Assembly (NCBI GenBank): GCA_022819825.1
Contig: JAJEGM010000054.1
Location: 1 to 64,000 of the forward strand
Source: Acidimicrobiia bacterium
GTDB lineage: Bacteria > Actinomycetota > Acidimicrobiia > Acidimicrobiales > Bin134
DNA: 64,000 nucleotides
Direction: 5' to 3'
Shown here: positions 1-64,000 of the stretch, in pieces
Position numbering within the stretch: the stretch's first letter is position 1
How the letters are laid out: each line of letters starts with the position of its first letter
The notes under the pieces: generated by a model
Databases searched by the model: none
What the model was told of the DNA's origin: nothing
What the model saw: only the letters and a program-made list of their open reading frames with translations
Position numbers and translations under genes: made by a program

Positions 1-2
1 CG

Positions 3-1580
3 CCGCTGCACTACCTTCAACCACCGGGGGCCTCCCGTCTCTTGGACTATGTGTCAGTCACAAGAATCGGCGAGGCCCCCACCCTCAGTGGTGGACCCCC
101 AAATCACCCTGGTCCCAGCTTCGACGCGAAGAGCCGCCAAACTCTTCCTGCAGATAGACAGGAAAGGCTAGAGCAACACTTTAATGATGCTTACATCAGG
201 TTGAAGGAGGAAATCGATATGCAAGTTACCTCACTCAACTTGATTCAAGAAGAAGCAGAAAGGATCTCTCTTCCTAACTCTGCGCAGTTCTACGAGCATT
301 TGACGGACAAGTATGCTCAAATGAAGGAATCGTTTTCTAAAACGACCGATGCCGTTCGACAAACAGCGGAGTCTTTGTTGTGTGACCTGAAGGCAAAGGA
401 AGATAAACCATTTGAAAGTCAACAATTGTCTGGTGGCCTTCCAACAATGAAGTCAACAGCAATTTCTGAAGTAAATCTATTGATACAAGAACACAACAGA
501 TTGACCGAGGAATTCTCGGAGCAAGTTGCTCAATCAAGAGAAGCGCTAGAAAAAGACTCAGTGGCTACTGTATTTTCAGAATTTCGGAAGTACGAAGAGG
601 ATTTGAAGTCAAGTAATGAAGCCATTAAATCGAGCGAGTCCAAGAATGCTGAGTTGGATGGCGAAATCGCAGATCTGGAACGACAAATTTCCGAACATCG
701 TAAACCCGCAGAGGAATTGAACGAAGACTTAGCCAAATATTTGGGGCACGACGCAATTCAATTGGAAATTCTGGATTATGGATATAAAATTGTCAGGAAT
801 GGTATTCTTGCCAAGGCATTGAGTGAAGGGGAGAAGACGGCGATCGCCTTACTCTACTTCTTGAAGAGTCTAGAAGATGAGAGGTTTGAACTTGAGAATG
901 GAGTGGTGGTCTTGGATGATCCGGTATCTAGCCTTGATTCCAACGCTCTTTACCTTGCTGTTGCTTTTATCCAAGAACGTACCAAGCGCGCTGCTCAATT
1001 GATTCTCTTGACACATAATTTCACATTGTTCAAGTTGGCAAAGAGATGGTTCATAAATATGAATTCAGAGTGGGATAGAGATGGTGACGGCACTGCCGCT
1101 AAACCAGCACGCTTTTATATGTTGGATTGGGAGTATGTTGATGGGACGCGAACCGCAAAAATGAAACCTCTGGATCCATTATTGGAAAAATTCGAGTCTG
1201 AGTACCATTTCTTGTTTTCTCAAATCTATCGTGCATCAAAAGATAACCGTGACGTTGACTTAGCGGAATACTATAGCTTGGCTAATGTTGCACGAAGGCT
1301 GCTTGAGATGTTTCTAGCCTTTAGAAGTCCAGGTGCTACAGGTGACTTGCCAAATCAGTTGAATTCGGCCAAATTGAGCTCCCCACAGATTGGTCGAATC
1401 GTGAAGTTCGTCCATAGCCATTCCCATGGGGATTTTGTTGGGGAATCGGAACACAATTTGTCAATGTTAAGCGAAGGAAGGCAGGTAATGAAGGACATCA
1501 TGGCGTTAATCAGAGCTGAAGACAAGGCTCATCATAAGGCCATGAGGCGCTTGGTGGAGAAAGCTGGCGCATATGCATGA
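3..1580 (+). CDS. AAA_13-type (RloC/PrrC-like) ATPase, 5'-truncated by window edge
   Basis: The frame is open from the first bases of the window, so the real start and the Walker A motif lie upstream; a TTG at 42 is the first possible start inside. Visible are a long coiled-coil-prone middle (about residues 50-240, numbered from 42), an ABC-like signature LSEGEKTA, a Walker B segment VVVLDDPVSSLDSN and an H-loop LLTHNF. These are typical of the AAA_13 family (PF13166), which includes the anticodon nucleases RloC and PrrC and many defence ATPases. Near the C-terminus R418-x3-E422 is followed by H458/H460/H462, a spacing reminiscent of the Arg-Glu-His nuclease triad of PrrC; this is suggestive only. 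The gene is clearly richer in A+T than its neighbours, which points to horizontal transfer. A plain SMC/RecN role is less likely. Confidence 0.75.
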   Translation, partial: PLHYLQPPGASRLLDYVSVTRIGEAPTLSGGPPNHPGPSFDAKSRQTLPADRQERLEQHFNDAYIRLKEEIDMQVTSLNLIQEEAERISLPNSAQFYEHLTDKYAQMKESFSKTTDAVRQTAESLLCDLKAKEDKPFESQQLSGGLPTMKSTAISEVNLLIQEHNRLTEEFSEQVAQSREALEKDSVATVFSEFRKYEEDLKSSNEAIKSSESKNAELDGEIADLERQISEHRKPAEELNEDLAKYLGHDAIQLEILDYGYKIVRNGILAKALSEGEKTAIALLYFLKSLEDERFELENGVVVLDDPVSSLDSNALYLAVAFIQERTKRAAQLILLTHNFTLFKLAKRWFINMNSEWDRDGDGTAAKPARFYMLDWEYVDGTRTAKMKPLDPLLEKFESEYHFLFSQIYRASKDNRDVDLAEYYSLANVARRLLEMFLAFRSPGATGDLPNQLNSAKLSSPQIGRIVKFVHSHSHGDFVGESEHNLSMLSEGRQVMKDIMALIRAEDKAHHKAMRRLVEKAGAYA

Positions 1581-1657
1581 AATGGAATGGAGGACTGTTT
1601 ACAGAGGTCATGAGTCGGTTGGAGGGAGCCACAGCGAGAATGTAAGGCTGGACTGCC

Positions 1658-2239
1658 ATGGCTAGCGGGTTTGAGCGGTTTCGAGATTCGGCACGAGAGC
1701 TCGGGGTTTCGGTGGAGCCAGTGCGGTATCCGGCGGGCACTCGGACGGCGGCTGATGCCGCCGCGGCGGTGGGGTGCGAAGTGGGGCAGATCGTGAAATC
1801 GCTGGTTTTTGCCACTCCGGCGAAGCTGGTGGTGGCGTTGACTTCGGGGGCCAACCAGGTGGACACCGATCGCTTGGGCGAGTTGGCGGGCGAAGAGGTC
1901 AGCTTGGCCGATCCTGAGACGGTGCGAGGAGCCACCGGGTTTGCCATAGGGGGAACCCTGCCGTTCGGGCATCTCAATCCGTTGGCTACCTGGATCGACG
2001 AGGACTTGCTGGCGTATGACATTGTGTGGGCCGCGGCTGGCACTCCCGATTCCTGCTTTCCCATCGCTCCGGCTCAACTAGTTGCCGCGTCGGGGGCGAC
2101 TCCGGCTGATTTTGCCCAACGACAGGAGCGTGAGCATGTGGGCCGATGGCTTGTCGACAACATGCCGCGCGGTATCGATCTTGAGTTGCCTGACAGGAGG
2201 GAACCTGATCGAGAGGTCTCTCTTCTAGGCGGCGACTAG
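1658..2239 (+). CDS. YbaK/EbsC-type aminoacyl-tRNA deacylase
   Basis: The 193-residue protein spans one YbaK/ProX editing domain (PF04073). Members hydrolyse mischarged aminoacyl-tRNAs such as Cys- or Ala-tRNAPro in the cytoplasm. Family landmarks are the conserved lysine in the IVKSL segment, the GANQVDTDRL stretch and the GGTLPFGH loop that shapes the substrate pocket. The ATG at 1658 fits the usual N-terminus. It stands alone on this strand after the AT-rich ATPase, and its stop codon overlaps that of the convergent BrkB-like gene through a CTAG. The exact tRNA substrate cannot be told from sequence. Confidence 0.85.
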   Translation: MASGFERFRDSARELGVSVEPVRYPAGTRTAADAAAAVGCEVGQIVKSLVFATPAKLVVALTSGANQVDTDRLGELAGEEVSLADPETVRGATGFAIGGTLPFGHLNPLATWIDEDLLAYDIVWAAAGTPDSCFPIAPAQLVAASGATPADFAQRQEREHVGRWLVDNMPRGIDLELPDRREPDREVSLLGGD

Positions 2240-3045
2240 GCGTTCCGCTGGTCGAGGGCGCCGGCGACTGCGGCGCCGGCGGTTACGCCGCAGGCGGCGG
2301 CCCATAGCCAGCTGAGGGCGGCCAGGGTTCCGGCGGTGGCCACGGTGATGGCGGTGCCTCCTACGGTCCAGTTCACAGCTACTGCGGCTATGGCCGATAC
2401 CACTGAGAACCAGAGGGCCGACACCAAGCCGCCAATCAAGTGATGGCGCCATGGCTGGTGGGGGCAGGACATTTTCTGCACCAGGGAGAACACGGCCAAT
2501 GCAGATATGAAGCCGACCACCGGGGCCAGTCGGGGGTCAACCCAAACCGCAATGGCGGTGGGACCGGCGATCAGGGGAAGCGCGCCTATCAGCAGCCAAA
2601 ATCCGGTGAACCGTTCCAGCCACCACGACCGGCGGGGGGCGCCCCGCACCCGGCGGACGGCCCGGCAGGCAGCAGCAGCGGCTCGCATGGTGCCCCATAC
2701 TGCGACCACTGCGGCGATGGACGTGGCTGCCGGGGGAGCGGAGACCACGTCGGCGAACTCCTCGCCGATGGTGCTGTCAACATCGCTCAGCGCGGTCTGG
2801 CCTGCGTCGGCCAGCCACTCGTTGAACCGGTCGGCGATCCGGTCCGACACCGCCCGAACTGTGGAGGCGATGGCTGCGGCGGCCACCGCGGCCGGAAACA
2901 GGGATACCGCCGACCAGAAGGCGATCTCCGCCGCTCCGGTGCCGCCTTCGCCCTCCCGCCAGCACGAAACGGACTGCTTGGCCAGGGAAACGGCCCTCGT
3001 GAACCAACTCTCAGCAGCAGCCGACGGTGCCTCATCAGCGCCCAT
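2236..3045 (-). CDS. YihY/BrkB-like integral membrane protein
   Basis: A 269-residue, Ala/Val-rich protein with about six predicted membrane segments. The early segment IAFWSAVSLFPAAVAAAA resembles the AxAFYxLLSLFP signature of the YihY/BrkB family (once misnamed ribonuclease BN), and the fold length matches. The function of this family is poorly defined (envelope or transport roles are proposed). It lies 11 bases downstream of the fused EtfBA gene on the same strand, so the two are probably co-transcribed. Similarity is moderate, so the family call rests on topology plus the N-terminal motif. Confidence 0.6.
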   Translation of the reverse strand: MGADEAPSAAAESWFTRAVSLAKQSVSCWREGEGGTGAAEIAFWSAVSLFPAAVAAAAIASTVRAVSDRIADRFNEWLADAGQTALSDVDSTIGEEFADVVSAPPAATSIAAVVAVWGTMRAAAAACRAVRRVRGAPRRSWWLERFTGFWLLIGALPLIAGPTAIAVWVDPRLAPVVGFISALAVFSLVQKMSCPHQPWRHHLIGGLVSALWFSVVSAIAAVAVNWTVGGTAITVATAGTLAALSWLWAAACGVTAGAAVAGALDQRNA

Positions 3046-3056
3046 CAGCGAGCGAG

Positions 3057-4895
3057 TCAGCCGGCCTGGGCTTCGGCGAGGCGGGGGATGAGCGCGTCGA
3101 AAACCTCCGCCCAGTCACCCACGAAGCCGATGTCCACGATCTCCCATAGGGGAGCGTCGGGGTCGGGGTTGATACCCACCACTGTGCCGGCGTTGCGGAC
3201 GCCCACGGTGTGGTTGAATTTTCCGCTCATGCCGATAGCGAAGTAGAGCCGCGGGCTGATGCTGTGGCCGGTGATGCCCACTTGGCGGGCCCGGGGCATC
3301 CAGCCGTAGTCGGTGACCTTGCGAGTGGCGCACAGGGCGGCCCCGATGGCGGCCTGGTGCTTCTCCAGCTTGGGGTAGTCGGTTGGGTCGACCCCTTGGC
3401 CCACGCCGATCACCACCGAGGCGTTGGCCAGCTCATCGCTGTCGTCGTCTCGGTAGCGCCTGATGATCTCGAGGCGGCTGTGGCCGGGAGAGTCAAGCGA
3501 CGATTGGAGGGCTGGGGGGCGGTCGGGATTAGGACGGGGGAAGGGCAGCACCCCAGGGCGCACTGTGGCCATTTGAATGGGAGAAGCGCAGAGGATCTCG
3601 GCCACCAGCCATCCCCCGAATGCCGGCTTCATGGCGATCAGCTTCCCGTGGTCATCCACCTTGAGCCCAACTGCGTCGCCGGTGAGCCCCGCGCCCAGCG
3701 TCGCGGCCATTCGGGAGGCCACCTCACGGCCCCAAGCGGTGCCCGGTGCCAGAACGGCCCATGGCTGGGTCTCGGTTGCCCAGCCTGCCATGGCCGCCGC
3801 CAGGTCTTCCTCGACCAGCGAAGCGCTGCTATCGCCGCCTGAGATGTCGATCTGCTCATCGGCTCCCCATGGGCCCAGATCCTCGTCGGCATCGTCCAAG
3901 CTGGGACCAAGGGCGGCTACCCATCCGCCAATCTCAGCAGCCAACTCGGCGGCAGCTCCGAGGAGTTCCCGGGTCACTCGGTCTCGGCCAAGTTCCACCA
4001 GTACTGCAATGGCGGGGCCGCCGGATCCGGCCTCCGAGCGCTTGGCAACCATGGCCGGCTCGGACACAGAACCGCTAGCCAGTGCGCCCTTTTCGGCCAG
4101 GATGGCCACTGCCTGTTCGATCTGCTCGTCCAGCGTGCCGCTCATCATCTGGCGGCCGCGCTCCACGTCGATCATCTGAACTGGCCCGACCGTGGTGGGG
4201 CTGGCCTCCTGACCCCATGGACCGGGACCCAAGTTGGCGGCGCTCACCGTCTGAATGTGGGAGCTGTCCACCGTGGCCCAGGCCTCCGGGTCCTTGATCT
4301 TGCACGGGTCGCACAATCGCTCCGCGCACGACACCACCGCGGGCAACTCCACCGCCACGTCAACCCACTCGTCGTCGTGTTCCAACCGCAGCTCCAGGCG
4401 GTCGCCATGAAGGGAGAAGTGCCGAACCCCGGTGGCGAACGGCAGCCCGAGCAGCTCGGCGAGTTGCGGTGGTACCTGGCCGGTGTCGGAGTCCACCGAG
4501 TTGCGTCCCATCATCACCAGGTCGAACGGTCCGAACCGCTCCAGGGCGGCGGCCAGCGCCTTGGCGGTGGCCCAAGTGTCGGACCCGGCGAACTCCGGGT
4601 CGCAGATGTGGACCCCGGCGTCCACCCCAAAAAGGAGGGCCTCCCGACACACGTTCTCGGCCGATGGCGGTCCCAGCGTCAACACGGTCACCGTGCCCCC
4701 GCTGGCCCGGGCCACCTCGGTGCCCTTGGCCACGGCGCGGCGACAGTAGTCGTTCATGTGCATGTCGATGCCGTCTCGCACCATACGGCCATCGGGTCCG
4801 AGAACCATGTCCTCGAACACCGGGATCTGCTTGGCCAAAACAGCCACTCGCAGGGGACGATCCGGCGCAATCACGTCATCGGGCGGGTCAAACAT
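3057..4895 (-). CDS. Fused electron transfer flavoprotein, EtfB-EtfA
   Basis: One 612-residue chain holds both ETF subunits, normally two proteins. Residues about 15-260 are EtfB-like (AVLAKQIPVFED start, LGPPSAENVCREALLFGVD, GRNSVDSDTGQVPPQLAE). Residues about 290-612 are EtfA-like and end with the FAD domain: VVIGVGQGVD, then GITGHSISPRLYFAIGMSG, then FNHTVGVRNAGTVVGIN. ETF passes electrons from acyl-CoA dehydrogenases to ETF:quinone oxidoreductase. The many CoA-ester genes in this window fit that role. The gene has no frameshift at the junction, so the fusion is real in this sequence. A GGAG motif precedes the ATG at 4895. BrkB-like gene follows 11 bases downstream. Confidence 0.92.
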   Translation of the reverse strand: MFDPPDDVIAPDRPLRVAVLAKQIPVFEDMVLGPDGRMVRDGIDMHMNDYCRRAVAKGTEVARASGGTVTVLTLGPPSAENVCREALLFGVDAGVHICDPEFAGSDTWATAKALAAALERFGPFDLVMMGRNSVDSDTGQVPPQLAELLGLPFATGVRHFSLHGDRLELRLEHDDEWVDVAVELPAVVSCAERLCDPCKIKDPEAWATVDSSHIQTVSAANLGPGPWGQEASPTTVGPVQMIDVERGRQMMSGTLDEQIEQAVAILAEKGALASGSVSEPAMVAKRSEAGSGGPAIAVLVELGRDRVTRELLGAAAELAAEIGGWVAALGPSLDDADEDLGPWGADEQIDISGGDSSASLVEEDLAAAMAGWATETQPWAVLAPGTAWGREVASRMAATLGAGLTGDAVGLKVDDHGKLIAMKPAFGGWLVAEILCASPIQMATVRPGVLPFPRPNPDRPPALQSSLDSPGHSRLEIIRRYRDDDSDELANASVVIGVGQGVDPTDYPKLEKHQAAIGAALCATRKVTDYGWMPRARQVGITGHSISPRLYFAIGMSGKFNHTVGVRNAGTVVGINPDPDAPLWEIVDIGFVGDWAEVFDALIPRLAEAQAG

Positions 4896-5046
4896 CTGCT
4901 CCGAGGCTACTTAGCGCGGTAGCCCAAAAGGGGGTTGGGAGGTGAACGTCCCTGGAGACCCCTAGGTGGGTAGAGCGAAAATCCACAGTTTGCCTTGAAA
5001 AGAACTAGCACTGATTGAAGGCGTCCGTGGATAGAGTTTTCGATGG

Positions 5047-5092
5047 GCCGGAGCGAGGCACCCTCAAGAGGTTCTACCACCCTCGCTCCGGC
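5047..5092. repeat. 12-bp inverted repeat (stem-loop) in etfBA-bicupin gap
   Basis: GCCGGAGCGAGG at 5047-5058 is matched perfectly by CCTCGCTCCGGC at 5081-5092 with a 22-base loop. No T-tract follows on either strand, so it is not a standard intrinsic terminator for either flanking gene, which in any case diverge from here. It could be an RNA structure, a protein-binding site or a dispersed repeat. Confidence 0.6.
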
Positions 5093-5212
5093 TCAACGAT
5101 ATTGGTCAGAACGACCATTCTCAGTATATGGCGATCTTGAACCTGTCGAGCAAGGGATTGCGGGACGGTGAGGCCATTGGCGCTGGCATCCAAAGTGGCC
5201 GCCGTGGGCCGC

Positions 5213-5218
5213 TACGGT
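5213..5218 (+). promoter_or_regulatory. -10-like hexamer TACGGT for leaderless bicupin mRNA
   Basis: TACGGT ends seven bases before the ATG at 5225, so transcription would begin at the A of the start codon. No Shine-Dalgarno precedes the ATG. This supports choosing 5225 rather than the upstream GTG at 5168. Confidence 0.45.
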
Positions 5219-5224
5219 TGCCGG

Positions 5225-6178
5225 ATGGCACTTACGAGACGGCGAATCGTTACCGGGCACGACGACAGCGGGGCACCGGTCATCATCTCCGACGGGCAGG
5301 CTCCGTCGAGCTTCTTGGGGCGGAGCACGGCCAGCATGTGGTACGTCGGACAGTGTCCCGCCACGGCGGATGACGGCGGAGAAGAGCCGGACGACCGCAA
5401 GGATTTCGTTCCCCCGCCTGGTGGTATCTCGTGGCGGCTGTTCACGTTGAAGCCTTCAGGCGGCAAGGCGATCGGCCCGCTTGACGACCCCCGATTCGAC
5501 CAAGACCGGGTCGGCTTTCACGCCACTCCCACCATTGACTTCATCGAGATCATCTCGGGGCAGATCCGGTTGGAGTTGAACGAGCATTGGGTGGAGTTGG
5601 CCGCCGGCGACTGTGTCATCCAGCGGGGCACGTGGCATCGGTGGATCGTGATCGGCGACGACCCCTGCACGTTCAGCGCCACCATGCTGGGGGTGGGCGA
5701 CGGTGCGGATCCCGGCTTCGCGGGGGCATCCGTTGGCACCGTCGGCCCTCGCAGGATCGTGACCGACGGCGACGGGGTGTGCGCCGACGGCCCCCCGGCT
5801 ACCGCATCGCAGTCCGACGGCGGACTGCTCACCGCCGAGCTGTGGCACACCTTCGCCCCGGTGGTCAGCGAGCTCCAGGGTGGCGACGCCCCCCAGTCGG
5901 AGATGCAGCTGAACCCCCCGGGCGGAGGAGTCACCTGGAAGCAGGTGACCATTCCGGCGTCGATGGCCGACCAGGCCGCGTTGATGCACCAAACGCCCAC
6001 CATCGACTTCGTGCGGATCGCCCAGGGCACGGTGGACCTCGAGTTGCCTGGCCAGCCTCCTACGCATCTCACCGCGGGCGACTGTGTGATTCAGCGGGGC
6101 ACCGAGCACGCCTGGCGGAATACCGGCGACGGCCCGTTCACCCTCTCGGCGGTGATGATCGGGGTCGCCGGTGAATGA
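5225..6178 (+). CDS. Bicupin-domain protein (two tandem cupins)
   Basis: The 317-residue protein is an internal duplication. Each half has a TPTIDF segment followed by a G-x-I/V stretch, then AGDCVIQRGT and a following His: GTWHRW near residue 137 and GTEHAW near residue 293. These match the two cupin metal-binding motifs in reduced form, so each half could bind one metal. Bicupins include gentisate-type dioxygenases and oxalate decarboxylases, but the metal ligands here are fewer and substrate cannot be assigned. It overlaps the next gene by 8 bases (GTGAATGA), implying translational coupling with the SnoaL-like protein. Confidence 0.75.
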   Translation: MALTRRRIVTGHDDSGAPVIISDGQAPSSFLGRSTASMWYVGQCPATADDGGEEPDDRKDFVPPPGGISWRLFTLKPSGGKAIGPLDDPRFDQDRVGFHATPTIDFIEIISGQIRLELNEHWVELAAGDCVIQRGTWHRWIVIGDDPCTFSATMLGVGDGADPGFAGASVGTVGPRRIVTDGDGVCADGPPATASQSDGGLLTAELWHTFAPVVSELQGGDAPQSEMQLNPPGGGVTWKQVTIPASMADQAALMHQTPTIDFVRIAQGTVDLELPGQPPTHLTAGDCVIQRGTEHAWRNTGDGPFTLSAVMIGVAGE

Positions 6179-6725
6179 TCGATCAGGGGCTGATCTCGAC
6201 CCAAGGCTCCAAGCGCTGCTGGACAAGGACGAGATCACCGACACCATCCACCGGGTGGCCCGGGGTACCGACCGGCTTGACAAGGAGCTGATCATTTCCG
6301 GCTATCACCCCGACGGCTTTGACGACCACAACAACTTCCGGGGCAGCCCGACAGAGTTTGCCGACTGGGTGCTGGAGGTGCTGGTGCACTTCGACTACAC
6401 CCAGCACTTGTTGGGTCAGTCCCGCATCCAGCTTGAAGGCGATGTGGCCTTCGTGGAGACCTACTGCAACGCCCACCACGTGGTGCATCCCACCGAGAAG
6501 GGTCCTGGTTCCGACATGCGCATGGGGCTGCGTTACGTGGACCGCTTCGAGCGGCGCGACGGCGGTCCCTGGCTGATCGCCACCCGGATCTGCGCATTCG
6601 AATGGCGCTACACCCTGGAGCTGAATTACTCGCTTCCCTACGACGACGACTTCACCATCGGCTACCGGGATCGGTCCGACATCACCTACACCCGCCGAGG
6701 GCTGATGGGGGAGCCTCGGGGGTGA
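6171..6725 (+). CDS. SnoaL-like / NTF2-fold protein
   Basis: The 184-residue protein begins with a helix LQALLDKDEITDTIHRVARGTDRLD and continues with GYHPDGFDDH and a GLRYVDRFERR...GPWLIATR strand pair. This is the SnoaL_4 / polyketide-cyclase-like NTF2 fold (PF13577). Such proteins act as small dehydratases, isomerases or hydroxylase partners, often beside CoA-ligases and amidohydrolases. The GTG start at 6171 lies inside the end of the bicupin gene. Substrate unknown. Confidence 0.75.
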   Translation: MNDRSGADLDPRLQALLDKDEITDTIHRVARGTDRLDKELIISGYHPDGFDDHNNFRGSPTEFADWVLEVLVHFDYTQHLLGQSRIQLEGDVAFVETYCNAHHVVHPTEKGPGSDMRMGLRYVDRFERRDGGPWLIATRICAFEWRYTLELNYSLPYDDDFTIGYRDRSDITYTRRGLMGEPRG

Positions 6726-6767
6726 TTCCCGTCTGGGCCGAAGCGGCTTCGCAACCTGGGAGTGGAG

Positions 6768-7250
6768 ATGGCGCTCGATAAGCGACCCATCCGGTTTGAG
6801 CGGCTGGCTCTGGAGGAAGTGGTCCACGAGATGCTGACCCTGGCGGCCCGGGGCGACGGGTCGGGGTGGATCAACGTCCAGCCGCTGGTAGCCGACGAGG
6901 ATCGGCCTCCCGAGTCGCCCATATTCAAGCTGTTCACGGCGAAGGGACCGGCCGTTCCGCTCGGCACCTGGGTGCCGGGCCACCACTACCGGGACAAATG
7001 GCAGCCCGCCTCAGTGGGCTTACAGCACGCCGGTGGTCGTTACGCCGCCAAGCTGCTGGAGGAGCGGGGGGTGGCCGAGCCCGACGGTTGGAACCGGCGC
7101 CAGGACCACATCAAGCGGGGCTTGGTGTACGAGCTGCCCGAAGGTCAGGACCCGCGGGTGGCACTGGAGTTCCTGGTTGACGCCATGGCCAATCTCGTGG
7201 AGTTTCCGCTAAGCGGCCGCTGGCAGGCAATGGTTCTGACCCAGCGCTAA
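6768..7250 (+). CDS. Conserved-looking hypothetical protein
   Basis: The 160-residue product starts at ATG 6768, chosen because GGGAG lies about six bases upstream; a GTG two codons earlier is the alternative. I do not recognise the family. It is soluble, lacks a signal peptide, and has a central WVPGHHYRDKWQP segment with two adjacent His, and a C-terminal EFLVDAMANLVEFPLSGRW. It follows the SnoaL-like gene by 42 bases on the same strand, so it probably belongs to the bicupin operon. Its stop codon overlaps by four bases the stop of the convergent acyl-CoA ligase gene. Confidence 0.6.
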   Translation: MALDKRPIRFERLALEEVVHEMLTLAARGDGSGWINVQPLVADEDRPPESPIFKLFTAKGPAVPLGTWVPGHHYRDKWQPASVGLQHAGGRYAAKLLEERGVAEPDGWNRRQDHIKRGLVYELPEGQDPRVALEFLVDAMANLVEFPLSGRWQAMVLTQR

Positions 7251-8935
7251 GTCTGATCCTCTTCAGCACTGAGCCGGTCGGCGGCGTCCCCTTTGAGTTG
7301 GCCCTTGGCCACCTTGCCCCCCGAGGACCGGGCCAGGGCGTCGACCACGAACAGGTGCTCGGGCCACCACTCCCGGGAAACCCCGCGGCCGGCCAGGTGT
7401 TCCCGGAGTCCGTCGAGATCCAGGCTGGTTCCGGGCACCAACTCCACGTAGGCGGCCACCCGCTCGCCGAACACCGGGTCGGGGGCGGCCACCGCAGCCA
7501 CCATGGCCACAGCCGGGTGGGTCATCACCTCGTCTTCCACCGCAGGTGCGCTGATGTTCTTGCCCCCTCGGATAATGAAGTCCGACGTGCGCCCCACCAC
7601 CCGCAGGTAGCCGTCGTCGTCGATCTCCACGATGTCGCCCATCAGCATCCGGCCATCGTCGGTCATCAGCTCGGTGTTGGCCTTGGCATCGTCGTAGTAG
7701 CCCAAGGCGGTAGCCGGTCCCCGGCAGGCGGGCTGCCCCCGGCCTCGCAGCTCGGGAAGCAGGGAACCGTCGTCGGGGTCGTATAGGGCACAGTCCATCT
7801 CGGGTTCGCACTTCCCGCCGGAACGCAGTCGGGCCGACCGGTGATCGCTCAACCGGGTTCCACTCAGCATGCCGGTCTCATTGGAGCCATAGAAATTCAG
7901 CACCGTGCAGCCGGTGCGATCCTCGAACTCGGATGCCCGTTGATAGGGGATGGCCTCGCCGCCGGTGAACATCAGCCGCAGCGACGACAGATCGTGGTCG
8001 TCGAACACCGGCGAGTTCAGCATCATGATGAACTGGGTGGTCACCGCGCACAGCACGGTGACCCGCTCCGCCTCGATGAGGCGGATCAGCGCGGCGGCGT
8101 CGAAGTCGGCCATCACCACGGTGGGAACGCCCAGGATGGTGGGGGTGTAGTGGGCGGTCCACAGCCCGAAACCGAACGGGGCCGGCACCGGCACGCAGAA
8201 CACCTCGTCGGTCCCCAGGCCGCTGTACTCCACCGCCTTCTGATGGAAGTAGAACCACCGGTTGTGGGTCTGCATCACGCACTTGGGCAGCCCAGTGGTG
8301 CCCGACGTGGAGTTCAGCAAGCAAAGCTCGGAGGCCCCAAGACGGCGCTGCTCGACGGCTTCGGCAAATCCTGAGACCGACTCCGGCTTGGGGGCATCCT
8401 CGCCGTCGAGCGCGATGGCCGCATCCTGGCCGGGGCCTTCGATGGTGATGTGATGTGCGAGATCGGGAAGGCTTCGTCGTAATTCAGTGACTGCGTCGGC
8501 CGCCAGTTGCCCCCGGAGTTCCGCACCGGTGACGACAGCCCGAGCCCCGGATTTCTCAACTAGGTGGGCGATCTCCGCCGGCCCGGCTCGGTGGCCAATC
8601 CCCATTACCACAACCCCGGCCTTGTCGGCACCCGTGAACGCCGCATGAACCGCAGCGCCATCAGGCAAGATCACCGCCGCCCGATCGCCCCGTTCCAGCC
8701 CCGCAGCCAACAGCGCAGCCGCCATCCGATCGGACAGCCGGTCATATCCCGCCCAAGTGGTCCGGTCGATGCTCCCCGGCGAGTCTGGATCCGGCGAGCG
8801 GCTCCACGTGAAGTAGGCGATGCCGTCGGGCTGCTCGGCGGCGTTGCGGCGGATCAGGTCAGTGGGAGTCTCATACCCCCACCAACCCGCAGCCATATAG
8901 GCGGCAGCCACCTCAGGGTCAGCCGCGATCGGCAC
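7247..8935 (-). CDS. AMP-forming acyl-CoA synthetase
   Basis: The 562-residue protein belongs to the ANL superfamily (PF00501/PF13193). It adenylates a carboxylic acid and transfers it to CoA. The phosphate-binding loop STSGTTGLPK is at residues 209-218, the adenine motif FYGSNETG near 350, the hinge-region GYLRVVGRTSDFIIRGGKNIS near 435-455, and a C-terminal GGKVAKGQLK carries the catalytic lysine. The acid substrate cannot be read from sequence. The GTG start at 8935 lies four bases after the amidohydrolase stop, so the two form an operon. Confidence 0.9.
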   Translation of the reverse strand: MPIAADPEVAAAYMAAGWWGYETPTDLIRRNAAEQPDGIAYFTWSRSPDPDSPGSIDRTTWAGYDRLSDRMAAALLAAGLERGDRAAVILPDGAAVHAAFTGADKAGVVVMGIGHRAGPAEIAHLVEKSGARAVVTGAELRGQLAADAVTELRRSLPDLAHHITIEGPGQDAAIALDGEDAPKPESVSGFAEAVEQRRLGASELCLLNSTSGTTGLPKCVMQTHNRWFYFHQKAVEYSGLGTDEVFCVPVPAPFGFGLWTAHYTPTILGVPTVVMADFDAAALIRLIEAERVTVLCAVTTQFIMMLNSPVFDDHDLSSLRLMFTGGEAIPYQRASEFEDRTGCTVLNFYGSNETGMLSGTRLSDHRSARLRSGGKCEPEMDCALYDPDDGSLLPELRGRGQPACRGPATALGYYDDAKANTELMTDDGRMLMGDIVEIDDDGYLRVVGRTSDFIIRGGKNISAPAVEDEVMTHPAVAMVAAVAAPDPVFGERVAAYVELVPGTSLDLDGLREHLAGRGVSREWWPEHLFVVDALARSSGGKVAKGQLKGDAADRLSAEEDQT

Positions 8936-8939
8936 AGTC

Positions 8940-10196
8940 TCAGAAGCTGTTGGGGTCGGCGACTACGGAGTCGGGGACGGGGTGGCGGAAGAGGTCGCTG
9001 GCGTTGGCCCAGCAGATGCGGGCCACCTCGTCGTCGGGGATGCCGGCAAGCTGTTTGCGGAGCAGTTCCTGGGTGTTGGGCCAGGTGGAGTCGGCGTGGG
9101 GGTAGTCGGACTCCACCATCAGGTTCTCCAGGCCGATGTAGTGGCGGTGGTCGAAGGCCGAGGGGTCGTCGATGGCGCAGAACCAGAAGTTTCGGCGCAG
9201 GGTGTCGGCGGGGGAGAGCTCCACGTCGTTCCAGGTGCCGTACATGGAGTCGTACTTGCGGACGTGCTCCAGGCGGTCCAACAGCCCGGCCACCCAGCCG
9301 AGGCCCCCCTCGCTGAGGGCGATCTTGATGTTGGGGAACCGCACCGGGATCTTGGAGTAAAGCCAGTCGACCGCGGCGAACATGGCGTAGCCGAAGAACA
9401 GCACCCCCACGGTGTCGGAGGGGGCGTCGGGGGAGGTGGCCGGCGAGGTGCCCGAGGAGCCGACGTGCAGGCACACCACGGTCTCGGTTTCCTCGCAGGC
9501 GGCCATGATCGGGTCCCAGTGGCCGGAGTGCAGGCTGGGGAACCCCAGAGAGTGGGGGGCCTCGGAGAAGCTGATGGCCTTGTAGCCCCGCTCGGCGTTG
9601 CGGTACACCTCGGCCGCGCCCACCTCGGGGTCGAGGAAATAGGTGAGCTGGCAGGGGATCATGCGGTCGGGACAGGCCCCGGACCACTCCTCGATGTTCC
9701 AGTCGTTCCAGGCCCGCACCGCGGCCAAAGCCAGGTCGGGGTCGTCGGTGAGCTGCTGGAACCGCTGTCCGCAGAAGCCGGGCAAGAACGACGGGAAGCA
9801 CAGCGAGGCGTAGACGCCGTTGAGGTCCATGTCGGCGATCCGGGCGTCGATGTCCCATGAGCCCCGGCGCATGTCCTCGAAGCGGGTAGGTTCGAAGCTG
9901 TACTCGCTGACCGGGCGGCCCACCACCGCGTTGAACCCCACGTTGGGCAGCGAGTGCCCGGCATACAGCCAGGTTTCCGATCCGTCGTCGAGCGTGACCA
10001 CCCGCGGAGCGTCGTCGGCATATTTGGCCGGGAATCGATCGGTGAAGGCGTCAAGAGGCTCCACAATGTGGTCGTCCACCGAGATCATCGGCGTCCACCG
10101 GTCGGCTCGCTCGGGCTCGGGCAGAAACGTGACTTGGCCCTTGACGTGCTGGGTGAAGGAGGTGTCAGCAGTGAGATCGTCGAGCGAGATGGCCAT
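8940..10196 (-). CDS. Amidohydrolase_2-family metal-dependent hydrolase
   Basis: The 418-residue protein opens with ISVDDHIVEP, the variant first metal motif of the amidohydrolase-related (PF04909) TIM-barrel family, and later has CLHVGSSG and VESDYPHAD with further His/Asp ligands. Relatives include decarboxylases such as aminocarboxymuconate-semialdehyde decarboxylase and C-C or C-N hydrolases of aromatic catabolism. It is the upstream gene of an operon with the acyl-CoA ligase. Start ATG at 10196. Specific reaction unknown. Confidence 0.85.
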   Translation of the reverse strand: MAISLDDLTADTSFTQHVKGQVTFLPEPERADRWTPMISVDDHIVEPLDAFTDRFPAKYADDAPRVVTLDDGSETWLYAGHSLPNVGFNAVVGRPVSEYSFEPTRFEDMRRGSWDIDARIADMDLNGVYASLCFPSFLPGFCGQRFQQLTDDPDLALAAVRAWNDWNIEEWSGACPDRMIPCQLTYFLDPEVGAAEVYRNAERGYKAISFSEAPHSLGFPSLHSGHWDPIMAACEETETVVCLHVGSSGTSPATSPDAPSDTVGVLFFGYAMFAAVDWLYSKIPVRFPNIKIALSEGGLGWVAGLLDRLEHVRKYDSMYGTWNDVELSPADTLRRNFWFCAIDDPSAFDHRHYIGLENLMVESDYPHADSTWPNTQELLRKQLAGIPDDEVARICWANASDLFRHPVPDSVVADPNSF

Positions 10197-10214
10197 GTCT
10201 AAGCTTGCCGCGAA

Positions 10215-10673
10215 TCAGCCCGGTTGAGCCACTGAAAGGTGGATTTGCAGATCGGTGAAGCTGGGCGGGCCGAGGCCATCGCTGCAGTGCAGGGCCAAGT
10301 GCCGCTCATCGGTTTCCACGATCATTCCGGCGTTGCCCAGCCACGCCGTTTCCAGTCCGCCCAGATCCCAGGCATTCCACACTTCCAAGCGCCGGACCTG
10401 AGCCCCGAGCACGGTCAGCTCCACCTCGGTCGGGCTGGTGTCGGACCACAGCGAGATGACCTCAGAAACAGCCTCATTGGCCTCGAGGAGACCGTTTACT
10501 GCGGCCAGCTTGACGGCTTGGCGACGGTCGGGGCGGGCGGCAATCCGCTCTATTCGCACCCTGGTGCCCTCCGACACCGCCAACCGCAGCAGCGGCCGGA
10601 CGTCTCGCCCGCGGTGCACCACGGTCTCGGCCCCGTCGGCAAATTGATCGCTGAGCGTGGGGGAGGCGCTCAT
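10215..10673 (-). CDS. Hypothetical protein, coupled to membrane-anchored partner
   Basis: A 152-residue soluble protein that I do not recognise. It contains a RRLEVWNAWDLGGLETAWLG segment and an early VRIERIAARPDRRQAVKLAAVNG helix. Its ATG overlaps the stop of the upstream gene as ATGA, a strong sign of translational coupling and joint function with that membrane-anchored protein. It ends 18 bases before the start of the amidohydrolase gene. Confidence 0.55.
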   Translation of the reverse strand: MSASPTLSDQFADGAETVVHRGRDVRPLLRLAVSEGTRVRIERIAARPDRRQAVKLAAVNGLLEANEAVSEVISLWSDTSPTEVELTVLGAQVRRLEVWNAWDLGGLETAWLGNAGMIVETDERHLALHCSDGLGPPSFTDLQIHLSVAQPG

Positions 10674-11305
10674 GGCTGGGCGAAGGGGTCGAGCCCCTTG
10701 TCTCCCCAGGTGGGGGTGGGCTTGCGCTTGGTGGCCCAGCAGTAGCGCAGCATCGGCTCGGGCAGGTCTAGCTCCTCAATAGTGCTGGTTCGGGGATTGA
10801 AACGCTGGGGGGCTTGCCCTACGGCCATCAGGGTCCGATTGTCCTCGCCGAACACCGCTGAGGATCGGCGCTCGGACAGGTTCTTCCAGTAGCGGCGGCG
10901 CACCGCGGTGATCGACGGCGGGGTACCCCGAGGGGTGAGCTTGAAGATGGATTCACCCGCCTGCCAAGGTCCCGACGACGACGGTTCCTCTGGCTGAGGG
11001 GCAGGGTCGGGAGCGGGGTACTCGGTGGGCTGTTCTGCGGTAGGCCCAAGGGGGACCTCTGGCTGTTGGATGGTGGTGGACTCGGCGGGGAGCGCCGGCA
11101 GATCACTGCGAGCACTCGGCGCTGAAGCGGTGTCGGGAGCCTCTGGAGGTATGGGGGCGTCAACCATCAGCCAGGCGGGCGTGCCGGTGGTGCGGGGTCG
11201 AAAGGAGCGGCGGATGGGCTTGCCCATCCAGTCCAAGATGATGGCCAAGGTGGCCAGCGCCAGCATGATCAGCAGAAAGACAAAGAAGGCGGCAACTGTG
11301 GACAT
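10670..11305 (-). CDS. Hypothetical protein with N-terminal membrane anchor and Pro-rich linker
   Basis: The 211-residue protein has one strong hydrophobic helix at residues about 4-26 (FFVFLLIMLALATLAIIL), then a basic stretch, a Pro/Ala/Glu-rich linker at about 50-115 and a basic C-terminal part with RRRYWKNLSERR. This layout suggests an inner-membrane anchor with a cytoplasmic tail. I know no family for it. It overlaps the 152-residue gene by ATGA. It begins 24 bases downstream of the enoyl-CoA hydratase gene's stop, so all three may be one transcript. Confidence 0.55.
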   Translation of the reverse strand: MSTVAAFFVFLLIMLALATLAIILDWMGKPIRRSFRPRTTGTPAWLMVDAPIPPEAPDTASAPSARSDLPALPAESTTIQQPEVPLGPTAEQPTEYPAPDPAPQPEEPSSSGPWQAGESIFKLTPRGTPPSITAVRRRYWKNLSERRSSAVFGEDNRTLMAVGQAPQRFNPRTSTIEELDLPEPMLRYCWATKRKPTPTWGDKGLDPFAQP

Positions 11306-11329
11306 AGCTCTAGTGGTTGGATTTTACGC

Positions 11330-12127
11330 TCAACGCCCCTGAAAACGGGGGTCGCGGTGCTCGGCGAAAGCGGCCCGTCCCTCGGCAAAATCCTCGCTGG
11401 CCCAGCAATCGGCAATGGCATCCAAGGCTGCCTGGCGATCGCCCCGGCCAGTGGCCGCGTGGATGGACAGCTTGACGGCCCGCAGGGTGAGCGGGGCGTT
11501 GGCCACCAGGCGGGAGCAGAGCTTGTCGACTTCGCGGTCGAGTTCGTCGGCGGGCACCACCGAGTGGGCAAGGCCAATGCAGGCCGCCTCCTCAGCGCTG
11601 ATCCGGTCCCCGGTCATCAAGATGCGCGCCGCGCTGGCATCGCCCACCCGGCCCACAAGCTGCTCGACGCCCTCGATGGGATAACCCACTCCCAGGCGGG
11701 CCGCGGGGATGCCGAACTGCGAGCGGTCGGTGGCCACCAGCAGATCGGCGTGGAGGGCCACCAGTAGCCCCCCTCCGAGGCAGTACCCGTCCACCGCGGC
11801 GATCAGTGGCTTGGTCAGTCGGCCCAGCGCGGCTGGCCCCCGGCTGGTGCGGGCATCGTCGGGTGAGGGGTTGCTGCTCGGTCCCCGAGCGGAGTCCAGG
11901 CTTCCGATGTCGGCGCCAGAGGCGAACGCCCGATCCCCCGCACCGGAGATGACCACCACCCGGATTTCCGGGTCTTGCTCGTAGGCGTCGACAACGGCGG
12001 CTAGCGCCGCGAACATGTCGGTGGTGATGGCGTTGTGCCGCTCAGGATTGTTGAACACAATGCGGCCGAGCGCGCCTTCGACCTCGGCAATCAGCTTGTC
12101 GGTTCCTGTGTCCACAGTCTGGCCCAT
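11330..12127 (-). CDS. Enoyl-CoA hydratase/isomerase (crotonase) family protein
   Basis: The 265-residue protein has the crotonase fold: FASGADIGSLD forms the first half of the oxyanion hole, and DGYCLGGGLLVALHADLLVAT the second, followed by FGIPAARLGVGYPIEG. It likely hydrates or isomerises an acyl-CoA in the cytoplasm. It diverges from the CaiB-type CoA-transferase with only 17 bases between starts. A TACTAC -10-like hexamer ends seven bases before the ATG, so the mRNA may be leaderless. Exact substrate not assignable. Confidence 0.88.
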   Translation of the reverse strand: MGQTVDTGTDKLIAEVEGALGRIVFNNPERHNAITTDMFAALAAVVDAYEQDPEIRVVVISGAGDRAFASGADIGSLDSARGPSSNPSPDDARTSRGPAALGRLTKPLIAAVDGYCLGGGLLVALHADLLVATDRSQFGIPAARLGVGYPIEGVEQLVGRVGDASAARILMTGDRISAEEAACIGLAHSVVPADELDREVDKLCSRLVANAPLTLRAVKLSIHAATGRGDRQAALDAIADCWASEDFAEGRAAFAEHRDPRFQGR

Positions 12128-12144
12128 GGGGTAGTAGTAGCACG

Positions 12145-13317
12145 ATGGCCCTGTACGACCGAGCCGAGACGGGAAATGGGCCGCTAGCTGGCCTGCGGGT
12201 GGTCGATCTCACCAGGGCCCGGGCTGGCCCGACTTGTACCCGACAGCTGGCCGACATGGGGGCCGAGGTGATCCGCGTCGTCGAGCCCAGTCCCTATTCC
12301 CTGGGCGGATCCGACACCTACAACCTTCAGCGCAACAAGCGGTCGATGAGACTGGACTTGACCGACGACCGGGCCCGGGAGGCGTTTTTCCGGCTGGCTG
12401 ATCGGGCCGATGTGGTGGTGGAGAACTATCGGCCGGCGGTGAAAGACCGCCTGGGCATCGGATACGAGGTGTTGTCGGCCCGCAACCCCCGACTGGTGTA
12501 CGCCAGCCTGTCGGGGTTCGGACAAGAAGGGCCGTATGCCAACCGCCCAGGAGTGGACCAGATCGCCCAAGGGCTGAGCGGGCTGATGAGCGTGACCGGG
12601 CCACCGGGGAGCGGGCCCTGGCGGGTGGGGATTGCCATCTCCGACACGGCGGCGGGGACGTTTCTCACCCAGGGGGTATTGGCCGCGCTGTTGGCGCGAG
12701 AGCGCACCGGGCGGGGCCAGTGGGTCCACACGTCGCTGCTGGAAGCGGCCATCAACTTCATGGACTTCCAAGCGGTGCGCTGGCTGACCGACGGCGAGGT
12801 CCCACCCCAAGAGGGCAACAACCATCCCACCATCGTGCCGATGGGCATGTTCGCCACTGCCGACGGGCACGTCAACGTGGCCCCGATGTCCCGGTGGGAG
12901 ACCTTCGCCGAGGCGCTGGGCGCTCCCGAGCTGGTGGCCGATCCCCGATTCGCCGACCGCGACGCCCGCACGGCCCACCGCATCGAATTGGATGAGATAA
13001 TCGAGCAGCGCTTGGCCACCGCCACCACCGCCGAATGGGTGGAGCGGCTCAACGCCGCGGGGTGTCCTTGCGGACCGGTGCTGGCGGTGGACGAGACGTT
13101 CGCCGACCCTCAAGTGGAGCACCTGAACATCTTCTCGATGGTTCCCGACCCCGATGGCGGCGAGCTGGCAGTGCTGCGGCTTCCCCTCACCTTCTCTGAC
13201 ACCCCGGCTGCGGTGGGCGCCGGTCCCGTCCACCCTGGTCACCACACGCAGGAGATCCTCGCCGAGCTGGGCTACGACGACGCCGAGATAGATGTGCTGA
13301 CAGTCGGCACCGACTGA
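12145..13317 (+). CDS. CaiB/BaiF family (class III) CoA-transferase
   Basis: The 390-residue protein fits PF02515. It starts with LAGLRVVDLTRARAGPTCTRQLADMGAEVI, and has GFGQEGPYANRPGVDQIAQG, where D138 matches the aspartate that forms the acyl-CoA anhydride intermediate in formyl-CoA transferase. These enzymes move CoA between carboxylic acids. The ATG at 12145 follows a TAGTAG box by seven bases. It is divergent from the crotonase gene and convergent with the nucleoside hydrolase gene. Confidence 0.92.
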   Translation: MALYDRAETGNGPLAGLRVVDLTRARAGPTCTRQLADMGAEVIRVVEPSPYSLGGSDTYNLQRNKRSMRLDLTDDRAREAFFRLADRADVVVENYRPAVKDRLGIGYEVLSARNPRLVYASLSGFGQEGPYANRPGVDQIAQGLSGLMSVTGPPGSGPWRVGIAISDTAAGTFLTQGVLAALLARERTGRGQWVHTSLLEAAINFMDFQAVRWLTDGEVPPQEGNNHPTIVPMGMFATADGHVNVAPMSRWETFAEALGAPELVADPRFADRDARTAHRIELDEIIEQRLATATTAEWVERLNAAGCPCGPVLAVDETFADPQVEHLNIFSMVPDPDGGELAVLRLPLTFSDTPAAVGAGPVHPGHHTQEILAELGYDDAEIDVLTVGTD

Positions 13318-13329
13318 CCCTGTCCGCGG

Positions 13330-14286
13330 CTAGGGCAGGCGGGCGAGGAGGTCCAAGAGCAGGGCGTAGAAGCCGTCGGGGTCCACTTCGGTGATGAACT
13401 GGCAGTTGGGGGGTCGATCGGTGACGTCCCACCAGTCCACCACGGTCATGCCCGTAGTAAGGGGGGATTGGGTCTCCACCTCCACGTTGCAGTGGCGCCC
13501 GCCGTAGAGGTCGGGGCGCAGGAGGTAGGCGATCACGTTGGGATCGTGCAGAGGACCGCCGAAGGTGCCGTATTTGTCCACGTCGAAGCGCTCGTAGAAG
13601 TCCAGCATTCCCGCAGCGGCTGCCCCGGAGCGATTGCCCAGGGCCCGTACTTGGTTTATCCAGGCGTCGGTCATCAGCGCCTTGTGGGTTACGTCAAGGG
13701 GGAGCATGGTGACCGGGGCACCGCAGTGGAGGACGATCTGAGCGGCGTCGGGGTCGACGAACACGTTGAACTCCGCGGCAGGGGTGGTGTTGCCCCCGCC
13801 GAAGAACCCGCCGCCCATGCACACGATCTCCCGAATGTGCTTGGCTGCCTCCGGGGCGGTCTCCAGCACAGTGGCCACATTCGTCATCGGCCCCACCGGG
13901 CAGATGGTGATCTCCCGCTCCCCAGCGGCCAAGAGCGTCTCGATCATCCAGTCCACCGCGTGCTGGGGTTGCAGTGGAGTAACAGGATCGGGCAAGTCGG
14001 CACCGTCGATGCCGGTTTTGCCGTGGACGTGCTCAGCGGTCACCAGATCTCGGCGCAGGGGGCGGTCGCAGCCGGCGAACACGGGGACGTCGGTGCGTCC
14101 GGCCAGCTCCACCAGGATGAGGGCGTTGCGGGCGGTCAGGTCCAAGGGCACGTTTCCGGCCACCGCGGTGACGCCCAGTACTTCGAGCTCGGGGGAGGCC
14201 AATGCGGCCAGGATGGCGATGGCGTCGTCTTGGCCAGGGTCGGTGTCGATGATGATCGGGCGGGGAATGGTGGATTGGTCGCTCAT
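13330..14286 (-). CDS. Inosine/uridine-preferring nucleoside hydrolase family protein
   Basis: The 318-residue protein has the calcium-binding signature DTDPGQDD at residues 14-21 of the IU-NH family (PF01156), then GVTAVAGNVPLDLTARNAL and a later FNVFVDPDAAQIVLHCG. It should cleave the N-glycosidic bond of ribonucleosides for salvage. The start ATG overlaps the gatD stop as ATGA, giving the order murT-gatD-nucleoside hydrolase with coupled translation. This partner is unusual for the cell-wall pair; relation may be only transcriptional. Confidence 0.9.
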   Translation of the reverse strand: MSDQSTIPRPIIIDTDPGQDDAIAILAALASPELEVLGVTAVAGNVPLDLTARNALILVELAGRTDVPVFAGCDRPLRRDLVTAEHVHGKTGIDGADLPDPVTPLQPQHAVDWMIETLLAAGEREITICPVGPMTNVATVLETAPEAAKHIREIVCMGGGFFGGGNTTPAAEFNVFVDPDAAQIVLHCGAPVTMLPLDVTHKALMTDAWINQVRALGNRSGAAAAGMLDFYERFDVDKYGTFGGPLHDPNVIAYLLRPDLYGGRHCNVEVETQSPLTTGMTVVDWWDVTDRPPNCQFITEVDPDGFYALLLDLLARLP

Positions 14287-15029
14287 CGCCTTCGTCCTGC
14301 TCTGGTAGCGGCCGCCCCGTGGGCCGCCGCTTCAAGTTCGTCGTCCAGAGGCTCCAAGTCCACCCCAAAGCCGGCGTGCTCCAGAGCCCAGCCCAGCAGA
14401 GTATCGGCCATCCAGGGATTCTTGGGCAGGAGCGGTCCGTGCAGGTATGTGCCGAGGCACCGACCGGCCACCGCCCCCTCACAGCCATCGTCCCCGTTGT
14501 TGCCGTGCCCCCGGCGCACGTGGCCAAGCGGCGTACATCCCCCGCCCAGATGGGTGCGTCCGGCGTGGTTCTCATAGCCGACCACCGTGCGGGTCTGACC
14601 GCCCAGAGTCACGTCCAGCACGACGTCGCCGATGAGGCGGCTGCTTCCCGCAGTGGTCTCCAAATCCAACAGCCCGATACCGGGCATTCGCCGGCCGTCG
14701 GCGTCGGAGTAGCCGTGGCCCAAGAGCTGATAGCCGCCGCACACTCCCAGCACGACGGCGCCGTCGTGGGCAGCGTGGCGCAGCGGATCGGCCTTTTGGA
14801 CTAGGTCCTCGGCCACCAGCATCTGGTCGCGGTCTTGGCCACCGCCCAGGTAGTAGAGATGGCAATCGCTGGGGATGGGATCACCAAGCCCGACTTCCAC
14901 CACCTCCAGAGACAGCACCCGCCATTCCAGGCGGCGCTGGAACACAGCGATGTTCCCCCGGTCGGCATAGATGTTCAGGTGATCCGGGTACAGGTGGCAG
15001 AGCCTGACGGCGGGCTGGCCGGTACTCAT
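14283..15029 (-). CDS. gatD: Lipid II isoglutaminyl synthase, glutaminase subunit GatD
   Basis: The 248-residue protein is a CobB/CobQ-like class I glutamine amidotransferase. Catalytic C97 lies in VVLGVCGGYQLLG and the partner histidine H197 in GTYLHGPLLPKNP, as in Staphylococcus aureus GatD. GatD frees ammonia from glutamine and MurT uses it to amidate D-Glu of lipid II. The start is ATG 15029, preceded by GGGAGG and overlapping the murT stop as ATGA; a TTG four codons upstream is less likely. Cytoplasmic complex with MurT. Confidence 0.95.
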   Translation of the reverse strand: MSTGQPAVRLCHLYPDHLNIYADRGNIAVFQRRLEWRVLSLEVVEVGLGDPIPSDCHLYYLGGGQDRDQMLVAEDLVQKADPLRHAAHDGAVVLGVCGGYQLLGHGYSDADGRRMPGIGLLDLETTAGSSRLIGDVVLDVTLGGQTRTVVGYENHAGRTHLGGGCTPLGHVRRGHGNNGDDGCEGAVAGRCLGTYLHGPLLPKNPWMADTLLGWALEHAGFGVDLEPLDDELEAAAHGAAATRAGRRR

Positions 15030-16411
15030 CGATCCTCCCAAAAGGAGGGGACGAGCCCCCGGTCGGCCAGCACAGCCTGGAACTCGAGCAGCGCGGTGTA
15101 GGTGGGGAGCACGTAGAGATCGCCAGTGGGACTGCTGGACTGCAAAGCGGCGTTGAGAGCGGCGGGTACCGAGGGAACCACCGACAGCCGGTCGGGTTCC
15201 AACCCGGCGTAGCGGAATCGCAGCGCCATGTCGTAGGCCCGGTCACCGCTCACCGTGAGCGACGCCAGCCGGCCGCCGTCCAGCAGCAGCTCGTAGTCAA
15301 CGTCCCAGATCCACGAAACGTCTTGCCCGTCGGCGGTGCGATCGTTGAGCAGCACCAACAGGTGCAGGGGGTGGTCTTCCAGCAACATGGTGCGAATGTT
15401 CTCGTTGGCCCCGGCCGGGTTCTTGGCCAGCAGCGTGGTCACTTTGACCTTGCCGATCTGGGTGCGCTCGGCCCGTCCGAATGCAGCCTCCCGTTTGGCC
15501 AGCGCGGGGCCGATGGTTTCTGGGGCCAGGTTGAGGGCGACCGCGGTGGCGGTGGCGGCGAGGGCGTTGTAGGAGTTGTGCATGCCCGGCAAGCGCAGCG
15601 ACAGCTCAATCGGGCCCTGAGGGGTGGCGATGGCCAGCCGCTGGCCGTCCAACCCGTGCAACTCCACCCGGGTGGCTCTTACATCAGGCTGGACTCGGGC
15701 CAAACCGCACTCCGAACAGGACCAACGGCCGAGGTGGGCGATGGTGACCATTTCGTAGTGCAGCGAAGCGCCGCAGTGGCGGCATTCGGTGGTATCGGCC
15801 GCGTGAGGCAGGCGGTCACGGCCCACCCGGGGGTCTTCGATGCCGTATGACACGGAGTTGGGGTGCCGGGCGGCAATTTCGGCCACCGCAGGATCGTCGG
15901 CGTTGTAGATCACGGTTGCGGCTGGGTCGAGCTCGGCCACTGCGTCCCGCCAGCGATCCACCAAGTGTTCGAGTTCGCCGTAGCGGTCGAGCTGGTCCCG
16001 GAAGAGGTTCATCAGGGTGACTACCCGCGGCCTGGTCTGGGCCATCAGCCTCGGCAGAGCGGCTTCGTCCACTTCAAACAGGGCTAATTCGGCGCCCTCA
16101 GAGTTGAGCAGTGCGGTGGCCACCCCACGCTCCAGATTGGAGCCGGCGGTATTGGCCACCACTCGGGTTCCCGAAGCATCGAGGGCGGCCCGAACCAGCC
16201 GGGCGGTGGTGGTCTTGCCATTGGTTCCCGAAAGGAGGACCACGCCGCCGGGGACGGCCAGGGCCATCTCTGCGGTGGCCTCCGGTCGCAATCGATTCAG
16301 CAGCAGACCGGGAATGGTGGTGCCTCCGCCCCGTCCAAGCTTCTGGGACAGCCGTCCTGCACCTCGGGCCGCACTGGCGGCCAATCCCTGAGGCAGCGAC
16401 GGCATCCTCAT
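15026..16411 (-). CDS. murT: Lipid II isoglutaminyl synthase, Mur-ligase subunit MurT
   Basis: The 461-residue protein has the Mur-ligase ATP loop SGTNGKTTT at 61-69, the central domain with NLFRDQLDRYGELE, a four-cysteine zinc ribbon (C210, C213, C232, C235) and the C-terminal DUF1727 domain. MurT activates D-Glu of lipid II with ATP for amidation by ammonia from GatD. The ribbon is characteristic of MurT and absent from MurC-F. The pair is typical of Gram-positive bacteria, including Actinobacteria. An AT-rich stretch with TAATAC lies just before the ATG at 16411. Confidence 0.95.
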   Translation of the reverse strand: MRMPSLPQGLAASAARGAGRLSQKLGRGGGTTIPGLLLNRLRPEATAEMALAVPGGVVLLSGTNGKTTTARLVRAALDASGTRVVANTAGSNLERGVATALLNSEGAELALFEVDEAALPRLMAQTRPRVVTLMNLFRDQLDRYGELEHLVDRWRDAVAELDPAATVIYNADDPAVAEIAARHPNSVSYGIEDPRVGRDRLPHAADTTECRHCGASLHYEMVTIAHLGRWSCSECGLARVQPDVRATRVELHGLDGQRLAIATPQGPIELSLRLPGMHNSYNALAATATAVALNLAPETIGPALAKREAAFGRAERTQIGKVKVTTLLAKNPAGANENIRTMLLEDHPLHLLVLLNDRTADGQDVSWIWDVDYELLLDGGRLASLTVSGDRAYDMALRFRYAGLEPDRLSVVPSVPAALNAALQSSSPTGDLYVLPTYTALLEFQAVLADRGLVPSFWEDR

Positions 16412-16423
16412 AGTTATGTATTA

Positions 16424-17554
16424 CTACCGAAAGCGTCGGAAGAACTCGCGGATGTCTTGCGCCAGCGCTTCGGGTTCCTCCATGGCGGCGAAGTGCCCTC
16501 CCTCGGCCATGTCGGACCAGTGGACGATGTTGTAGTTGTCCTCCAACCAGCGCCGAGGGGCCTGCATGATCTCCATGGGAAAGCTGGCCATCCCCAGAGG
16601 GGTGCTGAGAGGGCCGCCCAATCCGGCTGCACCAGGGCGCAGCGTCTCGTAGTACATGCGGGCCGACGATCCTCCGGTGGCCGTGAACCAGTACAGGGAG
16701 ATGTTGGTGAGGAGTCGGTCCCGGCTCACCGCCGATTCGATGGTGCCGTCGTTGTCGGTCCAGGCCAGGAATTTTTCGGCGATCCAGGCCAGCTGCCCGA
16801 CGGCGGAGTCGGTCAGGCCATAGGCCAGAGTCTGGGGCTTGGTGCTCTGGATCTGCATGTAGCCCGCGCCCTCGGTGAAATAGAGGTTGGCGCGGCCCAA
16901 CCCGGCCTGCTCTGCCTCGGTGAGCTCGCCGGGCCCACCCTCTGGTGCCGTGGCGAACAAGAAGTTCACATGGACGGCCTCGCAGTGTTCGGGGTCACAG
17001 CGCCCAATGTTCTGGGAGACCATCGAGCCCCAATCACCCCCCTGGGCCCCGTAGCGGTCGTATCCCAAACGTCCCATCAGTTCGGAAAATGCCTTGGCAG
17101 TGCGGACGGTGTCCCATCCCCGGTCGGCGGTTGGCCCCGAAAAGCCGTAGCCAGGAAGCGATGGGGCGATCACATGGAAGGCATCGGCGGGGTCATCGGG
17201 CTCGGTGAGCAGTCCGATTATGTCGAGGAATTCCACGATCGTTCCGGGCCATCCGTGGCTGATGATCAGCGGATAGGCGTCGGGATGGGAGGAGCGCTGG
17301 TGGATGAAGTGGATGTTCTGGCCGTCGATGGCGGTGGTGTAGTGGTCGAGCTCGTTCAACTCCGCTTCCGCGGCCCGCCAGTCGTACTCGTCGGCCCAGT
17401 AGCGGGCCAGTTCCTGGATGTAGCCCATCTCTGCGCCGTAGTCCCAGCCGGCGTCGGGGAGCTGATCGGGCCAACGAGCATCCCTCAAGCGGCGTTGAAG
17501 GTCTTCCAGCGCAGCGTCGGATATTTCGACGGTGAACGGGGTGATCTCGGACAT
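16424..17554 (-). CDS. Epoxide hydrolase, alpha/beta-hydrolase with EHN domain
   Basis: The 376-residue protein begins with the epoxide hydrolase N-terminal region (ITPFTVEISDAALEDLQRRLRDARWPDQ region, PF06441). It has the oxyanion motif HGWPG at 100-104, the nucleophile D174 in GAQGGDWGS and a late histidine in EGGHFAAMEEPE. Such enzymes open epoxides to diols via an ester intermediate on the aspartate. AGGAG lies before the ATG at 17554. The gene sits between trpS and murT on the same strand without evident functional link. Confidence 0.9.
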   Translation of the reverse strand: MSEITPFTVEISDAALEDLQRRLRDARWPDQLPDAGWDYGAEMGYIQELARYWADEYDWRAAEAELNELDHYTTAIDGQNIHFIHQRSSHPDAYPLIISHGWPGTIVEFLDIIGLLTEPDDPADAFHVIAPSLPGYGFSGPTADRGWDTVRTAKAFSELMGRLGYDRYGAQGGDWGSMVSQNIGRCDPEHCEAVHVNFLFATAPEGGPGELTEAEQAGLGRANLYFTEGAGYMQIQSTKPQTLAYGLTDSAVGQLAWIAEKFLAWTDNDGTIESAVSRDRLLTNISLYWFTATGGSSARMYYETLRPGAAGLGGPLSTPLGMASFPMEIMQAPRRWLEDNYNIVHWSDMAEGGHFAAMEEPEALAQDIREFFRRFR

Positions 17555-17580
17555 GGGACTCCTCAGGTCGGTGCTTGGTA

Positions 17581-18567
17581 TCAGGCGGGGGAGCGGGGGA
17601 TCAGCCCCGCGTTGACTCTGGCCCGCTCCAGGGTGGCCGCCGCCACCGTGCGGGCCTTGTCAGCGCCGGTAGCCAGTACTCGGGCGATCTCACCCGGGTC
17701 GGACGACAGCTCGGCGAATCGATCCCGGATGGGGTTGAGTATTTCGTTCACCGCATCGGCGGTGTCGGACTTCAGCGGTCCGTATTGGGCGTATTCGTCG
17801 GCCACCGACACCGGGTTCTGCCCGGTAGCTGCGGCCAGGATGCCGAGCAGGTTGGACACCCCTGGCTTGGCCACCGGGTCGTAGCGCACCTCGTTGTCGC
17901 TGTCGGTTACCGCCCGCTTGAACTTGCGGACCACGCTCTCGGGATCCTCCAGCACCCCGACGGTGCCAGCCGATTCCAGCGACTTCGACATCTTGTCGTC
18001 CGGATTCTGGAGGTCCATGACCCGGGCGCCTGTGTCAGGGATGACGTGGGCGGGGACCGTGAAGGTGTCGCCGTAGCGGCGGTTGAACCGCTCGGCGATG
18101 TCCCGGCACAGCTCGATGTGCTGGCGCTGATCGTCTCCCACCGGCACCAAGTCGGTGTCGTACAGCAAGATGTCGGACGCTTGGAGGGCGGGATAGGTGA
18201 ACAGGCCGGCCGATACGAAGTCGGAGCGGTCGGACTTGTCCTTGAACTGGGTCATGCGGCGCAGCTCCCCGAAGCCCACAGTGCACTCCATCATCCAGGC
18301 CAGCTCGGCATGCTCGCTCACCGAGCTCTGCACGAACAGCGTGGACCGATCGGGGTCGATCCCCACCGACATGAGCATGGTGGCCGCGGCCACGGTGTTG
18401 CTCCGCAGCTCGGCCGGATCGGGAGCGGTGGTAAGGGCGTGGAGGTCCACTACGCAGTACACGGCGTCGTGTTCGTGCTGATAGGCCACCCAGTTGCGCA
18501 GCGCGCCCAAAAGGTTGCCTAGGTGCATGCCGCCGGAAGGCTGAATTCCTGAGAACACACGAGCCAC
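17581..18567 (-). CDS. trpS: Tryptophanyl-tRNA synthetase
   Basis: The 328-residue class I synthetase has SGIQPSGGMHLGNLLGALRNW with the HIGH-type HLGN motif, and DDKMSKSLES as the KMSKS loop. It charges tRNATrp with tryptophan. I chose GTG 18567 as start because the family begins directly with RVFSGIQPSG and a TAGTTT hexamer ends eight bases before it; the frame stays open 57 bases further upstream, but that extension has no family counterpart. It diverges from scpA across about 96 bases. Confidence 0.95.
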   Translation of the reverse strand: MARVFSGIQPSGGMHLGNLLGALRNWVAYQHEHDAVYCVVDLHALTTAPDPAELRSNTVAAATMLMSVGIDPDRSTLFVQSSVSEHAELAWMMECTVGFGELRRMTQFKDKSDRSDFVSAGLFTYPALQASDILLYDTDLVPVGDDQRQHIELCRDIAERFNRRYGDTFTVPAHVIPDTGARVMDLQNPDDKMSKSLESAGTVGVLEDPESVVRKFKRAVTDSDNEVRYDPVAKPGVSNLLGILAAATGQNPVSVADEYAQYGPLKSDTADAVNEILNPIRDRFAELSSDPGEIARVLATGADKARTVAAATLERARVNAGLIPRSPA

Positions 18568-18651
18568 GCCGGTCAAACTACCCGCCCCGATCCCTAAATC
18601 CCTAGGTGCCAGCCCTGATCCCAAAACCCCGAACTAGCAGAAGGCGAGTCC

Positions 18652-18657
18652 TACACT
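18652..18657 (+). promoter_or_regulatory. -10-like hexamer TACACT for scpA (leaderless)
   Basis: TACACT ends seven bases before the GTG of scpA at 18664, so the predicted +1 is the first base of the start codon. No Shine-Dalgarno is seen. It would drive the long scpA-to-plsC operon. Confidence 0.45.
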
Positions 18658-18663
18658 TGGCGG

Positions 18664-19473
18664 GTGACCGCAGAGGCGAGAACAGAGGTGCTCAAGGCGC
18701 CGTTCGAGGTGCGTACGGAAGTATTCGAAGGCCCGCTCGATCTGCTGCTGCACCTCATTCTGCGCGACGAGGTTGACCTCTACGAGGTGATGGTGGGCGA
18801 CATCGTGGACGCCTATCTAGCGGAGCTAGACCGTATGGAACGGCTCAACTTGGATGTGGCCACCGAGTTTCTGCTTATCGCTGCCACGCTGATCCAGTTG
18901 AAGAGCAGCCGCCTGCTGCCCGACAGCGAGTCGCTGGACCTGGACGAGGAACTGGCCCTGTGGTCGGAGCGCGATCTGTTGCTGGCCCGCCTGCTGGAGT
19001 GCCAGACCTTCAAGGCGGCGGCTCAGGCTCTGGAGCAGCTGACTGCGGTTGCCGGTCGGAGCTATCCCCGCCGTGCCGGTCCCGACGAGCGCTATCTCGA
19101 TCTGGTGCCAGACTTCTTGGAGGGGATGAGCCCTGACGATCTCCGAGCTGCGTTCTTGCGGGCCACCACCTCCCGACCTGCGCCCCAGGTAGACATCGCT
19201 CACATCACCGACATCCCCATCAGCGTGGATGAAGTGACCACTGGCCTGATGGCTCGGCTACCCGACATCGGCACCGTGGGTTTTCGGGAGCTGACCGAGG
19301 ACTTGGAGACCGGTATCGAAGTGGTGGTGTATTTCCTCGCCGTGCTTGAGCTTTTCAAGCGCGGTCTGGTGGATGTATCGCAGGCCAGCACGTTTGGACG
19401 CATTGCCATTACGTGGAGCGGCGAGAACGAGTTGACCGAGCCGCTCGTGGGAGTTGACGCCTATGAGGGATGA
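18664..19473 (+). CDS. scpA: Segregation and condensation protein A
   Basis: The 269-residue kleisin subunit of the SMC-ScpAB condensin opens its core with FEVRTEVFEGPLDLLLHLI, the ScpA hallmark, followed by LDVATEFLLIAATLIQLKSSRLLP, and ends with a winged helix (VVVYFLAVLELFKRGLVDV). It acts on the nucleoid with ScpB and SMC in chromosome compaction. GTG start at 18664. The 3' end of the gene is part of an imperfect tandem repeat shared with the scpB start (see separate entry). Confidence 0.95.
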   Translation: MTAEARTEVLKAPFEVRTEVFEGPLDLLLHLILRDEVDLYEVMVGDIVDAYLAELDRMERLNLDVATEFLLIAATLIQLKSSRLLPDSESLDLDEELALWSERDLLLARLLECQTFKAAAQALEQLTAVAGRSYPRRAGPDERYLDLVPDFLEGMSPDDLRAAFLRATTSRPAPQVDIAHITDIPISVDEVTTGLMARLPDIGTVGFRELTEDLETGIEVVVYFLAVLELFKRGLVDVSQASTFGRIAITWSGENELTEPLVGVDAYEG

Positions 19474-19522
19474 GAACCGAGCTGTTGGTGGGAGTGAATG
19501 CTTGTGAGGGACGAGAACCGAG
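19447..19522 (+). repeat. Imperfect tandem duplication at the scpA/scpB junction
   Basis: The 35 bases at 19447-19481 and at 19488-19522 match at 29 of 35 positions with a 41-base period. The first copy contains an ATG at 19463 that overlaps the scpA stop and starts a 14-codon reading frame (MRDENR...) ended by TGA at 19505-19507. The second copy contains the aligned GTG at 19504 (VRDENR...), inside the true scpB frame. It looks like a small duplication of an ancestral overlapping scpB start. Confidence 0.7.
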
Positions 19523-20124
19523 AAGCCCGCCGGGCGGTTGAGGCCATCGTGATGGTGGCCGAGGAGCCGGTCGCTCCGGGGCTCATGGCTCAGCTCATCG
19601 AGATCCCCGTCGAGCAGGTAGAGGCCATCTGCACCCAGCTAGCCGACGAGTACCGAGTTGACGGCCGGGGTTTCGAGTTGGTCCGGGCGGCCGGCGGCTA
19701 CCGCTTCCGCAGCCACCCTGACGCCGAGTCGTACGTCAAGAGGTTTGTGGTCAGCGGCCAGAGCGCTCGGCTGTCGGCGGCCGCGCTGGAGACTCTGGCC
19801 ATCGTGGCCTACAAGCAGCCGTTGTCACGAGCCCAGGTCTCGGCCATTCGAGGGGTGAATGCCGAAGGGGCGATGCGCACGCTCCAGCAGCGGGGACTCG
19901 TGGAAGAGGTGGGTCGGGACCCCGGTCCCGGCCAGGCCCGGCTGTTTGCCACCACCCCGGCATTTCTGGAGCGGCTGGGTCTGGACTCCATCGACGAGCT
20001 GCCTCCGCTGGTGGATTTCGTGCCCGGTGCCGAGGTCATCGAGGCTTTGGAGACCAGTCTCATGGCCGACAGCCGCCCCAGCCTGGAGCCGGGTTCTGAA
20101 AACGGCGATGCCCCGCCGGTGTGA
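19498..20124 (+). CDS. scpB: Segregation and condensation protein B
   Basis: The 208-residue protein has the two winged-helix domains of ScpB: REARRAVEAIVMVAEEPVAPGLMAQLI, then SARLSAAALETLAIVAYKQPLSRAQVSAIRGVN, and a disordered acidic tail. It partners ScpA in the SMC complex. Starts ATG 19498 or GTG 19504; the latter aligns with the duplicated copy of the start region and may be the ancestral one. The stop overlaps the rluB start by four bases (GTGA). Confidence 0.93.
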   Translation: MLVRDENREARRAVEAIVMVAEEPVAPGLMAQLIEIPVEQVEAICTQLADEYRVDGRGFELVRAAGGYRFRSHPDAESYVKRFVVSGQSARLSAAALETLAIVAYKQPLSRAQVSAIRGVNAEGAMRTLQQRGLVEEVGRDPGPGQARLFATTPAFLERLGLDSIDELPPLVDFVPGAEVIEALETSLMADSRPSLEPGSENGDAPPV

Positions 20125-20867
20125 GCGAGGCTGAGCGGATCCAAAAGGTCTTGGCCGCAGCCGGCGTGGCCAGCCGCCGGGCGATAGAGGAGATGGTGGC
20201 CGAGGGCCGCATCACGGTCAATGGGCAGCCCGCCCGGCTGGGCCAGCGGATCGACCCTGAACACGACACGGTGGAGGTGGACGGCAACCCGGTGGGGCTA
20301 CGAGCAGATCTGGTGTACTACCTGCTGAACAAGCCGCCGGGCGTGGTCGCCACCGCATCCGACCCCCAGGGGCGGCCCACTGTGGTGGCCATGGTGCCCG
20401 ACAACCCCCGGGTCTTTCCGGTGGGTCGCCTGGATGCCGACAGCGAGGGCCTGCTGCTCCTTACCAACGATGGGGAGCTGACCCACCGCTTGACCCACCC
20501 GTCTTTCGGGGTTGACAAGGAATATCTCGCCCATGTGCAGGGTCGCCCCAGCCGCGGCGCGCTGAGGCAGCTGCGGGAAGGAGTGAATCTGGAGGACGGC
20601 GAGGCCCGGGCAGAGGCGGTGTCGCGGCCCGAGCCGTCGGTCATTCGCCTCGTGGTTCATGAAGGCCGCAATCGGCTGGTCCGGCGAATGTGCGAGGCGG
20701 TCGGCCACCCTGTGATCCGTCTGGTCCGCATCCGGATCGGCCCGCTGGTCGATCGCAAGCTTCCACCAGGCCAGTGGCGAGAACTGTCCCAGGGCGAGGT
20801 CAGAGAACTGGAACGCAGCGGGACTGAACCGTCAACTGAGTTCGGGGACGGGAGCGGGGGTCGGTAA
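20121..20867 (+). CDS. rluB: 23S rRNA pseudouridine synthase, RluB/RsuA family
   Basis: The 248-residue protein has an N-terminal S4 RNA-binding domain (residues 4-50, ERIQKVLAAAGVASRRAIEEM) and the catalytic motif GRLDADSEGLLLLTND with D105. It should make pseudouridine in 23S rRNA. scpA-scpB-rluB is a widely conserved order in Actinobacteria and Firmicutes. The GTG start overlaps the scpB stop. Assignment to RluB rather than RsuA rests on this context. Confidence 0.9.
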   Translation: MSEAERIQKVLAAAGVASRRAIEEMVAEGRITVNGQPARLGQRIDPEHDTVEVDGNPVGLRADLVYYLLNKPPGVVATASDPQGRPTVVAMVPDNPRVFPVGRLDADSEGLLLLTNDGELTHRLTHPSFGVDKEYLAHVQGRPSRGALRQLREGVNLEDGEARAEAVSRPEPSVIRLVVHEGRNRLVRRMCEAVGHPVIRLVRIRIGPLVDRKLPPGQWRELSQGEVRELERSGTEPSTEFGDGSGGR

Positions 20868-20870
20868 AAT
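20865..20870 (+). promoter_or_regulatory. -10-like hexamer TAAAAT for aroH
   Basis: A near-consensus TAAAAT in very GC-rich surroundings ends seven bases before the aroH GTG. It could be an internal promoter that lets aroH-tyrA-aroA be expressed apart from scpAB-rluB. No clear -35 is visible. Confidence 0.5.
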
Positions 20871-20877
20871 CCTGGCC

Positions 20878-21246
20878 GTGAGCAATGCCGTGCGCGCCCT
20901 GCGGGGTGCCACCACGATTGAAGCCGATCTTCCCGAGCACATCGAGGAGCGGATTATCGCGCTGTTGACCGAGCTGTTCGATCGAAACGACATCCATCAC
21001 GATGACCTGATCAGCATCATCTTCACTGCCACCTCTGACATCAACTCGGCCTTTCCCGCGGCCGCAGCTCGAAAATTCGGCCTCGGCGATGTGCCGCTGC
21101 TCTGCGCCCAGGAACTGGACATCGTTGATGGAACGCCGCTGTGTCTGCGCGTGCTGGTCCATCTGACCACGGAGCGGGGGCGCGACGAATTGCACCACAT
21201 CTACCTGGAAGGCGCACAAGGTCTGCGCGACGACCTTCCCGAGTGA
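20878..21246 (+). CDS. aroH: Chorismate mutase, AroH class
   Basis: The 122-residue protein is the trimeric AroH-type chorismate mutase, converting chorismate to prephenate. Residues corresponding to Bacillus subtilis Arg7, Cys75, Glu78, Arg90 and Tyr108 are seen as R9 (RGATT), C76, E79, R91 and Y109. The GTG at 20878 follows a TAAAAT hexamer by seven bases, so an internal leaderless promoter may start here. Next is tyrA, overlapping by one base, so the product passes directly to the next enzyme of the pathway. Confidence 0.93.
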   Translation: MSNAVRALRGATTIEADLPEHIEERIIALLTELFDRNDIHHDDLISIIFTATSDINSAFPAAAARKFGLGDVPLLCAQELDIVDGTPLCLRVLVHLTTERGRDELHHIYLEGAQGLRDDLPE

Positions 21247-22319
21247 TGGCTGCTGGCGAGGCCCCTCAGCGGGCAGCCATCGTCGGCACCGGCCTCATCG
21301 GAGGCTCCATCGGCTTGGCTTTGAGGGAGCGGGGGTGGTGGGTCACCGGCACTGACCAAAACGAGGCGGTGGCCGCCGAGGCGCTGCGCCGAGGTGCCCT
21401 CGACGCGGTAGGACCGCCCTCCGATGCCGACATCACGTTCGTGGCCACCCCGGTGGGGTCGGCAGCGGCTGAGGCCCGCAAGGCCTTGGCCGCAGGGAAT
21501 GGGCTGGTCACCGATGTGGGCAGCGTGAAGGCCCCCATTGTGGCCGCAGTGGCCGACCGCCGCTTTGTGGGCGGTCACCCCATGGCCGGCAGTGAGCAGG
21601 AGGGAGTGGCTGGCGCCCGGGCCGACCTGTTCCAGAATGCGGTGTGGGTGCTCACCCCGAACGATGAGACCGATGACGATTCGCTGGTCCAGATTCGCTC
21701 AACAGTGGCCTCGCTCGGGGCCGACGTAGTGTCGCTGGCCCCCGAACGGCATGACGCGCTGGTGGCGGTGGTATCGCACGTTCCCCATCTCACCGCGGCC
21801 ACCCTCATGGCGCTGGCCAACGAGCGCTCTGAAGAGCACCGGGCAATGCTTCGGCTGGCCGCGGGCGGATTTCGAGACATGACCCGCATCGCCTCCGGGC
21901 ACCCCGGCATATGGCCGGATATCTGCCAGGAGAACTCCGATGCCATCTGCTCGGTGTTGGACCGGTTCATCGCCGCACTGGGTGACGTGCGCGCCCTGGT
22001 GGCCGATGGGAATCGGAGCGGCTTGTTGGAGCTGTTGGAGGAGGCTCGAAATGCCCGGGCCCACTTGCCGTATGGCTTGGATCGAGAGGTGTCGCTGGCG
22101 GAGGTCAGGGTGCCGGTGTTCGATCGTCCTGGCGAGCTGGCCCGGATAACCAGCTTGACCACCGACATCGGGGTGAACATCTACGACTTGGAGATCGCCC
22201 ACTCAGTGGAGGGAGGCCAGGGCGTGGCCATCTTGGTGGTGGACGACGAGGCGATGGCGAATCTGTTGGAGGCCCTGAGGGAGCAGGGCTACGCCCCGTC
22301 TTCGAGACCCCTGTCGTGA
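21246..22319 (+). CDS. tyrA: Prephenate dehydrogenase with C-terminal ACT domain
   Basis: The 357-residue enzyme oxidises prephenate to 4-hydroxyphenylpyruvate for tyrosine. It has the NAD loop GTGLIGGS at 14-21, FVGGHPMAGSEQEG at the active site and an ACT domain at about 280-350 (VRVPVFDRPGELARITSL), likely for feedback control by tyrosine. The ATG at 21246 shares its A with the TGA stop of aroH. A longer frame starting inside aroH exists but has no family counterpart and is rejected. Confidence 0.94.
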   Translation: MAAGEAPQRAAIVGTGLIGGSIGLALRERGWWVTGTDQNEAVAAEALRRGALDAVGPPSDADITFVATPVGSAAAEARKALAAGNGLVTDVGSVKAPIVAAVADRRFVGGHPMAGSEQEGVAGARADLFQNAVWVLTPNDETDDDSLVQIRSTVASLGADVVSLAPERHDALVAVVSHVPHLTAATLMALANERSEEHRAMLRLAAGGFRDMTRIASGHPGIWPDICQENSDAICSVLDRFIAALGDVRALVADGNRSGLLELLEEARNARAHLPYGLDREVSLAEVRVPVFDRPGELARITSLTTDIGVNIYDLEIAHSVEGGQGVAILVVDDEAMANLLEALREQGYAPSSRPLS

Positions 22320-22332
22320 GTGCGCCGCGGGA

Positions 22333-23631
22333 GTGTCCGGGCGCGGGGGGCCGGTTGTGACCGCCATCACCGTTGAGGGGAGCCGGAATTTCTTTGGACG
22401 GCTCCAAGTGCCGGGCGACAAGTCGATCTCCCACCGGGCGCTGATGATCGCTGCGCTGGGCCGGCGGCCGTGCACCATAACGGGGCTGTCCAACGGCGAC
22501 GACGTCGTCCGCACTCGCCGCGCCGTTGAGGCGCTGGGCGCTCAAGTGGAGGTGGGGGAATCTGGCGTGGTGACCGTCACTGGGGGAGTGCGCGGCGCCC
22601 GCGGCCCCATTGACCTGGGGAATTCCGGCACTGGCATCCGGCTTCTGGCCGGGCTGGTGGCCGGTTTCGACTTCACCACCACGCTGGACGGAGACGCCTC
22701 GATTCGCCAGCGGCCCATGGACCGGATCATCGACCCGCTCACTGAGATGGGAGCGTCCATCAAAGGCAGCGGCGAAAACGGCTCGCTGGCACCTCTGACC
22801 ATCGAGGGCCGCCCGTTGCGGGGTATCGAGTACACCTTGCCGGTGGCCTCGGCCCAGGTGAAGAGCGCCGTGCTGCTCGCCGCTCTGAGGGCTGAGGGGC
22901 CGACCACGGTTCATGAGACGGTTCCCACCCGGACGCACACCGAGGAAATGCTGGCCGACGCCGGAGTGAGGCTGGAGCGCGAGGCCTGTTCGGTGACCGT
23001 GTGGCCTGGAGAGGTGGAACCCCCCGATGTCGAGGTACTCGGCGACCCGTCGCAGGCCGCATTCTGGGTGGTGGGCGCCTGCGTCGCCCCCGGCAGCCAC
23101 TTCATCGTAGAGAACGTCTACCTCGGGCCAGCCCGGGGAGGGTTCATCGAGGTCTTGGGGCGCATGGGTGCCGACATCACCGTGGAATCGAGCACAGGAA
23201 ACATCGTGACTCGATCCAGCGAGCTCGAGGGAACCCGGGTGACCGCCGAAGAGCTGCCGGGCTGTATTGACGAAGTGCCCATTCTAGCCGTGGCCGCCGC
23301 AGCCGCCGAAGGGGACACCGTCTTCGAGGGCATCGGTGAGCTGCGGGTCAAAGAGACCGACCGGGTGGCGGCCATCGCCGAGATGCTGGCCGTCCTCGGC
23401 GCAGGATGCCGGATCGACGACGACATGCTGGCGATCACTGGAGTCGGTCGCGCCGAAGCCCTGGGCAGCGGTACTGTGGACTCCCGTGGAGACCACCGGA
23501 TGGCCATGGCTGCGGCCATCGCCGGAGCAGTGGGCCGCGGCTCGATGACAGTCGAGGGGTTTGAGGCCACGAACACGAGCTACCCGAGCTTTGCCCGCAA
23601 CCTGGAGCACAGCACAGGATGGGCCCCGTGA
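22333..23631 (+). CDS. aroA: 3-phosphoshikimate 1-carboxyvinyltransferase (EPSP synthase)
   Basis: The 432-residue enzyme joins shikimate-3-phosphate and PEP. Family motifs: GDKSISHRALM, LGNSGTGIRLLAGL, RVKETDR-type VKETDRVAAIAEML and SRGDHRMAMAAAI. The start is uncertain: GTG 22333 or GTG 22357 (VTAITVEGS), eight codons later. The 3' end overlaps the cmk gene. With aroH and tyrA it forms a shikimate/tyrosine cassette. Confidence 0.95.
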   Translation: MSGRGGPVVTAITVEGSRNFFGRLQVPGDKSISHRALMIAALGRRPCTITGLSNGDDVVRTRRAVEALGAQVEVGESGVVTVTGGVRGARGPIDLGNSGTGIRLLAGLVAGFDFTTTLDGDASIRQRPMDRIIDPLTEMGASIKGSGENGSLAPLTIEGRPLRGIEYTLPVASAQVKSAVLLAALRAEGPTTVHETVPTRTHTEEMLADAGVRLEREACSVTVWPGEVEPPDVEVLGDPSQAAFWVVGACVAPGSHFIVENVYLGPARGGFIEVLGRMGADITVESSTGNIVTRSSELEGTRVTAEELPGCIDEVPILAVAAAAAEGDTVFEGIGELRVKETDRVAAIAEMLAVLGAGCRIDDDMLAITGVGRAEALGSGTVDSRGDHRMAMAAAIAGAVGRGSMTVEGFEATNTSYPSFARNLEHSTGWAP

Positions 23632-24302
23632 GCACCGACGCCGGGCAAATGGGCGAGGCGGCCGAGCGTTTGAGGGTTGTGGCCATCGACGGGCCGGCCG
23701 GGTCGGGCAAGTCCACGGTGGCCCGCCGGCTGGCCGAGCGACTGGGGCTGGAGTATTTGGACACTGGGGCGATGTACCGCTCGGTGGCTTTCGCCGCGAT
23801 GGCTCGGGAGGTGGACCTGGCCGACAGCGACGCCATCGTCGAGGTGGCGCGAACCAGCGACATCCACGTAGACGACACCTCGGTCATCGTCGACGGAGTG
23901 GACGCCACCACTCAGATCAGAGGCCCAGAAGTGACTCGATCGGTGAGCACGGTGGCGGCTATCTCGGGGGTGCGGGAGGTGCTGCGAGTGCGCCAGCAGG
24001 CCTGGGTGGTGGAACGGGGCGGAGGGGTTTTGGAGGGTCGGGACATCGGCACCGTGGTGTTTCCCAACGCCGAGCTCAAGGTGTATCTGAGCGCGTCGGC
24101 CGCGGTCAGGGCCGAGCGGAGGGCGGGCGAGGTGAGCGCGCTCGACTACGAGACGGTGGCCGCCGACTTGGCGGCTCGGGATGCGGCCGACACGACCCGC
24201 CAACACGACCCGCTGACCCAGGCGCCCGACGCAGTGCACATTGACACCACCGACCTCACCGTTGACGAAGTTGTGGACGAGCTGATCGCCCGATTGGGAT
24301 GA
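23619..24302 (+). CDS. cmk: Cytidylate kinase
   Basis: The 227-residue protein phosphorylates CMP and dCMP. It has the P-loop DGPAGSGKSTVARRL and the substrate segment LEYLDTGAMYRSVAFAA, plus GRDIGTVVFPNAELKVYLSAS. ATG 23619 or GTG 23628 may be the start; both overlap the end of aroA, the latter as GTGA. The neighbour plsC overlaps by ATGA. cmk before der is a conserved actinobacterial order. Confidence 0.94.
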   Translation: MGPVSTDAGQMGEAAERLRVVAIDGPAGSGKSTVARRLAERLGLEYLDTGAMYRSVAFAAMAREVDLADSDAIVEVARTSDIHVDDTSVIVDGVDATTQIRGPEVTRSVSTVAAISGVREVLRVRQQAWVVERGGGVLEGRDIGTVVFPNAELKVYLSASAAVRAERRAGEVSALDYETVAADLAARDAADTTRQHDPLTQAPDAVHIDTTDLTVDEVVDELIARLG

Positions 24303-25018
24303 ACCGGGTCGAGCTTCACCCCGAAGAGCTGGAGGCCAAGGGGCGAGTGGCCGGGGTGATTTTCCACTTCTTCGTGCAGCGGCTGGCCCGGGCCGTGTTC
24401 GGGATGTATTTCCGCTGCTACACCCGAGGAAGGCGCAACCTGCCCCGCGAGGGAGGGGTGATTGTCGCCCCCACCCATCGCTCCAACCTGGACACCCCGC
24501 TGATCGGGGCTTCGGCCGGTCGCCCGCTGCGGTACTTCGCAAAGAGCGGTCTGTTCCGCGGCCCGGTCACCACATGGATGCTGGTGGCCATGGGGGCCTT
24601 TCCCGTGAGGCGCGACACCATTGACCGCAGTGCCCTCAAGGCCGCACTGACGGTGCTGGAGGCCGGGCAGCCGCTGGTGGTGTTCCCTGAAGGGGAGCGC
24701 AAGTCGGGTACCCGCATCCACCCCCTGCTGGACGGGGTGGCCTGGCTGGCGGCCAAGTCCCAGGTGCCCGTGGTGCCGGTGGCCATCGGGGGCACGGAGC
24801 GAGCCATGGGCATCGGCGTGCGGATGCCCCGCCCCCGCACGGTGCGGTTGGTGTGGGGCGAGCCGTTAGCCCCGCCCGAGGTCGACGACCGGGGCCGGGT
24901 GAGCCGGGAGACCCTGAGCCAGTACTCCGACGAGTTGCGGGAGACCCTCCAGAACATGTTCGACGGGGTTCAACAGGAGCTGGGCATCCCCGTCTGGGAT
25001 CGCCGAGGCTCGAGATAG
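24299..25018 (+). CDS. 1-acyl-sn-glycerol-3-phosphate acyltransferase (PlsC family)
   Basis: The 239-residue protein has the HX4D catalytic motif THRSNLD and the substrate motif VFPEGERKSGTRIHPLLDGV, which define PF01553. It acylates lysophosphatidate at the membrane to form phosphatidate. The ATG overlaps the cmk stop as ATGA. Last gene of the scpA operon; it converges on ispH with 14 bases between. Confidence 0.9.
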   Translation: MNRVELHPEELEAKGRVAGVIFHFFVQRLARAVFGMYFRCYTRGRRNLPREGGVIVAPTHRSNLDTPLIGASAGRPLRYFAKSGLFRGPVTTWMLVAMGAFPVRRDTIDRSALKAALTVLEAGQPLVVFPEGERKSGTRIHPLLDGVAWLAAKSQVPVVPVAIGGTERAMGIGVRMPRPRTVRLVWGEPLAPPEVDDRGRVSRETLSQYSDELRETLQNMFDGVQQELGIPVWDRRGSR

Positions 25019-25032
25019 GGCTGCCGTCGCGG

Positions 25033-26070
25033 TCAGCGGCTGGCGATAAGCCCGTCGAGCACGTCGCTGGCTGCCACCTTGCGATCCACCATCGGGGTGG
25101 GCGACGGAGGTCCTCCCAGGCTGAAGGATGCCAGCGAGCCGGAGGCCTCGATCAGATCGCGGAGGTTGCGGGGCGGGGGGAAGTACTCGTCCTCATCGGT
25201 GATCGAGACCTCTTCGATCCCCTGTAGCGGGGCGAGGCGGTCGAGCACCTCGTTGATCAGCTCCTCGGGAGCGGAGGCCCCGGCGGTGAGTCCCACCACC
25301 CCGGAGATGTCGTCGGGCAGTTCGGAGGCCCGGTTCACCCGGAATACCCGGCCGCAGCCCAGCTCGCGGGCCAGCTTCTCCAGTGCCATGGTGTTGGAGG
25401 AGTTGGCCGAACCGACGATGACCACGGCGTCGCATTGCTCGACCATGGCGGTCAGCGCGGCCTGTCGGTTTGTGGTGGCAAAGCACAGGTCGCTTCGTCC
25501 TGGCGTCCACATGTCGGGGAAGCGGTCTCGGGCCGCGTGCAGCACACCCTCCCAGTCGCGGTGCGACAGGGTGGTCTGGGCCAACAGGGCCACCGGCTCT
25601 TCGAATTCGGGCAGTGCCTCCACGCTGGCGATGTCCTCCACCGGATGGATGGCCTTGGGGGCTACTGCCATGGTGCCCACCGCCTCCTCGTGGTCCTCGT
25701 GGCCGACGTAGATGATCCTGTAGCCCTTGTTGGCCCGCACTTTGACCTCGTGGTGGACCTTGGTGACCAGCGGGCACACCGCGTCCACCATGTAGCTGGC
25801 CTGCTCGGTGGCCGCGGCCACGACCTCAGGGGCCGAACCGTGGGCCGAGAGCATGATCGGATGGCCGGGGGGAACCTCGGAGATGTCGTCCACAAACACC
25901 ACGCCGAGCTGCTCGAAACGGCGGACCACCAGCTTGTTGTGGACGATCTCGTGGTAGCAGTACACCGGCCCGTCAAACGTGCGGACCAGCCAGGCCAGCG
26001 CCTTGATGGCCATCTCCACCCCGGCGCAGAACCCCCGGGGACTCGCCAGGATCACTCTCTCGACGTCCAC
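25033..26070 (-). CDS. ispH: 4-hydroxy-3-methylbut-2-enyl diphosphate reductase
   Basis: The 345-residue iron-sulfur enzyme makes IPP and DMAPP in the last step of the MEP pathway. The three cluster cysteines are C15 (SPRGFCAGV), C99 (DAVCPLV) and C196 (DLCFATTNRQ); the substrate histidines are in CYHEIVHNK and SAHGSAPE. The GTG at 26070 is exactly seven bases after a TAAATT hexamer, suggesting a leaderless mRNA. It diverges from the DUF512 gene. Confidence 0.96.
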   Translation of the reverse strand: MDVERVILASPRGFCAGVEMAIKALAWLVRTFDGPVYCYHEIVHNKLVVRRFEQLGVVFVDDISEVPPGHPIMLSAHGSAPEVVAAATEQASYMVDAVCPLVTKVHHEVKVRANKGYRIIYVGHEDHEEAVGTMAVAPKAIHPVEDIASVEALPEFEEPVALLAQTTLSHRDWEGVLHAARDRFPDMWTPGRSDLCFATTNRQAALTAMVEQCDAVVIVGSANSSNTMALEKLARELGCGRVFRVNRASELPDDISGVVGLTAGASAPEELINEVLDRLAPLQGIEEVSITDEDEYFPPPRNLRDLIEASGSLASFSLGGPPSPTPMVDRKVAASDVLDGLIASR

Positions 26071-26076
26071 AAGCCC

Positions 26077-26116
26077 AATTTAGCGGTCGGCTCTCGCATC
26101 TCCAGGCTCGTATCAT
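26077..26116. promoter_or_regulatory. Divergent -10 boxes for ispH and the DUF512 gene
   Basis: On the minus strand TAAATT (26082-26077) places +1 at the ispH GTG (26070). On the plus strand TATCAT (26111-26116) places +1 at 26123, one base before the DUF512 ATG at 26124. Both mRNAs would be leaderless, with 28 bases between the two hexamers. -35 elements are weak. Confidence 0.5.
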
Positions 26117-26123
26117 TTTGATC

Positions 26124-27485
26124 ATGTCCGCGCCTCGGGTGACAGCGGTCGCCAATGGGTCGGTGGCTCAGCGATTCGGTTTGAGACCTGGCGACGAGCT
26201 GCTGGCCGTCAACGGCTGCGTCCCCAAGGACGTGATCGAGTACCAGCAGTTGGTGGACGAGCCTGAGCTGAGCCTCGACGTCCGCCGCGACGGCGTGGTG
26301 CTGGAGTTGGAGGTGCTCAAGCGGGCCGGGGAGCCGCTGGGCGCCCAGGTGGACTCGGCGCTGTTCGACCGGGTGCAGACCTGCGACAACCACTGCGAGT
26401 TCTGTTTCATCTACCAACTGCCGCCCGGGCTGCGGCCCAGCCTGTATCTGAAGGACGACGACTACCGTCTCTCATTCCTCTACGGGAACTTCACCACTCT
26501 GACCCGCTTCACCGAAGCCGACCTGGAGCGGGTGGTAACCGAGCGGCTGTCACCGCTGAATGTGAGCATCCACGCCACCGATCCTGATGTGCGGGCCGCC
26601 ATGCTCCGAAACCGCCGGGGGGCGACAAGCCTGCGCTGGCTGCGGGCGTTGCTCGACCACGGCATCGAAATACACGGGCAAGTGGTGGTGTGCCCCGATG
26701 TCAACGACGGGGAGGTGCTGGAGGACACTCTGGCTGGCGTCACCGACGAGTACCCCGAGTTGGCCAGCGTGTGTGTGGTGCCTTTGGGGGTGTCTCGCCA
26801 CACCTCCGAGCCCCGGTTGAGACCCCACACGAAGGCCGAGGCGATTGCGGTGGTAGAGGCGGTGCACGATTGGCAGAAGATCAACCGACAGATGCTGGGT
26901 CGCCGCTTGGTGTTTGCCGCCGACGAGTACTACCTGCTGGCTGGGATCGAGTTTCCCGATCCGGAGGCCTACGAGGGGTTTCCCATGCACGAGGATGGGG
27001 TGGGCATGGCAACCACGCTTAAGATGGAGTTCACGGGCCAGACAGACGGTGCCACCGGAACTCGGCCTGGCTTCTTCGCCTGGGTGGAGGGAGCTCCGGC
27101 CGCTGGCTACCGAGCCCCCCGGTCCGACGGATCGACACCGATCAATATGCGACCCCGCAAGAGCGCTCCGGTAGGGGTGGTCACGGGGGAGTACGGGGCG
27201 GCGGTGCTGGCCCCGCTGCTGAAGTCTCTGGGCCGCGACGATGTGAGGGTGGTGACGGTGGAGAACCGGTTTTTCGGAGGTACCACCGCAGTAGCCGGGC
27301 TGCTGGTGGGCGAGGACATCGCCAACACACTGGCCAACCAGCCGGAGGGCCATCGTTATCTTTTGCCCGACGTGTGTCTGTCACAGGGGATGTTCTTGGA
27401 CGGCACCCGGCCTGGTGATCTTCCCCGCCCTGTGGAGGTGGTGCCCACCGACGGGGTCGCGCTGCGAAAGGCGCTCGGTGGCTAG
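26124..27485 (+). CDS. DUF512 protein: PDZ plus radical-SAM-like domains
   Basis: The 453-residue protein starts with a PDZ-like domain (VAQRFGLRPGDELLAVNG), then a CxxxCxxC iron-sulfur motif (C87, C91, C94; TCDNHCEFCF) and the radical-SAM-like barrel, and ends with the DUF512 domain (PF04459). The family is broadly conserved next to der in Gram-positive bacteria; its reaction is unknown. Start ATG 26124 is chosen over TTG 26118 because of the TATCAT box. The 3' end overlaps der by eight bases. Confidence 0.9.
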   Translation: MSAPRVTAVANGSVAQRFGLRPGDELLAVNGCVPKDVIEYQQLVDEPELSLDVRRDGVVLELEVLKRAGEPLGAQVDSALFDRVQTCDNHCEFCFIYQLPPGLRPSLYLKDDDYRLSFLYGNFTTLTRFTEADLERVVTERLSPLNVSIHATDPDVRAAMLRNRRGATSLRWLRALLDHGIEIHGQVVVCPDVNDGEVLEDTLAGVTDEYPELASVCVVPLGVSRHTSEPRLRPHTKAEAIAVVEAVHDWQKINRQMLGRRLVFAADEYYLLAGIEFPDPEAYEGFPMHEDGVGMATTLKMEFTGQTDGATGTRPGFFAWVEGAPAAGYRAPRSDGSTPINMRPRKSAPVGVVTGEYGAAVLAPLLKSLGRDDVRVVTVENRFFGGTTAVAGLLVGEDIANTLANQPEGHRYLLPDVCLSQGMFLDGTRPGDLPRPVEVVPTDGVALRKALGG

Positions 27486-28839
27486 CCCTCTGCCCACGGT
27501 GGCGATCGTCGGACGGCCCAACGTGGGCAAGTCCACGCTCATGAACCGGGTCCTTGGACGCCGAGAGGCCATCGTGGCCGAGCAGCCCGGCGTGACAAGG
27601 GACCGCAAGGAGATGCCGGCCAGCTGGCAAGGGCGGGACTTCACGGTGGTGGACACCGGCGGCTGGCTACCGCAGGGTGCGGGCGACAACGCCTCGATGG
27701 ACGCCAAAGTGTCGGCCCAGAGCGAGAAGTCCATGGAAGGTGCCGACGTCGTGGTGATGGTGGTGGACTCGCATGCGGGCATCACCGGTGACGACGAGGG
27801 AGTGGCGGGACGGCTGAGGGGCCGGGCTGGGCCGGTGCTGGTGGCGGTCAACAAGGTGGACGACGAGGCCCACGAAGACCTCATCTGGGAGTTCATCCGC
27901 CTGGGTTTGGGCGACCCCTTCCCGGTGAGCGCGCTTCACGGGCGGGGAGTGGGCGATCTGCTGGATGCGGTCATGGCCGTGCTGCCCGATGAGCCAGCCG
28001 GGGCAACCGAGTCCGAGGCTGATGCCGGCATGGTCTCGGTTTCTGGCCAGCCAGGGGTCGATCACCCCATGGTCTCGGTGTCCATCGTGGGTCGGCCCAA
28101 TGCGGGCAAGTCCACCTTGTTCAACCGCCTCATCGGCGACGACCGATCGGTGGTCCACGATCAGCCGGGCACGACGCGCGACGCCATCGACACCGTGGTG
28201 GAAACCGAGTTGGGGCCGATTCGGTTTGTGGACACCGCGGGCATGCGGCGTCGAGCCCGCATCGACCAGGCCACCGAGTACTACTCCCTGCTGCGAGCCT
28301 TGGCCGCGGTGGACCGATCCGACATCGCTCTGTTGGTGATCGACGCCACCGTGGGGGTAACGCACCAGGATCAGCGCCTTGTCGAGCGCATAGACGGCGC
28401 GGGCTGCCCAATCGTGGTACTGCTCAACAAGTGGGACTTGCTTGACACCGAGGCCCGGGAGGCGATTGCCCTCGACATCGACCACCGGTTGCACTTTTTG
28501 GGCGAAGCGGCCGTCCTCCGGGTCAGCGCCCTGTCGGGGAAGGGGCTGAACCGGCTCTTGCCCGAGCTTCGGGGGGTGATCGCCGAGTACCGGCGTCGCA
28601 TTCCCACCCAGGCGGTGAACCGGGTGCTGCGTGACGCCCAGGCTGCCCATCCTGCCCCCGACGGGGCCCGGGTGCTGTACGCCACCCAGGGGGCGGCCGA
28701 TCCCCCCACCTTCACGCTGTTCGCCAACCGGACCCTGCCCCGCACCTATCTTCGCTATCTGGAGCGCCGTTTGCGAGAGGCATTCGACCTCGGATCAGTT
28801 CCGGTCAAGCTGCGGGTGCGCCGCCGCTCAGGGGAGTAA
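27478..28839 (+). CDS. der: Ribosome-assembly GTPase Der (EngA)
   Basis: The 453-residue protein has two tandem GTPase domains (VGRPNVGKST at about 10-20 and VGRPNAGKST near 208) and the C-terminal KH-like domain (PPTFTLFANRT). Der acts in 50S subunit maturation. The start GTG 27478, within the end of the DUF512 gene, gives the family's usual N-terminus SPLPTVAIVGRPN; a longer upstream frame is not supported. AAAGG lies about seven bases upstream. Confidence 0.95.
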   Translation: MASPLPTVAIVGRPNVGKSTLMNRVLGRREAIVAEQPGVTRDRKEMPASWQGRDFTVVDTGGWLPQGAGDNASMDAKVSAQSEKSMEGADVVVMVVDSHAGITGDDEGVAGRLRGRAGPVLVAVNKVDDEAHEDLIWEFIRLGLGDPFPVSALHGRGVGDLLDAVMAVLPDEPAGATESEADAGMVSVSGQPGVDHPMVSVSIVGRPNAGKSTLFNRLIGDDRSVVHDQPGTTRDAIDTVVETELGPIRFVDTAGMRRRARIDQATEYYSLLRALAAVDRSDIALLVIDATVGVTHQDQRLVERIDGAGCPIVVLLNKWDLLDTEAREAIALDIDHRLHFLGEAAVLRVSALSGKGLNRLLPELRGVIAEYRRRIPTQAVNRVLRDAQAAHPAPDGARVLYATQGAADPPTFTLFANRTLPRTYLRYLERRLREAFDLGSVPVKLRVRRRSGE

Positions 28840-28878
28840 TTGCCAAGAAAGCGCTAAGAACTCGGCCATCTTGCGGAG

Positions 28879-28884
28879 TAACCT
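28879..28884 (+). promoter_or_regulatory. -10-like hexamer TAACCT before the SpoIIE-type gene
   Basis: TAACCT ends seven bases before the ATG at 28891, which predicts +1 at the start codon. No ribosome-binding site lies between. Confidence 0.4.
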
Positions 28885-28890
28885 TCGGCA

Positions 28891-30000
28891 ATGGAGAACC
28901 TTCTCCTCGTGCTGACCGCGGGGGTTTGCGCGGTGGCTGCGGGCGTGTTCACCCGAGCGGCCCGGCATCGCTATCGGTTCCTGCTCCGCATTGAGGGAAC
29001 CCACGCGGGCGAGGGGTATGACGAAGAGGGCGAATACGCCTACGAGGCGGCCCGCACGCTGGCCCAGTCCAGCTTCCGCCGGGACGCCCATTCTGCCTTG
29101 CTATACGCGGCCCTGACCGTGGTGGCGGCAATGACCGCAGCTTTGGAGTCCCGGGCGGTTGCCGCCATCTTGGCTCTGGTAGTGGTGCCCGCCCTGTTCC
29201 CGCTGTGGTGGGGAAGGCGATCGGTGGCCGAGGCCCGGCTCACCCAAGAGCGATTCGAGATGGAGCGTCGGGCCGAGGAGACGCTGAGCCAGGGCGATCT
29301 CGCCCCCCGGGCCTGGGCCGGGCGACTGGCCCCCGACGATTTGCCCGATTTCGCCGGCTACGAGATGGGCCGGGTGTACCAAGCGGGCGAAGGCGTGATG
29401 GCCGGGGACTTCTTCGACGTGTTCCGAGTGGGCCCGACCCGGGTGGCCGCGGTAATCGGCGATGTGGCCGGTCGGGGCATCGAGTCGTCGATCACCGCAT
29501 TCCAGGCCAAGTACCTGCTTCGGGTGTTCTTGCGCCAGTTCCGCGATCCGGCCCAAGCCCTCGAGGAGCTGAATGCCCAGATGTCGTCCATCGAGAGGGC
29601 CGAGGAGTTCATCTCTGTGGTGGTCGTGTTGTTCGACACCGAGGCCCAGACCATGCGGTACGCCTCTGCCGGACACCCGGCGGCCTGGCTGTGGCATGAG
29701 CGGGAGGTGCAGCCGCTGCGGGCCACCGGGGCGCTGTTGATGCTCGACCCCGACAGCACCTACTTCAGCCGGGAGATTCCGCTGGATCAAGGGGACATGG
29801 TGCTCATGTACACCGACGGGCTGGCCGAGGTGCGCTACGGCGACGCGCAATTCGGCGAGGACCGCATCGCCCAGCACCTCCGCCGCGATCCCACCGTTTC
29901 CCCCGATGTGCTGTGCAAAACGCTGTTGGAGGCTGCCCGAGACTTCGCCGACGGCACCATCACCGACGACGTGGCCATCCTGGCCGTCCGCCGGGCCTAG
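28891..30000 (+). CDS. Membrane-anchored PP2C phosphatase, SpoIIE/RsbU type
   Basis: The 369-residue protein has an N-terminal membrane helix (about 4-20), a second hydrophobic pair (about 72-110) and a C-terminal SpoIIE phosphatase domain (PF07228). Metal-binding motifs are GVMAGDFFDVF, VIGDVAGRGIES, ASAGHP, MYTDGLAEVR and ITDDVAILAV. Such phosphatases dephosphorylate anti-sigma-factor antagonists or other STAS proteins. No anti-sigma partner is encoded beside it. It is followed after 59 bases by an ABC ATPase. Confidence 0.9.
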   Translation: MENLLLVLTAGVCAVAAGVFTRAARHRYRFLLRIEGTHAGEGYDEEGEYAYEAARTLAQSSFRRDAHSALLYAALTVVAAMTAALESRAVAAILALVVVPALFPLWWGRRSVAEARLTQERFEMERRAEETLSQGDLAPRAWAGRLAPDDLPDFAGYEMGRVYQAGEGVMAGDFFDVFRVGPTRVAAVIGDVAGRGIESSITAFQAKYLLRVFLRQFRDPAQALEELNAQMSSIERAEEFISVVVVLFDTEAQTMRYASAGHPAAWLWHEREVQPLRATGALLMLDPDSTYFSREIPLDQGDMVLMYTDGLAEVRYGDAQFGEDRIAQHLRRDPTVSPDVLCKTLLEAARDFADGTITDDVAILAVRRA

Positions 30001-30059
30001 TCCAAGAAGCTAGGCTGACCGTTCGCAGGACTGCCGCGCAGAACATTTGGGGGCACTAA

Positions 30060-31244
30060 ATGGCTGATGTCGTTCTCGAGGACATCAACAAGGAATACAG
30101 CAACGGCTTTGTGGCGGTCTCCGACCTGAACCTGGAGATCAATGAGGGCGAATTCTTGGTGATGGTGGGCCCGTCGGGGTGCGGTAAGTCGACCACCCTG
30201 CGGATGATTGCCGGTCTGGAGGACATCACCTCGGGGACGCTCAAGATCGGCGACCGGGTGGTCAACACGCTTGCCCCCAAAGACCGCGACATCGCCATGG
30301 TGTTCCAGAACTATGCGCTGTATCCCCATATGAACGTGTTCGACAACATCGCCTTCTCGCTGAAGCTGGCGCAGCGACCCAAGGCGGAGATCAGAGAGAG
30401 GGTCGGCGAGGCGGCACGCATTCTTGAGTTGGAGAATCAGCTCGACAAGCGACCGGCCCAGTTGTCGGGTGGCCAGCGCCAGCGGGTGGCCATGGGCCGG
30501 GCCATCGTGCGCCGCCCCCGGGTGTTCCTCCTCGACGAGCCGTTGTCGAATCTCGACGCCAAGCTCCGGGTGCAGATGCGAGCCGAGATCACCGAGCTGC
30601 AACGCGAGGTGGGGGTCACAACCTTCTATGTCACCCACGACCAGGTGGAGGCCATGACCATGGCCGACCGGGTTGCGGTGATCAACCGGGGGATCCTGCA
30701 ACAGGTGGACAGCCCGATGAAGCTGTTCAACGAGCCCGACAACATCTTCGTTGCCGCCTTCATCGGCTCTCCCTCTATGAACCTCATGGAGGCGGTCTTG
30801 CACCGGAATGACTCCGGACTGTCGATGGAGCTGGGCAGCCAGAGGTTGGCGGTGCCTGAATCGGTGCTCGGACAGCGTCCGGCCCTGGAACGCTACTTGG
30901 GCTCGACAGTGGCAGTCGGCCTGCGGCCCAAGGACTTTGAGGACGCCGCCCTCGTGAGCGATCACCCTTCTGATCAGAGGGTGAGGGCCCATGTCTCGCA
31001 CATCGAGGCTCTCGGGTACGAGGTGATCGCGTACTTTGAAATGGACGCCAAGCCGGTCATCTCCCAAGAGGCATTGGAGCTGACCGAGGATCAGATGGCT
31101 GACGCGGCCCAGGACTCCACCCGGGTTCACGCCCGGTTCCACCCCACCACGTCGGTACAGCCCAACGACGCGATCGAAGTGGCCGTGTCAGTGGAGAACG
31201 CGCACTTCTTCGATCTGGATACCGGGCTGGCTATCCGCCGCTGA
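30060..31244 (+). CDS. Carbohydrate ABC transporter ATPase (MsmX/UgpC/MalK type)
   Basis: The 394-residue protein has Walker A GPSGCGKSTT, Q-loop FQNYALYPHM, signature LSGGQRQRVAMGRA, Walker B VFLLDEPLSNLD and a C-terminal OB/TOBE domain. It belongs to the CUT1 family ATPases that power sugar or glycerol-phosphate uptake. It probably serves the permeases and binding protein at 34345-38455, on the opposite strand, although MsmX-type ATPases may energise several importers. GGGGG precedes the ATG. Confidence 0.92.
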   Translation: MADVVLEDINKEYSNGFVAVSDLNLEINEGEFLVMVGPSGCGKSTTLRMIAGLEDITSGTLKIGDRVVNTLAPKDRDIAMVFQNYALYPHMNVFDNIAFSLKLAQRPKAEIRERVGEAARILELENQLDKRPAQLSGGQRQRVAMGRAIVRRPRVFLLDEPLSNLDAKLRVQMRAEITELQREVGVTTFYVTHDQVEAMTMADRVAVINRGILQQVDSPMKLFNEPDNIFVAAFIGSPSMNLMEAVLHRNDSGLSMELGSQRLAVPESVLGQRPALERYLGSTVAVGLRPKDFEDAALVSDHPSDQRVRAHVSHIEALGYEVIAYFEMDAKPVISQEALELTEDQMADAAQDSTRVHARFHPTTSVQPNDAIEVAVSVENAHFFDLDTGLAIRR

Positions 31245-31251
31245 GTTCAGG

Positions 31252-32325
31252 TCAGTTCCAGACCAGCGGCCCGTGGTCGAGGTTGGGCAGCACCATTTGG
31301 CCAAACCGGTCGCACTCGGGCAGATGCGGGTATCCCGAGAGGATGAAGGCGTCGATGCCTGCCTGCCGGTAGGCGTTCAGCTTGGCCAGCACTTCGTCGG
31401 GCGATCCCACGATGGCCGCGCCCGCCCCGGACCGCGCCCGACCGATTCCGGTCCACAAATTGTCTTCCACAAAGCCGTTGGCATCGCTGAGGTCCCGAAG
31501 TTCGGTTTGGCGGCGGACGCCTGCTGAGGCGGCGTCCAGTGATCGCTGTCGAATGGCCTTTCCTGTCTCGTCGTCGAGCTGGCTGATGAGCCGAGCAGCC
31601 GCGGCTCGGGCTTCTGCCGATGTGGGACGCACGATGACATGGCTCCGCAGTCCGAACCGCAGGGTGCGGCCCTGTCGTTCGGCGCGAGTCCTCATATCGG
31701 CCACAGTGTCGGCGACGCCGTCCACCGTGTCCGGCCAGGTGAGGAACACATCGGCCGCGGCCGCGGCGGTTTCCTTGGCCGCATCCGAGAAGCCGCCGAA
31801 GTAGAACGGGGGACAGCGGCCCGACACGGTGGTGGCTCGAGGAGGGTCGAGGGCCAGATCGACGAACTCGCCGTGGAAGTCCACTGGTTGGCCGTCGAGC
31901 AGCGTCCGCAGCACCTGCATCCACTCCAGCGTTCTCCGATAGCGGGGCTCAGATTCGAGTGTCTGGCCGGGTATGTCGCTGGAGATGATGTTGATGGTGA
32001 GGCGGCCATCAAGGATTCGATCGATGGTGGCCAGTTGGCGAGCGAGCTGGGGAAGCCACATCTCGCCCATCCGCACCGCCAACAGCAGTTGGATCTGGCT
32101 GGTGTGCGGGGCCACTGCGGCAGCGAACGCGGTGGAATCGATGCCCAGCGTGTAGCCCGAGGGCAGCAGGATGTTATCGAAGCCGTGTCGATCAGCGGCC
32201 AGTGTGATGTCGCGGCAGTGCTCCCAGCTGCTGGCCAGCGCGGGATCGGCCACGCCCAAGAACTCGTAATCGTCGTCGCACAGGGCGGCGAACCAGGCCA
32301 CTTCGACCGGTGCCGACCCACTCAC
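31252..32325 (-). CDS. LLM-class flavin-dependent monooxygenase (SsuD-like)
   Basis: The 357-residue protein has the TIM-barrel bacterial luciferase fold. The stretch LATIDRILDGRLTINIISSDIPGQTLESEPRYRRTLE region and the later PPFYFGGFSDAAKE resemble alkanesulfonate monooxygenase SsuD. It likely uses reduced FMN and oxygen. Its GTG overlaps the aldo/keto reductase stop by four bases (GTGA). Substrate unknown; the sugar-transport context leaves sulfosugar or similar use open but unproven. Confidence 0.85.
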   Translation of the reverse strand: MSGSAPVEVAWFAALCDDDYEFLGVADPALASSWEHCRDITLAADRHGFDNILLPSGYTLGIDSTAFAAAVAPHTSQIQLLLAVRMGEMWLPQLARQLATIDRILDGRLTINIISSDIPGQTLESEPRYRRTLEWMQVLRTLLDGQPVDFHGEFVDLALDPPRATTVSGRCPPFYFGGFSDAAKETAAAAADVFLTWPDTVDGVADTVADMRTRAERQGRTLRFGLRSHVIVRPTSAEARAAAARLISQLDDETGKAIRQRSLDAASAGVRRQTELRDLSDANGFVEDNLWTGIGRARSGAGAAIVGSPDEVLAKLNAYRQAGIDAFILSGYPHLPECDRFGQMVLPNLDHGPLVWN

Positions 32326-33227
32326 GGCAGCGGCACGCCCTCGGAGGCCTCGATGATGGTGTAGACGTCGGCCCGGTCGAGGGGAACGTTGGCGGCCTGG
32401 GCGGCATCAGCCAACCGCTCGGAGTTCTGGGTGCCGAGCAATGCCACTGGGCGGGACGGATGGGCGAGGACAAAGGCCAGCGCCACCGCGGTTCGGCTGG
32501 AGCCGTGGTGCTCGGCCAGTTGGTCCAGTGCGGCGATCAACTCGGGGCGCACATCGGCCCCGGTGGCCAGCCGCCCGCCCGCGAGCGGGCTCCAGGCCAA
32601 CGGGACTACGCCGTCGCGCATGCACAGATCCAGCGTGCCGTCCCGAAGCGCACCCAGCTCTGCGGCGGAGTACTCGGGCTGGGTGGAGGCCAGCGGGAAC
32701 GGCAGATGGGCGGCGAGAGACTCATGCTGCTGGGGAGTGAAATTGGAGATGCCCACTTCGCGGATCTTGCCCTGATCACGGAGCGCGGCCAGCGCCTCAG
32801 CCAACTCCGCGGGATGGGTGAACAGGTCGGGACGATGAATCTGGTACAGGTCGATGACATCGATGCCGAGGCGGGTGAGCGACGCCTCGCAGGCCGCAGT
32901 AATGGCCGAGGCGCCCGAGTTGTAGGGCGTGGGCGGGGTGATACCTCCCTTGGTGGCCAGCACCATGCGGTTGCGCAGTTCGGGGGCTGCGGCCAGGACC
33001 CGGCCAAGGTTGGCCTCGGCTTGGCCGAAGGCGGTTCCTCCCCAGTCGAGCCCGTATACATCGGCGGTGTCCACCAAGTTCATGCCGAGCCCTAGAGCCG
33101 TCTCCAATAGCTCCTGGTATTGGGAATCAGAGCGCCCGACAAGGCGCCAGCATCCGAACCCCAGTCGTCCGACCCGGAAGTCGGTACCGAGAGTGACAGA
33201 ATCAGAGTCGACAAGGCTGTTTGGCAC
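32322..33227 (-). CDS. Aldo/keto reductase
   Basis: The 301-residue protein has the AKR barrel: LGFGCWRLVG start, NLVDTADVYGLDWGG with the catalytic Asp/Tyr, VLATKGG with the Lys, LYQIHRPD with the His, and REVGISNF and LGTQNSERL NADPH-binding segments. It reduces aldehydes or ketones, possibly sugar-derived. It is translationally coupled to the LLM monooxygenase gene, and divergent from the Gfo/Idh/MocA gene. Confidence 0.9.
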   Translation of the reverse strand: MPNSLVDSDSVTLGTDFRVGRLGFGCWRLVGRSDSQYQELLETALGLGMNLVDTADVYGLDWGGTAFGQAEANLGRVLAAAPELRNRMVLATKGGITPPTPYNSGASAITAACEASLTRLGIDVIDLYQIHRPDLFTHPAELAEALAALRDQGKIREVGISNFTPQQHESLAAHLPFPLASTQPEYSAAELGALRDGTLDLCMRDGVVPLAWSPLAGGRLATGADVRPELIAALDQLAEHHGSSRTAVALAFVLAHPSRPVALLGTQNSERLADAAQAANVPLDRADVYTIIEASEGVPLP

Positions 33228-33275
33228 CGGATCAAGCTATCGTGTGAACCCGCCGCCAGCGTCGTTCGAGGGGAA

Positions 33276-34355
33276 ATGGTGATCCGTTACGGGGTGATTG
33301 GGACCGGCATGATGGGCCGGGAGCACATTGCCAATATCGCCCACCTCCCAGGGGCAGAGGTGACTGCACTGGCCGATCCCCACCCTGCGTCTTTGGACAC
33401 CGCGGAGGGAATGGCGCCGGGAGCAGCGCGGTTTGCGGACCATCGCCGTCTGCTGGAGGCTGAGATCTGCGATGCCGTGGTCATCGCCACCCCCAACATG
33501 ACCCATGCCGATGTGCTCGGCGACGTATTGGGGGCCGACCTGCATGTGCTGGTCGAAAAGCCGCTGTGTACCACGGTGACCGACTGTCGTCGGGTGATCG
33601 ACGCAGCCGCAGACCACCGCGGGGTGATACGAGTGGGATTGGAGTACCGGTACATGGCGCCGTTCGCCCGGCTGATCGAAGAGGTGGCGGGAGGCGCAGT
33701 GGGGCGGGTGCGAATGGTTTCGATGCGCGAGCACCGCTTCCCGTTCCTATCCAAGGTGGACGACTGGAACCGGTTTTCTGACAACACCGGCGGCACGCTG
33801 GTGGAGAAGTGCTGCCATTTCTTCGACTTGATGAACCTGGTGATGCCCGGGCGGCCCGTGCGGGTCTTCGCGTCGGGAGGCCAGGCGGTGAACCACCGGG
33901 ATGAGCGCTATGGAGGCCGGACCCCTGACATCGACGACAATGCCTATGTGGTGGTGGAGTACGACGACGGTGCCCGGGCCATGCTCGACTTGTGCATGTT
34001 CGCCGAGGCCACCCACAACCAGCAGGAATTCGCGGTGATGGGCGATGCCGGGAAAGTGGAAGCGCTCGTGCCAGAGCACATCGTGCGGATCGGGCGCCGA
34101 GGCGAGCATTCGATCGGAGCAGTCCAGGCGGTGGCGACGCCGGTTGAGGCCGCGTACGCAGGGTTCCATCACGGGTCCAGCTTCGTGGAGCACCAGCGAT
34201 TTCTGGAGGCGATCGGCACCGACGATCACCCTGATTCAAGGTCTCAATCGCTACAGGCGCTTGAATCCGCCATGCTGTGTGTGGCCATGGGGGTTGCCGG
34301 ACAAGAGTCCATGGCGTCCGGGCTGCCGGTTGCTCTCGCCGATATCAGCCCTTGA
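33276..34355 (+). CDS. Gfo/Idh/MocA-family oxidoreductase
   Basis: The 359-residue protein has the N-terminal Rossmann motif GVIGTGMMGREHI, the EKPLC motif and the C-terminal DWNRFSDNTGGTLVEKCCHFFDL substrate segment. It probably oxidises an inositol- or sugar-like compound with NAD(P). GAGGGGAA lies just before the ATG at 33276; an upstream in-frame extension overlaps the divergent aldo/keto reductase gene and is rejected. The 3' end overlaps the convergent permease gene by 11 bases. Confidence 0.9.
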   Translation: MVIRYGVIGTGMMGREHIANIAHLPGAEVTALADPHPASLDTAEGMAPGAARFADHRRLLEAEICDAVVIATPNMTHADVLGDVLGADLHVLVEKPLCTTVTDCRRVIDAAADHRGVIRVGLEYRYMAPFARLIEEVAGGAVGRVRMVSMREHRFPFLSKVDDWNRFSDNTGGTLVEKCCHFFDLMNLVMPGRPVRVFASGGQAVNHRDERYGGRTPDIDDNAYVVVEYDDGARAMLDLCMFAEATHNQQEFAVMGDAGKVEALVPEHIVRIGRRGEHSIGAVQAVATPVEAAYAGFHHGSSFVEHQRFLEAIGTDDHPDSRSQSLQALESAMLCVAMGVAGQESMASGLPVALADISP

Positions 34356-35280
34356 CCGAGCCGGCCAGCAGTCCCCGGACGAAGTGGCGCTGAAGGCTGA
34401 AGAACACGATCAGCGGCACGATCATGATCACGAACGCGGAGGCGAAGCGAAGCTGGAAGTTGGAACCCCGCTCGCCCACCAGATTGACCAATGCCACCGT
34501 CATCGGCTCGTTGTCGGTGAGGAACACCGCGGCGATCAGGTAGTCGTTCCAGGTCCACAGGAACTGGAAGACGGCGAAGGCGGCCAGCGCTGGCCGGGCC
34601 AGGGGCACTACCAGCCGCCAGAAGATGGTGAAATGGCTGGCGCCGTCGATTCGGGCCGCCTCGAACACCTCGCGGGGGAGTTGGCTGACGAAGTTGTGCA
34701 GCAATAGCACGGCCAGCGGCAGCCCGAACGCGGTGTGGGTCAGCCACACCGCGGCTGCGGTGTTGGCCACCCCGACATCGGGAATCAGCACGAAGGTCCA
34801 GTCCAGTCCGGGGATGGTGAGCCGGGCGCCGTTATTGAACAACTGGAGCAGCGGCACGAAGGCCATCTGGTTGGGCAGGGCGATCATCGAGACCAGGGCG
34901 ATGAAGAGCCAGTTGCGGCCTCGGAAGTCGATCCAGGCGAATCCGTAGGCGGCAAACGCAGCAATGGCGATGGGGATGATGGTGGCCGGAACCACGATGG
35001 CGAGGGAGTTCAGGGCGAACTCCCACATAGACGGCTGCGCCGCGCTTTCCCGGAAGATGTCGCGGTAGTTCTGGAGGGTCAGGTTGTCGAGGTCGTTCCA
35101 CGATGTCCACCAGCCTGAGCTGTTGATGTCGGGCACCTTTCGGAATGACGAGATGAACAGCCCGAACGTGGGCACGGTCCAGACCACCACGATCAGCCAC
35201 ATCACCCAGCTGGGGGCGGTGGCCGCTAGTCGGCGCAGCCGCTGGCCGGTGGGCATCAGCGCGGTCTCAACCGAGCTCAT
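34345..35280 (-). CDS. Carbohydrate ABC transporter permease (MalG type)
   Basis: The 311-residue membrane protein has six transmembrane segments and the EAA loop FEAARIDGASHFTIFWRLVVPLARP. It belongs to the CUT1 permeases (PF00528). The start is ATG 35280, with AGGGGG about eight bases upstream; a TTG at 35298 is less likely. It follows the MalF-type gene by 34 bases. Confidence 0.92.
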   Translation of the reverse strand: MSSVETALMPTGQRLRRLAATAPSWVMWLIVVVWTVPTFGLFISSFRKVPDINSSGWWTSWNDLDNLTLQNYRDIFRESAAQPSMWEFALNSLAIVVPATIIPIAIAAFAAYGFAWIDFRGRNWLFIALVSMIALPNQMAFVPLLQLFNNGARLTIPGLDWTFVLIPDVGVANTAAAVWLTHTAFGLPLAVLLLHNFVSQLPREVFEAARIDGASHFTIFWRLVVPLARPALAAFAVFQFLWTWNDYLIAAVFLTDNEPMTVALVNLVGERGSNFQLRFASAFVIMIVPLIVFFSLQRHFVRGLLAGSVKG

Positions 35281-35314
35281 TTCAGATCCCCCTGCCAAGG
35301 CGTGGCCTCGCAGA

Positions 35315-36940
35315 TCATGATTTCAGCTCCGATTGGAGTCGGCGGATGTTGTAGATCATCACTGGCAACACCAGGGCCAGCAGCACCACGGCGAACGCGC
35401 TGCTGGAGGTGAAGTTGCGGTCTCGGAGCTGGTCGAACATCTCGTTGGCCAGCACATTGGTTCGGTTCGCCCCGTTGGTGGTGGCCTTTACCAGGTCGAA
35501 GACCTTGGTGACGATCACCATCAGCGTGGTGGTCACGACGATGATGGTGGGACGGATCTGGGGGACGATCACCCGCCAAAAGACCTGGACCTCGTTGGCC
35601 CCGTCCACCCGGGCCGCCTCGGTGAGTTCCTCGGGAACCGCTCGGATGGCGGCCGACAAAACGACCATGGCGAACCCGGTCTGGATCCACACCATGATGA
35701 ACATGATCCAGAAGTTGTTCCACGGGATCATCGACGAGTTGATGAAGAATCCGCGGGGTTGGAATCCGATTCCCTGGAGGATGGCGTTGAGCAGCCCGGT
35801 CTGGTTGCCGGTTGGCTGCACCTCGTAGATGAAGTCCCAGATCACCGCGGCGCCCACCATAGAGATGGCCATGGGCATGAAGATCAAGGTCTTGGCCACC
35901 CGCTCGCCCCGAGCCCGCTCAGCCAGTATGGCCAGCAACAGCCCCAGCACGGTGGACAGCCCGGCCACGGTGACCACCCACCAGATGTTGTTCCACACCA
36001 CACCTTGCAGAGTGGACAGCGCGCCGAAAATGCCTAGACCGATGGCGAGGACCAGCATCGTGGATGAGGTCGGCGACCCCCAGTCCATCTCCACATCACC
36101 GCTGCGCAACCGGGCCCAGAGCCAGCCTCCCACGACAACAGCGGCCACCGCAGCGACGATCACCAGAGTGACCCGGCTCGACACCATCACCGTGAGTACA
36201 TCCACGATCTCCGACCGGTTTGGCTCGCGGACCAGTGACTCCACGAAGCCGGCCAGGGTGGCCATCCCAACGATGGCGGCCGCAAGGCCCAGCACCTTCA
36301 TGGTGCGTCGGGCCACCTTGACCCGTAGCGGTCCGCCGACGATGCGTGATGCGCTGGCCCAAGCGGCCACTACTGCGACCGCGGCGGCGGCCAAGCCGAT
36401 GATGAACAGGCGGCTGGTGAAAATCGAAACCCATCCGTCGATAGAGAAGAAAGTGTCATCGGTGAAGATCTCCTCGTAGTGCTGGATGGTGAAGCCGGGT
36501 TCGCGGCCTCTCGACCCATTCTTGAACGACAGCCACATGGTCCGAAATCCGGGAATGACCAGCCCTCCGGTGACAAACAGCAGGGCCGGGCCCACGAAGA
36601 CCCAGGGTCTCAGCCGAGCCTCTATGCGGATGCGCCGATCCAGCACCGGGACTAGTGCGCGCCCGCCAGCGGAGCCCAGGGCTGCGCCGACGAGCCCGCC
36701 GATGACGATTGCCAGCCACCCGTCGTCAAACGGGCCTCCGAGGCCGGGACCTCGGGGCACCCATCCGTTGTGCTGAAGCACAGATCCGGCTATGAGGCCG
36801 AGCACTCCGCCGATGCTGGCCGTGAATGCAGCCCACCGGTTGAGGGCCGAATCTACGGTTCGGTCGGCGCCGATGAACAGCACCGCGGTCACGGCCAGAG
36901 CCCCGGCGACGCTGATGAGCATGGTGACGATCTGGCCCAT
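35315..36940 (-). CDS. Carbohydrate ABC transporter permease (MalF type) with long N-terminal extension
   Basis: The 541-residue permease is much longer than the usual 290-320. The C-terminal 280 residues form the standard domain with EAARVDGANEVQVFWRVIVPQIRP. The N-terminal half adds three hydrophobic helices (about 5-24, 38-57, 74-94), a fourth (PWVFVGPALLFVTGGLVIPG) and, after a soluble loop (HYEEIFTDDTFFSIDGW), three more. MalF of E. coli also has an N-terminal extension and a periplasmic domain, but differs in sequence. It pairs with the MalG-type permease. Confidence 0.85.
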   Translation of the reverse strand: MGQIVTMLISVAGALAVTAVLFIGADRTVDSALNRWAAFTASIGGVLGLIAGSVLQHNGWVPRGPGLGGPFDDGWLAIVIGGLVGAALGSAGGRALVPVLDRRIRIEARLRPWVFVGPALLFVTGGLVIPGFRTMWLSFKNGSRGREPGFTIQHYEEIFTDDTFFSIDGWVSIFTSRLFIIGLAAAAVAVVAAWASASRIVGGPLRVKVARRTMKVLGLAAAIVGMATLAGFVESLVREPNRSEIVDVLTVMVSSRVTLVIVAAVAAVVVGGWLWARLRSGDVEMDWGSPTSSTMLVLAIGLGIFGALSTLQGVVWNNIWWVVTVAGLSTVLGLLLAILAERARGERVAKTLIFMPMAISMVGAAVIWDFIYEVQPTGNQTGLLNAILQGIGFQPRGFFINSSMIPWNNFWIMFIMVWIQTGFAMVVLSAAIRAVPEELTEAARVDGANEVQVFWRVIVPQIRPTIIVVTTTLMVIVTKVFDLVKATTNGANRTNVLANEMFDQLRDRNFTSSSAFAVVLLALVLPVMIYNIRRLQSELKS

Positions 36941-36987
36941 GACGTCCTTACCCTACGCGCTGGCTATTCGTCGCCGCGTGAACGCGA

Positions 36988-37019
36988 CGTGGCCGGGGGC
37001 TAAAACGCCCCCGGCCACG
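36988..37019 (-). promoter_or_regulatory. Strong 13-bp stem-loop between binding-protein and permease genes
   Basis: CGTGGCCGGGGGC (36988-37000) pairs perfectly with its complement at 37007-37019 across a TAAAAC loop. No T-run follows on the minus strand. Such a hairpin between the binding-protein gene and permease gene is known in other importer operons to protect the upstream mRNA or partly stop transcription, raising binding-protein levels. Confidence 0.7.
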
Positions 37020-37030
37020 GTCAGAGTTGG

Positions 37031-37048
37031 CCAGTCGCTAGCGACTGG
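37031..37048. repeat. 18-bp perfect palindrome CCAGTCGCTAGCGACTGG
   Basis: A perfect palindrome with no loop lies 11 bases from the 13-bp stem-loop, between the binding-protein stop and the permease start. It may be a second hairpin or a site for a dimeric DNA-binding protein. Confidence 0.65.
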
Positions 37049-37063
37049 TCTGTCGGCGTTCGC

Positions 37064-38455
37064 CTACGGCCACGCGTTCTCGGTGTCGTCAGCGAACTCT
37101 TGGGCGGTCTTTGAACCCGACACGTAGTCGGTACCGGAGCGCCAGAACTCGCCGGCGCCAACTTCACCGGGCATGAGGTCGGAAGCGTCGAACCGGAACG
37201 GGTCGGCGCTCACCAGGATGTCGGCCAGGCCGCGGTCAAAGTCCGAGCTGTACAGCGAGGTGTCGTGCTCGCGGTTGGGCGACAGGAATCCGCCCTTGTC
37301 AGCCATGATCCGGGCATTGGCGTATTCGGCGGTGCCGATGTACTCCATCACGGCCAGGGTCTCGGGCTTGTCGGTGAAGGCCACCGCGTGGGTTCCCGCG
37401 CCGAGCACGACTGTGCCGAACTCATCGCTGACGGTCGGCAGGTAGAACACGTTGACGTCACCGTTGGGGCCAAGCGAAGCGCCGACCTCGGTGTAGAAGG
37501 CCCCGGCGAAGCTGGCCTGGCGGTGCAGCACGCAGTCGCCGTCGACGATTGGCAGGGAGGCCTCTTTGAAGCCGGTGGCCGCAATCAGGTCGCGTCCGCC
37601 GAGCACGTTGCCCTCTTCGAACCAGATGTCGCCCACGAACTCAGCCACTTCGACCACTCGCGGATCGTTGAACGGAATGTCATGGGACACCCACTGGTCA
37701 TACACGTCGGGGCCCTGGAGGCGGAGCATCATGTCCTCCATCCAGTCGGTGAACACCCAGCCGGTGGCGTCGCCCGAACCAATGCCGATGCACCAGGGGG
37801 CGAGACCGTCAGCCTTGATCTGGTCGGTCAGCGCATCAAGCTCGGCCCAGGTGCTGGGAACCTCGTAGCCATTCTCGGCAAACAGCGGCGGGCTGTACCA
37901 CACCAGGCTCTTCACGTCGCCCTTGTTGGGCACGCCGTACACCTGTCCGCCGGTGGTGGCCAGGTCGAACCAGAACGGGTCATATGCTCCGCTGATGTTG
38001 TCGAGCAGCGACTGCGGCAGGGCCACGGCATCGCCGGACTCACCGAACTGAATGATGCGTCCCGGCTGGGGGATGATCACGATGTCGGGCGGGTTGCCGC
38101 CTTCCAGAGCCAAGTTCAGCTCGGTGGTGGCGTCCCGGGTGCCGGAATACTGCACTTCGATGCCGGTGCGAGCCTCGAACGGCTCGAAGCCCGCCAAAAA
38201 GCCCTCGGCTTCCGGGCCGGTTTCTGGGCCGAGGATATTGACCACAGTCCCGGCCAGGGGCATGTCGTCTTCTTCCTCCATCGGCTCTTCAGGGGCCATA
38301 GGCTCTTCCGTGGCCATGGGCTCTTCAGTAGCCGCCGCCGGGGCAGGCGTGGATGCTGCCGGTGCGTCATCGTCGTCGTTGCCGCAAGCGGCGGCCACCA
38401 GGGCCATCGCGAACAACACGGCGATGAGCGCGAACAGTCTTGACTTGATTCTCAT
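37064..38455 (-). CDS. Carbohydrate ABC transporter substrate-binding lipoprotein
   Basis: The 463-residue extracytoplasmic solute-binding protein (family 1) begins with a lipoprotein signal (RIKSRLFALIAVLFAMALV) and lipobox AAAC with C24, followed by an acidic, Met/Pro/Glu-rich linker. Sequence such as VFTDWMEDMMLRLQGPDVYDQWV is typical of ABC sugar-binding proteins. Start ATG 38455 has GGAGGG about nine bases upstream. It is the first gene of the importer operon with two permeases. Confidence 0.92.
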   Translation of the reverse strand: MRIKSRLFALIAVLFAMALVAAACGNDDDDAPAASTPAPAAATEEPMATEEPMAPEEPMEEEDDMPLAGTVVNILGPETGPEAEGFLAGFEPFEARTGIEVQYSGTRDATTELNLALEGGNPPDIVIIPQPGRIIQFGESGDAVALPQSLLDNISGAYDPFWFDLATTGGQVYGVPNKGDVKSLVWYSPPLFAENGYEVPSTWAELDALTDQIKADGLAPWCIGIGSGDATGWVFTDWMEDMMLRLQGPDVYDQWVSHDIPFNDPRVVEVAEFVGDIWFEEGNVLGGRDLIAATGFKEASLPIVDGDCVLHRQASFAGAFYTEVGASLGPNGDVNVFYLPTVSDEFGTVVLGAGTHAVAFTDKPETLAVMEYIGTAEYANARIMADKGGFLSPNREHDTSLYSSDFDRGLADILVSADPFRFDASDLMPGEVGAGEFWRSGTDYVSGSKTAQEFADDTENAWP

Positions 38456-38589
38456 TTCTGGGATTCCCTCCGGATTAGCAAGGATTTTGCTGGAAAACAG
38501 CACGCTACCGCCGAGAATCTGTTCGGTGCAACGCGCCAGGCAGATGGGCCGGATCGGGCGGCGAAGTCCAGTGGTGGCAAGCTATAGCC

Positions 38590-38814
38590 GTGCCCTGGTG
38601 CGAGCCCTGCGACCGGTTCTGGAACCCCGGCTCGGTGACCGAGGCGGGGGAGTGCCCCACCTGCGGCACTCCGGTGGAATCGCCGGTCGAAATCCCCTCC
38701 GACATGGACTCCTCGACTCGCCAGAAAGTCCCCTGGCACTTCTGGGTCGCCATCACCGCCGCCGGCATCTACCTGGCCTGGCGCGCCATCCAAGGCATCG
38801 GCCTTCTGTTCTGA
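38590..38814 (+). CDS. Small zinc-ribbon membrane protein
   Basis: The 74-residue protein has two CxxC pairs (WCEPCDRF and ECPTCGTPV) forming a zinc ribbon, a short linker and a C-terminal membrane helix (HFWVAITAAGIYLAWRAIQGIG). Function unknown. GTG start at 38590. It sits between the sugar importer and tRNA-Pro. I do not know a named family. Confidence 0.7.
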   Translation: MPWCEPCDRFWNPGSVTEAGECPTCGTPVESPVEIPSDMDSSTRQKVPWHFWVAITAAGIYLAWRAIQGIGLLF

Positions 38815-38839
38815 GGGGGATCTTCTGAAATCCCAGTGG

Positions 38840-38914
38840 TCGGGCTGCCGGGATTTGAACCCGGGACCTTCGGTCCCCCAGACCGACGCGCTAACCAAGC
38901 TGCGCCACAGCCCG
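38840..38914 (-). tRNA. tRNA-Pro (anticodon GGG)
   Basis: A complete cloverleaf: acceptor stem CGGGCTG/CAGCCCG, D-arm with GGTTA, anticodon stem TCGGT/ACCGA enclosing the loop CTGGGGG with anticodon GGG, and T-arm CCGGGTTCAAATCCCGG. The discriminator A is followed by encoded CCA (38839-38837). It reads CCC/CCT proline codons. Flanking genes are not obviously foreign, and no attachment-site duplication is seen. Confidence 0.95.
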
Positions 38915-38977
38915 TAACGGAGTGAGCATAGTGGGGCGGGGTGGGGGGACCCCATACGGATAAGTAGGATTGGGGCC

Positions 38978-40699
38978 GTGTTGGACCTGGTAGTCCGCGG
39001 GGGCACGATTATCGACGGCTCGGGGAGCTTGGGTTTCCCCGGCGATATCGGAATCAGGGACGGGCGGATTGCCGCTATCGGGGAGGTTCCCGACCCTGGG
39101 CGCGCGGAGATCGATGCCTCTGGCCTGGTGGTTTGCCCCGGTTTCGTGGATCCCCACACTCATTACGACGCCCAACTGTTCTGGGATCCCGCCGCCTCTC
39201 CGTCCAACCTGCACGGGGTGACCACCGTGATCGGCGGCAACTGTGGATTCACCCTGGCGCCCCTCAATCCCGGCGACGCCCCCTACCTCCAGCGCATGAT
39301 GGCCAAGGTGGAGGGCATGCCGCTTTCTGCCCTGGAGACCGGGCTGGACTGGTCGTGGCGCACGTTTTCCGACTACTTGGCCCGATTGGACGGCACTCTC
39401 GGCGTGAACGCCGGGTTCTTGGTAGGCCACTGCGCTATCCGTCGGGCGGTCATGGGGGCCGACGCCACCGGCAACGAGGCCGACTTAGACCAGCTTGAGG
39501 CGATGAAAGGTCTCTTGGCCGACGGCATTGCTGCAGGCGGCCTGGGTTTCTCCACCTCGCTTTCCTACACCCACAACGACGGCGATGGCGCCCCGGTGGC
39601 CTCCCGCTTCGCCAGCGACGAAGAGGTGATTGCGCTTTGCTCGGTGGTGTCGGAGCACGAGGGGACCACCCTGGAATACGTGACCGACGGGTGCATGCAG
39701 GGCTTCACCGATGAAGAACTGGATCTCATGGTGGCCATGTCCCGATCGGCCCGCCGCCCGCTCAATTGGAACGTGCTCACCATCGACTCCGCCGATCCCG
39801 ATCGCTACCGGGCTCAACTGGGTGCCTCAGTGCGTGCCGCCGAGCACGGCGCTCGGGTGGTGGCGCTGACTATGCCGGTGCTGGTGGGCATGAATATGAG
39901 CTTTCTCAGCTACTGCGCTCTCAACATGCTCCCCGACTGGGGGGAGGTGCTCGGCCTGCCGGTGTCCGAGCGAATGGCCAAACTTGCCGATCCCCAAACC
40001 CGGGCCCATCTAGCCGAGCGGGCTGCCTCGCCTGACGCCGGGGTGTTCACCCGCCTCACCGGCTGGGGCGGCTACCGGATCGGCGACACCTTCAGCTCGG
40101 CCAACCAGGGGCTTACCGGGCGAACCGTGGCTGACATTGCCGCTGAACGGGGATCCGAGCCCTTCAACACCCTGCTCGACATCGTGCTCGCCGACGAGCT
40201 GCGCACCGTGCTGTGGCCGGCCCCCACAGATGACGACGACGAGAGTTGGCGACTTCGGGCCGAAGCCTGGCAGAGCGAGCACACCCTGCTGGGGGGCTCC
40301 GATGCCGGCGCCCACCTTGATCGGATGTGCGGTGCCCCCTATACCACCGCATTTTTGGGCGACTGCCTGCGGGGCCGAGGGCTGGCATCACTGGAGACGG
40401 CCATTCACATGCTCACCGACGCCCCGGCCCGCTTGTTCGGCCTGAGGGAGCGGGGCCGCATCGAGCGGGGCTGGCACGCCGACCTTGTGGTATTCGACCC
40501 CGACACGATCGACTCCGGTGCCATGCGCATGGTGGACGATCTGCCGGGCGGTTCGGCCCGGCTGTTCGCCGACGCAGTGGGAGTACACCACGTGCTGGTG
40601 AACGGCCAGCCCATCGTGAGCGGCGGTCAGGCCACCGATGCCCGACCCGGCACCCTGCTGCGATCGGGGCGCGATACCGAGACCGTACTGGTCGGGTAG
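38978..40699 (+). CDS. N-acyl-D-amino-acid deacylase-like amidohydrolase
   Basis: The 573-residue protein belongs to amidohydrolase family 3. It starts with LDLVVRGGTIIDGSG, has the metal motif VDPHTHYDAQ, VIGGNCGFTLAP and a C-terminal GRIERGWHADLVVFDPDTID. D-aminoacylases cleave N-acyl-D-amino acids, but the family is broad. TAGGAT ends just before the GTG at 38978, so the mRNA may be leaderless. The stop codon overlaps the start of the DUF2079 gene by one base. Confidence 0.88.
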   Translation: MLDLVVRGGTIIDGSGSLGFPGDIGIRDGRIAAIGEVPDPGRAEIDASGLVVCPGFVDPHTHYDAQLFWDPAASPSNLHGVTTVIGGNCGFTLAPLNPGDAPYLQRMMAKVEGMPLSALETGLDWSWRTFSDYLARLDGTLGVNAGFLVGHCAIRRAVMGADATGNEADLDQLEAMKGLLADGIAAGGLGFSTSLSYTHNDGDGAPVASRFASDEEVIALCSVVSEHEGTTLEYVTDGCMQGFTDEELDLMVAMSRSARRPLNWNVLTIDSADPDRYRAQLGASVRAAEHGARVVALTMPVLVGMNMSFLSYCALNMLPDWGEVLGLPVSERMAKLADPQTRAHLAERAASPDAGVFTRLTGWGGYRIGDTFSSANQGLTGRTVADIAAERGSEPFNTLLDIVLADELRTVLWPAPTDDDDESWRLRAEAWQSEHTLLGGSDAGAHLDRMCGAPYTTAFLGDCLRGRGLASLETAIHMLTDAPARLFGLRERGRIERGWHADLVVFDPDTIDSGAMRMVDDLPGGSARLFADAVGVHHVLVNGQPIVSGGQATDARPGTLLRSGRDTETVLVG

Positions 40700-42228
40700 T
40701 GGATTTCGAGCAGACCAAGGTGTCGCTGGCCCAGTTCCGGCGGCGGCTGGAGATCTTCTCGCTGCGTTGGCAGGCTCGTCTCGACACCAGGCAGTTCGAC
40801 CAGGCCGTTCCATGGATCATCGCCGTGTTCTTGAGCGCGGCGCTTGCCGGTCTGGCCTTGACCCGGGCCTATCAACTGGACGCTGGGGCCGACCTGTCGG
40901 CCCACCTCCAGGGACTGTGGCTCATCGGGGAGGGCTATGAGCCGCGCTCTAGCGTGGCCGGCCACAACCTGCTGTGGGAGCAGGCTGCTTTCATCCTCTA
41001 CCCGGTGGCGGGGCTGACCGCCCTGTTCCCCGACCAGCCCACGCTGCTCTGTCTGCAAGCCGCGGCCTTGGGCTTGGCAGTAGTGCCACTGTGGCGGATT
41101 GCCCGCGATGTGGGCGGCCTCAAATCGGGGGCGGCCTTTGCCGTGGTATTCGCCTACTGCGCCTATCCGGCGGTCCACACGATCAACCTGTCCGATTTCC
41201 ACCCCGAGGCACTGGCAGTGCCCGCGCTGTTCGCCGCCGTGCTCGCTGCTTTGACCGGCCGGTGGAATTGGTTTGCCGTGTTCGCCCTTCTGGTGGTGAC
41301 CTGCCGGTCGGATTTGGCCTTCGCCCTCTCCGGGCTGGGACTGCTGGTGCTCTTGGAGGGTCGGCGCCGCCCCGGAACGTACATCTCCCTTGGGGGCTTG
41401 GCCTACGGGCTGGTGGCCATGACCGCCATTCAGCCTCGCTTCAACGGTGGGCGATTCCCCCACATCGAGGCGTTCTCCGACTTTGGCAGTGGACACCCGG
41501 GGTCGGTTCTCTGGGGCTTCATCTCCGGCCCTCATCAGGTGGTGGCCGATGCGGTTTCGCAGGTCAACTTCCAGATGATCGTCTTCCTGCTGGCCCCGGT
41601 GATGCTGCTGCCGTTGGTGGCGCCCCGCTATGTGCTGCCGGTTTTGCCCCTGTTCGCGGTGTACTTGGTGGCCGATGTGCCCACCGGCCAATTGGCCGAG
41701 GCTTCTCAGACGGTGCCGATGATTCCGTTTGTCTTCGCGGCCACGGTGTTCGCCCTGGCCCGCTCCGGTCGGGTGCTGGTGGAGCGGGTGAATGTGGACC
41801 GTCGTCTGCTCACCGCGCTTGTGCTCACTGCCGGTCTGTTCTTCGTGCGCGATGCTCCCAGCTCCATATACGAGAGGCCGTGGAACTGGGGCCAACGCGA
41901 CACGATAGACATAGCCCGGCAAGAGGCGGCCGATCTGATCCCGTCGGATGCGTCGGTGCGAGCCTCGGAGCAGGTCCTTCCCCTGCTGTCGGACCGCACC
42001 CGGCTGTATCAGCTCCACACCGGAGAAGACCCTTCCAGCGCTGCGGTGGCCGCTACTCCCAAAGTGGAGTGGATTGTGTTCGACCCCGCATCCGCTCCCG
42101 GCTGGACCCCCCTCGACATCGAGGGCTTCGATTTGGACGTGCGACGAACCGGCTTTGAACGGCTTGAGCTGGAAGAGGGAGGGCGCACCCTGTGGGTCTA
42201 CCGACTCCGCAACGTGATCCAGAGCTAA
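40699..42228 (+). CDS. DUF2079-family integral membrane protein
   Basis: The 509-residue protein has many hydrophobic helices and the DUF2079 layout: a first helix (VPWIIAVFLSAALAGLAL), DLSAHLQGLWLIGEGYEPRSS, NLSDFHPEALAVPALFAAVL, and a C-terminal soluble domain. The family resembles GT-C type glycosyltransferases, but activity is not shown. GTG 40699 shares its G with the upstream TAG. The stop overlaps that of the HIT gene (CTAA/TTAG). A longer upstream frame lies inside the deacylase gene and is rejected. Confidence 0.85.
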   Translation: MDFEQTKVSLAQFRRRLEIFSLRWQARLDTRQFDQAVPWIIAVFLSAALAGLALTRAYQLDAGADLSAHLQGLWLIGEGYEPRSSVAGHNLLWEQAAFILYPVAGLTALFPDQPTLLCLQAAALGLAVVPLWRIARDVGGLKSGAAFAVVFAYCAYPAVHTINLSDFHPEALAVPALFAAVLAALTGRWNWFAVFALLVVTCRSDLAFALSGLGLLVLLEGRRRPGTYISLGGLAYGLVAMTAIQPRFNGGRFPHIEAFSDFGSGHPGSVLWGFISGPHQVVADAVSQVNFQMIVFLLAPVMLLPLVAPRYVLPVLPLFAVYLVADVPTGQLAEASQTVPMIPFVFAATVFALARSGRVLVERVNVDRRLLTALVLTAGLFFVRDAPSSIYERPWNWGQRDTIDIARQEAADLIPSDASVRASEQVLPLLSDRTRLYQLHTGEDPSSAAVAATPKVEWIVFDPASAPGWTPLDIEGFDLDVRRTGFERLELEEGGRTLWVYRLRNVIQS

Positions 42229-42623
42229 GCGGGGAGGTGCGAGCGCAGGGTCTCAGCGGTATGGGCCAGCTCCTCGGGGGGAACCGAGGCCTTGGCGTTG
42301 GCGAAGTTCAAGTCGTTCATGTTTGACATGGGGATCACATGCAAATGGGTGTGGGGAACCTCGAGGCCGGCGATGATGAGGCCCACACGGGACGGCTTGA
42401 AGGCGGCCATCTGAGCGGTGCCCACCGTATGGGCCACCACCATGAGATGGGCGGCCAGTTCCGGCGGGACGTCCAGCCAGTGATCGATCTCGGCCCGGGG
42501 TACGACCAGCGTATGCCCAGTCTGGATGGGGTTGATGGAGAGGATGGCCACGCAGTCATCGTCTTCCCATACAAAGTGCCCCGGCAGGTCTCGGTTGATG
42601 ATTAGGGAAAAGACGCTGGCCAT
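42225..42623 (-). CDS. HIT-family nucleotide hydrolase/transferase
   Basis: The 132-residue protein has the histidine triad EVPHTHLHVIPM near the C-terminus and the upstream QTGHTLVVPRAEI segment. HIT proteins act on dinucleoside polyphosphates or AMP-lysine. The start is ATG 42623: TACAAT ends seven bases before it, giving a leaderless mRNA. The open frame extends upstream into the pgsA region, but those 69 codons have no HIT counterpart. It diverges from pgsA. Confidence 0.92.
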   Translation of the reverse strand: MASVFSLIINRDLPGHFVWEDDDCVAILSINPIQTGHTLVVPRAEIDHWLDVPPELAAHLMVVAHTVGTAQMAAFKPSRVGLIIAGLEVPHTHLHVIPMSNMNDLNFANAKASVPPEELAHTAETLRSHLPA

Positions 42624-42629
42624 CTGCCC

Positions 42630-42635
42630 ATTGTA
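42630..42635 (-). promoter_or_regulatory. -10 hexamer TACAAT for HIT gene
   Basis: A near-consensus TACAAT on the minus strand ends seven bases before the HIT ATG at 42623. A TAGCAT on the plus strand (42665-42670) lies in the same gap and would serve the divergent pgsA. Confidence 0.5.
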
Positions 42636-42678
42636 AGTCCGGGCCACCCCCCAGCCTGCCTCTGTAGCATTGGCCCTC

Positions 42679-43269
42679 GTGAGTTCGAGGGAAGCTGAGT
42701 GGCGGGTTTGGACGGTTCCCAACTTCATCTCGGTGCTTCGGCTGGGGTGTGTGCCGGTGTTCTGCGTGTTGTTGCTGGGCATGGGAAATCGAGCCGGGGC
42801 CGCCATCCTGCTCGGCGTTCTGGGGGCCACCGACTGGGTAGACGGCTATATTGCCCGGCGGTTCAACCAGGTCTCGGAACTGGGGAAGATCCTGGACCCA
42901 ACCGCCGACCGGCTGATGTTTCTGGCTGCGGTGGTGGCGATGATGGTGGACGGCTCTCTCCATGCGGCATTCGGGATGACCATGCTGGTCAGAGAGGCGG
43001 TGGTGTCGCTGGCCACAGTGGTGCTGGGCGCAATGGGGGCTCGCCGGATTGACGTGACCTGGAGCGGCAAAACAGCCACGTTCGGGCTCATGTTCGCCCT
43101 GCCGTTCCTGCTGCTGGGAGATTCGAGCGTGGGTGGGGGAGCAGCCCTGCGGGGTGTCGGATGGGGATTGGGCATTCCGTCGTTGGCGCTCAGCTACTAC
43201 GCGGCGGTGGAATACATACCTCGTGCTCGCCGGGCTCTCGCCGAAGGGAGAGCCGGAGCCTCAAGCTGA
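42679..43269 (+). CDS. CDP-alcohol phosphatidyltransferase (PgsA-like)
   Basis: The 196-residue membrane enzyme has the full CDP-alcohol motif D-G-x2-A-R-x8-G-x3-D-x3-D in DGYIARRFNQVSELGKILDPTAD. It transfers a phosphatidyl group to an alcohol, probably glycerol-3-phosphate or inositol-phosphate. The position before gcvH matches pgsA2 (Rv1822) in Mycobacterium tuberculosis. GTG 42679 is preferred because of TAGCAT at 42665-42670; TTG 42670 is the alternative. Confidence 0.9.
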   Translation: MSSREAEWRVWTVPNFISVLRLGCVPVFCVLLLGMGNRAGAAILLGVLGATDWVDGYIARRFNQVSELGKILDPTADRLMFLAAVVAMMVDGSLHAAFGMTMLVREAVVSLATVVLGAMGARRIDVTWSGKTATFGLMFALPFLLLGDSSVGGGAALRGVGWGLGIPSLALSYYAAVEYIPRARRALAEGRAGASS

Positions 43270-43271
43270 GG

Positions 43272-43300
43272 TTGAGAGTTTGGGTGAGAGCCGGTACGGT
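43272..43300 (+). promoter_or_regulatory. Promoter of gcvH (TTGAGA-17-TACGGT)
   Basis: TTGAGA (43272-43277) and TACGGT (43295-43300) are 17 bases apart. The predicted +1 at about 43307 is one base before the ATG of gcvH at 43308, and there is no Shine-Dalgarno, so the mRNA is probably leaderless. Confidence 0.6.
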
Positions 43301-43307
43301 GTCTCCA

Positions 43308-43694
43308 ATGAACGTACCGGTTGAACTGCGCTACTCCGAAGATCACGAATGGACGAGGACAGAAGGCAACCGGGTTTGCCTGGGCATCACCGACTACGCC
43401 CAGGACGCCCTTGGCGACGTGGTCTATATCGACCTCCCCCCGGTGGGGACCGAGGTGGCTAGTGGCGAGCCGTTCAGCGAGGTCGAGTCCACCAAATCGG
43501 TCTCAGAGATCTATTCGCCGGTAACCGGCACAGTGGTCGAGGTGAACACCGACCTGATCGATCACCCCGAGCGGCTGAATGAAGACCCCTACGGCGAAGG
43601 GTGGATCTGCATCATCGAAGCCTCCAACCCGTCAGAGCTGGACAATCTCCTGGATGCGGCGGCTTACACCGATCTGACTGAGAGCATCGATTGA
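43308..43694 (+). CDS. gcvH: Glycine cleavage system H protein
   Basis: The 128-residue protein carries the lipoyl lysine K63 in FSEVESTKSVSEIYSP. It shuttles the aminomethyl group between GcvP and GcvT. gcvT lies 3.3 kb downstream in the same run; gcvP is not in the window. The ATG start is supported by the promoter just upstream. It overlaps the FHA gene by four bases. Confidence 0.95.
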   Translation: MNVPVELRYSEDHEWTRTEGNRVCLGITDYAQDALGDVVYIDLPPVGTEVASGEPFSEVESTKSVSEIYSPVTGTVVEVNTDLIDHPERLNEDPYGEGWICIIEASNPSELDNLLDAAAYTDLTESID

Positions 43695-44179
43695 CCTCCC
43701 GGCCCGACGATGGAGAGGCCCAGGGGGTCATCTGCCCGCAATGCGGTCATGTCAGCGGGGTTGATGACAACTTCTGCGCCTCGTGCGGGTATCGCCTCAA
43801 ACCACTTGGCGACTCCGATGGGGCTGGCTCCGTGGACGAGCCGACCACTGAGTTGGAGATCGAAGCCGGTCTGGTCCGGCAGCCGGCGGTGTTGGTGGTC
43901 ACCCAGGGGTCGGCCGCGGGCAGTCGATTCGAGCTGGCTCAGACTCGGGTAGTGGTGGGCCGTCATCCCGACTCCGACATTTTCTTGGACGACATCACCG
44001 TCTCCCGGCGCCATGCCGAGGTTTATCGGGACGGCTTGGTGCAGCACGTCAAAGACATGGGCTCGCTGAACGGAACCTACCTGAATAGCCGCAGGGTGGA
44101 GGATGCCGGATTGAAGAACGGCGACGAGCTTCAAGTAGGGCGATTCAAGCTGGTGTTCTACGACGGGACCGGCGGATGA
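43691..44179 (+). CDS. FHA-domain protein (GarA/OdhI-like) with N-terminal zinc ribbon
   Basis: The 162-residue protein has a zinc ribbon (C15, C18, C29, C32), a linker with adjacent threonines T52-T53 (DEPTTELEI) and an FHA domain with GRHPDSDIFLDDITVSRRHAE and SLNGTYLN. The FHA part closely resembles mycobacterial GarA / corynebacterial OdhI, which is phosphorylated on an N-terminal ETT motif and inhibits 2-oxoglutarate dehydrogenase. T52-T53 may play that part. TTG start overlaps gcvH stop (TTGA). Confidence 0.85.
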   Translation: MTSRPDDGEAQGVICPQCGHVSGVDDNFCASCGYRLKPLGDSDGAGSVDEPTTELEIEAGLVRQPAVLVVTQGSAAGSRFELAQTRVVVGRHPDSDIFLDDITVSRRHAEVYRDGLVQHVKDMGSLNGTYLNSRRVEDAGLKNGDELQVGRFKLVFYDGTGG

Positions 44180-44895
44180 GCACCCAGTATCGGTCGATCG
44201 GGCAGGTGCTGGATCTGCTGAAAGAGGAGTTCTCCGATATCAGCATCTCCAAGATCCGTTTTCTGGAGAGCCAAGGTCTCATCGATCCCGAGCGAAACCA
44301 ATCTGGCTACCGGAAGTTCACCGACATCGACATCAGCCGGCTCCGCTGGATTCTTGAGCAGCAGCGGGATCACTTCCTGCCCCTCAAGGTCATCAAGGAG
44401 CGCATCGACCACCAAGACTTCGGCGGGTCCGAAGGAGGCAGCGAATCCAACAGCGACGGGGCCAGCCCCCGAGGGGCGCGCCGGCCCAACCCGCTGGACC
44501 CGGGATCGGTGTCTGTGTCGCTGACCCTGGACGAGCTGGCCTCGGCGAGCGGGCTAAGCCAGTCCAAGATCATGGAGCTTCAGAAGTTTGGCCTCATCGA
44601 GCCCCTAGACGACGGTGCGCTGCGGCACTACGGCAGCGAAGCAGTGATTGTGGCCAAAGTGGCAGCCGGCTTCTTGGCCCATGGGGTGGAGCCTCGCCAC
44701 CTGCGGGCCTACAAGTCGGCGGCAGAGCGAGAGGCGGGACTGATGGAGCAGCGGATTATGCCCATGGTGATGCAGCGCACGGCCCAGTCCCGCAAGCAAT
44801 CCCAGGACACGCTGGTGGAGCTGATCAATCTCGGTTCGGAGTTGCGGCTCTCGCTGCTCCGATGCGCCTTGGCCGGCCACACTCGGAATCGTTAG
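44176..44895 (+). CDS. MerR-family regulator, FtsR-like
   Basis: The 239-residue protein has an N-terminal MerR winged helix (YRSIGQVLDLLKEEFSDISISKIRFLESQGLIDPERNQSGYRKF) and, after a Ser/Gly linker, a second helical part with LDELASASGLSQSKIMELQKFGLIEP. Position after the GarA-like gene matches Rv1828 and corynebacterial FtsR, an activator of ftsZ. It starts with ATG overlapping the FHA stop (ATGA). Confidence 0.85.
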   Translation: MSTQYRSIGQVLDLLKEEFSDISISKIRFLESQGLIDPERNQSGYRKFTDIDISRLRWILEQQRDHFLPLKVIKERIDHQDFGGSEGGSESNSDGASPRGARRPNPLDPGSVSVSLTLDELASASGLSQSKIMELQKFGLIEPLDDGALRHYGSEAVIVAKVAAGFLAHGVEPRHLRAYKSAAEREAGLMEQRIMPMVMQRTAQSRKQSQDTLVELINLGSELRLSLLRCALAGHTRNR

Positions 44896-44899
44896 CAGC

Positions 44900-45457
44900 G
44901 TGGGCCTTAAGGCGCCCGAGCTGTTCGCAAGCCCGGAGGCCATAGAGCAGGCCGTCGGGCGGGTGGCTTCGGAGATCTCCCGGCAGTACTCCGATGGGGT
45001 TGTGCTGGTGTCGGTACTGAAGGGAAGCCTGCCGTTTCTGGCCGATCTGGTCCGAGCGGTGGACATAACGGTGGAGGTGGACTTCTTGGCGTTGTCCCGG
45101 TTTGCCGCAGATTCCGGACGGGTCCGGTTGGTCAAGGATCTGGACTGCGATGTGAACGGGCGCCAGGTCGTGCTGGTGGAGGACATCGTGGACACCGGGC
45201 TGAGCCTCGCTTACCTGATGGGAGAATTACACCGGCGGTCGGCGGCATCGGTGGCGGTGGCTGCGCTGCTCAACCGAAGTGCCCGCCGCATCCTGCCGCT
45301 CGAGCCCGACCACGTCGGCTTCGAGGCACCGGACGAGTTCTTTTTGGGCTACGGCCTGGACTGGGCCGGCCGCTACCGCAATCTCGACCGGTTGGTGATC
45401 GGAGATCCCGACTTACTGGCCGACGATCCCGACGCTTACGTCTCTACGCTCTACTAA
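44900..45457 (+). CDS. Phosphoribosyltransferase, hypoxanthine type
   Basis: The 185-residue protein has the PRPP-binding motif VVLVEDIVDTGLSLAYL and the early VSVLKGSLPFLADLVRAV, as in hypoxanthine-guanine phosphoribosyltransferase. It salvages purines to nucleotides. It is inserted between the two genes that are adjacent as Rv1828-Rv1829 in mycobacteria. GTG start four bases after the MerR stop. Substrate (hypoxanthine, guanine or xanthine) not certain. Confidence 0.88.
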   Translation: MGLKAPELFASPEAIEQAVGRVASEISRQYSDGVVLVSVLKGSLPFLADLVRAVDITVEVDFLALSRFAADSGRVRLVKDLDCDVNGRQVVLVEDIVDTGLSLAYLMGELHRRSAASVAVAALLNRSARRILPLEPDHVGFEAPDEFFLGYGLDWAGRYRNLDRLVIGDPDLLADDPDAYVSTLY

Positions 45458-45467
45458 CGTGGGTGCG

Positions 45468-45968
45468 ATGAAGGAAATGGAGCTGATCGGGGTGCGGATC
45501 GAACTTCCGTCCAACGCCCCCATCGTGCTGCTGCGGGAGACCGACGGTGAGGGTCGGCTCCTGCCCATTTTCATCGGAGCGGCAGAGGCTCAAGCCATCG
45601 CATTGGCCATGGAGGAGGTGGAGACGCCCCGCCCCATGACCCATGATCTGTTCAAGAACGTGCTGGACGACTTGGGCGTGCAACTCGACCGCATTGTGGT
45701 GACCGAGTTGCGGGATCGGACCTTTTACGCCGAGTTGGAGTTGAGGGGGGGCAACGGCGCCCGTCGCATCTCCAGTCGTCCCTCAGATGCGGTGGCTCTG
45801 GCGATTCGCGCTGGGGCGCCGATCTTCGCCGATGAGTCGGTACTGGATGCCGCCGGGCATGCGGTGGAACCTGACGAGCCCGAAGGCGATGAGCCTCCCA
45901 CTGAGGAGGTTCTAGACCAATTTCGGGAGTTTTTGGATCAAGTCACCCCGGAAGACTTCAACGGCTGA
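45468..45968 (+). CDS. DUF151 bifunctional nuclease-family protein
   Basis: The 166-residue protein matches the BFN domain (PF02577): ELIGVRIELPSNAPIVLLRE, LPIFIGAAEAQAIALAMEEVETPRPMTHDLF and ISSRPSDAVALAIRAGAPIF. Members have been linked to RNase/DNase activity and to stress. The counterpart is Rv1829. ATG 45468 or the GTG three codons earlier may be used. The acidic C-terminal tail is typical. Confidence 0.92.
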   Translation: MKEMELIGVRIELPSNAPIVLLRETDGEGRLLPIFIGAAEAQAIALAMEEVETPRPMTHDLFKNVLDDLGVQLDRIVVTELRDRTFYAELELRGGNGARRISSRPSDAVALAIRAGAPIFADESVLDAAGHAVEPDEPEGDEPPTEEVLDQFREFLDQVTPEDFNG

Positions 45969-45993
45969 CTTCTTTTTCCGGCCAGATCGCTCC

Positions 45994-46027
45994 TTGACAA
46001 TCCACAGGGAGAGGTTTACCCTGTGGA
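45994..46027 (+). promoter_or_regulatory. Promoter with 9-bp dyad operator before the second MerR gene
   Basis: A consensus TTGACA (45994-45999), a 17-base spacer and TACCCT (46017-46022) form a clear sigma-70-type promoter. TCCACAGGG (46001-46009) and CCCTGTGGA (46019-46027) are perfect inverted arms nine bases apart, covering the spacer and -10. MerR proteins bind such dyads between -35 and -10, so this is probably an operator, perhaps of the gene's own product. Confidence 0.75.
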
Positions 46028-46096
46028 AATCCATTGGCGTAGTTTCCCCGATGTAAGCAGCAGCATCTGGGGCGCGCCCCAGCACCGGAGAGTCAA

Positions 46097-46594
46097 ATGA
46101 GCGATCGCGCACGGATAGCCAAAGACTTCAGTTCTCCTCAGACCATCGAGATTGTCGGTATCACCTACCGCCAGCTGGATTACTGGACCCGGACTGGTTT
46201 GGTTGTTTCCACCGCCCAGGAAGCGGAGGGAAGCGGCAGCCGCCGCCGGTACTCCTACAACGATTTGCTGGAGTTAAAGCTGATCAAGCGTCTGTTGGAT
46301 GAGGGAATCGCTCTCCAGCGGGTGCGCGAGGTGTTCGATTACCTGCGCGACGAACTCGGCGAAGAGGTGGCCAGCGCCGATTTGGTGATCAACGGCAACA
46401 AGTCGCTGTTGGTTCGCACCGATGAGCAGATTCTGGATGCGCTGCGCCAGGGCCAGGGGGCGCTCTACCTCCGCATGGAGGGCTTGATCGAAGAGGTGGA
46501 TGCCGCGGTGAGGGAGTTGCCTATCGAGGAGGCTCTGCCTGTGGATACATCAGAGCCGCAATCCGGGATCGGTGCCGCCCGAACTGGGTCCTAG
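46097..46594 (+). CDS. MerR-family regulator (Rv1830/McdR-like)
   Basis: The 165-residue protein has a MerR winged helix (TIEIVGITYRQLDYWTRTGLVV, SRRRYSYNDLLELKLIKRLLDEGI) and a C-terminal helical region. The order DUF151-MerR matches Rv1829-Rv1830. It has its own strong promoter with an operator-like dyad. About 75 bases separate the promoter from the ATG. Likely effects on cell division are inferred from mycobacterial relatives. Confidence 0.88.
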   Translation: MSDRARIAKDFSSPQTIEIVGITYRQLDYWTRTGLVVSTAQEAEGSGSRRRYSYNDLLELKLIKRLLDEGIALQRVREVFDYLRDELGEEVASADLVINGNKSLLVRTDEQILDALRQGQGALYLRMEGLIEEVDAAVRELPIEEALPVDTSEPQSGIGAARTGS

Positions 46595-46611
46595 AGGAGG
46601 CGGGCAAGCGC

Positions 46612-46977
46612 GTGTTCGCCCATGATTCGGAGCGACAGTTCGCTGAATTGCTCGACTTCTATGGCATCGAGTGGCGCTACGAGCCCGACACCTTTGTGCT
46701 TTCCCGAAATGAGATAGGCGAAGTCACCGAGGCGTTCAGCCCAGACTTCTATTTGCCTCAGTTTGATCGCTACGTGGAGATCACCACCGCACGCCAGAAG
46801 TACATCACCCGCAAGAACGGCAAAGTCCGCCGCTTGCGGGAGTGCTTTCCCCACATCGACATCGTCGTGCTCTGCCAGCGGGACTATCGCAACCTTCTGA
46901 GCAAATACGGCTTTGACGATGCCTCCGGGCTGGACGGCGACCTGACCCACACTGGGGCAGGGGCCGAGTCTCACTAG
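46612..46977 (+). CDS. Hypothetical protein, possible nuclease-like fold
   Basis: The 121-residue protein is predicted to be a small alpha/beta domain: SERQFAELLDFYGIEWRYEPDTF, FSPDFYLPQFDRYVEITTARQKY and HIDIVVLCQRDYRNLL. The PDFYLP - VEIT pattern recalls PD-(D/E)xK nucleases, but the lysine is displaced, so activity is doubtful. GAGGAGG lies about ten bases before the GTG. It lies between the MerR gene and gcvT on the same strand, 17 bases from each. Confidence 0.65.
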   Translation: MFAHDSERQFAELLDFYGIEWRYEPDTFVLSRNEIGEVTEAFSPDFYLPQFDRYVEITTARQKYITRKNGKVRRLRECFPHIDIVVLCQRDYRNLLSKYGFDDASGLDGDLTHTGAGAESH

Positions 46978-46993
46978 CCGAACGAGGCCAGAC

Positions 46994-48055
46994 GTGCGTT
47001 CTTCTCCGCTGGAGGCTTCCCACCGGGCGCTGGGGGCCAAGATGGTTCCCTTTGGCGGCTGGGAAATGCCGCTGTCCTATCCGTCGGGCACGCTGGCTGA
47101 ACATCGAGCATGTCGAACCGACGCAGTGATTTTCGACGTGAGCCATTTGGGAACCCTCCGGGTATCCGGTACCGACGCCTACGAACGGCTTCAGCAGGCC
47201 TTTACCAATGATCTGGCTCGAATAGGTCCTGGTCGCACCCAGTACACCCACCTGCTCGACGCCGACGGCTCAGTCTTGGACGACATCATCGTGTGGTGGA
47301 CCGATGACCAGAGTTTCGATGTGATGCCCAACGCATCCAACACCGACCGGGTGCGCGACGCGCTGAGCACCTCGGGTGATGATGATGGTTTCCAGGCTGT
47401 CGACGTGACCGGAAGCCGAGCAGTGTTGGCGGTGCAGGGTCCCGAGGCCCGCAAACGTTTGGCCGCGGTGTCGCCAGGGGCGTCGGAAGTGGCCCGCAAC
47501 TGCGTTGGATCGGTGGAGTGGGAGGGCGTCTCGCTGACTGTGGCCGGCACCGGCTACACCGGAGAAGACGGCGTGGAGATGGCCGTGCCCGCGGAGGCGG
47601 CTGAGCGGCTATGGGATGCGGTGACCGCCGTGGGGATCACTCCCGCTGGGCTGGGAGCCCGCGACACGCTGCGCCTGGAAGCAGGTTTGCCGCTGCACGG
47701 CCATGAGCTCGGTCCCGGCATCACCCCGCTGCAAGCCGGATTGGGCTGGGTGGTGCGGTGGGACAAGCCATCGTTTCAAGGCCGAGAGGCACTGGCCGCT
47801 GAAAAGGAGAAGGGCATTCACCGACGGCTGCGGGGGCTGCGAGTCGAGGGCCGCCGGCCTCCCCGGGAGGGTCAGGCGGTGCTTCGGGGTGGCGAAGTTG
47901 TTGGGGAGGTCACGTCGGGCAACTTCTCACCCATGTTGGAGACGGGTATAGCCATGGCCTTCGTGCCTCCCGACGCCGATATCGGAGATGTGCTAGCCGT
48001 GGACATGCGGGGCACCCCCACACCGGCCACGGTGGTCAAGCTGCCCTTCGTTTAG
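46994..48055 (+). CDS. gcvT: Aminomethyltransferase (glycine cleavage T protein)
   Basis: The 353-residue protein binds tetrahydrofolate and releases ammonia from the aminomethyl-H protein. It starts with SPLEASHRALGAKMVPFGGWEMPLSYPSG and has FDVSHLGTLRVSG and the C-terminal GEVTSGNFSPML motif. It fits GcvT rather than the YgfZ family because of the full N-terminus. GTG start at 46994. It converges on the thioredoxin-fold lipoprotein genes with nine bases between. Confidence 0.92.
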   Translation: MRSSPLEASHRALGAKMVPFGGWEMPLSYPSGTLAEHRACRTDAVIFDVSHLGTLRVSGTDAYERLQQAFTNDLARIGPGRTQYTHLLDADGSVLDDIIVWWTDDQSFDVMPNASNTDRVRDALSTSGDDDGFQAVDVTGSRAVLAVQGPEARKRLAAVSPGASEVARNCVGSVEWEGVSLTVAGTGYTGEDGVEMAVPAEAAERLWDAVTAVGITPAGLGARDTLRLEAGLPLHGHELGPGITPLQAGLGWVVRWDKPSFQGREALAAEKEKGIHRRLRGLRVEGRRPPREGQAVLRGGEVVGEVTSGNFSPMLETGIAMAFVPPDADIGDVLAVDMRGTPTPATVVKLPFV

Positions 48056-48064
48056 GCGCTGTGT

Positions 48065-48655
48065 CTAAGCGGCGATGGCGTCCAGAACCCGGTTTTGGGG
48101 GATGGCGCCTCGCCAACTATCGAGAATCTGTCCGTTGCCATCCAGCAGCATTCCTGCGGGCTGGCCGGAGATTCCTAGTTGGCGCCAAGACTCGAATGTG
48201 GGATCCCAGAGCATGGTGAACGTAGTGCCGGTGGACTGCACGAAGCTCTCAGCCAACCCGAGGCTGTCTTGGGTTCCGACTCCTACCACTGTGAGCTTGT
48301 CAGAGTTGTTTCGAGCGAACTGCTCGACGCCGGGGGCTTCCCGGCGACAGATGGTTCAATGGGGGGCCCAGAACCACAGCACGATGGGCCGGTCCGCGGG
48401 GGCGAAGCTAGCCAGATTCACAGTGGCTCCGGTGGCTACGTCCACCAACTCGACCGAGGGCAGATCAGATGCCGGAACTGGGGCGGCGGTCTCTGTGGCC
48501 ATCTCGGGGGCGGGCGCCAGAGTTGCCAGCGGCGCCTCGGTTGAGACCGGCGCCCCAGTGGGAGCAGCCTCTGGGCCGTCGCCGCTGTCTGCGCAAGCGG
48601 CTGTGCCCAGGGCCAAACAGGCGGCAAGAGCGAGAACCCTGATCTTCGGCTTCAT
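48065..48655 (-). CDS. Candidate selenoprotein: TlpA-like lipoprotein with in-frame TGA (UxxC), paralogue B
   Basis: Read through TGA (48358-48356) this frame encodes 196 residues: lipoprotein signal with lipobox GTAAC (C21), a Pro/Ala/Thr-rich linker, then a thioredoxin-fold domain. The redox motif reads WFWAPH-U100-TIC103-RREAP, with TGA in place of the first Cys of CxxC. Downstream, VVGVGTQDSLGLAESFV and SGQPAGMLLD (cis-Pro P166) are normal for TlpA/ResA-type thiol oxidoreductases. Nothing else breaks the frame. A hairpin-forming stretch follows the TGA (separate entry). The start ATG 48655 is 13 bases after the stop of paralogue A, so the pair is an operon. It is probably an extracytoplasmic thiol-disulfide enzyme with selenocysteine. 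The alternative, a nonsense mutation, would have to strike the same codon in both copies. Confidence 0.8.
48311..48346 (-). promoter_or_regulatory. Candidate SECIS region after TGA of paralogue B
   Basis: Starting 10 bases after the TGA, a 7-bp stem CGCCGGG/CCCGGCG with loop AAGCC can form (48346-48328). A second hairpin, TCGAG/CTCGA with loop CAGTTCG, follows at once (48327-48311). Bacterial SECIS hairpins sit just 3' of the UGA, with the apical loop roughly 16-37 bases away; the two loops here lie at 17-21 and 34-40. Which hairpin would bind SelB is unclear. Confidence 0.55.
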
Positions 48656-48668
48656 GGTTGCACTCACG

Positions 48669-49637
48669 TCAGGCTGTTCCAATGCTCGCCACCTTATCCA
48701 GGATCCAGCTGTGCGACGGGCTGGCCCGCTTGTCGATTTCCTGGCCGAACCGGTTGAGGACGATCACACGGTGTTGACTGGTGATCCCGAGTCCGTTCCA
48801 TGAGGCGCCGGACGAATCCCACAGCATCTGGAGTGAATTCCCGGTTCCAGTGATTCGAACGAAGTCCTCGGCCTGACTCAGATTGTCTCGGGCGCCCACC
48901 CCGATCATGGTGAACTTGTCGGTGTTGTCTCGAGCCAACTGCTCGAGGCCGGGGGCTTCCCGGCGGCAGGTGGGTCAATGGGGGGCCCAGAACCACAGCA
49001 CGATGGGCCGGTCAGACGGGGCGAAGCTGGCCAGGTTGACGGAGGCCCCGGTAGCCACGTTCACCATCTTCACTGACGGCAAATCTGAATCGGGGACCGG
49101 TGTCGGCTCTGGTGTTGGCGGTGGCGGCGGTGGGGGCGGCGGTGGGGGTTGTGTCGGCTCTGGTGTTGACTCTGGTGGAGGCGTGGGCCTGACGGTGGAC
49201 TGGGGGGTGGACACCGTAGTGGGTGTCGATGCCGGAGTCGGCCGGGAAGTGGAGGTTGCCGGTGGCGCTGAAGTCGAAGTTGCTGCCGGCGTTGTGGTGG
49301 CGGGCGCTTCCGTGGCGGGCGCTGAGGTTGCCGCTGGCTCCTCGGGTGCGCTGGTTGCCTCAGTCTCAGTGGGTTCGGCAGCGGGAGCATCATCGGGCTC
49401 GGGCAGTCCGGGATCCGGACTTGGCTCAAGCTGGTCAGGGGGTTCAGTGGATGCCGCGGTTGGGTCGGCCGCGATGTCTGTTGGTGCCGCGGTTGGGTCG
49501 GCCGCGATCTCGCCGCTGCCCTCTTCCGACGTCTCCGTACCCCCGCAGGCAGCAGCGGCCAGGGATAGAACCAGGGCTATGCCCGCGGCGGCGAACACTC
49601 TGGTTCGCCGACCGCGGCACAATGCCCGAATACTCAC
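48669..49637 (-). CDS. Candidate selenoprotein: TlpA-like lipoprotein with in-frame TGA (UxxC), paralogue A
   Basis: Read through TGA (48977-48975) this frame encodes 322 residues: lipoprotein signal with lipobox AAAAC (C31), a long Pro/Thr/Glu-rich linker (about 32-185) including a run of 11 prolines, then a thioredoxin-fold domain. The redox motif is WFWAPH-U221-PTC224-RREAP. Sequence beyond the TGA (MIGVGARDNLSQAEDFV, GQEIDKRAS) is conserved with paralogue B. The usual cis-proline is replaced by H289 (TSQHRVIVL), which may alter substrate binding. A TAGCAT hexamer eight bases before the GTG 49637 suggests a leaderless mRNA for the two-gene operon. The long linker suits a protein that spans the thick cell wall. 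Confidence 0.8.
48929..48964 (-). promoter_or_regulatory. Candidate SECIS region after TGA of paralogue A
   Basis: Ten bases after the TGA a 6-bp stem GCCGGG/CCCGGC with loop AAGCC can form (48964-48948), followed by CTCGAG/CTCGAG with loop CAGTTGG (48947-48929). Both hairpins sit at the same distance from TGA as in paralogue B. Of the 45 bases after TGA, 40 are identical between the two genes. Confidence 0.55.
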
Positions 49638-49644
49638 CCTTCCG

Positions 49645-49650
49645 ATGCTA
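49645..49650 (-). promoter_or_regulatory. -10-like hexamer TAGCAT for the thioredoxin-fold lipoprotein pair
   Basis: TAGCAT on the minus strand ends eight bases before the GTG of paralogue A at 49637, so the start codon would be at or next to +1. No clear -35 element. Confidence 0.45.
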
Positions 49651-49667
49651 TCGGGCAGGCTCTGAAA

Positions 49668-51374
49668 TCACTCTCCGAGGCTGCGATAGGGAGCAGTCTG
49701 CTGGACGCAGGTGGGAATGTCGGGATCTCCGGGACATGGGAAGTTGAACACCAACTCGGTTACCACGTTGGGAGCCCCAAACTTGTTGGGGCCGAAGGTG
49801 GCGGGAAGCTGATGCTGGATGTCTACCGAGCCCAGGTTTTGGAAGGCTGTGTAGATGTCCTGGCGAGTGGGGTTGGGCCCGGCGTCGTAGATGGCCCGGG
49901 CCACCATGCGCATCTCGGTACACACAGTGGACGTCATGCCATAGGCGCTGTCGTAGCTCCCATAGATCTCCCGGGTGTGGCTGGCGCCGATGGCGCTGTT
50001 GGCCGCATAGGTCTCGTTGCACATGATGTTCAGCGGTGCGTTGAAGCTGAGCACCGGGTCGTCGGAGCGGAAGTTCCCGGTGGGGGCATCGTCGATGATG
50101 ATGGTGCCGTTGTACATCTCCGCGGCGGCGTCTCCGCCGAACTGAGCCACCTTGCCCGACACCAGGTCACCGGCCTGGCTGTTGAAGTCAGAGTTGTAGA
50201 ACTGCACGTCGCCGGGGGCGTAGCCCTGGTTGACCATCTCATTGATGAACTGGGGCAGGCTGAGCACGTTGAGGCCGGGGAAGACCACGTCGACGCCCTC
50301 TTCCAGCATCCGCTCCACCGCGATGTCGTTGCCCTCACGGCAGGTGGTGGCACCGCCGCAGCCGATCTGCTCGGCCACGGCAATGTCGTAGCCCGCGGCC
50401 TCTATGACATCGATGATCCCGGCTTGCACGGTCTCGGGTTGCCCGGGGGTGTCGGGCCAGATCACCGCGATGGTCTTGCCGTCCAAGGCGCCGGTGTCGA
50501 TGATCGCCTGGGTCATGTTGACCACCGAATCCTCGGCCACGGGGCTAAGCGAATACAGCAGGCCGTTGGCTTGCTCGTGGAACTCGCGGGGGTTGCCCTG
50601 GGTGGTGAGGAACAAGGTGTCGTGGTCGGCCGCGATGCACAAGATTGCGCTGCCCTGGAAGCCGGTGGTGTTGGTCACGATCACCGCGTTGTGATCCTCG
50701 GTGGCTTCGATACAGGCCTGGTTGCGCAGCGTGTCGATGTCCTCGCCGCCGCCGCCGAGCGCGGATACCTCCACAAGGCGGAGATCGATCTGGCGGCCCC
50801 AGATCCCGTTGCAGTCTTCGTTGATTGCCTTGGTGAATGCCTCGAACATGTCAATGGGGTCGCCTACCGGAACGGCGAAGCCGATGCCCTCCAGTTCCTC
50901 CAGCTTGGTGCGGAGGTGGACGATGGTGATGGAGTCTTCGGTGATGCCCACGTCGGTGGCCTGGGGCGGTGAATCCGGATCGGGCGTGGCCGTGCAGAAC
51001 ACGTCCAGCGACTGGAATGGGTGGGAGCGGTCGAAGGTCCTGTGGAAATCGATGAACAAGTCGCCCCGGGGCTCGTCGAAACCGATGTCCACCGGCTCTT
51101 CCGTTGCTGGTTCGGATGGCTCGCCTGAATCGTCGGATGGCTCAGAAGGCTCTTCTTCGTCGGTGGCCGGCGCCGCGGTGTCCTCTGCCGGGGCTGGCTC
51201 GTCTTCACCGTCGGTATCTGCTGGGGCATCCGGTTCGTCGGTGGCCGGAGCCGCGGTGTCGTCTGCGGGTGCTGGTTGTGCACCGCCGTCGTCATCGTCG
51301 TCGCCTCCGCATGCCGCGGCGATGAGTGTCAATGCCAGCAGTATCCCCAGGATCTTGAGCATCTTGTGAGACAC
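49668..51374 (-). CDS. Branched-chain amino acid-type ABC substrate-binding lipoprotein
   Basis: The 568-residue protein has a lipoprotein signal (lipobox IAAAC, C22), a very acidic Asp/Glu/Pro/Ala-rich linker (about 25-95) and a type 1 periplasmic-binding fold (PF13458) with SITIVHLRTKLEELEG, ALDGKTIAVIWPDTPGQPE and VVFPGLNVLSLPQFINEM. It should deliver ligands to the LivHMG-like fusion encoded across the divergent gap. GTG 51374 has GAGGGG five bases upstream. The ligand may be other than amino acids. Confidence 0.85.
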   Translation of the reverse strand: MSHKMLKILGILLALTLIAAACGGDDDDDGGAQPAPADDTAAPATDEPDAPADTDGEDEPAPAEDTAAPATDEEEPSEPSDDSGEPSEPATEEPVDIGFDEPRGDLFIDFHRTFDRSHPFQSLDVFCTATPDPDSPPQATDVGITEDSITIVHLRTKLEELEGIGFAVPVGDPIDMFEAFTKAINEDCNGIWGRQIDLRLVEVSALGGGGEDIDTLRNQACIEATEDHNAVIVTNTTGFQGSAILCIAADHDTLFLTTQGNPREFHEQANGLLYSLSPVAEDSVVNMTQAIIDTGALDGKTIAVIWPDTPGQPETVQAGIIDVIEAAGYDIAVAEQIGCGGATTCREGNDIAVERMLEEGVDVVFPGLNVLSLPQFINEMVNQGYAPGDVQFYNSDFNSQAGDLVSGKVAQFGGDAAAEMYNGTIIIDDAPTGNFRSDDPVLSFNAPLNIMCNETYAANSAIGASHTREIYGSYDSAYGMTSTVCTEMRMVARAIYDAGPNPTRQDIYTAFQNLGSVDIQHQLPATFGPNKFGAPNVVTELVFNFPCPGDPDIPTCVQQTAPYRSLGE

Positions 51375-51483
51375 GGTTACCCCTCTCCATCGTATGGCGA
51401 CGAACAGTAGCCGATGGTGATTGAGGGTGTATAGAGACCGATTGATGCGCTGCCCCGGTGCAATGGCCTAGTCTCGCGGCCCG

Positions 51484-53730
51484 ATGGGGGACCAAATGGA
51501 CGACTCGGTGGAACCGGACGTCGACGGCTCGCAACTGGACGATCCAGCCAATTTGGCCTCGGCGGTTTTCGAGGAGGAGTCCAAGCGCCTCGCCGAGCAG
51601 GCGGCCAAATCGGAAGTGGTGGTGCTTCCCGACGATCTGCTGCCCGGTGTGGGCGAAGCGCCCATGACGTTGCGGCAGGGAATCCAGGCTGGCGGGGCAA
51701 GCATGCTCGTGGTGCTCTTCTTGCTCAACGTGATCGACGAGTTCGACCGGGTGGCAATCGCCGTGCTCCTGCCCGATCTCCAAGACGCCTTCGGCGTGTC
51801 GGACACGGTGATTCTGGGCATCTCCTCGTTCGGCGGTGTGGCCCTGGTGCTGGGGGCGGTGCCGCTGGCCTGGCTGGCCGACCGGGTGAAACGCACCCTC
51901 ATCGTGCCAGTGGCCACTGCGGGGTGGGCGGTGAGTGTGTTTCTCACTGGTTTGGTGAGGAACCCATTCCAGTATTTCTGGACCCGGGTTCTCACCGGGG
52001 CGGGCCAGGCCAACCGCTTGCCGGTGCACTCATCGCTGCTCACCGATACCTATCCCATACCGGCTCGGGCTCGGATTTTTGCCTTCGAGGGCATGGGTCG
52101 GCCCATTGGCCTGCTGATCGGGCCGGTGCTGGCCGGCGCCATCGCCTCGATAGCCGGTGGGGATGACGGGTGGCGCTGGGCGTTCTACATCTTCGCCATC
52201 CCGCCGATTGTCCTGGCGCTGGTGTCTCTGATTTTGAAGGAACCCCCTCGAGCGGGCAACGAGCAGCAGGCCATCTTGGGCGAGCAGTACGAGATGCCCC
52301 CCATCGGGTCGGATCTTCCGGTTTCCATGTCCACGGCCTTCGCCCGACTCAAGAAGGTCAAGACCTTCTACTTCCTGGCTGTGGGGGTGGGAACCCTCGG
52401 CTTCGCGCTGGTCACGCTGCCCAGCCAGCTCAACCTGATGCTGGAAGACGAATACGGCTACGAGGCCTTCCAGCGGGGCTGGGTGACGTCGCTGGTGTGG
52501 CTGGCCAGCCTGGTGGCCATCCCCATCTCGGGCTTCAAGTTCGACGGTATGTTCCGGGAGGATCCGGCCAAGATGGTGCGTACCGCGGGCACGCTCATCA
52601 TTATGTCGGGCGTGCTGGTGCTCATCGCCATGCGATTCCACCAGCCCGCCATCATGATCTTCGGCATCAGCCTGGCCAACGCCTGCACATCGGCCTCCTT
52701 CGTGGCCGCCGCCCCCACCATTGGTGCGGTAGCCCCTTACCGGATGAGGGCCCAGGCGTTCGCGCTGTTGCCGGTGTTCATTTTCTTGATGGGCGGGTTC
52801 ATGGGAAGCATCATCGCCGGTTCCATCAGCGACGCCCACGGAGAGCGCCTGGCCATCAGCATCGTGGCCCCGCCGGCTTCGATAATCGGCGGTCTGCTGG
52901 TGGCTTACGGCTCCCGCTACATCAAACGCGACATCTCGCTGGCGGTGAGCGAGCTGGTTGAAGAGCAAGAGGAGATGCGCCGCATGTCGGAGCATCCCGA
53001 TGACATCCCGGTGCTCCAGGTTCGGGGACTGGACTACAGCTACGGCCCGGTGCAGGTGCTGTTCGACTGCGGGCTGGAGGTGCGCCGCGGCGAGACGCTG
53101 GCCCTGCTGGGCACCAACGGCGCGGGCAAGTCCACCCTGTTGCGGGCGGTCAGCGGTTTGGGGGTACCTGATCGGGGGGCCATCCGTCTCAACGGGCGCA
53201 CCATCACCTACGCCGATGCTGAGCTGCGCTTCAAGCAGGGCATTGTGCAGGTGCGGGGAGGCGCCGGAGTGTTTCCCGGCCTGACGGTGGAGGAGAACCT
53301 CCTGGCCACCATGCTCAGCACGAAAGAGGAGAAGGCCGAGATCTACCGGCGAGTCGAGCGGGTGTACGACGTATTTGGCGCGCTGCGGGAGAAGCGCAAT
53401 CAAGCCGCGGGAGACCTCTCCGGTGGCCAGCAGCAGATGCTGGCCTTCGGGATGGGCTTGATGCACGAACCCGAGGTGCTGCTCATCGACGAACTCTCGC
53501 TGGGCCTGGCCCCGGTGGTGGTGCAGGAGCTGTTGGAGGTTGTGGAACAACTGAAGGAGACCGGGCTCACCATGATCATCGTGGAGCAGTCGCTGAACGT
53601 GGCCCTGAGCGTGGCCGAGCGGGCGGTCTTCATGGAGAAGGGCCGGGTGCGCTTCGAGGGCCCGGCCCAGGAGCTGGCTGAGCGAGACGACCTGGTGCGG
53701 GCGGTGTTCCTCGGTGCCGAGGGTGGTTGA
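51484..53730 (+). CDS. Fusion: MFS transporter plus LivF-type ABC ATPase
   Basis: A single 748-residue chain. Residues about 60-475 are a 12-helix MFS domain (DEFDRVAIAVLLPDLQDAFGVSD, LAWLADRVKR, GRPIGLLIGPVLAG). Residues about 500-740 are a LivF-type ATPase with Walker A GTNGAGKST near 545, signature LSGGQQQML near 645, Walker B VLLIDELSLGLAP and H-loop IIVEQS. No stop or frameshift separates them. LivF normally pairs with LivG, LivH and LivM, which follow fused in the next gene. The presence of an MFS domain in the same chain is unusual. Confidence 0.93.
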   Translation: MGDQMDDSVEPDVDGSQLDDPANLASAVFEEESKRLAEQAAKSEVVVLPDDLLPGVGEAPMTLRQGIQAGGASMLVVLFLLNVIDEFDRVAIAVLLPDLQDAFGVSDTVILGISSFGGVALVLGAVPLAWLADRVKRTLIVPVATAGWAVSVFLTGLVRNPFQYFWTRVLTGAGQANRLPVHSSLLTDTYPIPARARIFAFEGMGRPIGLLIGPVLAGAIASIAGGDDGWRWAFYIFAIPPIVLALVSLILKEPPRAGNEQQAILGEQYEMPPIGSDLPVSMSTAFARLKKVKTFYFLAVGVGTLGFALVTLPSQLNLMLEDEYGYEAFQRGWVTSLVWLASLVAIPISGFKFDGMFREDPAKMVRTAGTLIIMSGVLVLIAMRFHQPAIMIFGISLANACTSASFVAAAPTIGAVAPYRMRAQAFALLPVFIFLMGGFMGSIIAGSISDAHGERLAISIVAPPASIIGGLLVAYGSRYIKRDISLAVSELVEEQEEMRRMSEHPDDIPVLQVRGLDYSYGPVQVLFDCGLEVRRGETLALLGTNGAGKSTLLRAVSGLGVPDRGAIRLNGRTITYADAELRFKQGIVQVRGGAGVFPGLTVEENLLATMLSTKEEKAEIYRRVERVYDVFGALREKRNQAAGDLSGGQQQMLAFGMGLMHEPEVLLIDELSLGLAPVVVQELLEVVEQLKETGLTMIIVEQSLNVALSVAERAVFMEKGRVRFEGPAQELAERDDLVRAVFLGAEGG

Positions 53731-53774
53731 GCGGTGAGGCGAGCTGACGCAGGCCGAGACCGGATGGCCGTGCT

Positions 53775-56633
53775 GTGATCGACATCGGATGGGAGATCTC
53801 CCAACAGGACTTGTTCTCGGGCAGCGTGCAGGGTCTCATAGTGGCCGCGCTGGCCGCGGGGTTCGTGCTCATCTACCGGTCTACCGGGGTGCTCAACTTT
53901 GCCCACGCCGAAATCGGCAGCTTCGGCGTGGCCCTGATGGCCATGCTCACGTTCCGCTACGACGTGCCCTACTGGCTGGCCTTCTTCTTATCGGTTGGGG
54001 CCGCGGCTGGCTTTGCCATGGTCACCGAGCTGGTGGTGGTACGGCGGCTCTTCAACTCGCCGCGCCTGGTTTTGTTCATCGCCACGCTGGGAGTGGCCCA
54101 GCTGGCCATTTTCGCGGCCATCCAGCTTCCCGACGTATCCCGGCCGGGGCCGTTTCCCTTGCCCCCGAAGCTCACTGCTCAAGAGTTTCGTTGGGAGGTC
54201 ACCGACCACCTCCGCATCGGCGGGCGCGAGCTCATCGTGGTGATCATGGTGCCGCTGGCTATCGCCATACTGGCGTTGTTCTTGGGCCGAACCCGATTCG
54301 GGTTGGCCATCAGAGCCTCAGCGGAAAACTCCGACACCGGGAGGCTGTTCGGAATCAGCGTGCGACGGGTGTCCACCATGGTGTGGACCATCGGCGGGGC
54401 GCTGGCCGGCGTCACGCTCATCTTGCTGGCGCCATTCCGGGTCAGCGCGGCCGACGCGGGCACCGCCAGCCTCGGGCCGGGCTTGCTTCTTCGCGTGCTG
54501 CTGGTGGCGCTGATCGCCCGGATGCGATCGCTGTGGGTCACGCTGATCGCCGGAATCTGTCTGGGCATCTTCCAGCGGCTGTTCCAGGGCAACGTCGACC
54601 GGGAGATCCGCGAGGCGGTGGATGTGATCTTCTTCATCGCCATCCTGGTGATCACGGTGATGTTCGCCCGCCGAGCCACCGAGGACGAGGGGGAATGGTC
54701 GCTGTCGCCCAAGGTTAAGGCCATCCCCGAGCGGCTCCGAGGCCTGTGGTACATACGCAACCTGTCGAGGTTCGGATTCGTCGCCTTGTTCGGTGCCCTG
54801 GTGCTGCTCGGGCTGTTCCTCACCAAGAACTCCAACCTCTACACCTGGACCCGCATCCTGGGCTTCGCTTTGATTGCTTTGTCGGTATCGATGCTCACCG
54901 GCTGGGCCGGGCAGCTCTCGCTGGGCCAATTCGCCTTCGCCGGAGTGGGTGGACTCACGGTGGTGGCGTTGACCGAGAACGGCGACATCCCCATTCCGTT
55001 CGACTGGTGGGATTGGTCGTTCGACCTTCCGTGGGGGGTGGCGATGGTGATCGCGGTGGCCGCGGGAATGGTCACGGCCTTCATCATCGGCGTGCCCGCG
55101 TTGCGGGTGAAAGGGCTCATGCTGGCGGTGACTACGCTGGCGTTCGCCATCGCCGCCATGTCGTGGATCTTCGCGCAGGACGTGTTCACTCAGGGAGCCA
55201 CCAACACGCCCAAAGTCATCCCTCCGGTGTGGGGCCCGTTCGACTTCACCGCCTCCCGGAAGTCGTACTTCTTCATGGTGCTTGCATTGCTGGCTCTCGC
55301 GGTGTGGATGGTGGCCCACCTGCGCAAAACCGGAATCGGTCGAATGATGATCGCGGTGCGCGACAACGAGGACATGGCCGCGGCCTCCACCGTGTCGGGC
55401 AGCCGGATCAAGCTCATCTCGTTCACCCTGGCCGGGGGGCTGGCCGCACTGGGGGGTGGGCTGATCATCACCGGCGAGCCCACCATCAACCCCCAAGTCC
55501 TGTTCAACTCCAATGAGTCGATCAATGTGATCGCCATCGCCATCATTGGCGGGCTGGGGTCGATTGCCGGACCCTTGCTGGGCGTGTTGTGGGTGAAGGG
55601 CATTCCCGCCATCTTTGGGGCCAGCGACGAGGTGCGGCTGCTCACATCCGGTGTGGGCCTTCTGTTGCTGTTGATGTACTTCCCCGGCGGGATCATGCAG
55701 CTTCTCTACAAGCTGCGCGACTTCTTGTTGGGGATGGCCGATGAGCGCATGGCGGCCCGGGACATTCCCGAACCGGTACCGGCGCTGGACAAGCCGGTGC
55801 CCATCACCAGCGAGCGCGTTGCGGAGGTTGAAGAGGGGCATCCCTGGCTGGCGGTCCGGGATGTGCACGTGCACTTCGGCGGGAAGGTGGCGGTGGACGA
55901 AGTGTCCATCGAAGTTCACCAGGGCGAGCTGGTCGGCCTGATCGGCTCCAATGGGGCGGGCAAGTCCACCCTCATGAACGCCATCAGCGGCTTCGTCCCG
56001 TTTAGGGGCGGAGTGGAAGTGCTGGGAAGAGACATCTCGCGGCTTCCGTCCTACCGACGCCATCGGGGCGGATTAGGGCGGGGATTCCAGCACGCCAAGA
56101 TCTACCCGGATCTCACCGTAAGAGAAGCGTTGATGGTGGCGATGGAGGCCCGTGACCGTTCGTTGCTGGTCCCGTCGCTGCTGGGAGTGCCGCCTTCGCC
56201 GGGCCAAGAGCGGCGCAAGCGGGCCGATGTCGACAGCCTCATGGACTTTGTGGGGCTGGGGCGATACGCCGACCACTTCATCTCCAACCTGTCCACCGGA
56301 ACTCGCCGCATAGTGGAGTTGGCCAGCCTGCTGGCAGTGGACGCCAAGGTGCTGCTGCTGGACGAGCCCACCGGGGGGGTGGCCCAGCGGGAGAGCGAGG
56401 CGTTCGGTCCGCTCATCCGGCGCATTCAGGCCGAGCTGGGTGCCGCGGTAGTGGTGATCGAGCACGACATGCCGCTGGTCATGAGCATCAGCGACCGGGT
56501 CTACTGCTTGGAGGCAGGGCAAGTTATCTCCGAGGGGTCGCCTGAGGAGGTGCGGAACGATCCGCTGGTGATTGCTTCTTATCTGGGGACTGATGTGCGG
56601 GCTATTGAGCGGTCTGGGGAGCGTACGACCTAG
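53775..56633 (+). CDS. Fusion: LivH-LivM-LivG branched-chain amino acid-type ABC transporter
   Basis: A 952-residue chain joins both permeases and one ATPase. LivH-like residues about 1-300 (FVLIYRSTGVLNFAHAEIGSFG), LivM-like residues about 330-650 (GWAGQLSLGQFAFAGVGG, NEDMAAASTVSGSRIKLISFTLAGGLAALGG region), LivG-like residues about 690-945 with Walker A GSNGAGKST near 725, signature LSTGTRRIVELA, Walker B VLLLDEPTGGVA and VVIEHDM. The signature LSTGTRR differs slightly from the usual LSxGQ. Together with the MFS-LivF fusion and the binding protein it makes a full system. 44 bases separate it from the MFS-LivF gene. Confidence 0.93.
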   Translation: MIDIGWEISQQDLFSGSVQGLIVAALAAGFVLIYRSTGVLNFAHAEIGSFGVALMAMLTFRYDVPYWLAFFLSVGAAAGFAMVTELVVVRRLFNSPRLVLFIATLGVAQLAIFAAIQLPDVSRPGPFPLPPKLTAQEFRWEVTDHLRIGGRELIVVIMVPLAIAILALFLGRTRFGLAIRASAENSDTGRLFGISVRRVSTMVWTIGGALAGVTLILLAPFRVSAADAGTASLGPGLLLRVLLVALIARMRSLWVTLIAGICLGIFQRLFQGNVDREIREAVDVIFFIAILVITVMFARRATEDEGEWSLSPKVKAIPERLRGLWYIRNLSRFGFVALFGALVLLGLFLTKNSNLYTWTRILGFALIALSVSMLTGWAGQLSLGQFAFAGVGGLTVVALTENGDIPIPFDWWDWSFDLPWGVAMVIAVAAGMVTAFIIGVPALRVKGLMLAVTTLAFAIAAMSWIFAQDVFTQGATNTPKVIPPVWGPFDFTASRKSYFFMVLALLALAVWMVAHLRKTGIGRMMIAVRDNEDMAAASTVSGSRIKLISFTLAGGLAALGGGLIITGEPTINPQVLFNSNESINVIAIAIIGGLGSIAGPLLGVLWVKGIPAIFGASDEVRLLTSGVGLLLLLMYFPGGIMQLLYKLRDFLLGMADERMAARDIPEPVPALDKPVPITSERVAEVEEGHPWLAVRDVHVHFGGKVAVDEVSIEVHQGELVGLIGSNGAGKSTLMNAISGFVPFRGGVEVLGRDISRLPSYRRHRGGLGRGFQHAKIYPDLTVREALMVAMEARDRSLLVPSLLGVPPSPGQERRKRADVDSLMDFVGLGRYADHFISNLSTGTRRIVELASLLAVDAKVLLLDEPTGGVAQRESEAFGPLIRRIQAELGAAVVVIEHDMPLVMSISDRVYCLEAGQVISEGSPEEVRNDPLVIASYLGTDVRAIERSGERTT

Positions 56634-57661
56634 ATCCTCCGAAGAGCGGGGTTGGAGACTGCTGGGGGGATGTAGAAGGCGTCGTCGGGGTTTAGGTCGG
56701 TTCCGGGAGGGACCAGTTCGTCGATCCGGTCTAGGACATCGTTTGACAGGCGCAGGTCGGGGTCTTCTAGGGCGGCGTCTAGTTGCTGGGGGGTGCGGGG
56801 GCCGATGATGGTGGAGGTGACCGCGGGGTGGGCCAGGGTGAAGGCGTAGGCCAAAGTGGCCATTGAACAACCCACCTCGGCGGAAAGGGCGTCGAGTTCC
56901 TCCACGAGGTCGAGCTTGTGGGCCACCACGGGGTTTTCTCGGTCCCAGCGTTTGGCGCTGACCAGGTTGCGGGTAGCCCGGGAGTTTTCCGGCCACTCGG
57001 CGTCTTTGCGGTACTTGCCGGTGAGCCAGCCGCCGTTGAGTGGGCTCCACACGATCACGCCCATGTCGTAGGCCAGGCAAGTGGGCAACACGGCCCGCTC
57101 GATCTCCCGGGTGAAAATGGAGTACGGGGGTTGCTCGCAGCGGACTCGCTCCAGGCCGCGGCGCTCGGCCGCCCATTGGCCCTCCACAATGAGCTCGCCC
57201 GGGAAGGTGGAGGTGCCGATCATGCGGATCTTGCCCGCCCGCACCAGATCGGTGAGCGCGGCCAGGGTGTCGCCAAAGTCGGTGCGGGGGTCGGGGCGGT
57301 GCATCTGGTACAGGTCGATGTATTCGGTGTCCAGGCGGCGCAGGCTGTCTTCCACCGCCTGGGTCACCCAGCGGCGGGAGCCGCCCTGCATGTTGATGTC
57401 GTCGCCCATCGGGCCGTAGAACTTGGTGGCCAGCACCACGTTGTCGCGCCGCCCCTTGATGGCCCGTCCGACGATCTCCTCGGAGATGCCCATGCTGTAG
57501 CGGTCGGCGGTGTCGATGAAGTTGATCCCGGCGTCGAGGGCCTTGTGGGTCATGGCCGCGCACTCGGCCTCGTCGTTGTTGCCCGCGGGTCCGTACATCA
57601 TGGCCCCCAGGCACAGCACACTTACCTGGACTCCGGATCCTCCCAGCGTGCGGTATTCCAT
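56630..57661 (-). CDS. Aldo/keto reductase
   Basis: The 343-residue enzyme has the AKR landmarks: EYRTLGGSGVQVSVLCLGAMMYG, INFIDTADRYSMGISEE (Asp/Tyr), VVLATKFYGPMGDD (Lys) and IDLYQMHRPDPRTDF (His), and TSTIIGPRTPQQL. Start ATG 57661 is preceded by AAAGGAA. Its stop overlaps that of the LivHMG gene through CTAG. It belongs to the YajO/Gpr-like group. Substrate unknown. Confidence 0.92.
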   Translation of the reverse strand: MEYRTLGGSGVQVSVLCLGAMMYGPAGNNDEAECAAMTHKALDAGINFIDTADRYSMGISEEIVGRAIKGRRDNVVLATKFYGPMGDDINMQGGSRRWVTQAVEDSLRRLDTEYIDLYQMHRPDPRTDFGDTLAALTDLVRAGKIRMIGTSTFPGELIVEGQWAAERRGLERVRCEQPPYSIFTREIERAVLPTCLAYDMGVIVWSPLNGGWLTGKYRKDAEWPENSRATRNLVSAKRWDRENPVVAHKLDLVEELDALSAEVGCSMATLAYAFTLAHPAVTSTIIGPRTPQQLDAALEDPDLRLSNDVLDRIDELVPPGTDLNPDDAFYIPPAVSNPALRRI

Positions 57662-57695
57662 GGGGATTCCTTTCGAGTGACTCGACGAACTGGAG

Positions 57696-58394
57696 CTACT
57701 GGCCGGTGGCCTGGGCAATCACCGCGGCCACGGCCTCAGGCTGGGCCAGCATGGGGGAGTGGCTACCCTCCATCACCACGGAGCTGCCGACCAGGCCCGC
57801 GCATGTCCGCTGGAACTCGGCGGTCAGAGTGCGGTCGTCGGCGCACACGATGTAGGTGGACTCCACATCCCGCCAGGCTGCCCGAGCGAAGCTGTACGGC
57901 GCTTGGCCCAGCGGCTGGGGGCGGAGCTGGGACTCGGCCCAGGCAACATCCTCAGGAGTGCAGTCGTGGTAGAAGAGGTCGCCTGCGGCGCCGGGCTTCA
58001 CCGAGCTATAGCCGTCTTCGCCATGCTCAAGGGCGGGGAAGAAGTTCTCGGCGATCACTGCTTCGGCCACATCGGGGGGATTCGCTTCGCCACTCTTGTC
58101 GCCGGGCAGGATCGCGGCCAGATACACCAAGTGGTCCACGGTGGCCGGGTCGAGCCCGGATATGGACAGGCCGCCAAGCGAATGGCCCACAGCCACCACC
58201 GGCCCTTCACCACCCAAATGCTCCCTCATGCCCTTCACGTCGGCTTGGAATGCAACGATGTCTTCTGCGGTGGTCGGACGGCAAAGATCGGAGGCATGGG
58301 CAGCGAAGCCCATGTCCTTCAAGCACTCCTGCACCCGCTCCCAACACCACGGTCCGTGAAACGCCCCATGGGCCAAAACAACTCCTGCGGTCAT
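57696..58394 (-). CDS. Alpha/beta-hydrolase
   Basis: The 232-residue protein has the early HGAFHGPWCWE oxyanion motif and nucleophile elbow GHSLGG. It resembles salicylate/methyl-ester esterases and hydroxynitrile-lyase-like hydrolases (HGxxHGxWCW). The late histidine is in EGSHSPMLAQPE. Soluble enzyme. It is upstream of the aldo/keto reductase gene on the same strand with 34 bases between, and divergent from the SnoaL-like gene. Confidence 0.88.
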   Translation of the reverse strand: MTAGVVLAHGAFHGPWCWERVQECLKDMGFAAHASDLCRPTTAEDIVAFQADVKGMREHLGGEGPVVAVGHSLGGLSISGLDPATVDHLVYLAAILPGDKSGEANPPDVAEAVIAENFFPALEHGEDGYSSVKPGAAGDLFYHDCTPEDVAWAESQLRPQPLGQAPYSFARAAWRDVESTYIVCADDRTLTAEFQRTCAGLVGSSVVMEGSHSPMLAQPEAVAAVIAQATGQ

Positions 58395-58416
58395 GGGGCC
58401 GCACTTTAGCGGCCGC

Positions 58417-58422
58417 TAAGTT
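58417..58422 (+). promoter_or_regulatory. -10-like hexamer TAAGTT for the SnoaL-like gene
   Basis: TAAGTT ends seven bases before the ATG at 58429. On the other strand TAAAGT (58408-58403) stands nine bases before the divergent hydrolase ATG at 58394, so both mRNAs would have almost no leader. Confidence 0.4.
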
Positions 58423-58428
58423 GCCGCC

Positions 58429-59058
58429 ATGGAGTCCACCGAATCGCTGGAGGAGCGACTGGAGCGGCTGGAGTCCATCGAGGAGATCCGGGGGTTGGCT
58501 GCCCGCTACTGCCTGGCGCTGGACATGAGGGCAACCGACGCCTGGGTCAGCCTTTTCCCCGTTGATGTGCGGGTGGGCCGGGGGCGCTCCGGTCGGGTAG
58601 CGCTAGCCGAGTGGTTCCGCGAGACGATGGGTGGCCAGTTCACCGGAACGGCTCATGTGACCGGCAACCACATCATCGAGTTCGACGAGCCCGATCGGGC
58701 CCGAGGGGTGGTGTACTCCCGCAACGAGCACGAGACCGGCGACGAGTGGGTGATCATGACCATGATGTACTGGGACGACTACAAGCGCATCGACGGTCGC
58801 TGGTACTTCCGGCGGCGCTTGCCCCTGTACTGGTACGCCACCGATCTGAACGCACCGCCGATCGGGGACAACAAGATGCGCTGGCCCGACGAGGAGCCCT
58901 ACGAGGGGGCGTGGCACGAGTTCTGGCCCACCTATCGGGAGTTCTGGGAGACCCGCCTGGCCGAACCCACCGATGTGGTCGAACCCGCGCCGGTGGGGGA
59001 ATTCCTGACCTGGCTGCGGGGCAATGCCGAAGAGCTCCCCAGCGTGCGAGTGCGCTGA
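58429..59058 (+). CDS. SnoaL-like / NTF2-fold protein
   Basis: The 209-residue protein starts with a coiled N-terminal helix (SLEERLERLESIEEIRGLAARYCLALD) and the NTF2-like core (TGTAHVTGNHIIEFDEPDRARG, WVIMTMMYWDDYKRIDGRWYFRRRL). It is similar in fold to the SnoaL-like gene at 6171 but not in close sequence. Such proteins are often accessory dehydratases or hydroxylase-like subunits in catabolic clusters. It is followed two bases later by an oxidoreductase gene. Confidence 0.82.
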   Translation: MESTESLEERLERLESIEEIRGLAARYCLALDMRATDAWVSLFPVDVRVGRGRSGRVALAEWFRETMGGQFTGTAHVTGNHIIEFDEPDRARGVVYSRNEHETGDEWVIMTMMYWDDYKRIDGRWYFRRRLPLYWYATDLNAPPIGDNKMRWPDEEPYEGAWHEFWPTYREFWETRLAEPTDVVEPAPVGEFLTWLRGNAEELPSVRVR

Positions 59059-59060
59059 CC

Positions 59061-60020
59061 GTGCTAGCCGCCTACCACGAGACCCAGGGCGGGCTGGATG
59101 TGCTGCGGGTGGGCGAGCTGCCCGACCCCGAGCCCGGCCCCCACGATGTGCTGATCCAGGTGAAGGCCACGTCGATGGATCGAGTGGACGTGTACTGGCG
59201 GGAGGGCTCGCACGGCATGAAGCCTCGCTGGCCCCAGCACGTGGGCGGACGGGACATTGCCGGGGTGGTGGAGGCAGTGGGGGCGGAAGTGATGTCGGTG
59301 GCCGTTGGAGATCGGGTAGTGGCATCAGGGGAGCGGACCCACGCCTCGATGGCGCTGGCTCCCGCAGAGTTGACGTTTCCCCTCCCTGACGGCATCAGCT
59401 TCGAGGCTGGCGGGGCTACCCCCACGGCGGGCCGATCAGCCCATCAGGCTCTTATCGAGAAGGCTCAGATCCAGCCGGGCGAGACCGTGCTGGTCATGGC
59501 CGCCGGTTCGGGGGTGGGCAGCTTTGGGATACAAATTGCCCGGGCGATGGGCTGTCGGGTGATCGCCACAGCAGGTTCTTCCGACAAGCAGGCCAAGGCG
59601 ATAGAGCTGGGCGCGGAGATGGCCATCGACCATTACAAAGACGACATCGTCGTTGCTGTGAAAGAGGCCACCGATGGGAGAGGCGTGAATGTGGTGCTCG
59701 ACCATGTGGGCACCCCGGTGTTCGCCTCTGCGGTGCGATCACTGGCACCCGAAGGCCGGTTCGTCACTTGCGGGGTCACTGCCGGACATATGGGGGAGCT
59801 GCACTTGGGCCAGTTGTTCGTGAAGGGCATCACACTCATGGGGGTGGGCCGCCCCGACAATCAGCGGATCGCGGCCACCATGCGGGGTTTGCTGGCCATG
59901 ATCGCCCAGGGACAGGTCACGCCGCAGATCGCCGCAACATTCCCCCTAGAGGAGATTGCCGAGGCCCACCGGCTGATGGAGAGCTCCGATTTCTTCGGCA
60001 AGATCGTTCTTGTCCCCTAG
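59061..60020 (+). CDS. Zinc-independent MDR-family oxidoreductase (quinone reductase-like)
   Basis: The 319-residue protein starts with GTG 59061 and has GHDVLIQ-type entry, GGRDIAGVVEAVGAEV and the nucleotide loop VLVMAAGSGVGSFGIQIAR. It lacks the structural-zinc cysteines of alcohol dehydrogenases, as in the quinone oxidoreductase branch. It probably reduces an enone or quinone with NADPH. It lies in the run SnoaL-MDR-MaoC-MaoC, likely one operon. Confidence 0.9.
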   Translation: MLAAYHETQGGLDVLRVGELPDPEPGPHDVLIQVKATSMDRVDVYWREGSHGMKPRWPQHVGGRDIAGVVEAVGAEVMSVAVGDRVVASGERTHASMALAPAELTFPLPDGISFEAGGATPTAGRSAHQALIEKAQIQPGETVLVMAAGSGVGSFGIQIARAMGCRVIATAGSSDKQAKAIELGAEMAIDHYKDDIVVAVKEATDGRGVNVVLDHVGTPVFASAVRSLAPEGRFVTCGVTAGHMGELHLGQLFVKGITLMGVGRPDNQRIAATMRGLLAMIAQGQVTPQIAATFPLEEIAEAHRLMESSDFFGKIVLVP

Positions 60021-60033
60021 CCAGGAGATGTAG

Positions 60034-60456
60034 ATGCGCTCATTCGAATTCCCCATCGAGGCGGGCCACATTCAGGAGTTCAAGCGGGCAGTGGGCGATC
60101 TCGATGCGTCTTTCGATCCCGACGCGGCAGCGCCACCCACGTTCATGGTGGCCGCCGACCGATACGACCCCGACTATGACCGCCGCTTGCGCTCCGATCG
60201 CTCGTGGCCACCGGTGGCACCCGAGTCGGGATCGGGGTTCCACGCCGGAATGGTGTTTGAGTACCACCGCCACCCCCGGGCCGGGGAAGTGCTCACTGCC
60301 ACGGTGGCCGACGGGGAGGAGTGGTTCAAGCAGGGGCGTCGGGGCGGCCAGTTGCGGTTCCGGGAGATTGTCACCACCTTTGTCGATGCCGACGGCCAGC
60401 TGTGCGTGACCGCCCGCTGGATCAACGTGCGCGCCGACAACGAGGTGCGGGAATGA
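60034..60456 (+). CDS. MaoC/FAS1-like dehydratase, N-terminal half protein
   Basis: The 140-residue hot-dog protein fits the FAS1-like dehydratase domain (PF13452): FEFPIEAGHIQEFKRAVGD, FHAGMVFEYHRHPRAGEVL and FVTTF-type FREIVTTFVDADGQL. It lacks the catalytic Asp/His of hydratase 2, so it is probably the non-catalytic partner of the next protein. AGGAG precedes the ATG. It overlaps the next gene by ATGA. Confidence 0.85.
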   Translation: MRSFEFPIEAGHIQEFKRAVGDLDASFDPDAAAPPTFMVAADRYDPDYDRRLRSDRSWPPVAPESGSGFHAGMVFEYHRHPRAGEVLTATVADGEEWFKQGRRGGQLRFREIVTTFVDADGQLCVTARWINVRADNEVRE

Positions 60457-60851
60457 GGCCCGAAGTCGGTGCTCGCCACCGCCAGGTAGTGGCCGAAGGG
60501 CTTACCCGGACACAACTGGTGGCCTACGCGGGGGCCTCCGGCGACTTCCACCCCTTCCACCACGACGAGATCTACGCCACCACCCACGGCTTCGACCAGC
60601 TCTTCGCCCACGGCATGCTGACCATGGGCATTACCGGGGAGGCGCTGGTTGCGGTGTTCGGCCCTGAAGGGCTGGACCGCTACGGGGCAGACTTCCTGAA
60701 ACCGGTATGGCCAGGAGACACCCTCACCACCGAGCTGGTGGTGGCCGCGGTCCATGACGACGGCTCGGTGGACGTGGAAATCTCCACTACCGACCAGCAC
60801 GGTACCCAGGTGCTGCGGGGCACCGCGACCGGAAGGCTGGCTGGCGACTAG
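60453..60851 (+). CDS. MaoC-family (R)-specific enoyl-CoA hydratase subunit
   Basis: The 132-residue hot-dog protein has the hydratase 2 motif YAGASGDFHPFHHDEIYA with the catalytic Asp and His. Together with the upstream gene it resembles the two halves of (R)-hydratases such as mycobacterial HadAB. Its stop codon overlaps trpC's stop through CTAG. A longer frame starting upstream lies within the preceding gene and is rejected. Confidence 0.88.
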   Translation: MRPEVGARHRQVVAEGLTRTQLVAYAGASGDFHPFHHDEIYATTHGFDQLFAHGMLTMGITGEALVAVFGPEGLDRYGADFLKPVWPGDTLTTELVVAAVHDDGSVDVEISTTDQHGTQVLRGTATGRLAGD

Positions 60852-61558
60852 GAGAGCAGTTCTTGGAGCCGCTCAATGGGGTCGCCGGAGACGACCAGAG
60901 CTTCGCCAATGAGGGCGGCGTCGTACCCCGCCTTGCGCACCTCGGCCATAGTTGTCCCACCGGGAACGGCAATGCCTGATTCGGCCACTTTGACTGCATG
61001 GTCGGGCAGCAGTGGTGCCATGCGCTCAGCCCGCTGGTAGTCCATGGTGAAGGCCGCGCTCTTGGGCTTCTCTCGCTGGTTGACTCCGATGATGTCGGCG
61101 CCGGCCTTGATGGCGGACTCCAACTCGCTGTCTGATTTCACTTCGGTGAGCACGTCCATCCCCAAAGAGAGAGACAACTCGTGCAGTTCGGCCAGCAATT
61201 CGGTAGGGAGGTCGGCCGCGATCAGCAGCAGCGCATCGGCCCCCATCGCCTGGGACTCGTGCACGTCGTCGGTGGTGGTGATGAAATCCTTGCGGAGGAC
61301 GGGCAAGCCAGAGGCCTCGGCCGCGGCGGTCAGATCGTCGCCGCTGCCGCCGAACATTTCCTGGTTGGTGAGCACCGACAAGCAGGCCGCCCCGCCGTCG
61401 CGATAGGCCGCTGCCATCTCCGCCGGGTCGAGGTCTGCGTTCAGATTGCCGCGGGACGGAGACCTGCGCTTGATCTCGGCGATGATGGCCACATCGTCAC
61501 TGGCTAAAAGGGCCTGCTTGAACCGTCCCGCGCGACTGGCCCGCTCATCAGTTCCCAT
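60848..61558 (-). CDS. trpC: Indole-3-glycerol-phosphate synthase-like protein (short)
   Basis: The 236-residue protein has the TrpC barrel: IIAEIKRRSPSRG, LSVLTNQEMFGG, LPVLRKDFI, GADALLLIAADL, DIIGVNQRE, VAESGI and AALIGEALV. Compared with typical 255-270-residue enzymes it lacks most of the N-terminal helical extension. The NR-type segment also differs (NQREKPKSAAF rather than NNRDLxTF). It may be a genuine TrpC or a paralogue. TATCAT ends eight bases before ATG 61558, which supports this start over a longer frame. Confidence 0.82.
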   Translation of the reverse strand: MGTDERASRAGRFKQALLASDDVAIIAEIKRRSPSRGNLNADLDPAEMAAAYRDGGAACLSVLTNQEMFGGSGDDLTAAAEASGLPVLRKDFITTTDDVHESQAMGADALLLIAADLPTELLAELHELSLSLGMDVLTEVKSDSELESAIKAGADIIGVNQREKPKSAAFTMDYQRAERMAPLLPDHAVKVAESGIAVPGGTTMAEVRKAGYDAALIGEALVVSGDPIERLQELLS

Positions 61559-61565
61559 AGGTCGG

Positions 61566-61571
61566 ATGATA
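61566..61571 (-). promoter_or_regulatory. -10-like hexamer TATCAT for trpC
   Basis: TATCAT on the minus strand ends eight bases before the ATG at 61558, predicting a start of transcription next to the start codon. Confidence 0.45.
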
Positions 61572-61610
61572 CGGGGGAGTTCTGCCGCCGGAGAAAGCAG
61601 AAACGGGTGG

Positions 61611-62495
61611 CTACGCCACCGCGGGCATGACCTCGGTGGCGAACACCTCAAGCGTCTCAGGGGTGGCAAAGTCGCTGAACTGGAGCACGAATTGCTCGGC
61701 GCCCATCTCCCGGTCAGCTTGGAGGGCTTCGGCCACTTCGTCAGGAGTACCCGCTACGAGGGCCCAGTCGCCGAACCGGCGTTGGGCGGTGTCCACTATC
61801 TCGTCGCGGGCAGCCGAGGAAGGGGCTAGGCCTATGGCCCGCTGCACTGAGAGCCGAGCGTTGCCCGACAGGGGTAGCAACTCTGCAAGCTCAGCCATGC
61901 CGTACACCGGGCAGTTCCACCAGTCGGCGAAGTCCCGCACCAGTGGCATGGTGAGCTTGCGGCCCGCCCCGCCGATCACGATCGGGATGTGGCCGTTCAC
62001 CGGGGTGGGCTGCTGCTGGGCGTTCTCCAACTGGAAGAACCGGCCCTGGTGGTTGACCGGCTCGCCGGTTAGGAGGAGCTGAACCACCTCCAGGGTCTCG
62101 CGCAGCCGGGCGGCCCGCACCGCCGGCGGCTCGTCACCGAGGCCGAACCGCTCCATCTCATCGGGCACCGAGCCCCAGCCGATGCCCAAGTCGAAGCGAC
62201 CACCGCTGAAGTGATCCAGGCTCACCACCATCTTGGCCAGCAGCGCTGGATGGCGGAACTGCCCGCACAGCACCATGTGGCCGATCCGCACCCGCTCAGT
62301 CCACGCCGCCACCGCGGTGGCCATCACAAATGCGTCGTACATAGGAGCCGCGGACAACAAGGGCGGATTCAGGTGGTCCATGAGGTCGATCTTGTGGAAC
62401 CCGCATGCCTCCGCCGCCCGCACCCGCTCTTCGATGGTCCCCATGTCCATCCTCATCTGCGGCATGAACACGCTGAACTGCGGCGGGCTGGTCAT
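61611..62495 (-). CDS. LLM-class flavin/F420-dependent oxidoreductase
   Basis: The 294-residue TIM-barrel protein has FSVFMPQMRMDMGTIEERVRAAEACGF, RIGHMVLCGQFRHPALLAKMVVSLDHFSGGRFDLGIGWGS and HIPIVIGGAGRKLTMPLVRDFADWWNCP, typical of the luciferase-like family (PF00296) and close to F420-dependent types. Cofactor (F420 or FMN) is not settled. It overlaps nothing but starts one base after the crotonase stop, so it is in that operon. Confidence 0.88.
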   Translation of the reverse strand: MTSPPQFSVFMPQMRMDMGTIEERVRAAEACGFHKIDLMDHLNPPLLSAAPMYDAFVMATAVAAWTERVRIGHMVLCGQFRHPALLAKMVVSLDHFSGGRFDLGIGWGSVPDEMERFGLGDEPPAVRAARLRETLEVVQLLLTGEPVNHQGRFFQLENAQQQPTPVNGHIPIVIGGAGRKLTMPLVRDFADWWNCPVYGMAELAELLPLSGNARLSVQRAIGLAPSSAARDEIVDTAQRRFGDWALVAGTPDEVAEALQADREMGAEQFVLQFSDFATPETLEVFATEVMPAVA

Positions 62496-62496
62496 T

Positions 62497-63285
62497 TCAG
62501 GATCCCTTTCCGAGGCCGCGGCGTTGCATGTCGTCGGTGTCTACGGTCCAGTTGCGCATGGCTTCTTCTTCGACTTCTTTGGCTTCGGCAAAGCTCAAGC
62601 CGTCGGTGTCGTCGTAGATGCGCATGGTGGCTGCGGTGGCGGGGGTGGTGGCGGACACGATTTGAGCGGCCAGCCCTTTGGCGTGATCCAGAAGCTCATC
62701 GTGGGGGATGACGTGGTTGACCAGGCCGATGCGTAGGGCCTCTTCGGCGTAGACGAAGCGGGCGGAAGCGGCCATCTCTTTGGCCATGCGCTTGCCCACT
62801 GCTCGGGGTAGCAGCGCGGTCATTCCCCAGGCGGCGATCACTCCGATTTTGGCGTGGGTATCGGCGAATCGGGCCTGGTCGGAGGCCACGATGAAGTCGC
62901 AGCTCAGGGCGATCTCCAAGCCGCCGGTGACGCAGGTGCCGTTGACCGCGCATATCAAGGGCTTGACGGTGTCCCGACAGGCCTGGGCCGGGTCCTCAGC
63001 TTGCCGCTTGTTCCCGTCGGGGTTTTCTGTCACGCCGTCGGCGGCCACTTCTCGCAGGTCTACGCCGCCGGTGAACACCGGGTCGGCTCCGGTCAAGATG
63101 ACGGCGTCCACCCCGTTGTCGGCATCGGCTGCCCGCAGCGCGGCGCACAGGTCGTTGCGCATCCGCTTGGTCATGGCGTTGCGGGCCTCAGGCCGGTTCA
63201 AGGTGATGACGGCAATACGGTCATCGATCTCGACGAGCAGGCGCTGGCCTTCGGGGGTGGAGGCTTTCTCGGCAGGTTCGGCCAT
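62497..63285 (-). CDS. Enoyl-CoA hydratase/isomerase (crotonase) family protein
   Basis: The 262-residue protein has the crotonase fold: ILTGADPVFTGGVDLREVA as first oxyanion-loop, CAVNGTCVTGGLEIALSCDFIVAS as second, and FADTHAKIGVIAAWGMTALLPRAVG. Catalytic acid residues are not certain, so it may be a hydratase or isomerase. ATG 63285 lies four bases after the aroC stop, so it is co-transcribed with aroC and the LLM gene. Confidence 0.88.
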   Translation of the reverse strand: MAEPAEKASTPEGQRLLVEIDDRIAVITLNRPEARNAMTKRMRNDLCAALRAADADNGVDAVILTGADPVFTGGVDLREVAADGVTENPDGNKRQAEDPAQACRDTVKPLICAVNGTCVTGGLEIALSCDFIVASDQARFADTHAKIGVIAAWGMTALLPRAVGKRMAKEMAASARFVYAEEALRIGLVNHVIPHDELLDHAKGLAAQIVSATTPATAATMRIYDDTDGLSFAEAKEVEEEAMRNWTVDTDDMQRRGLGKGS

Positions 63286-63289
63286 GTCG

Positions 63290-64000
63290 TCAGCAGCCGT
63301 CGATCACGTCCACGGCCTTCTGGCGCAGCCAGTGGTCGGCCAACACCAGCAGCACTTGGGCCTCCACCATCGGCACCGCTCGGGGCAGCACACAGGGATC
63401 GTGGCGGCCGCGGGCTGCCAGCGTTACCGGGTTGTTGTCGCGGTCGACCGTTTCCTGGGGGGATGCGATGGTCGCGGTGGGCTTGAACCCCACTCGGATC
63501 ACGATGTCCTCGCCATTGCTGATGCCGCCTTGTACTCCACCGGAGCGGTTGGCAGTAGTGCGGGGTCGGCCGTCAGGCCCGGGGGCAAAGGGGTCGTTGT
63601 GCTCTCGACCGGTCATGGTCACCCCGGCGAAGCCCGAGCCGATCTCGAAGCCTTTGGCCGCGGGCAACGACAGCGCGGCCTTGGCCAAATCGGCCTCTAT
63701 CTTGTCGAACACCGGCTCGCCCAGGCCGGGGGGCACCTTTCGGGCCACGCATTCGACTATCCCCCCCAGCGAGTTGCCGTCGCGGCGGGCGGCTTCAATG
63801 GCCTCGGCCATGGCCTCCGCGTGTTCGGGCGACGGGCATCTGGTGGCGTCGGCCTCCACGTCGGCCAGAGTCACCGCAGTGTGATCGACATCGGCCGTGA
63901 TGGTGCCCACCTGGCGGACCCAGGCCAACACCTCGATATTGGCCACGGTCCGCAAGAGCTGACGGGCGATGGCACCGGCCGCCACTCGGCCGATGGTTTC
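63290..64000 (-). CDS. aroC: Chorismate synthase, 5' part beyond window
   Basis: The frame is open to the window end and continues upstream out of it; about 236 residues of a usual 360-400 are seen. Family motifs present are [13 protein letters not shown] at the edge, [44 protein letters not shown] and [16 protein letters not shown], ending with DHWLRQK. The enzyme makes chorismate from EPSP with reduced FMN. It links with aroA and aroH elsewhere in the window but sits in another operon. Confidence 0.95.

Follow-up and report, generated by a model that had tools for sequence, protein, structure and literature searches.

Tandem genes for predicted selenocysteine-containing, exported thioredoxin-fold proteins in uncultured Acidimicrobiia

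A tandem pair of genes with in-frame TGA codons

The window that we analysed, i.e., the whole stretch of 64,000 nucleotides at the start of contig JAJEGM010000054.1 from an Acidimicrobiia bacterium (assembly with 57 contigs that total 3.44 Mb; completeness 91%), carries two neighboring genes on its reverse strand, here called A and B, that encode lipoprotein-like proteins with a TlpA-type domain and have a TGA codon in the middle of this domain's active site (Table 1). The frame of gene A comprises 323 codons with this TGA as its single internal stop and another TGA as its terminal codon, and the product would have 322 residues if the internal TGA counts as a residue. This codon occupies the position of the first cysteine in the CxxC site of TlpA/DsbE-type proteins (WFWAPH-U-PTC). 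At the N-terminus, a putative signal peptide and lipobox cysteine can be recognized by eye in the sequence LSLAAAACGG, and a stalk of ca. 150 residues rich in proline, threonine, and alanine precedes the TlpA-type domain. The putative lipoboxes of both genes have Ala or Thr instead of Leu/Val/Ile at residue -3, again judged by eye. For gene A, a GGAAGG motif at very short distance from the GTG at 49637 makes this start codon uncertain.

When the TGA is read as cysteine, the domain of gene A scores above the Pfam cut-offs of Redoxin, AhpC-TSA, Thioredoxin_8, and Thioredoxin, and its AlphaFold2 model has a mean pLDDT of 95.0. The original prediction, which described gene A alone and included neither gene B nor the hairpins presented below, had proposed a frame interrupted by nothing but the TGA, the location of this TGA at the first cysteine of a WxxxCxxC-type site, and an intact thioredoxin-fold half beyond it; all three points agree with what we found.

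Gene B begins with an ATG 13 nt past the gene A stop, its last sense codon ends at 48068, and a TAG at 48065-48067 terminates it. Its product is 54% identical to that of gene A and has the TGA at the same codon (WFWAPH-U-TIC). Because gene B and many homologues keep both the TGA and the open frame past it, the TGA of gene A goes beyond what chance would produce. A plain listing of open reading frames truncates both genes at this codon.

Table 1. Features of the tandem locus and its upstream neighbor, in coordinates of the window.
Feature	Position	Strand	Description
Upstream gene	49668..51374	-	Peripla_BP_6-like substrate-binding lipoprotein, 30 nt before gene A
Gene A	48669..49637	-	Predicted lipoprotein, C-terminal TlpA-type domain with UPTC site, terminal TGA
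In-frame TGA of gene A	48975..48977	-	Codon 221, predicted selenocysteine, N-terminal position of UxxC
Hairpin of gene A	48930..48946	-	6-bp stem, loop A-G-U-U-G, MFE -12.0 kcal/mol
Gene B	48068..48655	-	Lipoprotein-like TlpA-type protein, ATG start, short stalk, UTIC site
In-frame TGA of gene B	48356..48358	-	Codon 100, predicted selenocysteine
Hairpin of gene B	48311..48327	-	Stem TCGAGC/GCTCGA, loop AGUUC, MFE -8.8 kcal/mol

Selenocysteine machinery of the genome

The four components of a bacterial selenocysteine (Sec) system that the original prediction had named, selA, selB, selC, and selD, are all present in the genome: a tRNA-Sec with anticodon TCA (UCA in the tRNA), SelA, SelB encoded directly after SelA, and SelD. 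The matches to SelA and SelB have no internal stop, while SelD has an in-frame TGA of its own in the motif HGAGUAGK, which we take to be the usual Sec site of this protein. The tRNA-Sec gene is found on a 3.9 kb contig (C22; L012/L003) away from selA-selB, where it is flanked by a gene for an ABC ATPase and an open reading frame that looks, by eye, like the beginning of a DNA methyltransferase.

A covarying bSECIS-like hairpin downstream of the TGA

Downstream of each TGA, the RNA can form a hairpin with its stem at offsets 31-36/42-47 from the T of the TGA and a loop that starts 34 nt past the UGA codon. Their 5-nt loops with G in second position followed by U, 6-bp stems, spacing of 34 nt, and folding energies (Table 1) lie within the published ranges for bSECIS elements, i.e., a loop of 3-9 nt with G in the first two positions, a stem of 4-16 bp, a spacing of 16-37 nt, and an MFE of at most -7.5 kcal/mol (PMC13188914). 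TGA followed by the hairpin core is found at two sites of the genome, in genes A and B, and at none in a reversed control.

We compared folding energies with those of synonymous-codon shuffles that keep the amino acids for 144 Sec genes, many of them close relatives, and for nine Cys homologues, which include two with WAPW (L186, L187) and no FWAPF forms. Across the Sec genes, a single one of 25 segments of 27 nt stands out, located 30-57 nt after the T of the TGA (mean z -2.36, SE 0.07), with mean z between -0.48 and +0.49 for the other 24. The same segment shows no excess stability in the Cys homologues (mean z +0.42).

The hairpin loop follows the consensus A-G-U-U-N, with A in 141/144 Sec genes and G38, U39, and U40 invariant, and the six stem pairs are formed in 135, 139, 144, 140, 141, and 143 of the 144 genes. 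At pair 32-46, 109 genes have CG and 29 have TA; at pair 34-44, AT is found in 122 genes, GC in 10, TA in 4, and CG in 3. Since raw pair counts are inflated by near-identical genomes, the changes were also counted on the tree, with 12 switches between CG and TA at pair 32-46 and seven changes at 34-44. At the protein level, stem and loop encode V/L-E-Q-F/L-A-R/Q, a stretch that is conserved in Sec forms and not kept in Cys forms. The choice between R and Q tracks the third base of an upstream codon, in agreement with base pairing, and the conservation of E-Q-F/L-A in Sec forms is probably demanded by the RNA hairpin.

Other candidate structures fared less well. A GC-rich hairpin further upstream (offsets 13-29) was considered as SECIS element and set aside, since its mean pairing probability is ca. 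0.4, it is less conserved, and covariation is seen in the downstream hairpin instead. The segment at 12-36 has a mean z of -1.77 in Sec genes and -0.73 in Cys genes, and a second RNA element under selection may be located there. For SelD, a hairpin with an AGGU loop can be drawn at a similar distance, but the minimum-energy fold chooses otherwise. Similarly, four actinobacterial TGA homologues from outside the order (L204-L207) show a hairpin in the same register by eye, but their minimum-energy folds choose others.

TGA and cysteine homologues across Acidimicrobiia

At E <= 1e-8, 248 of 298 genomes of the order match gene B, a count that includes general TlpA relatives. Among the matches listed, at least 86 genomes have one with an in-frame TGA, and SelA is present in 85 of these 86, with no SelA match in the remaining one (G170, 83% complete). 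SelA without a TGA match was scored for 94 genomes, which reflects the matches listed and is not a count of true TGA absence, and 118 genomes have neither (Fisher test, 1.8e-22). SelA matches with E above 1e-20, of which there were four weak ones, were scored as absent.

We also scanned named genomes with a pattern restricted to the WFWAPH motif, in which the Sec codon could be TG followed by any base. This gave at least 143 matches in at least 119 stretches, with TGA in 134, TGC in five, and TGT in four of them, in line with the alternatives of TGA or Cys at this codon that the original prediction had set out. Four of the listed matches were dropped on inspection: two with Cys (L061 and L112) as chance hits in Glaciecola and Pseudomonas, one with TGA (L163) as a chance hit in Streptomyces, and one with TGA (L057) as doubtful due to a second TGA four codons on. 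This leaves 132 TGA and 7 Cys matches. In the doubtful case (match at 7046, forward strand; UPTCUREAP), the second TGA may be an error, a sign of decay, or another recoded codon. Most of the stretches (93/119 listed) are named as Acidimicrobiia or families of Acidimicrobiia, and most of the others are named just Actinomycetota or bacterium. The sole Sva0996 entry among the 119 listed stretches, Sva0996 marine group bin134 (L116), has the tandem pair. Among the matches listed, 23 of 111 TGA-bearing stretches have two or more TGA matches.

In a 159-protein tree, built by a quick method from few columns that include those coding for the hairpin, exchange between Sec and Cys needs at least six changes, and the Cys rows L052 with L078, L146, and L129 are placed among Sec rows. 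Another Cys form, FWAPFCxxC, is found in family f20; it accounts for six of the ten genomes that lack SelA and have TGA-free matches listed (G108, G292, G255, G215, G072, and G167). One genome runs against a simple picture of Sec forms with SelA and Cys forms without it: G019 has SelA, yet both homologues found in it are Cys forms. In a sample of 296 genomes from the whole phylum, 27 match the alignment at E <= 1e-20, and several families that do not belong to the order likewise have one TGA in the match.

Some individual loci deserve mention. The group is expanded in genomes G106 and G138, with eight gene B matches in each (E <= 1e-8); the four matches listed for each all have one TGA. In L121 and L164, the frame stays open for 219 and 153 codons, respectively, past the Sec codon (matches at 3887 and 1310, reverse strand, in strand coordinates), compared to a usual length of ca. 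100 codons, and these could be C-terminal extensions. In genome G282, a contig end and a gene junction fall at the same repeat, so that an apparently TGA-free or broken form is more likely an assembly collapse and was left out of the Cys forms; the tandem genes at this locus (L176, G282:C207:4000-7620) seem to have collapsed at the shared repeat. Such repeats may conceal the tandem pair in other metagenome-assembled genomes as well.

Probable decoding of TGA as selenocysteine

The sequences show the TGA, the domain, the machinery, the hairpin, its covariation, and the exchange of Sec and Cys. From these features of the DNA we infer that Sec is very likely inserted at the TGA of both genes in vivo. 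The original prediction of a Sec residue in gene A is thus strengthened by the machinery, the tandem paralogue, the TGA homologues, and the covarying hairpin. Some partial termination may occur at the UGA of either gene.

A genuine stop or a miscalled TGC/TGT with the downstream half as a relic is how gene A taken alone would look, yet such a pseudogene or error is hardly credible given the same TGA in gene B, the domain conserved in 140 Sec rows (as opposed to the downstream degradation that the original prediction had considered), and the codon-level selection on the RNA hairpin, with sequencing error being very unlikely because of the tandem paralogue and the TGA in 134/143 listed matches. 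Genome-wide reassignment of TGA, e.g., to Trp or Cys, would equally leave the frame open once TGA is sense but has next to no probability: the tRNA-Trp has anticodon CCA so that TGA is not simply Trp, gene A itself terminates in TGA, the TGA-hairpin pattern singles out the TGAs of genes A and B, the listed homologues have Cys and never Trp at the codon, and the genome has a dedicated Sec system.

Relationship to known thioredoxin-fold proteins

TlpA-like UxxC selenoproteins have been predicted before, and the A/B group would work as this kind does. Table 1 of a published survey lists a thiol-disulfide isomerase-like selenoprotein (cd02966, UxxC) and a Redoxin family selenoprotein (PF08534, UxxC) (PMC13188914), which agrees with the original prediction that Sec at the attacking CxxC position occurs in other thioredoxin-fold selenoproteins, and the GOS survey predicted the families Trx-like 1 and Prx-like 3 (PMC2398784). 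All four share with genes A and B a thioredoxin/TlpA-type domain with Sec as the first residue of UxxC; the descriptions consulted mention no lipid anchor, stalk, tandem operon, or actinobacterial clade, and the A/B group may overlap with these families. What appears distinct in the A/B group is thus the apparent lipid anchor, the stalk, the tandem copies, and the fixed hairpin in a large, little-noticed actinobacterial group. In the open-access literature searched, no paper came up that describes this group from Acidimicrobiia. None of the NCBIfam models has its cut-off reached by the product of either gene; the only match there named for a U in the motif, NF041054 (ResA-like WAxxUGC), has UGC instead of the UxxC of genes A and B, scores 28.6 bits with gene B compared to a cut-off of 300, and is not among the matches of gene A.

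Both sequence and structure place DsbF (3ios) and MPT53/DsbE (1lu4) closest among solved folds; these are exported actinobacterial thioredoxin-fold proteins (identity of 26-33% in the Foldseek and VIA rows). Both have Cys where A and B are predicted to have Sec, and the mycobacterial proteins are oxidases, i.e., they work in the opposite redox direction to a reductase. In terms of architecture, Etrx1 and Etrx2 (4hqs, 2yp6) are similar as lipid-anchored, exposed thioredoxin domains with two paralogues in a single organism according to their PDB titles. These proteins partner with CcdA, have Cys instead of Sec, and are not known to be encoded by adjacent genes.

A possible role in envelope thiol-disulfide chemistry

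Taken as a whole, we consider it highly probable that genes A and B encode thioredoxin-fold proteins with Sec, which are probably exported and would plausibly reduce or shuffle disulfides. In the proposed mechanism, the in-frame UGA of both genes would be decoded as Sec via tRNA-Sec and SelB, the latter presumably recruited by the 6-bp AGUU-loop hairpin as in the standard bacterial mechanism. The products would then be exported and probably lipid-anchored, with the Pro/Thr-rich stalk keeping the TlpA/DsbE/DsbF-type thioredoxin domain off the membrane. There, envelope proteins with oxidized thiols could be reduced or shuffled by the selenolate of Sec, which takes the attacking N-terminal place in UxxC, while the remaining cysteine of this site would resolve the Se-S bond. 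Electrons would most likely come via the sole CcdA/DsbD_TM protein found in the genome, and the best client candidate would be the Cys-rich binding lipoprotein whose gene directly precedes gene A. Judged from sequence features, it is plausible that A and B are membrane-tethered, outward-facing thiol-disulfide reductases of the envelope. This would represent a concrete and often multi-copy use of the Sec system in uncultured Acidimicrobiia and some other Actinomycetota, probably outside the cell.

The one DsbD_TM/CcdA-like match is located on contig C10, i.e., on another contig than genes A and B, with a Cys ResA-like gene next to it, and VKOR has no match in the genome, which at 91% completeness is weak evidence; together, the presence of the former and lack of the latter weakly favor the reducing direction. 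Sec at the attacking position is also usually taken as favoring reduction. It is possible, if somewhat unlikely, that A and B are instead Sec-containing oxidases or isomerases that form extracellular disulfides like actinobacterial DsbE/DsbF, as suggested by DsbF and MPT53 being the closest structures and by the even number of Cys residues, all of them kept, in the mature part of the upstream lipoprotein; the absent VKOR match, the DsbD_TM match, and the general tendency of Sec argue against it.

A rather improbable alternative is that A and B are envelope peroxidases whose selenolate reacts with peroxides and is resolved by the Cys of UxxC. Their motif is a TlpA-type UxxC and not the TxxU listed for Sec peroxiredoxins (PMC13188914), and Pro is kept at the presumed cis-Pro position before strand 3 in most of the 140 Sec rows (Pro in 93, Ser in 34, His in 11). 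By the alignment, this position is Pro in 16/16 rows of the gene B clade, while the gene A clade has His in 11/17 rows, including gene A itself, and Pro in 6/17. One could speculate that A proteins of the His clade form a Sec-Cys-His metal site or act as peroxidases (cis-Pro may bar metals from CxxC sites), with B retaining ordinary thiol-disulfide chemistry and the pair constituting a two-step selenium relay in the envelope that serves the Cys-rich lipoprotein of their own operon, but we regard this as quite improbable.

Returning to the preferred reading of A and B as reductases, their donor and client are guesses because no neighbor is common across the order. A search for a conserved operon partner across the order, which used crude calls of open reading frames with many false antisense ones, found none, and the neighbors vary by clade (a substrate-binding lipoprotein or, by eye, molybdate- or phosphate-type ABC, gyrase-like, and oxidoreductase genes). 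The upstream lipoprotein is a candidate client from its position and Cys content. Its Peripla_BP_6 score of 30.4 bits is just below the Pfam cut-off of 31.7, and it has 11 Cys residues, one in the lipobox and ten in the mature part. Related loci from the same genus as the window also have this lipoprotein ahead of gene A. All nine full-length copies have 11 Cys (two organisms are counted twice), and no related row departs from Cys at any of these positions that it covers (9 to 24 rows per position).

Divergently from this binding lipoprotein, the forward strand encodes two proteins in which, according to Pfam, an ABC ATPase is joined to a transporter part: an MFS transporter in one (51484-53730, 748 aa) and two stretches of BPD_transp_2 permease domains in the other (53775-56633, 952 aa). 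Both are unusual fusions in what looks like a transporter locus of the branched-chain amino acid type.
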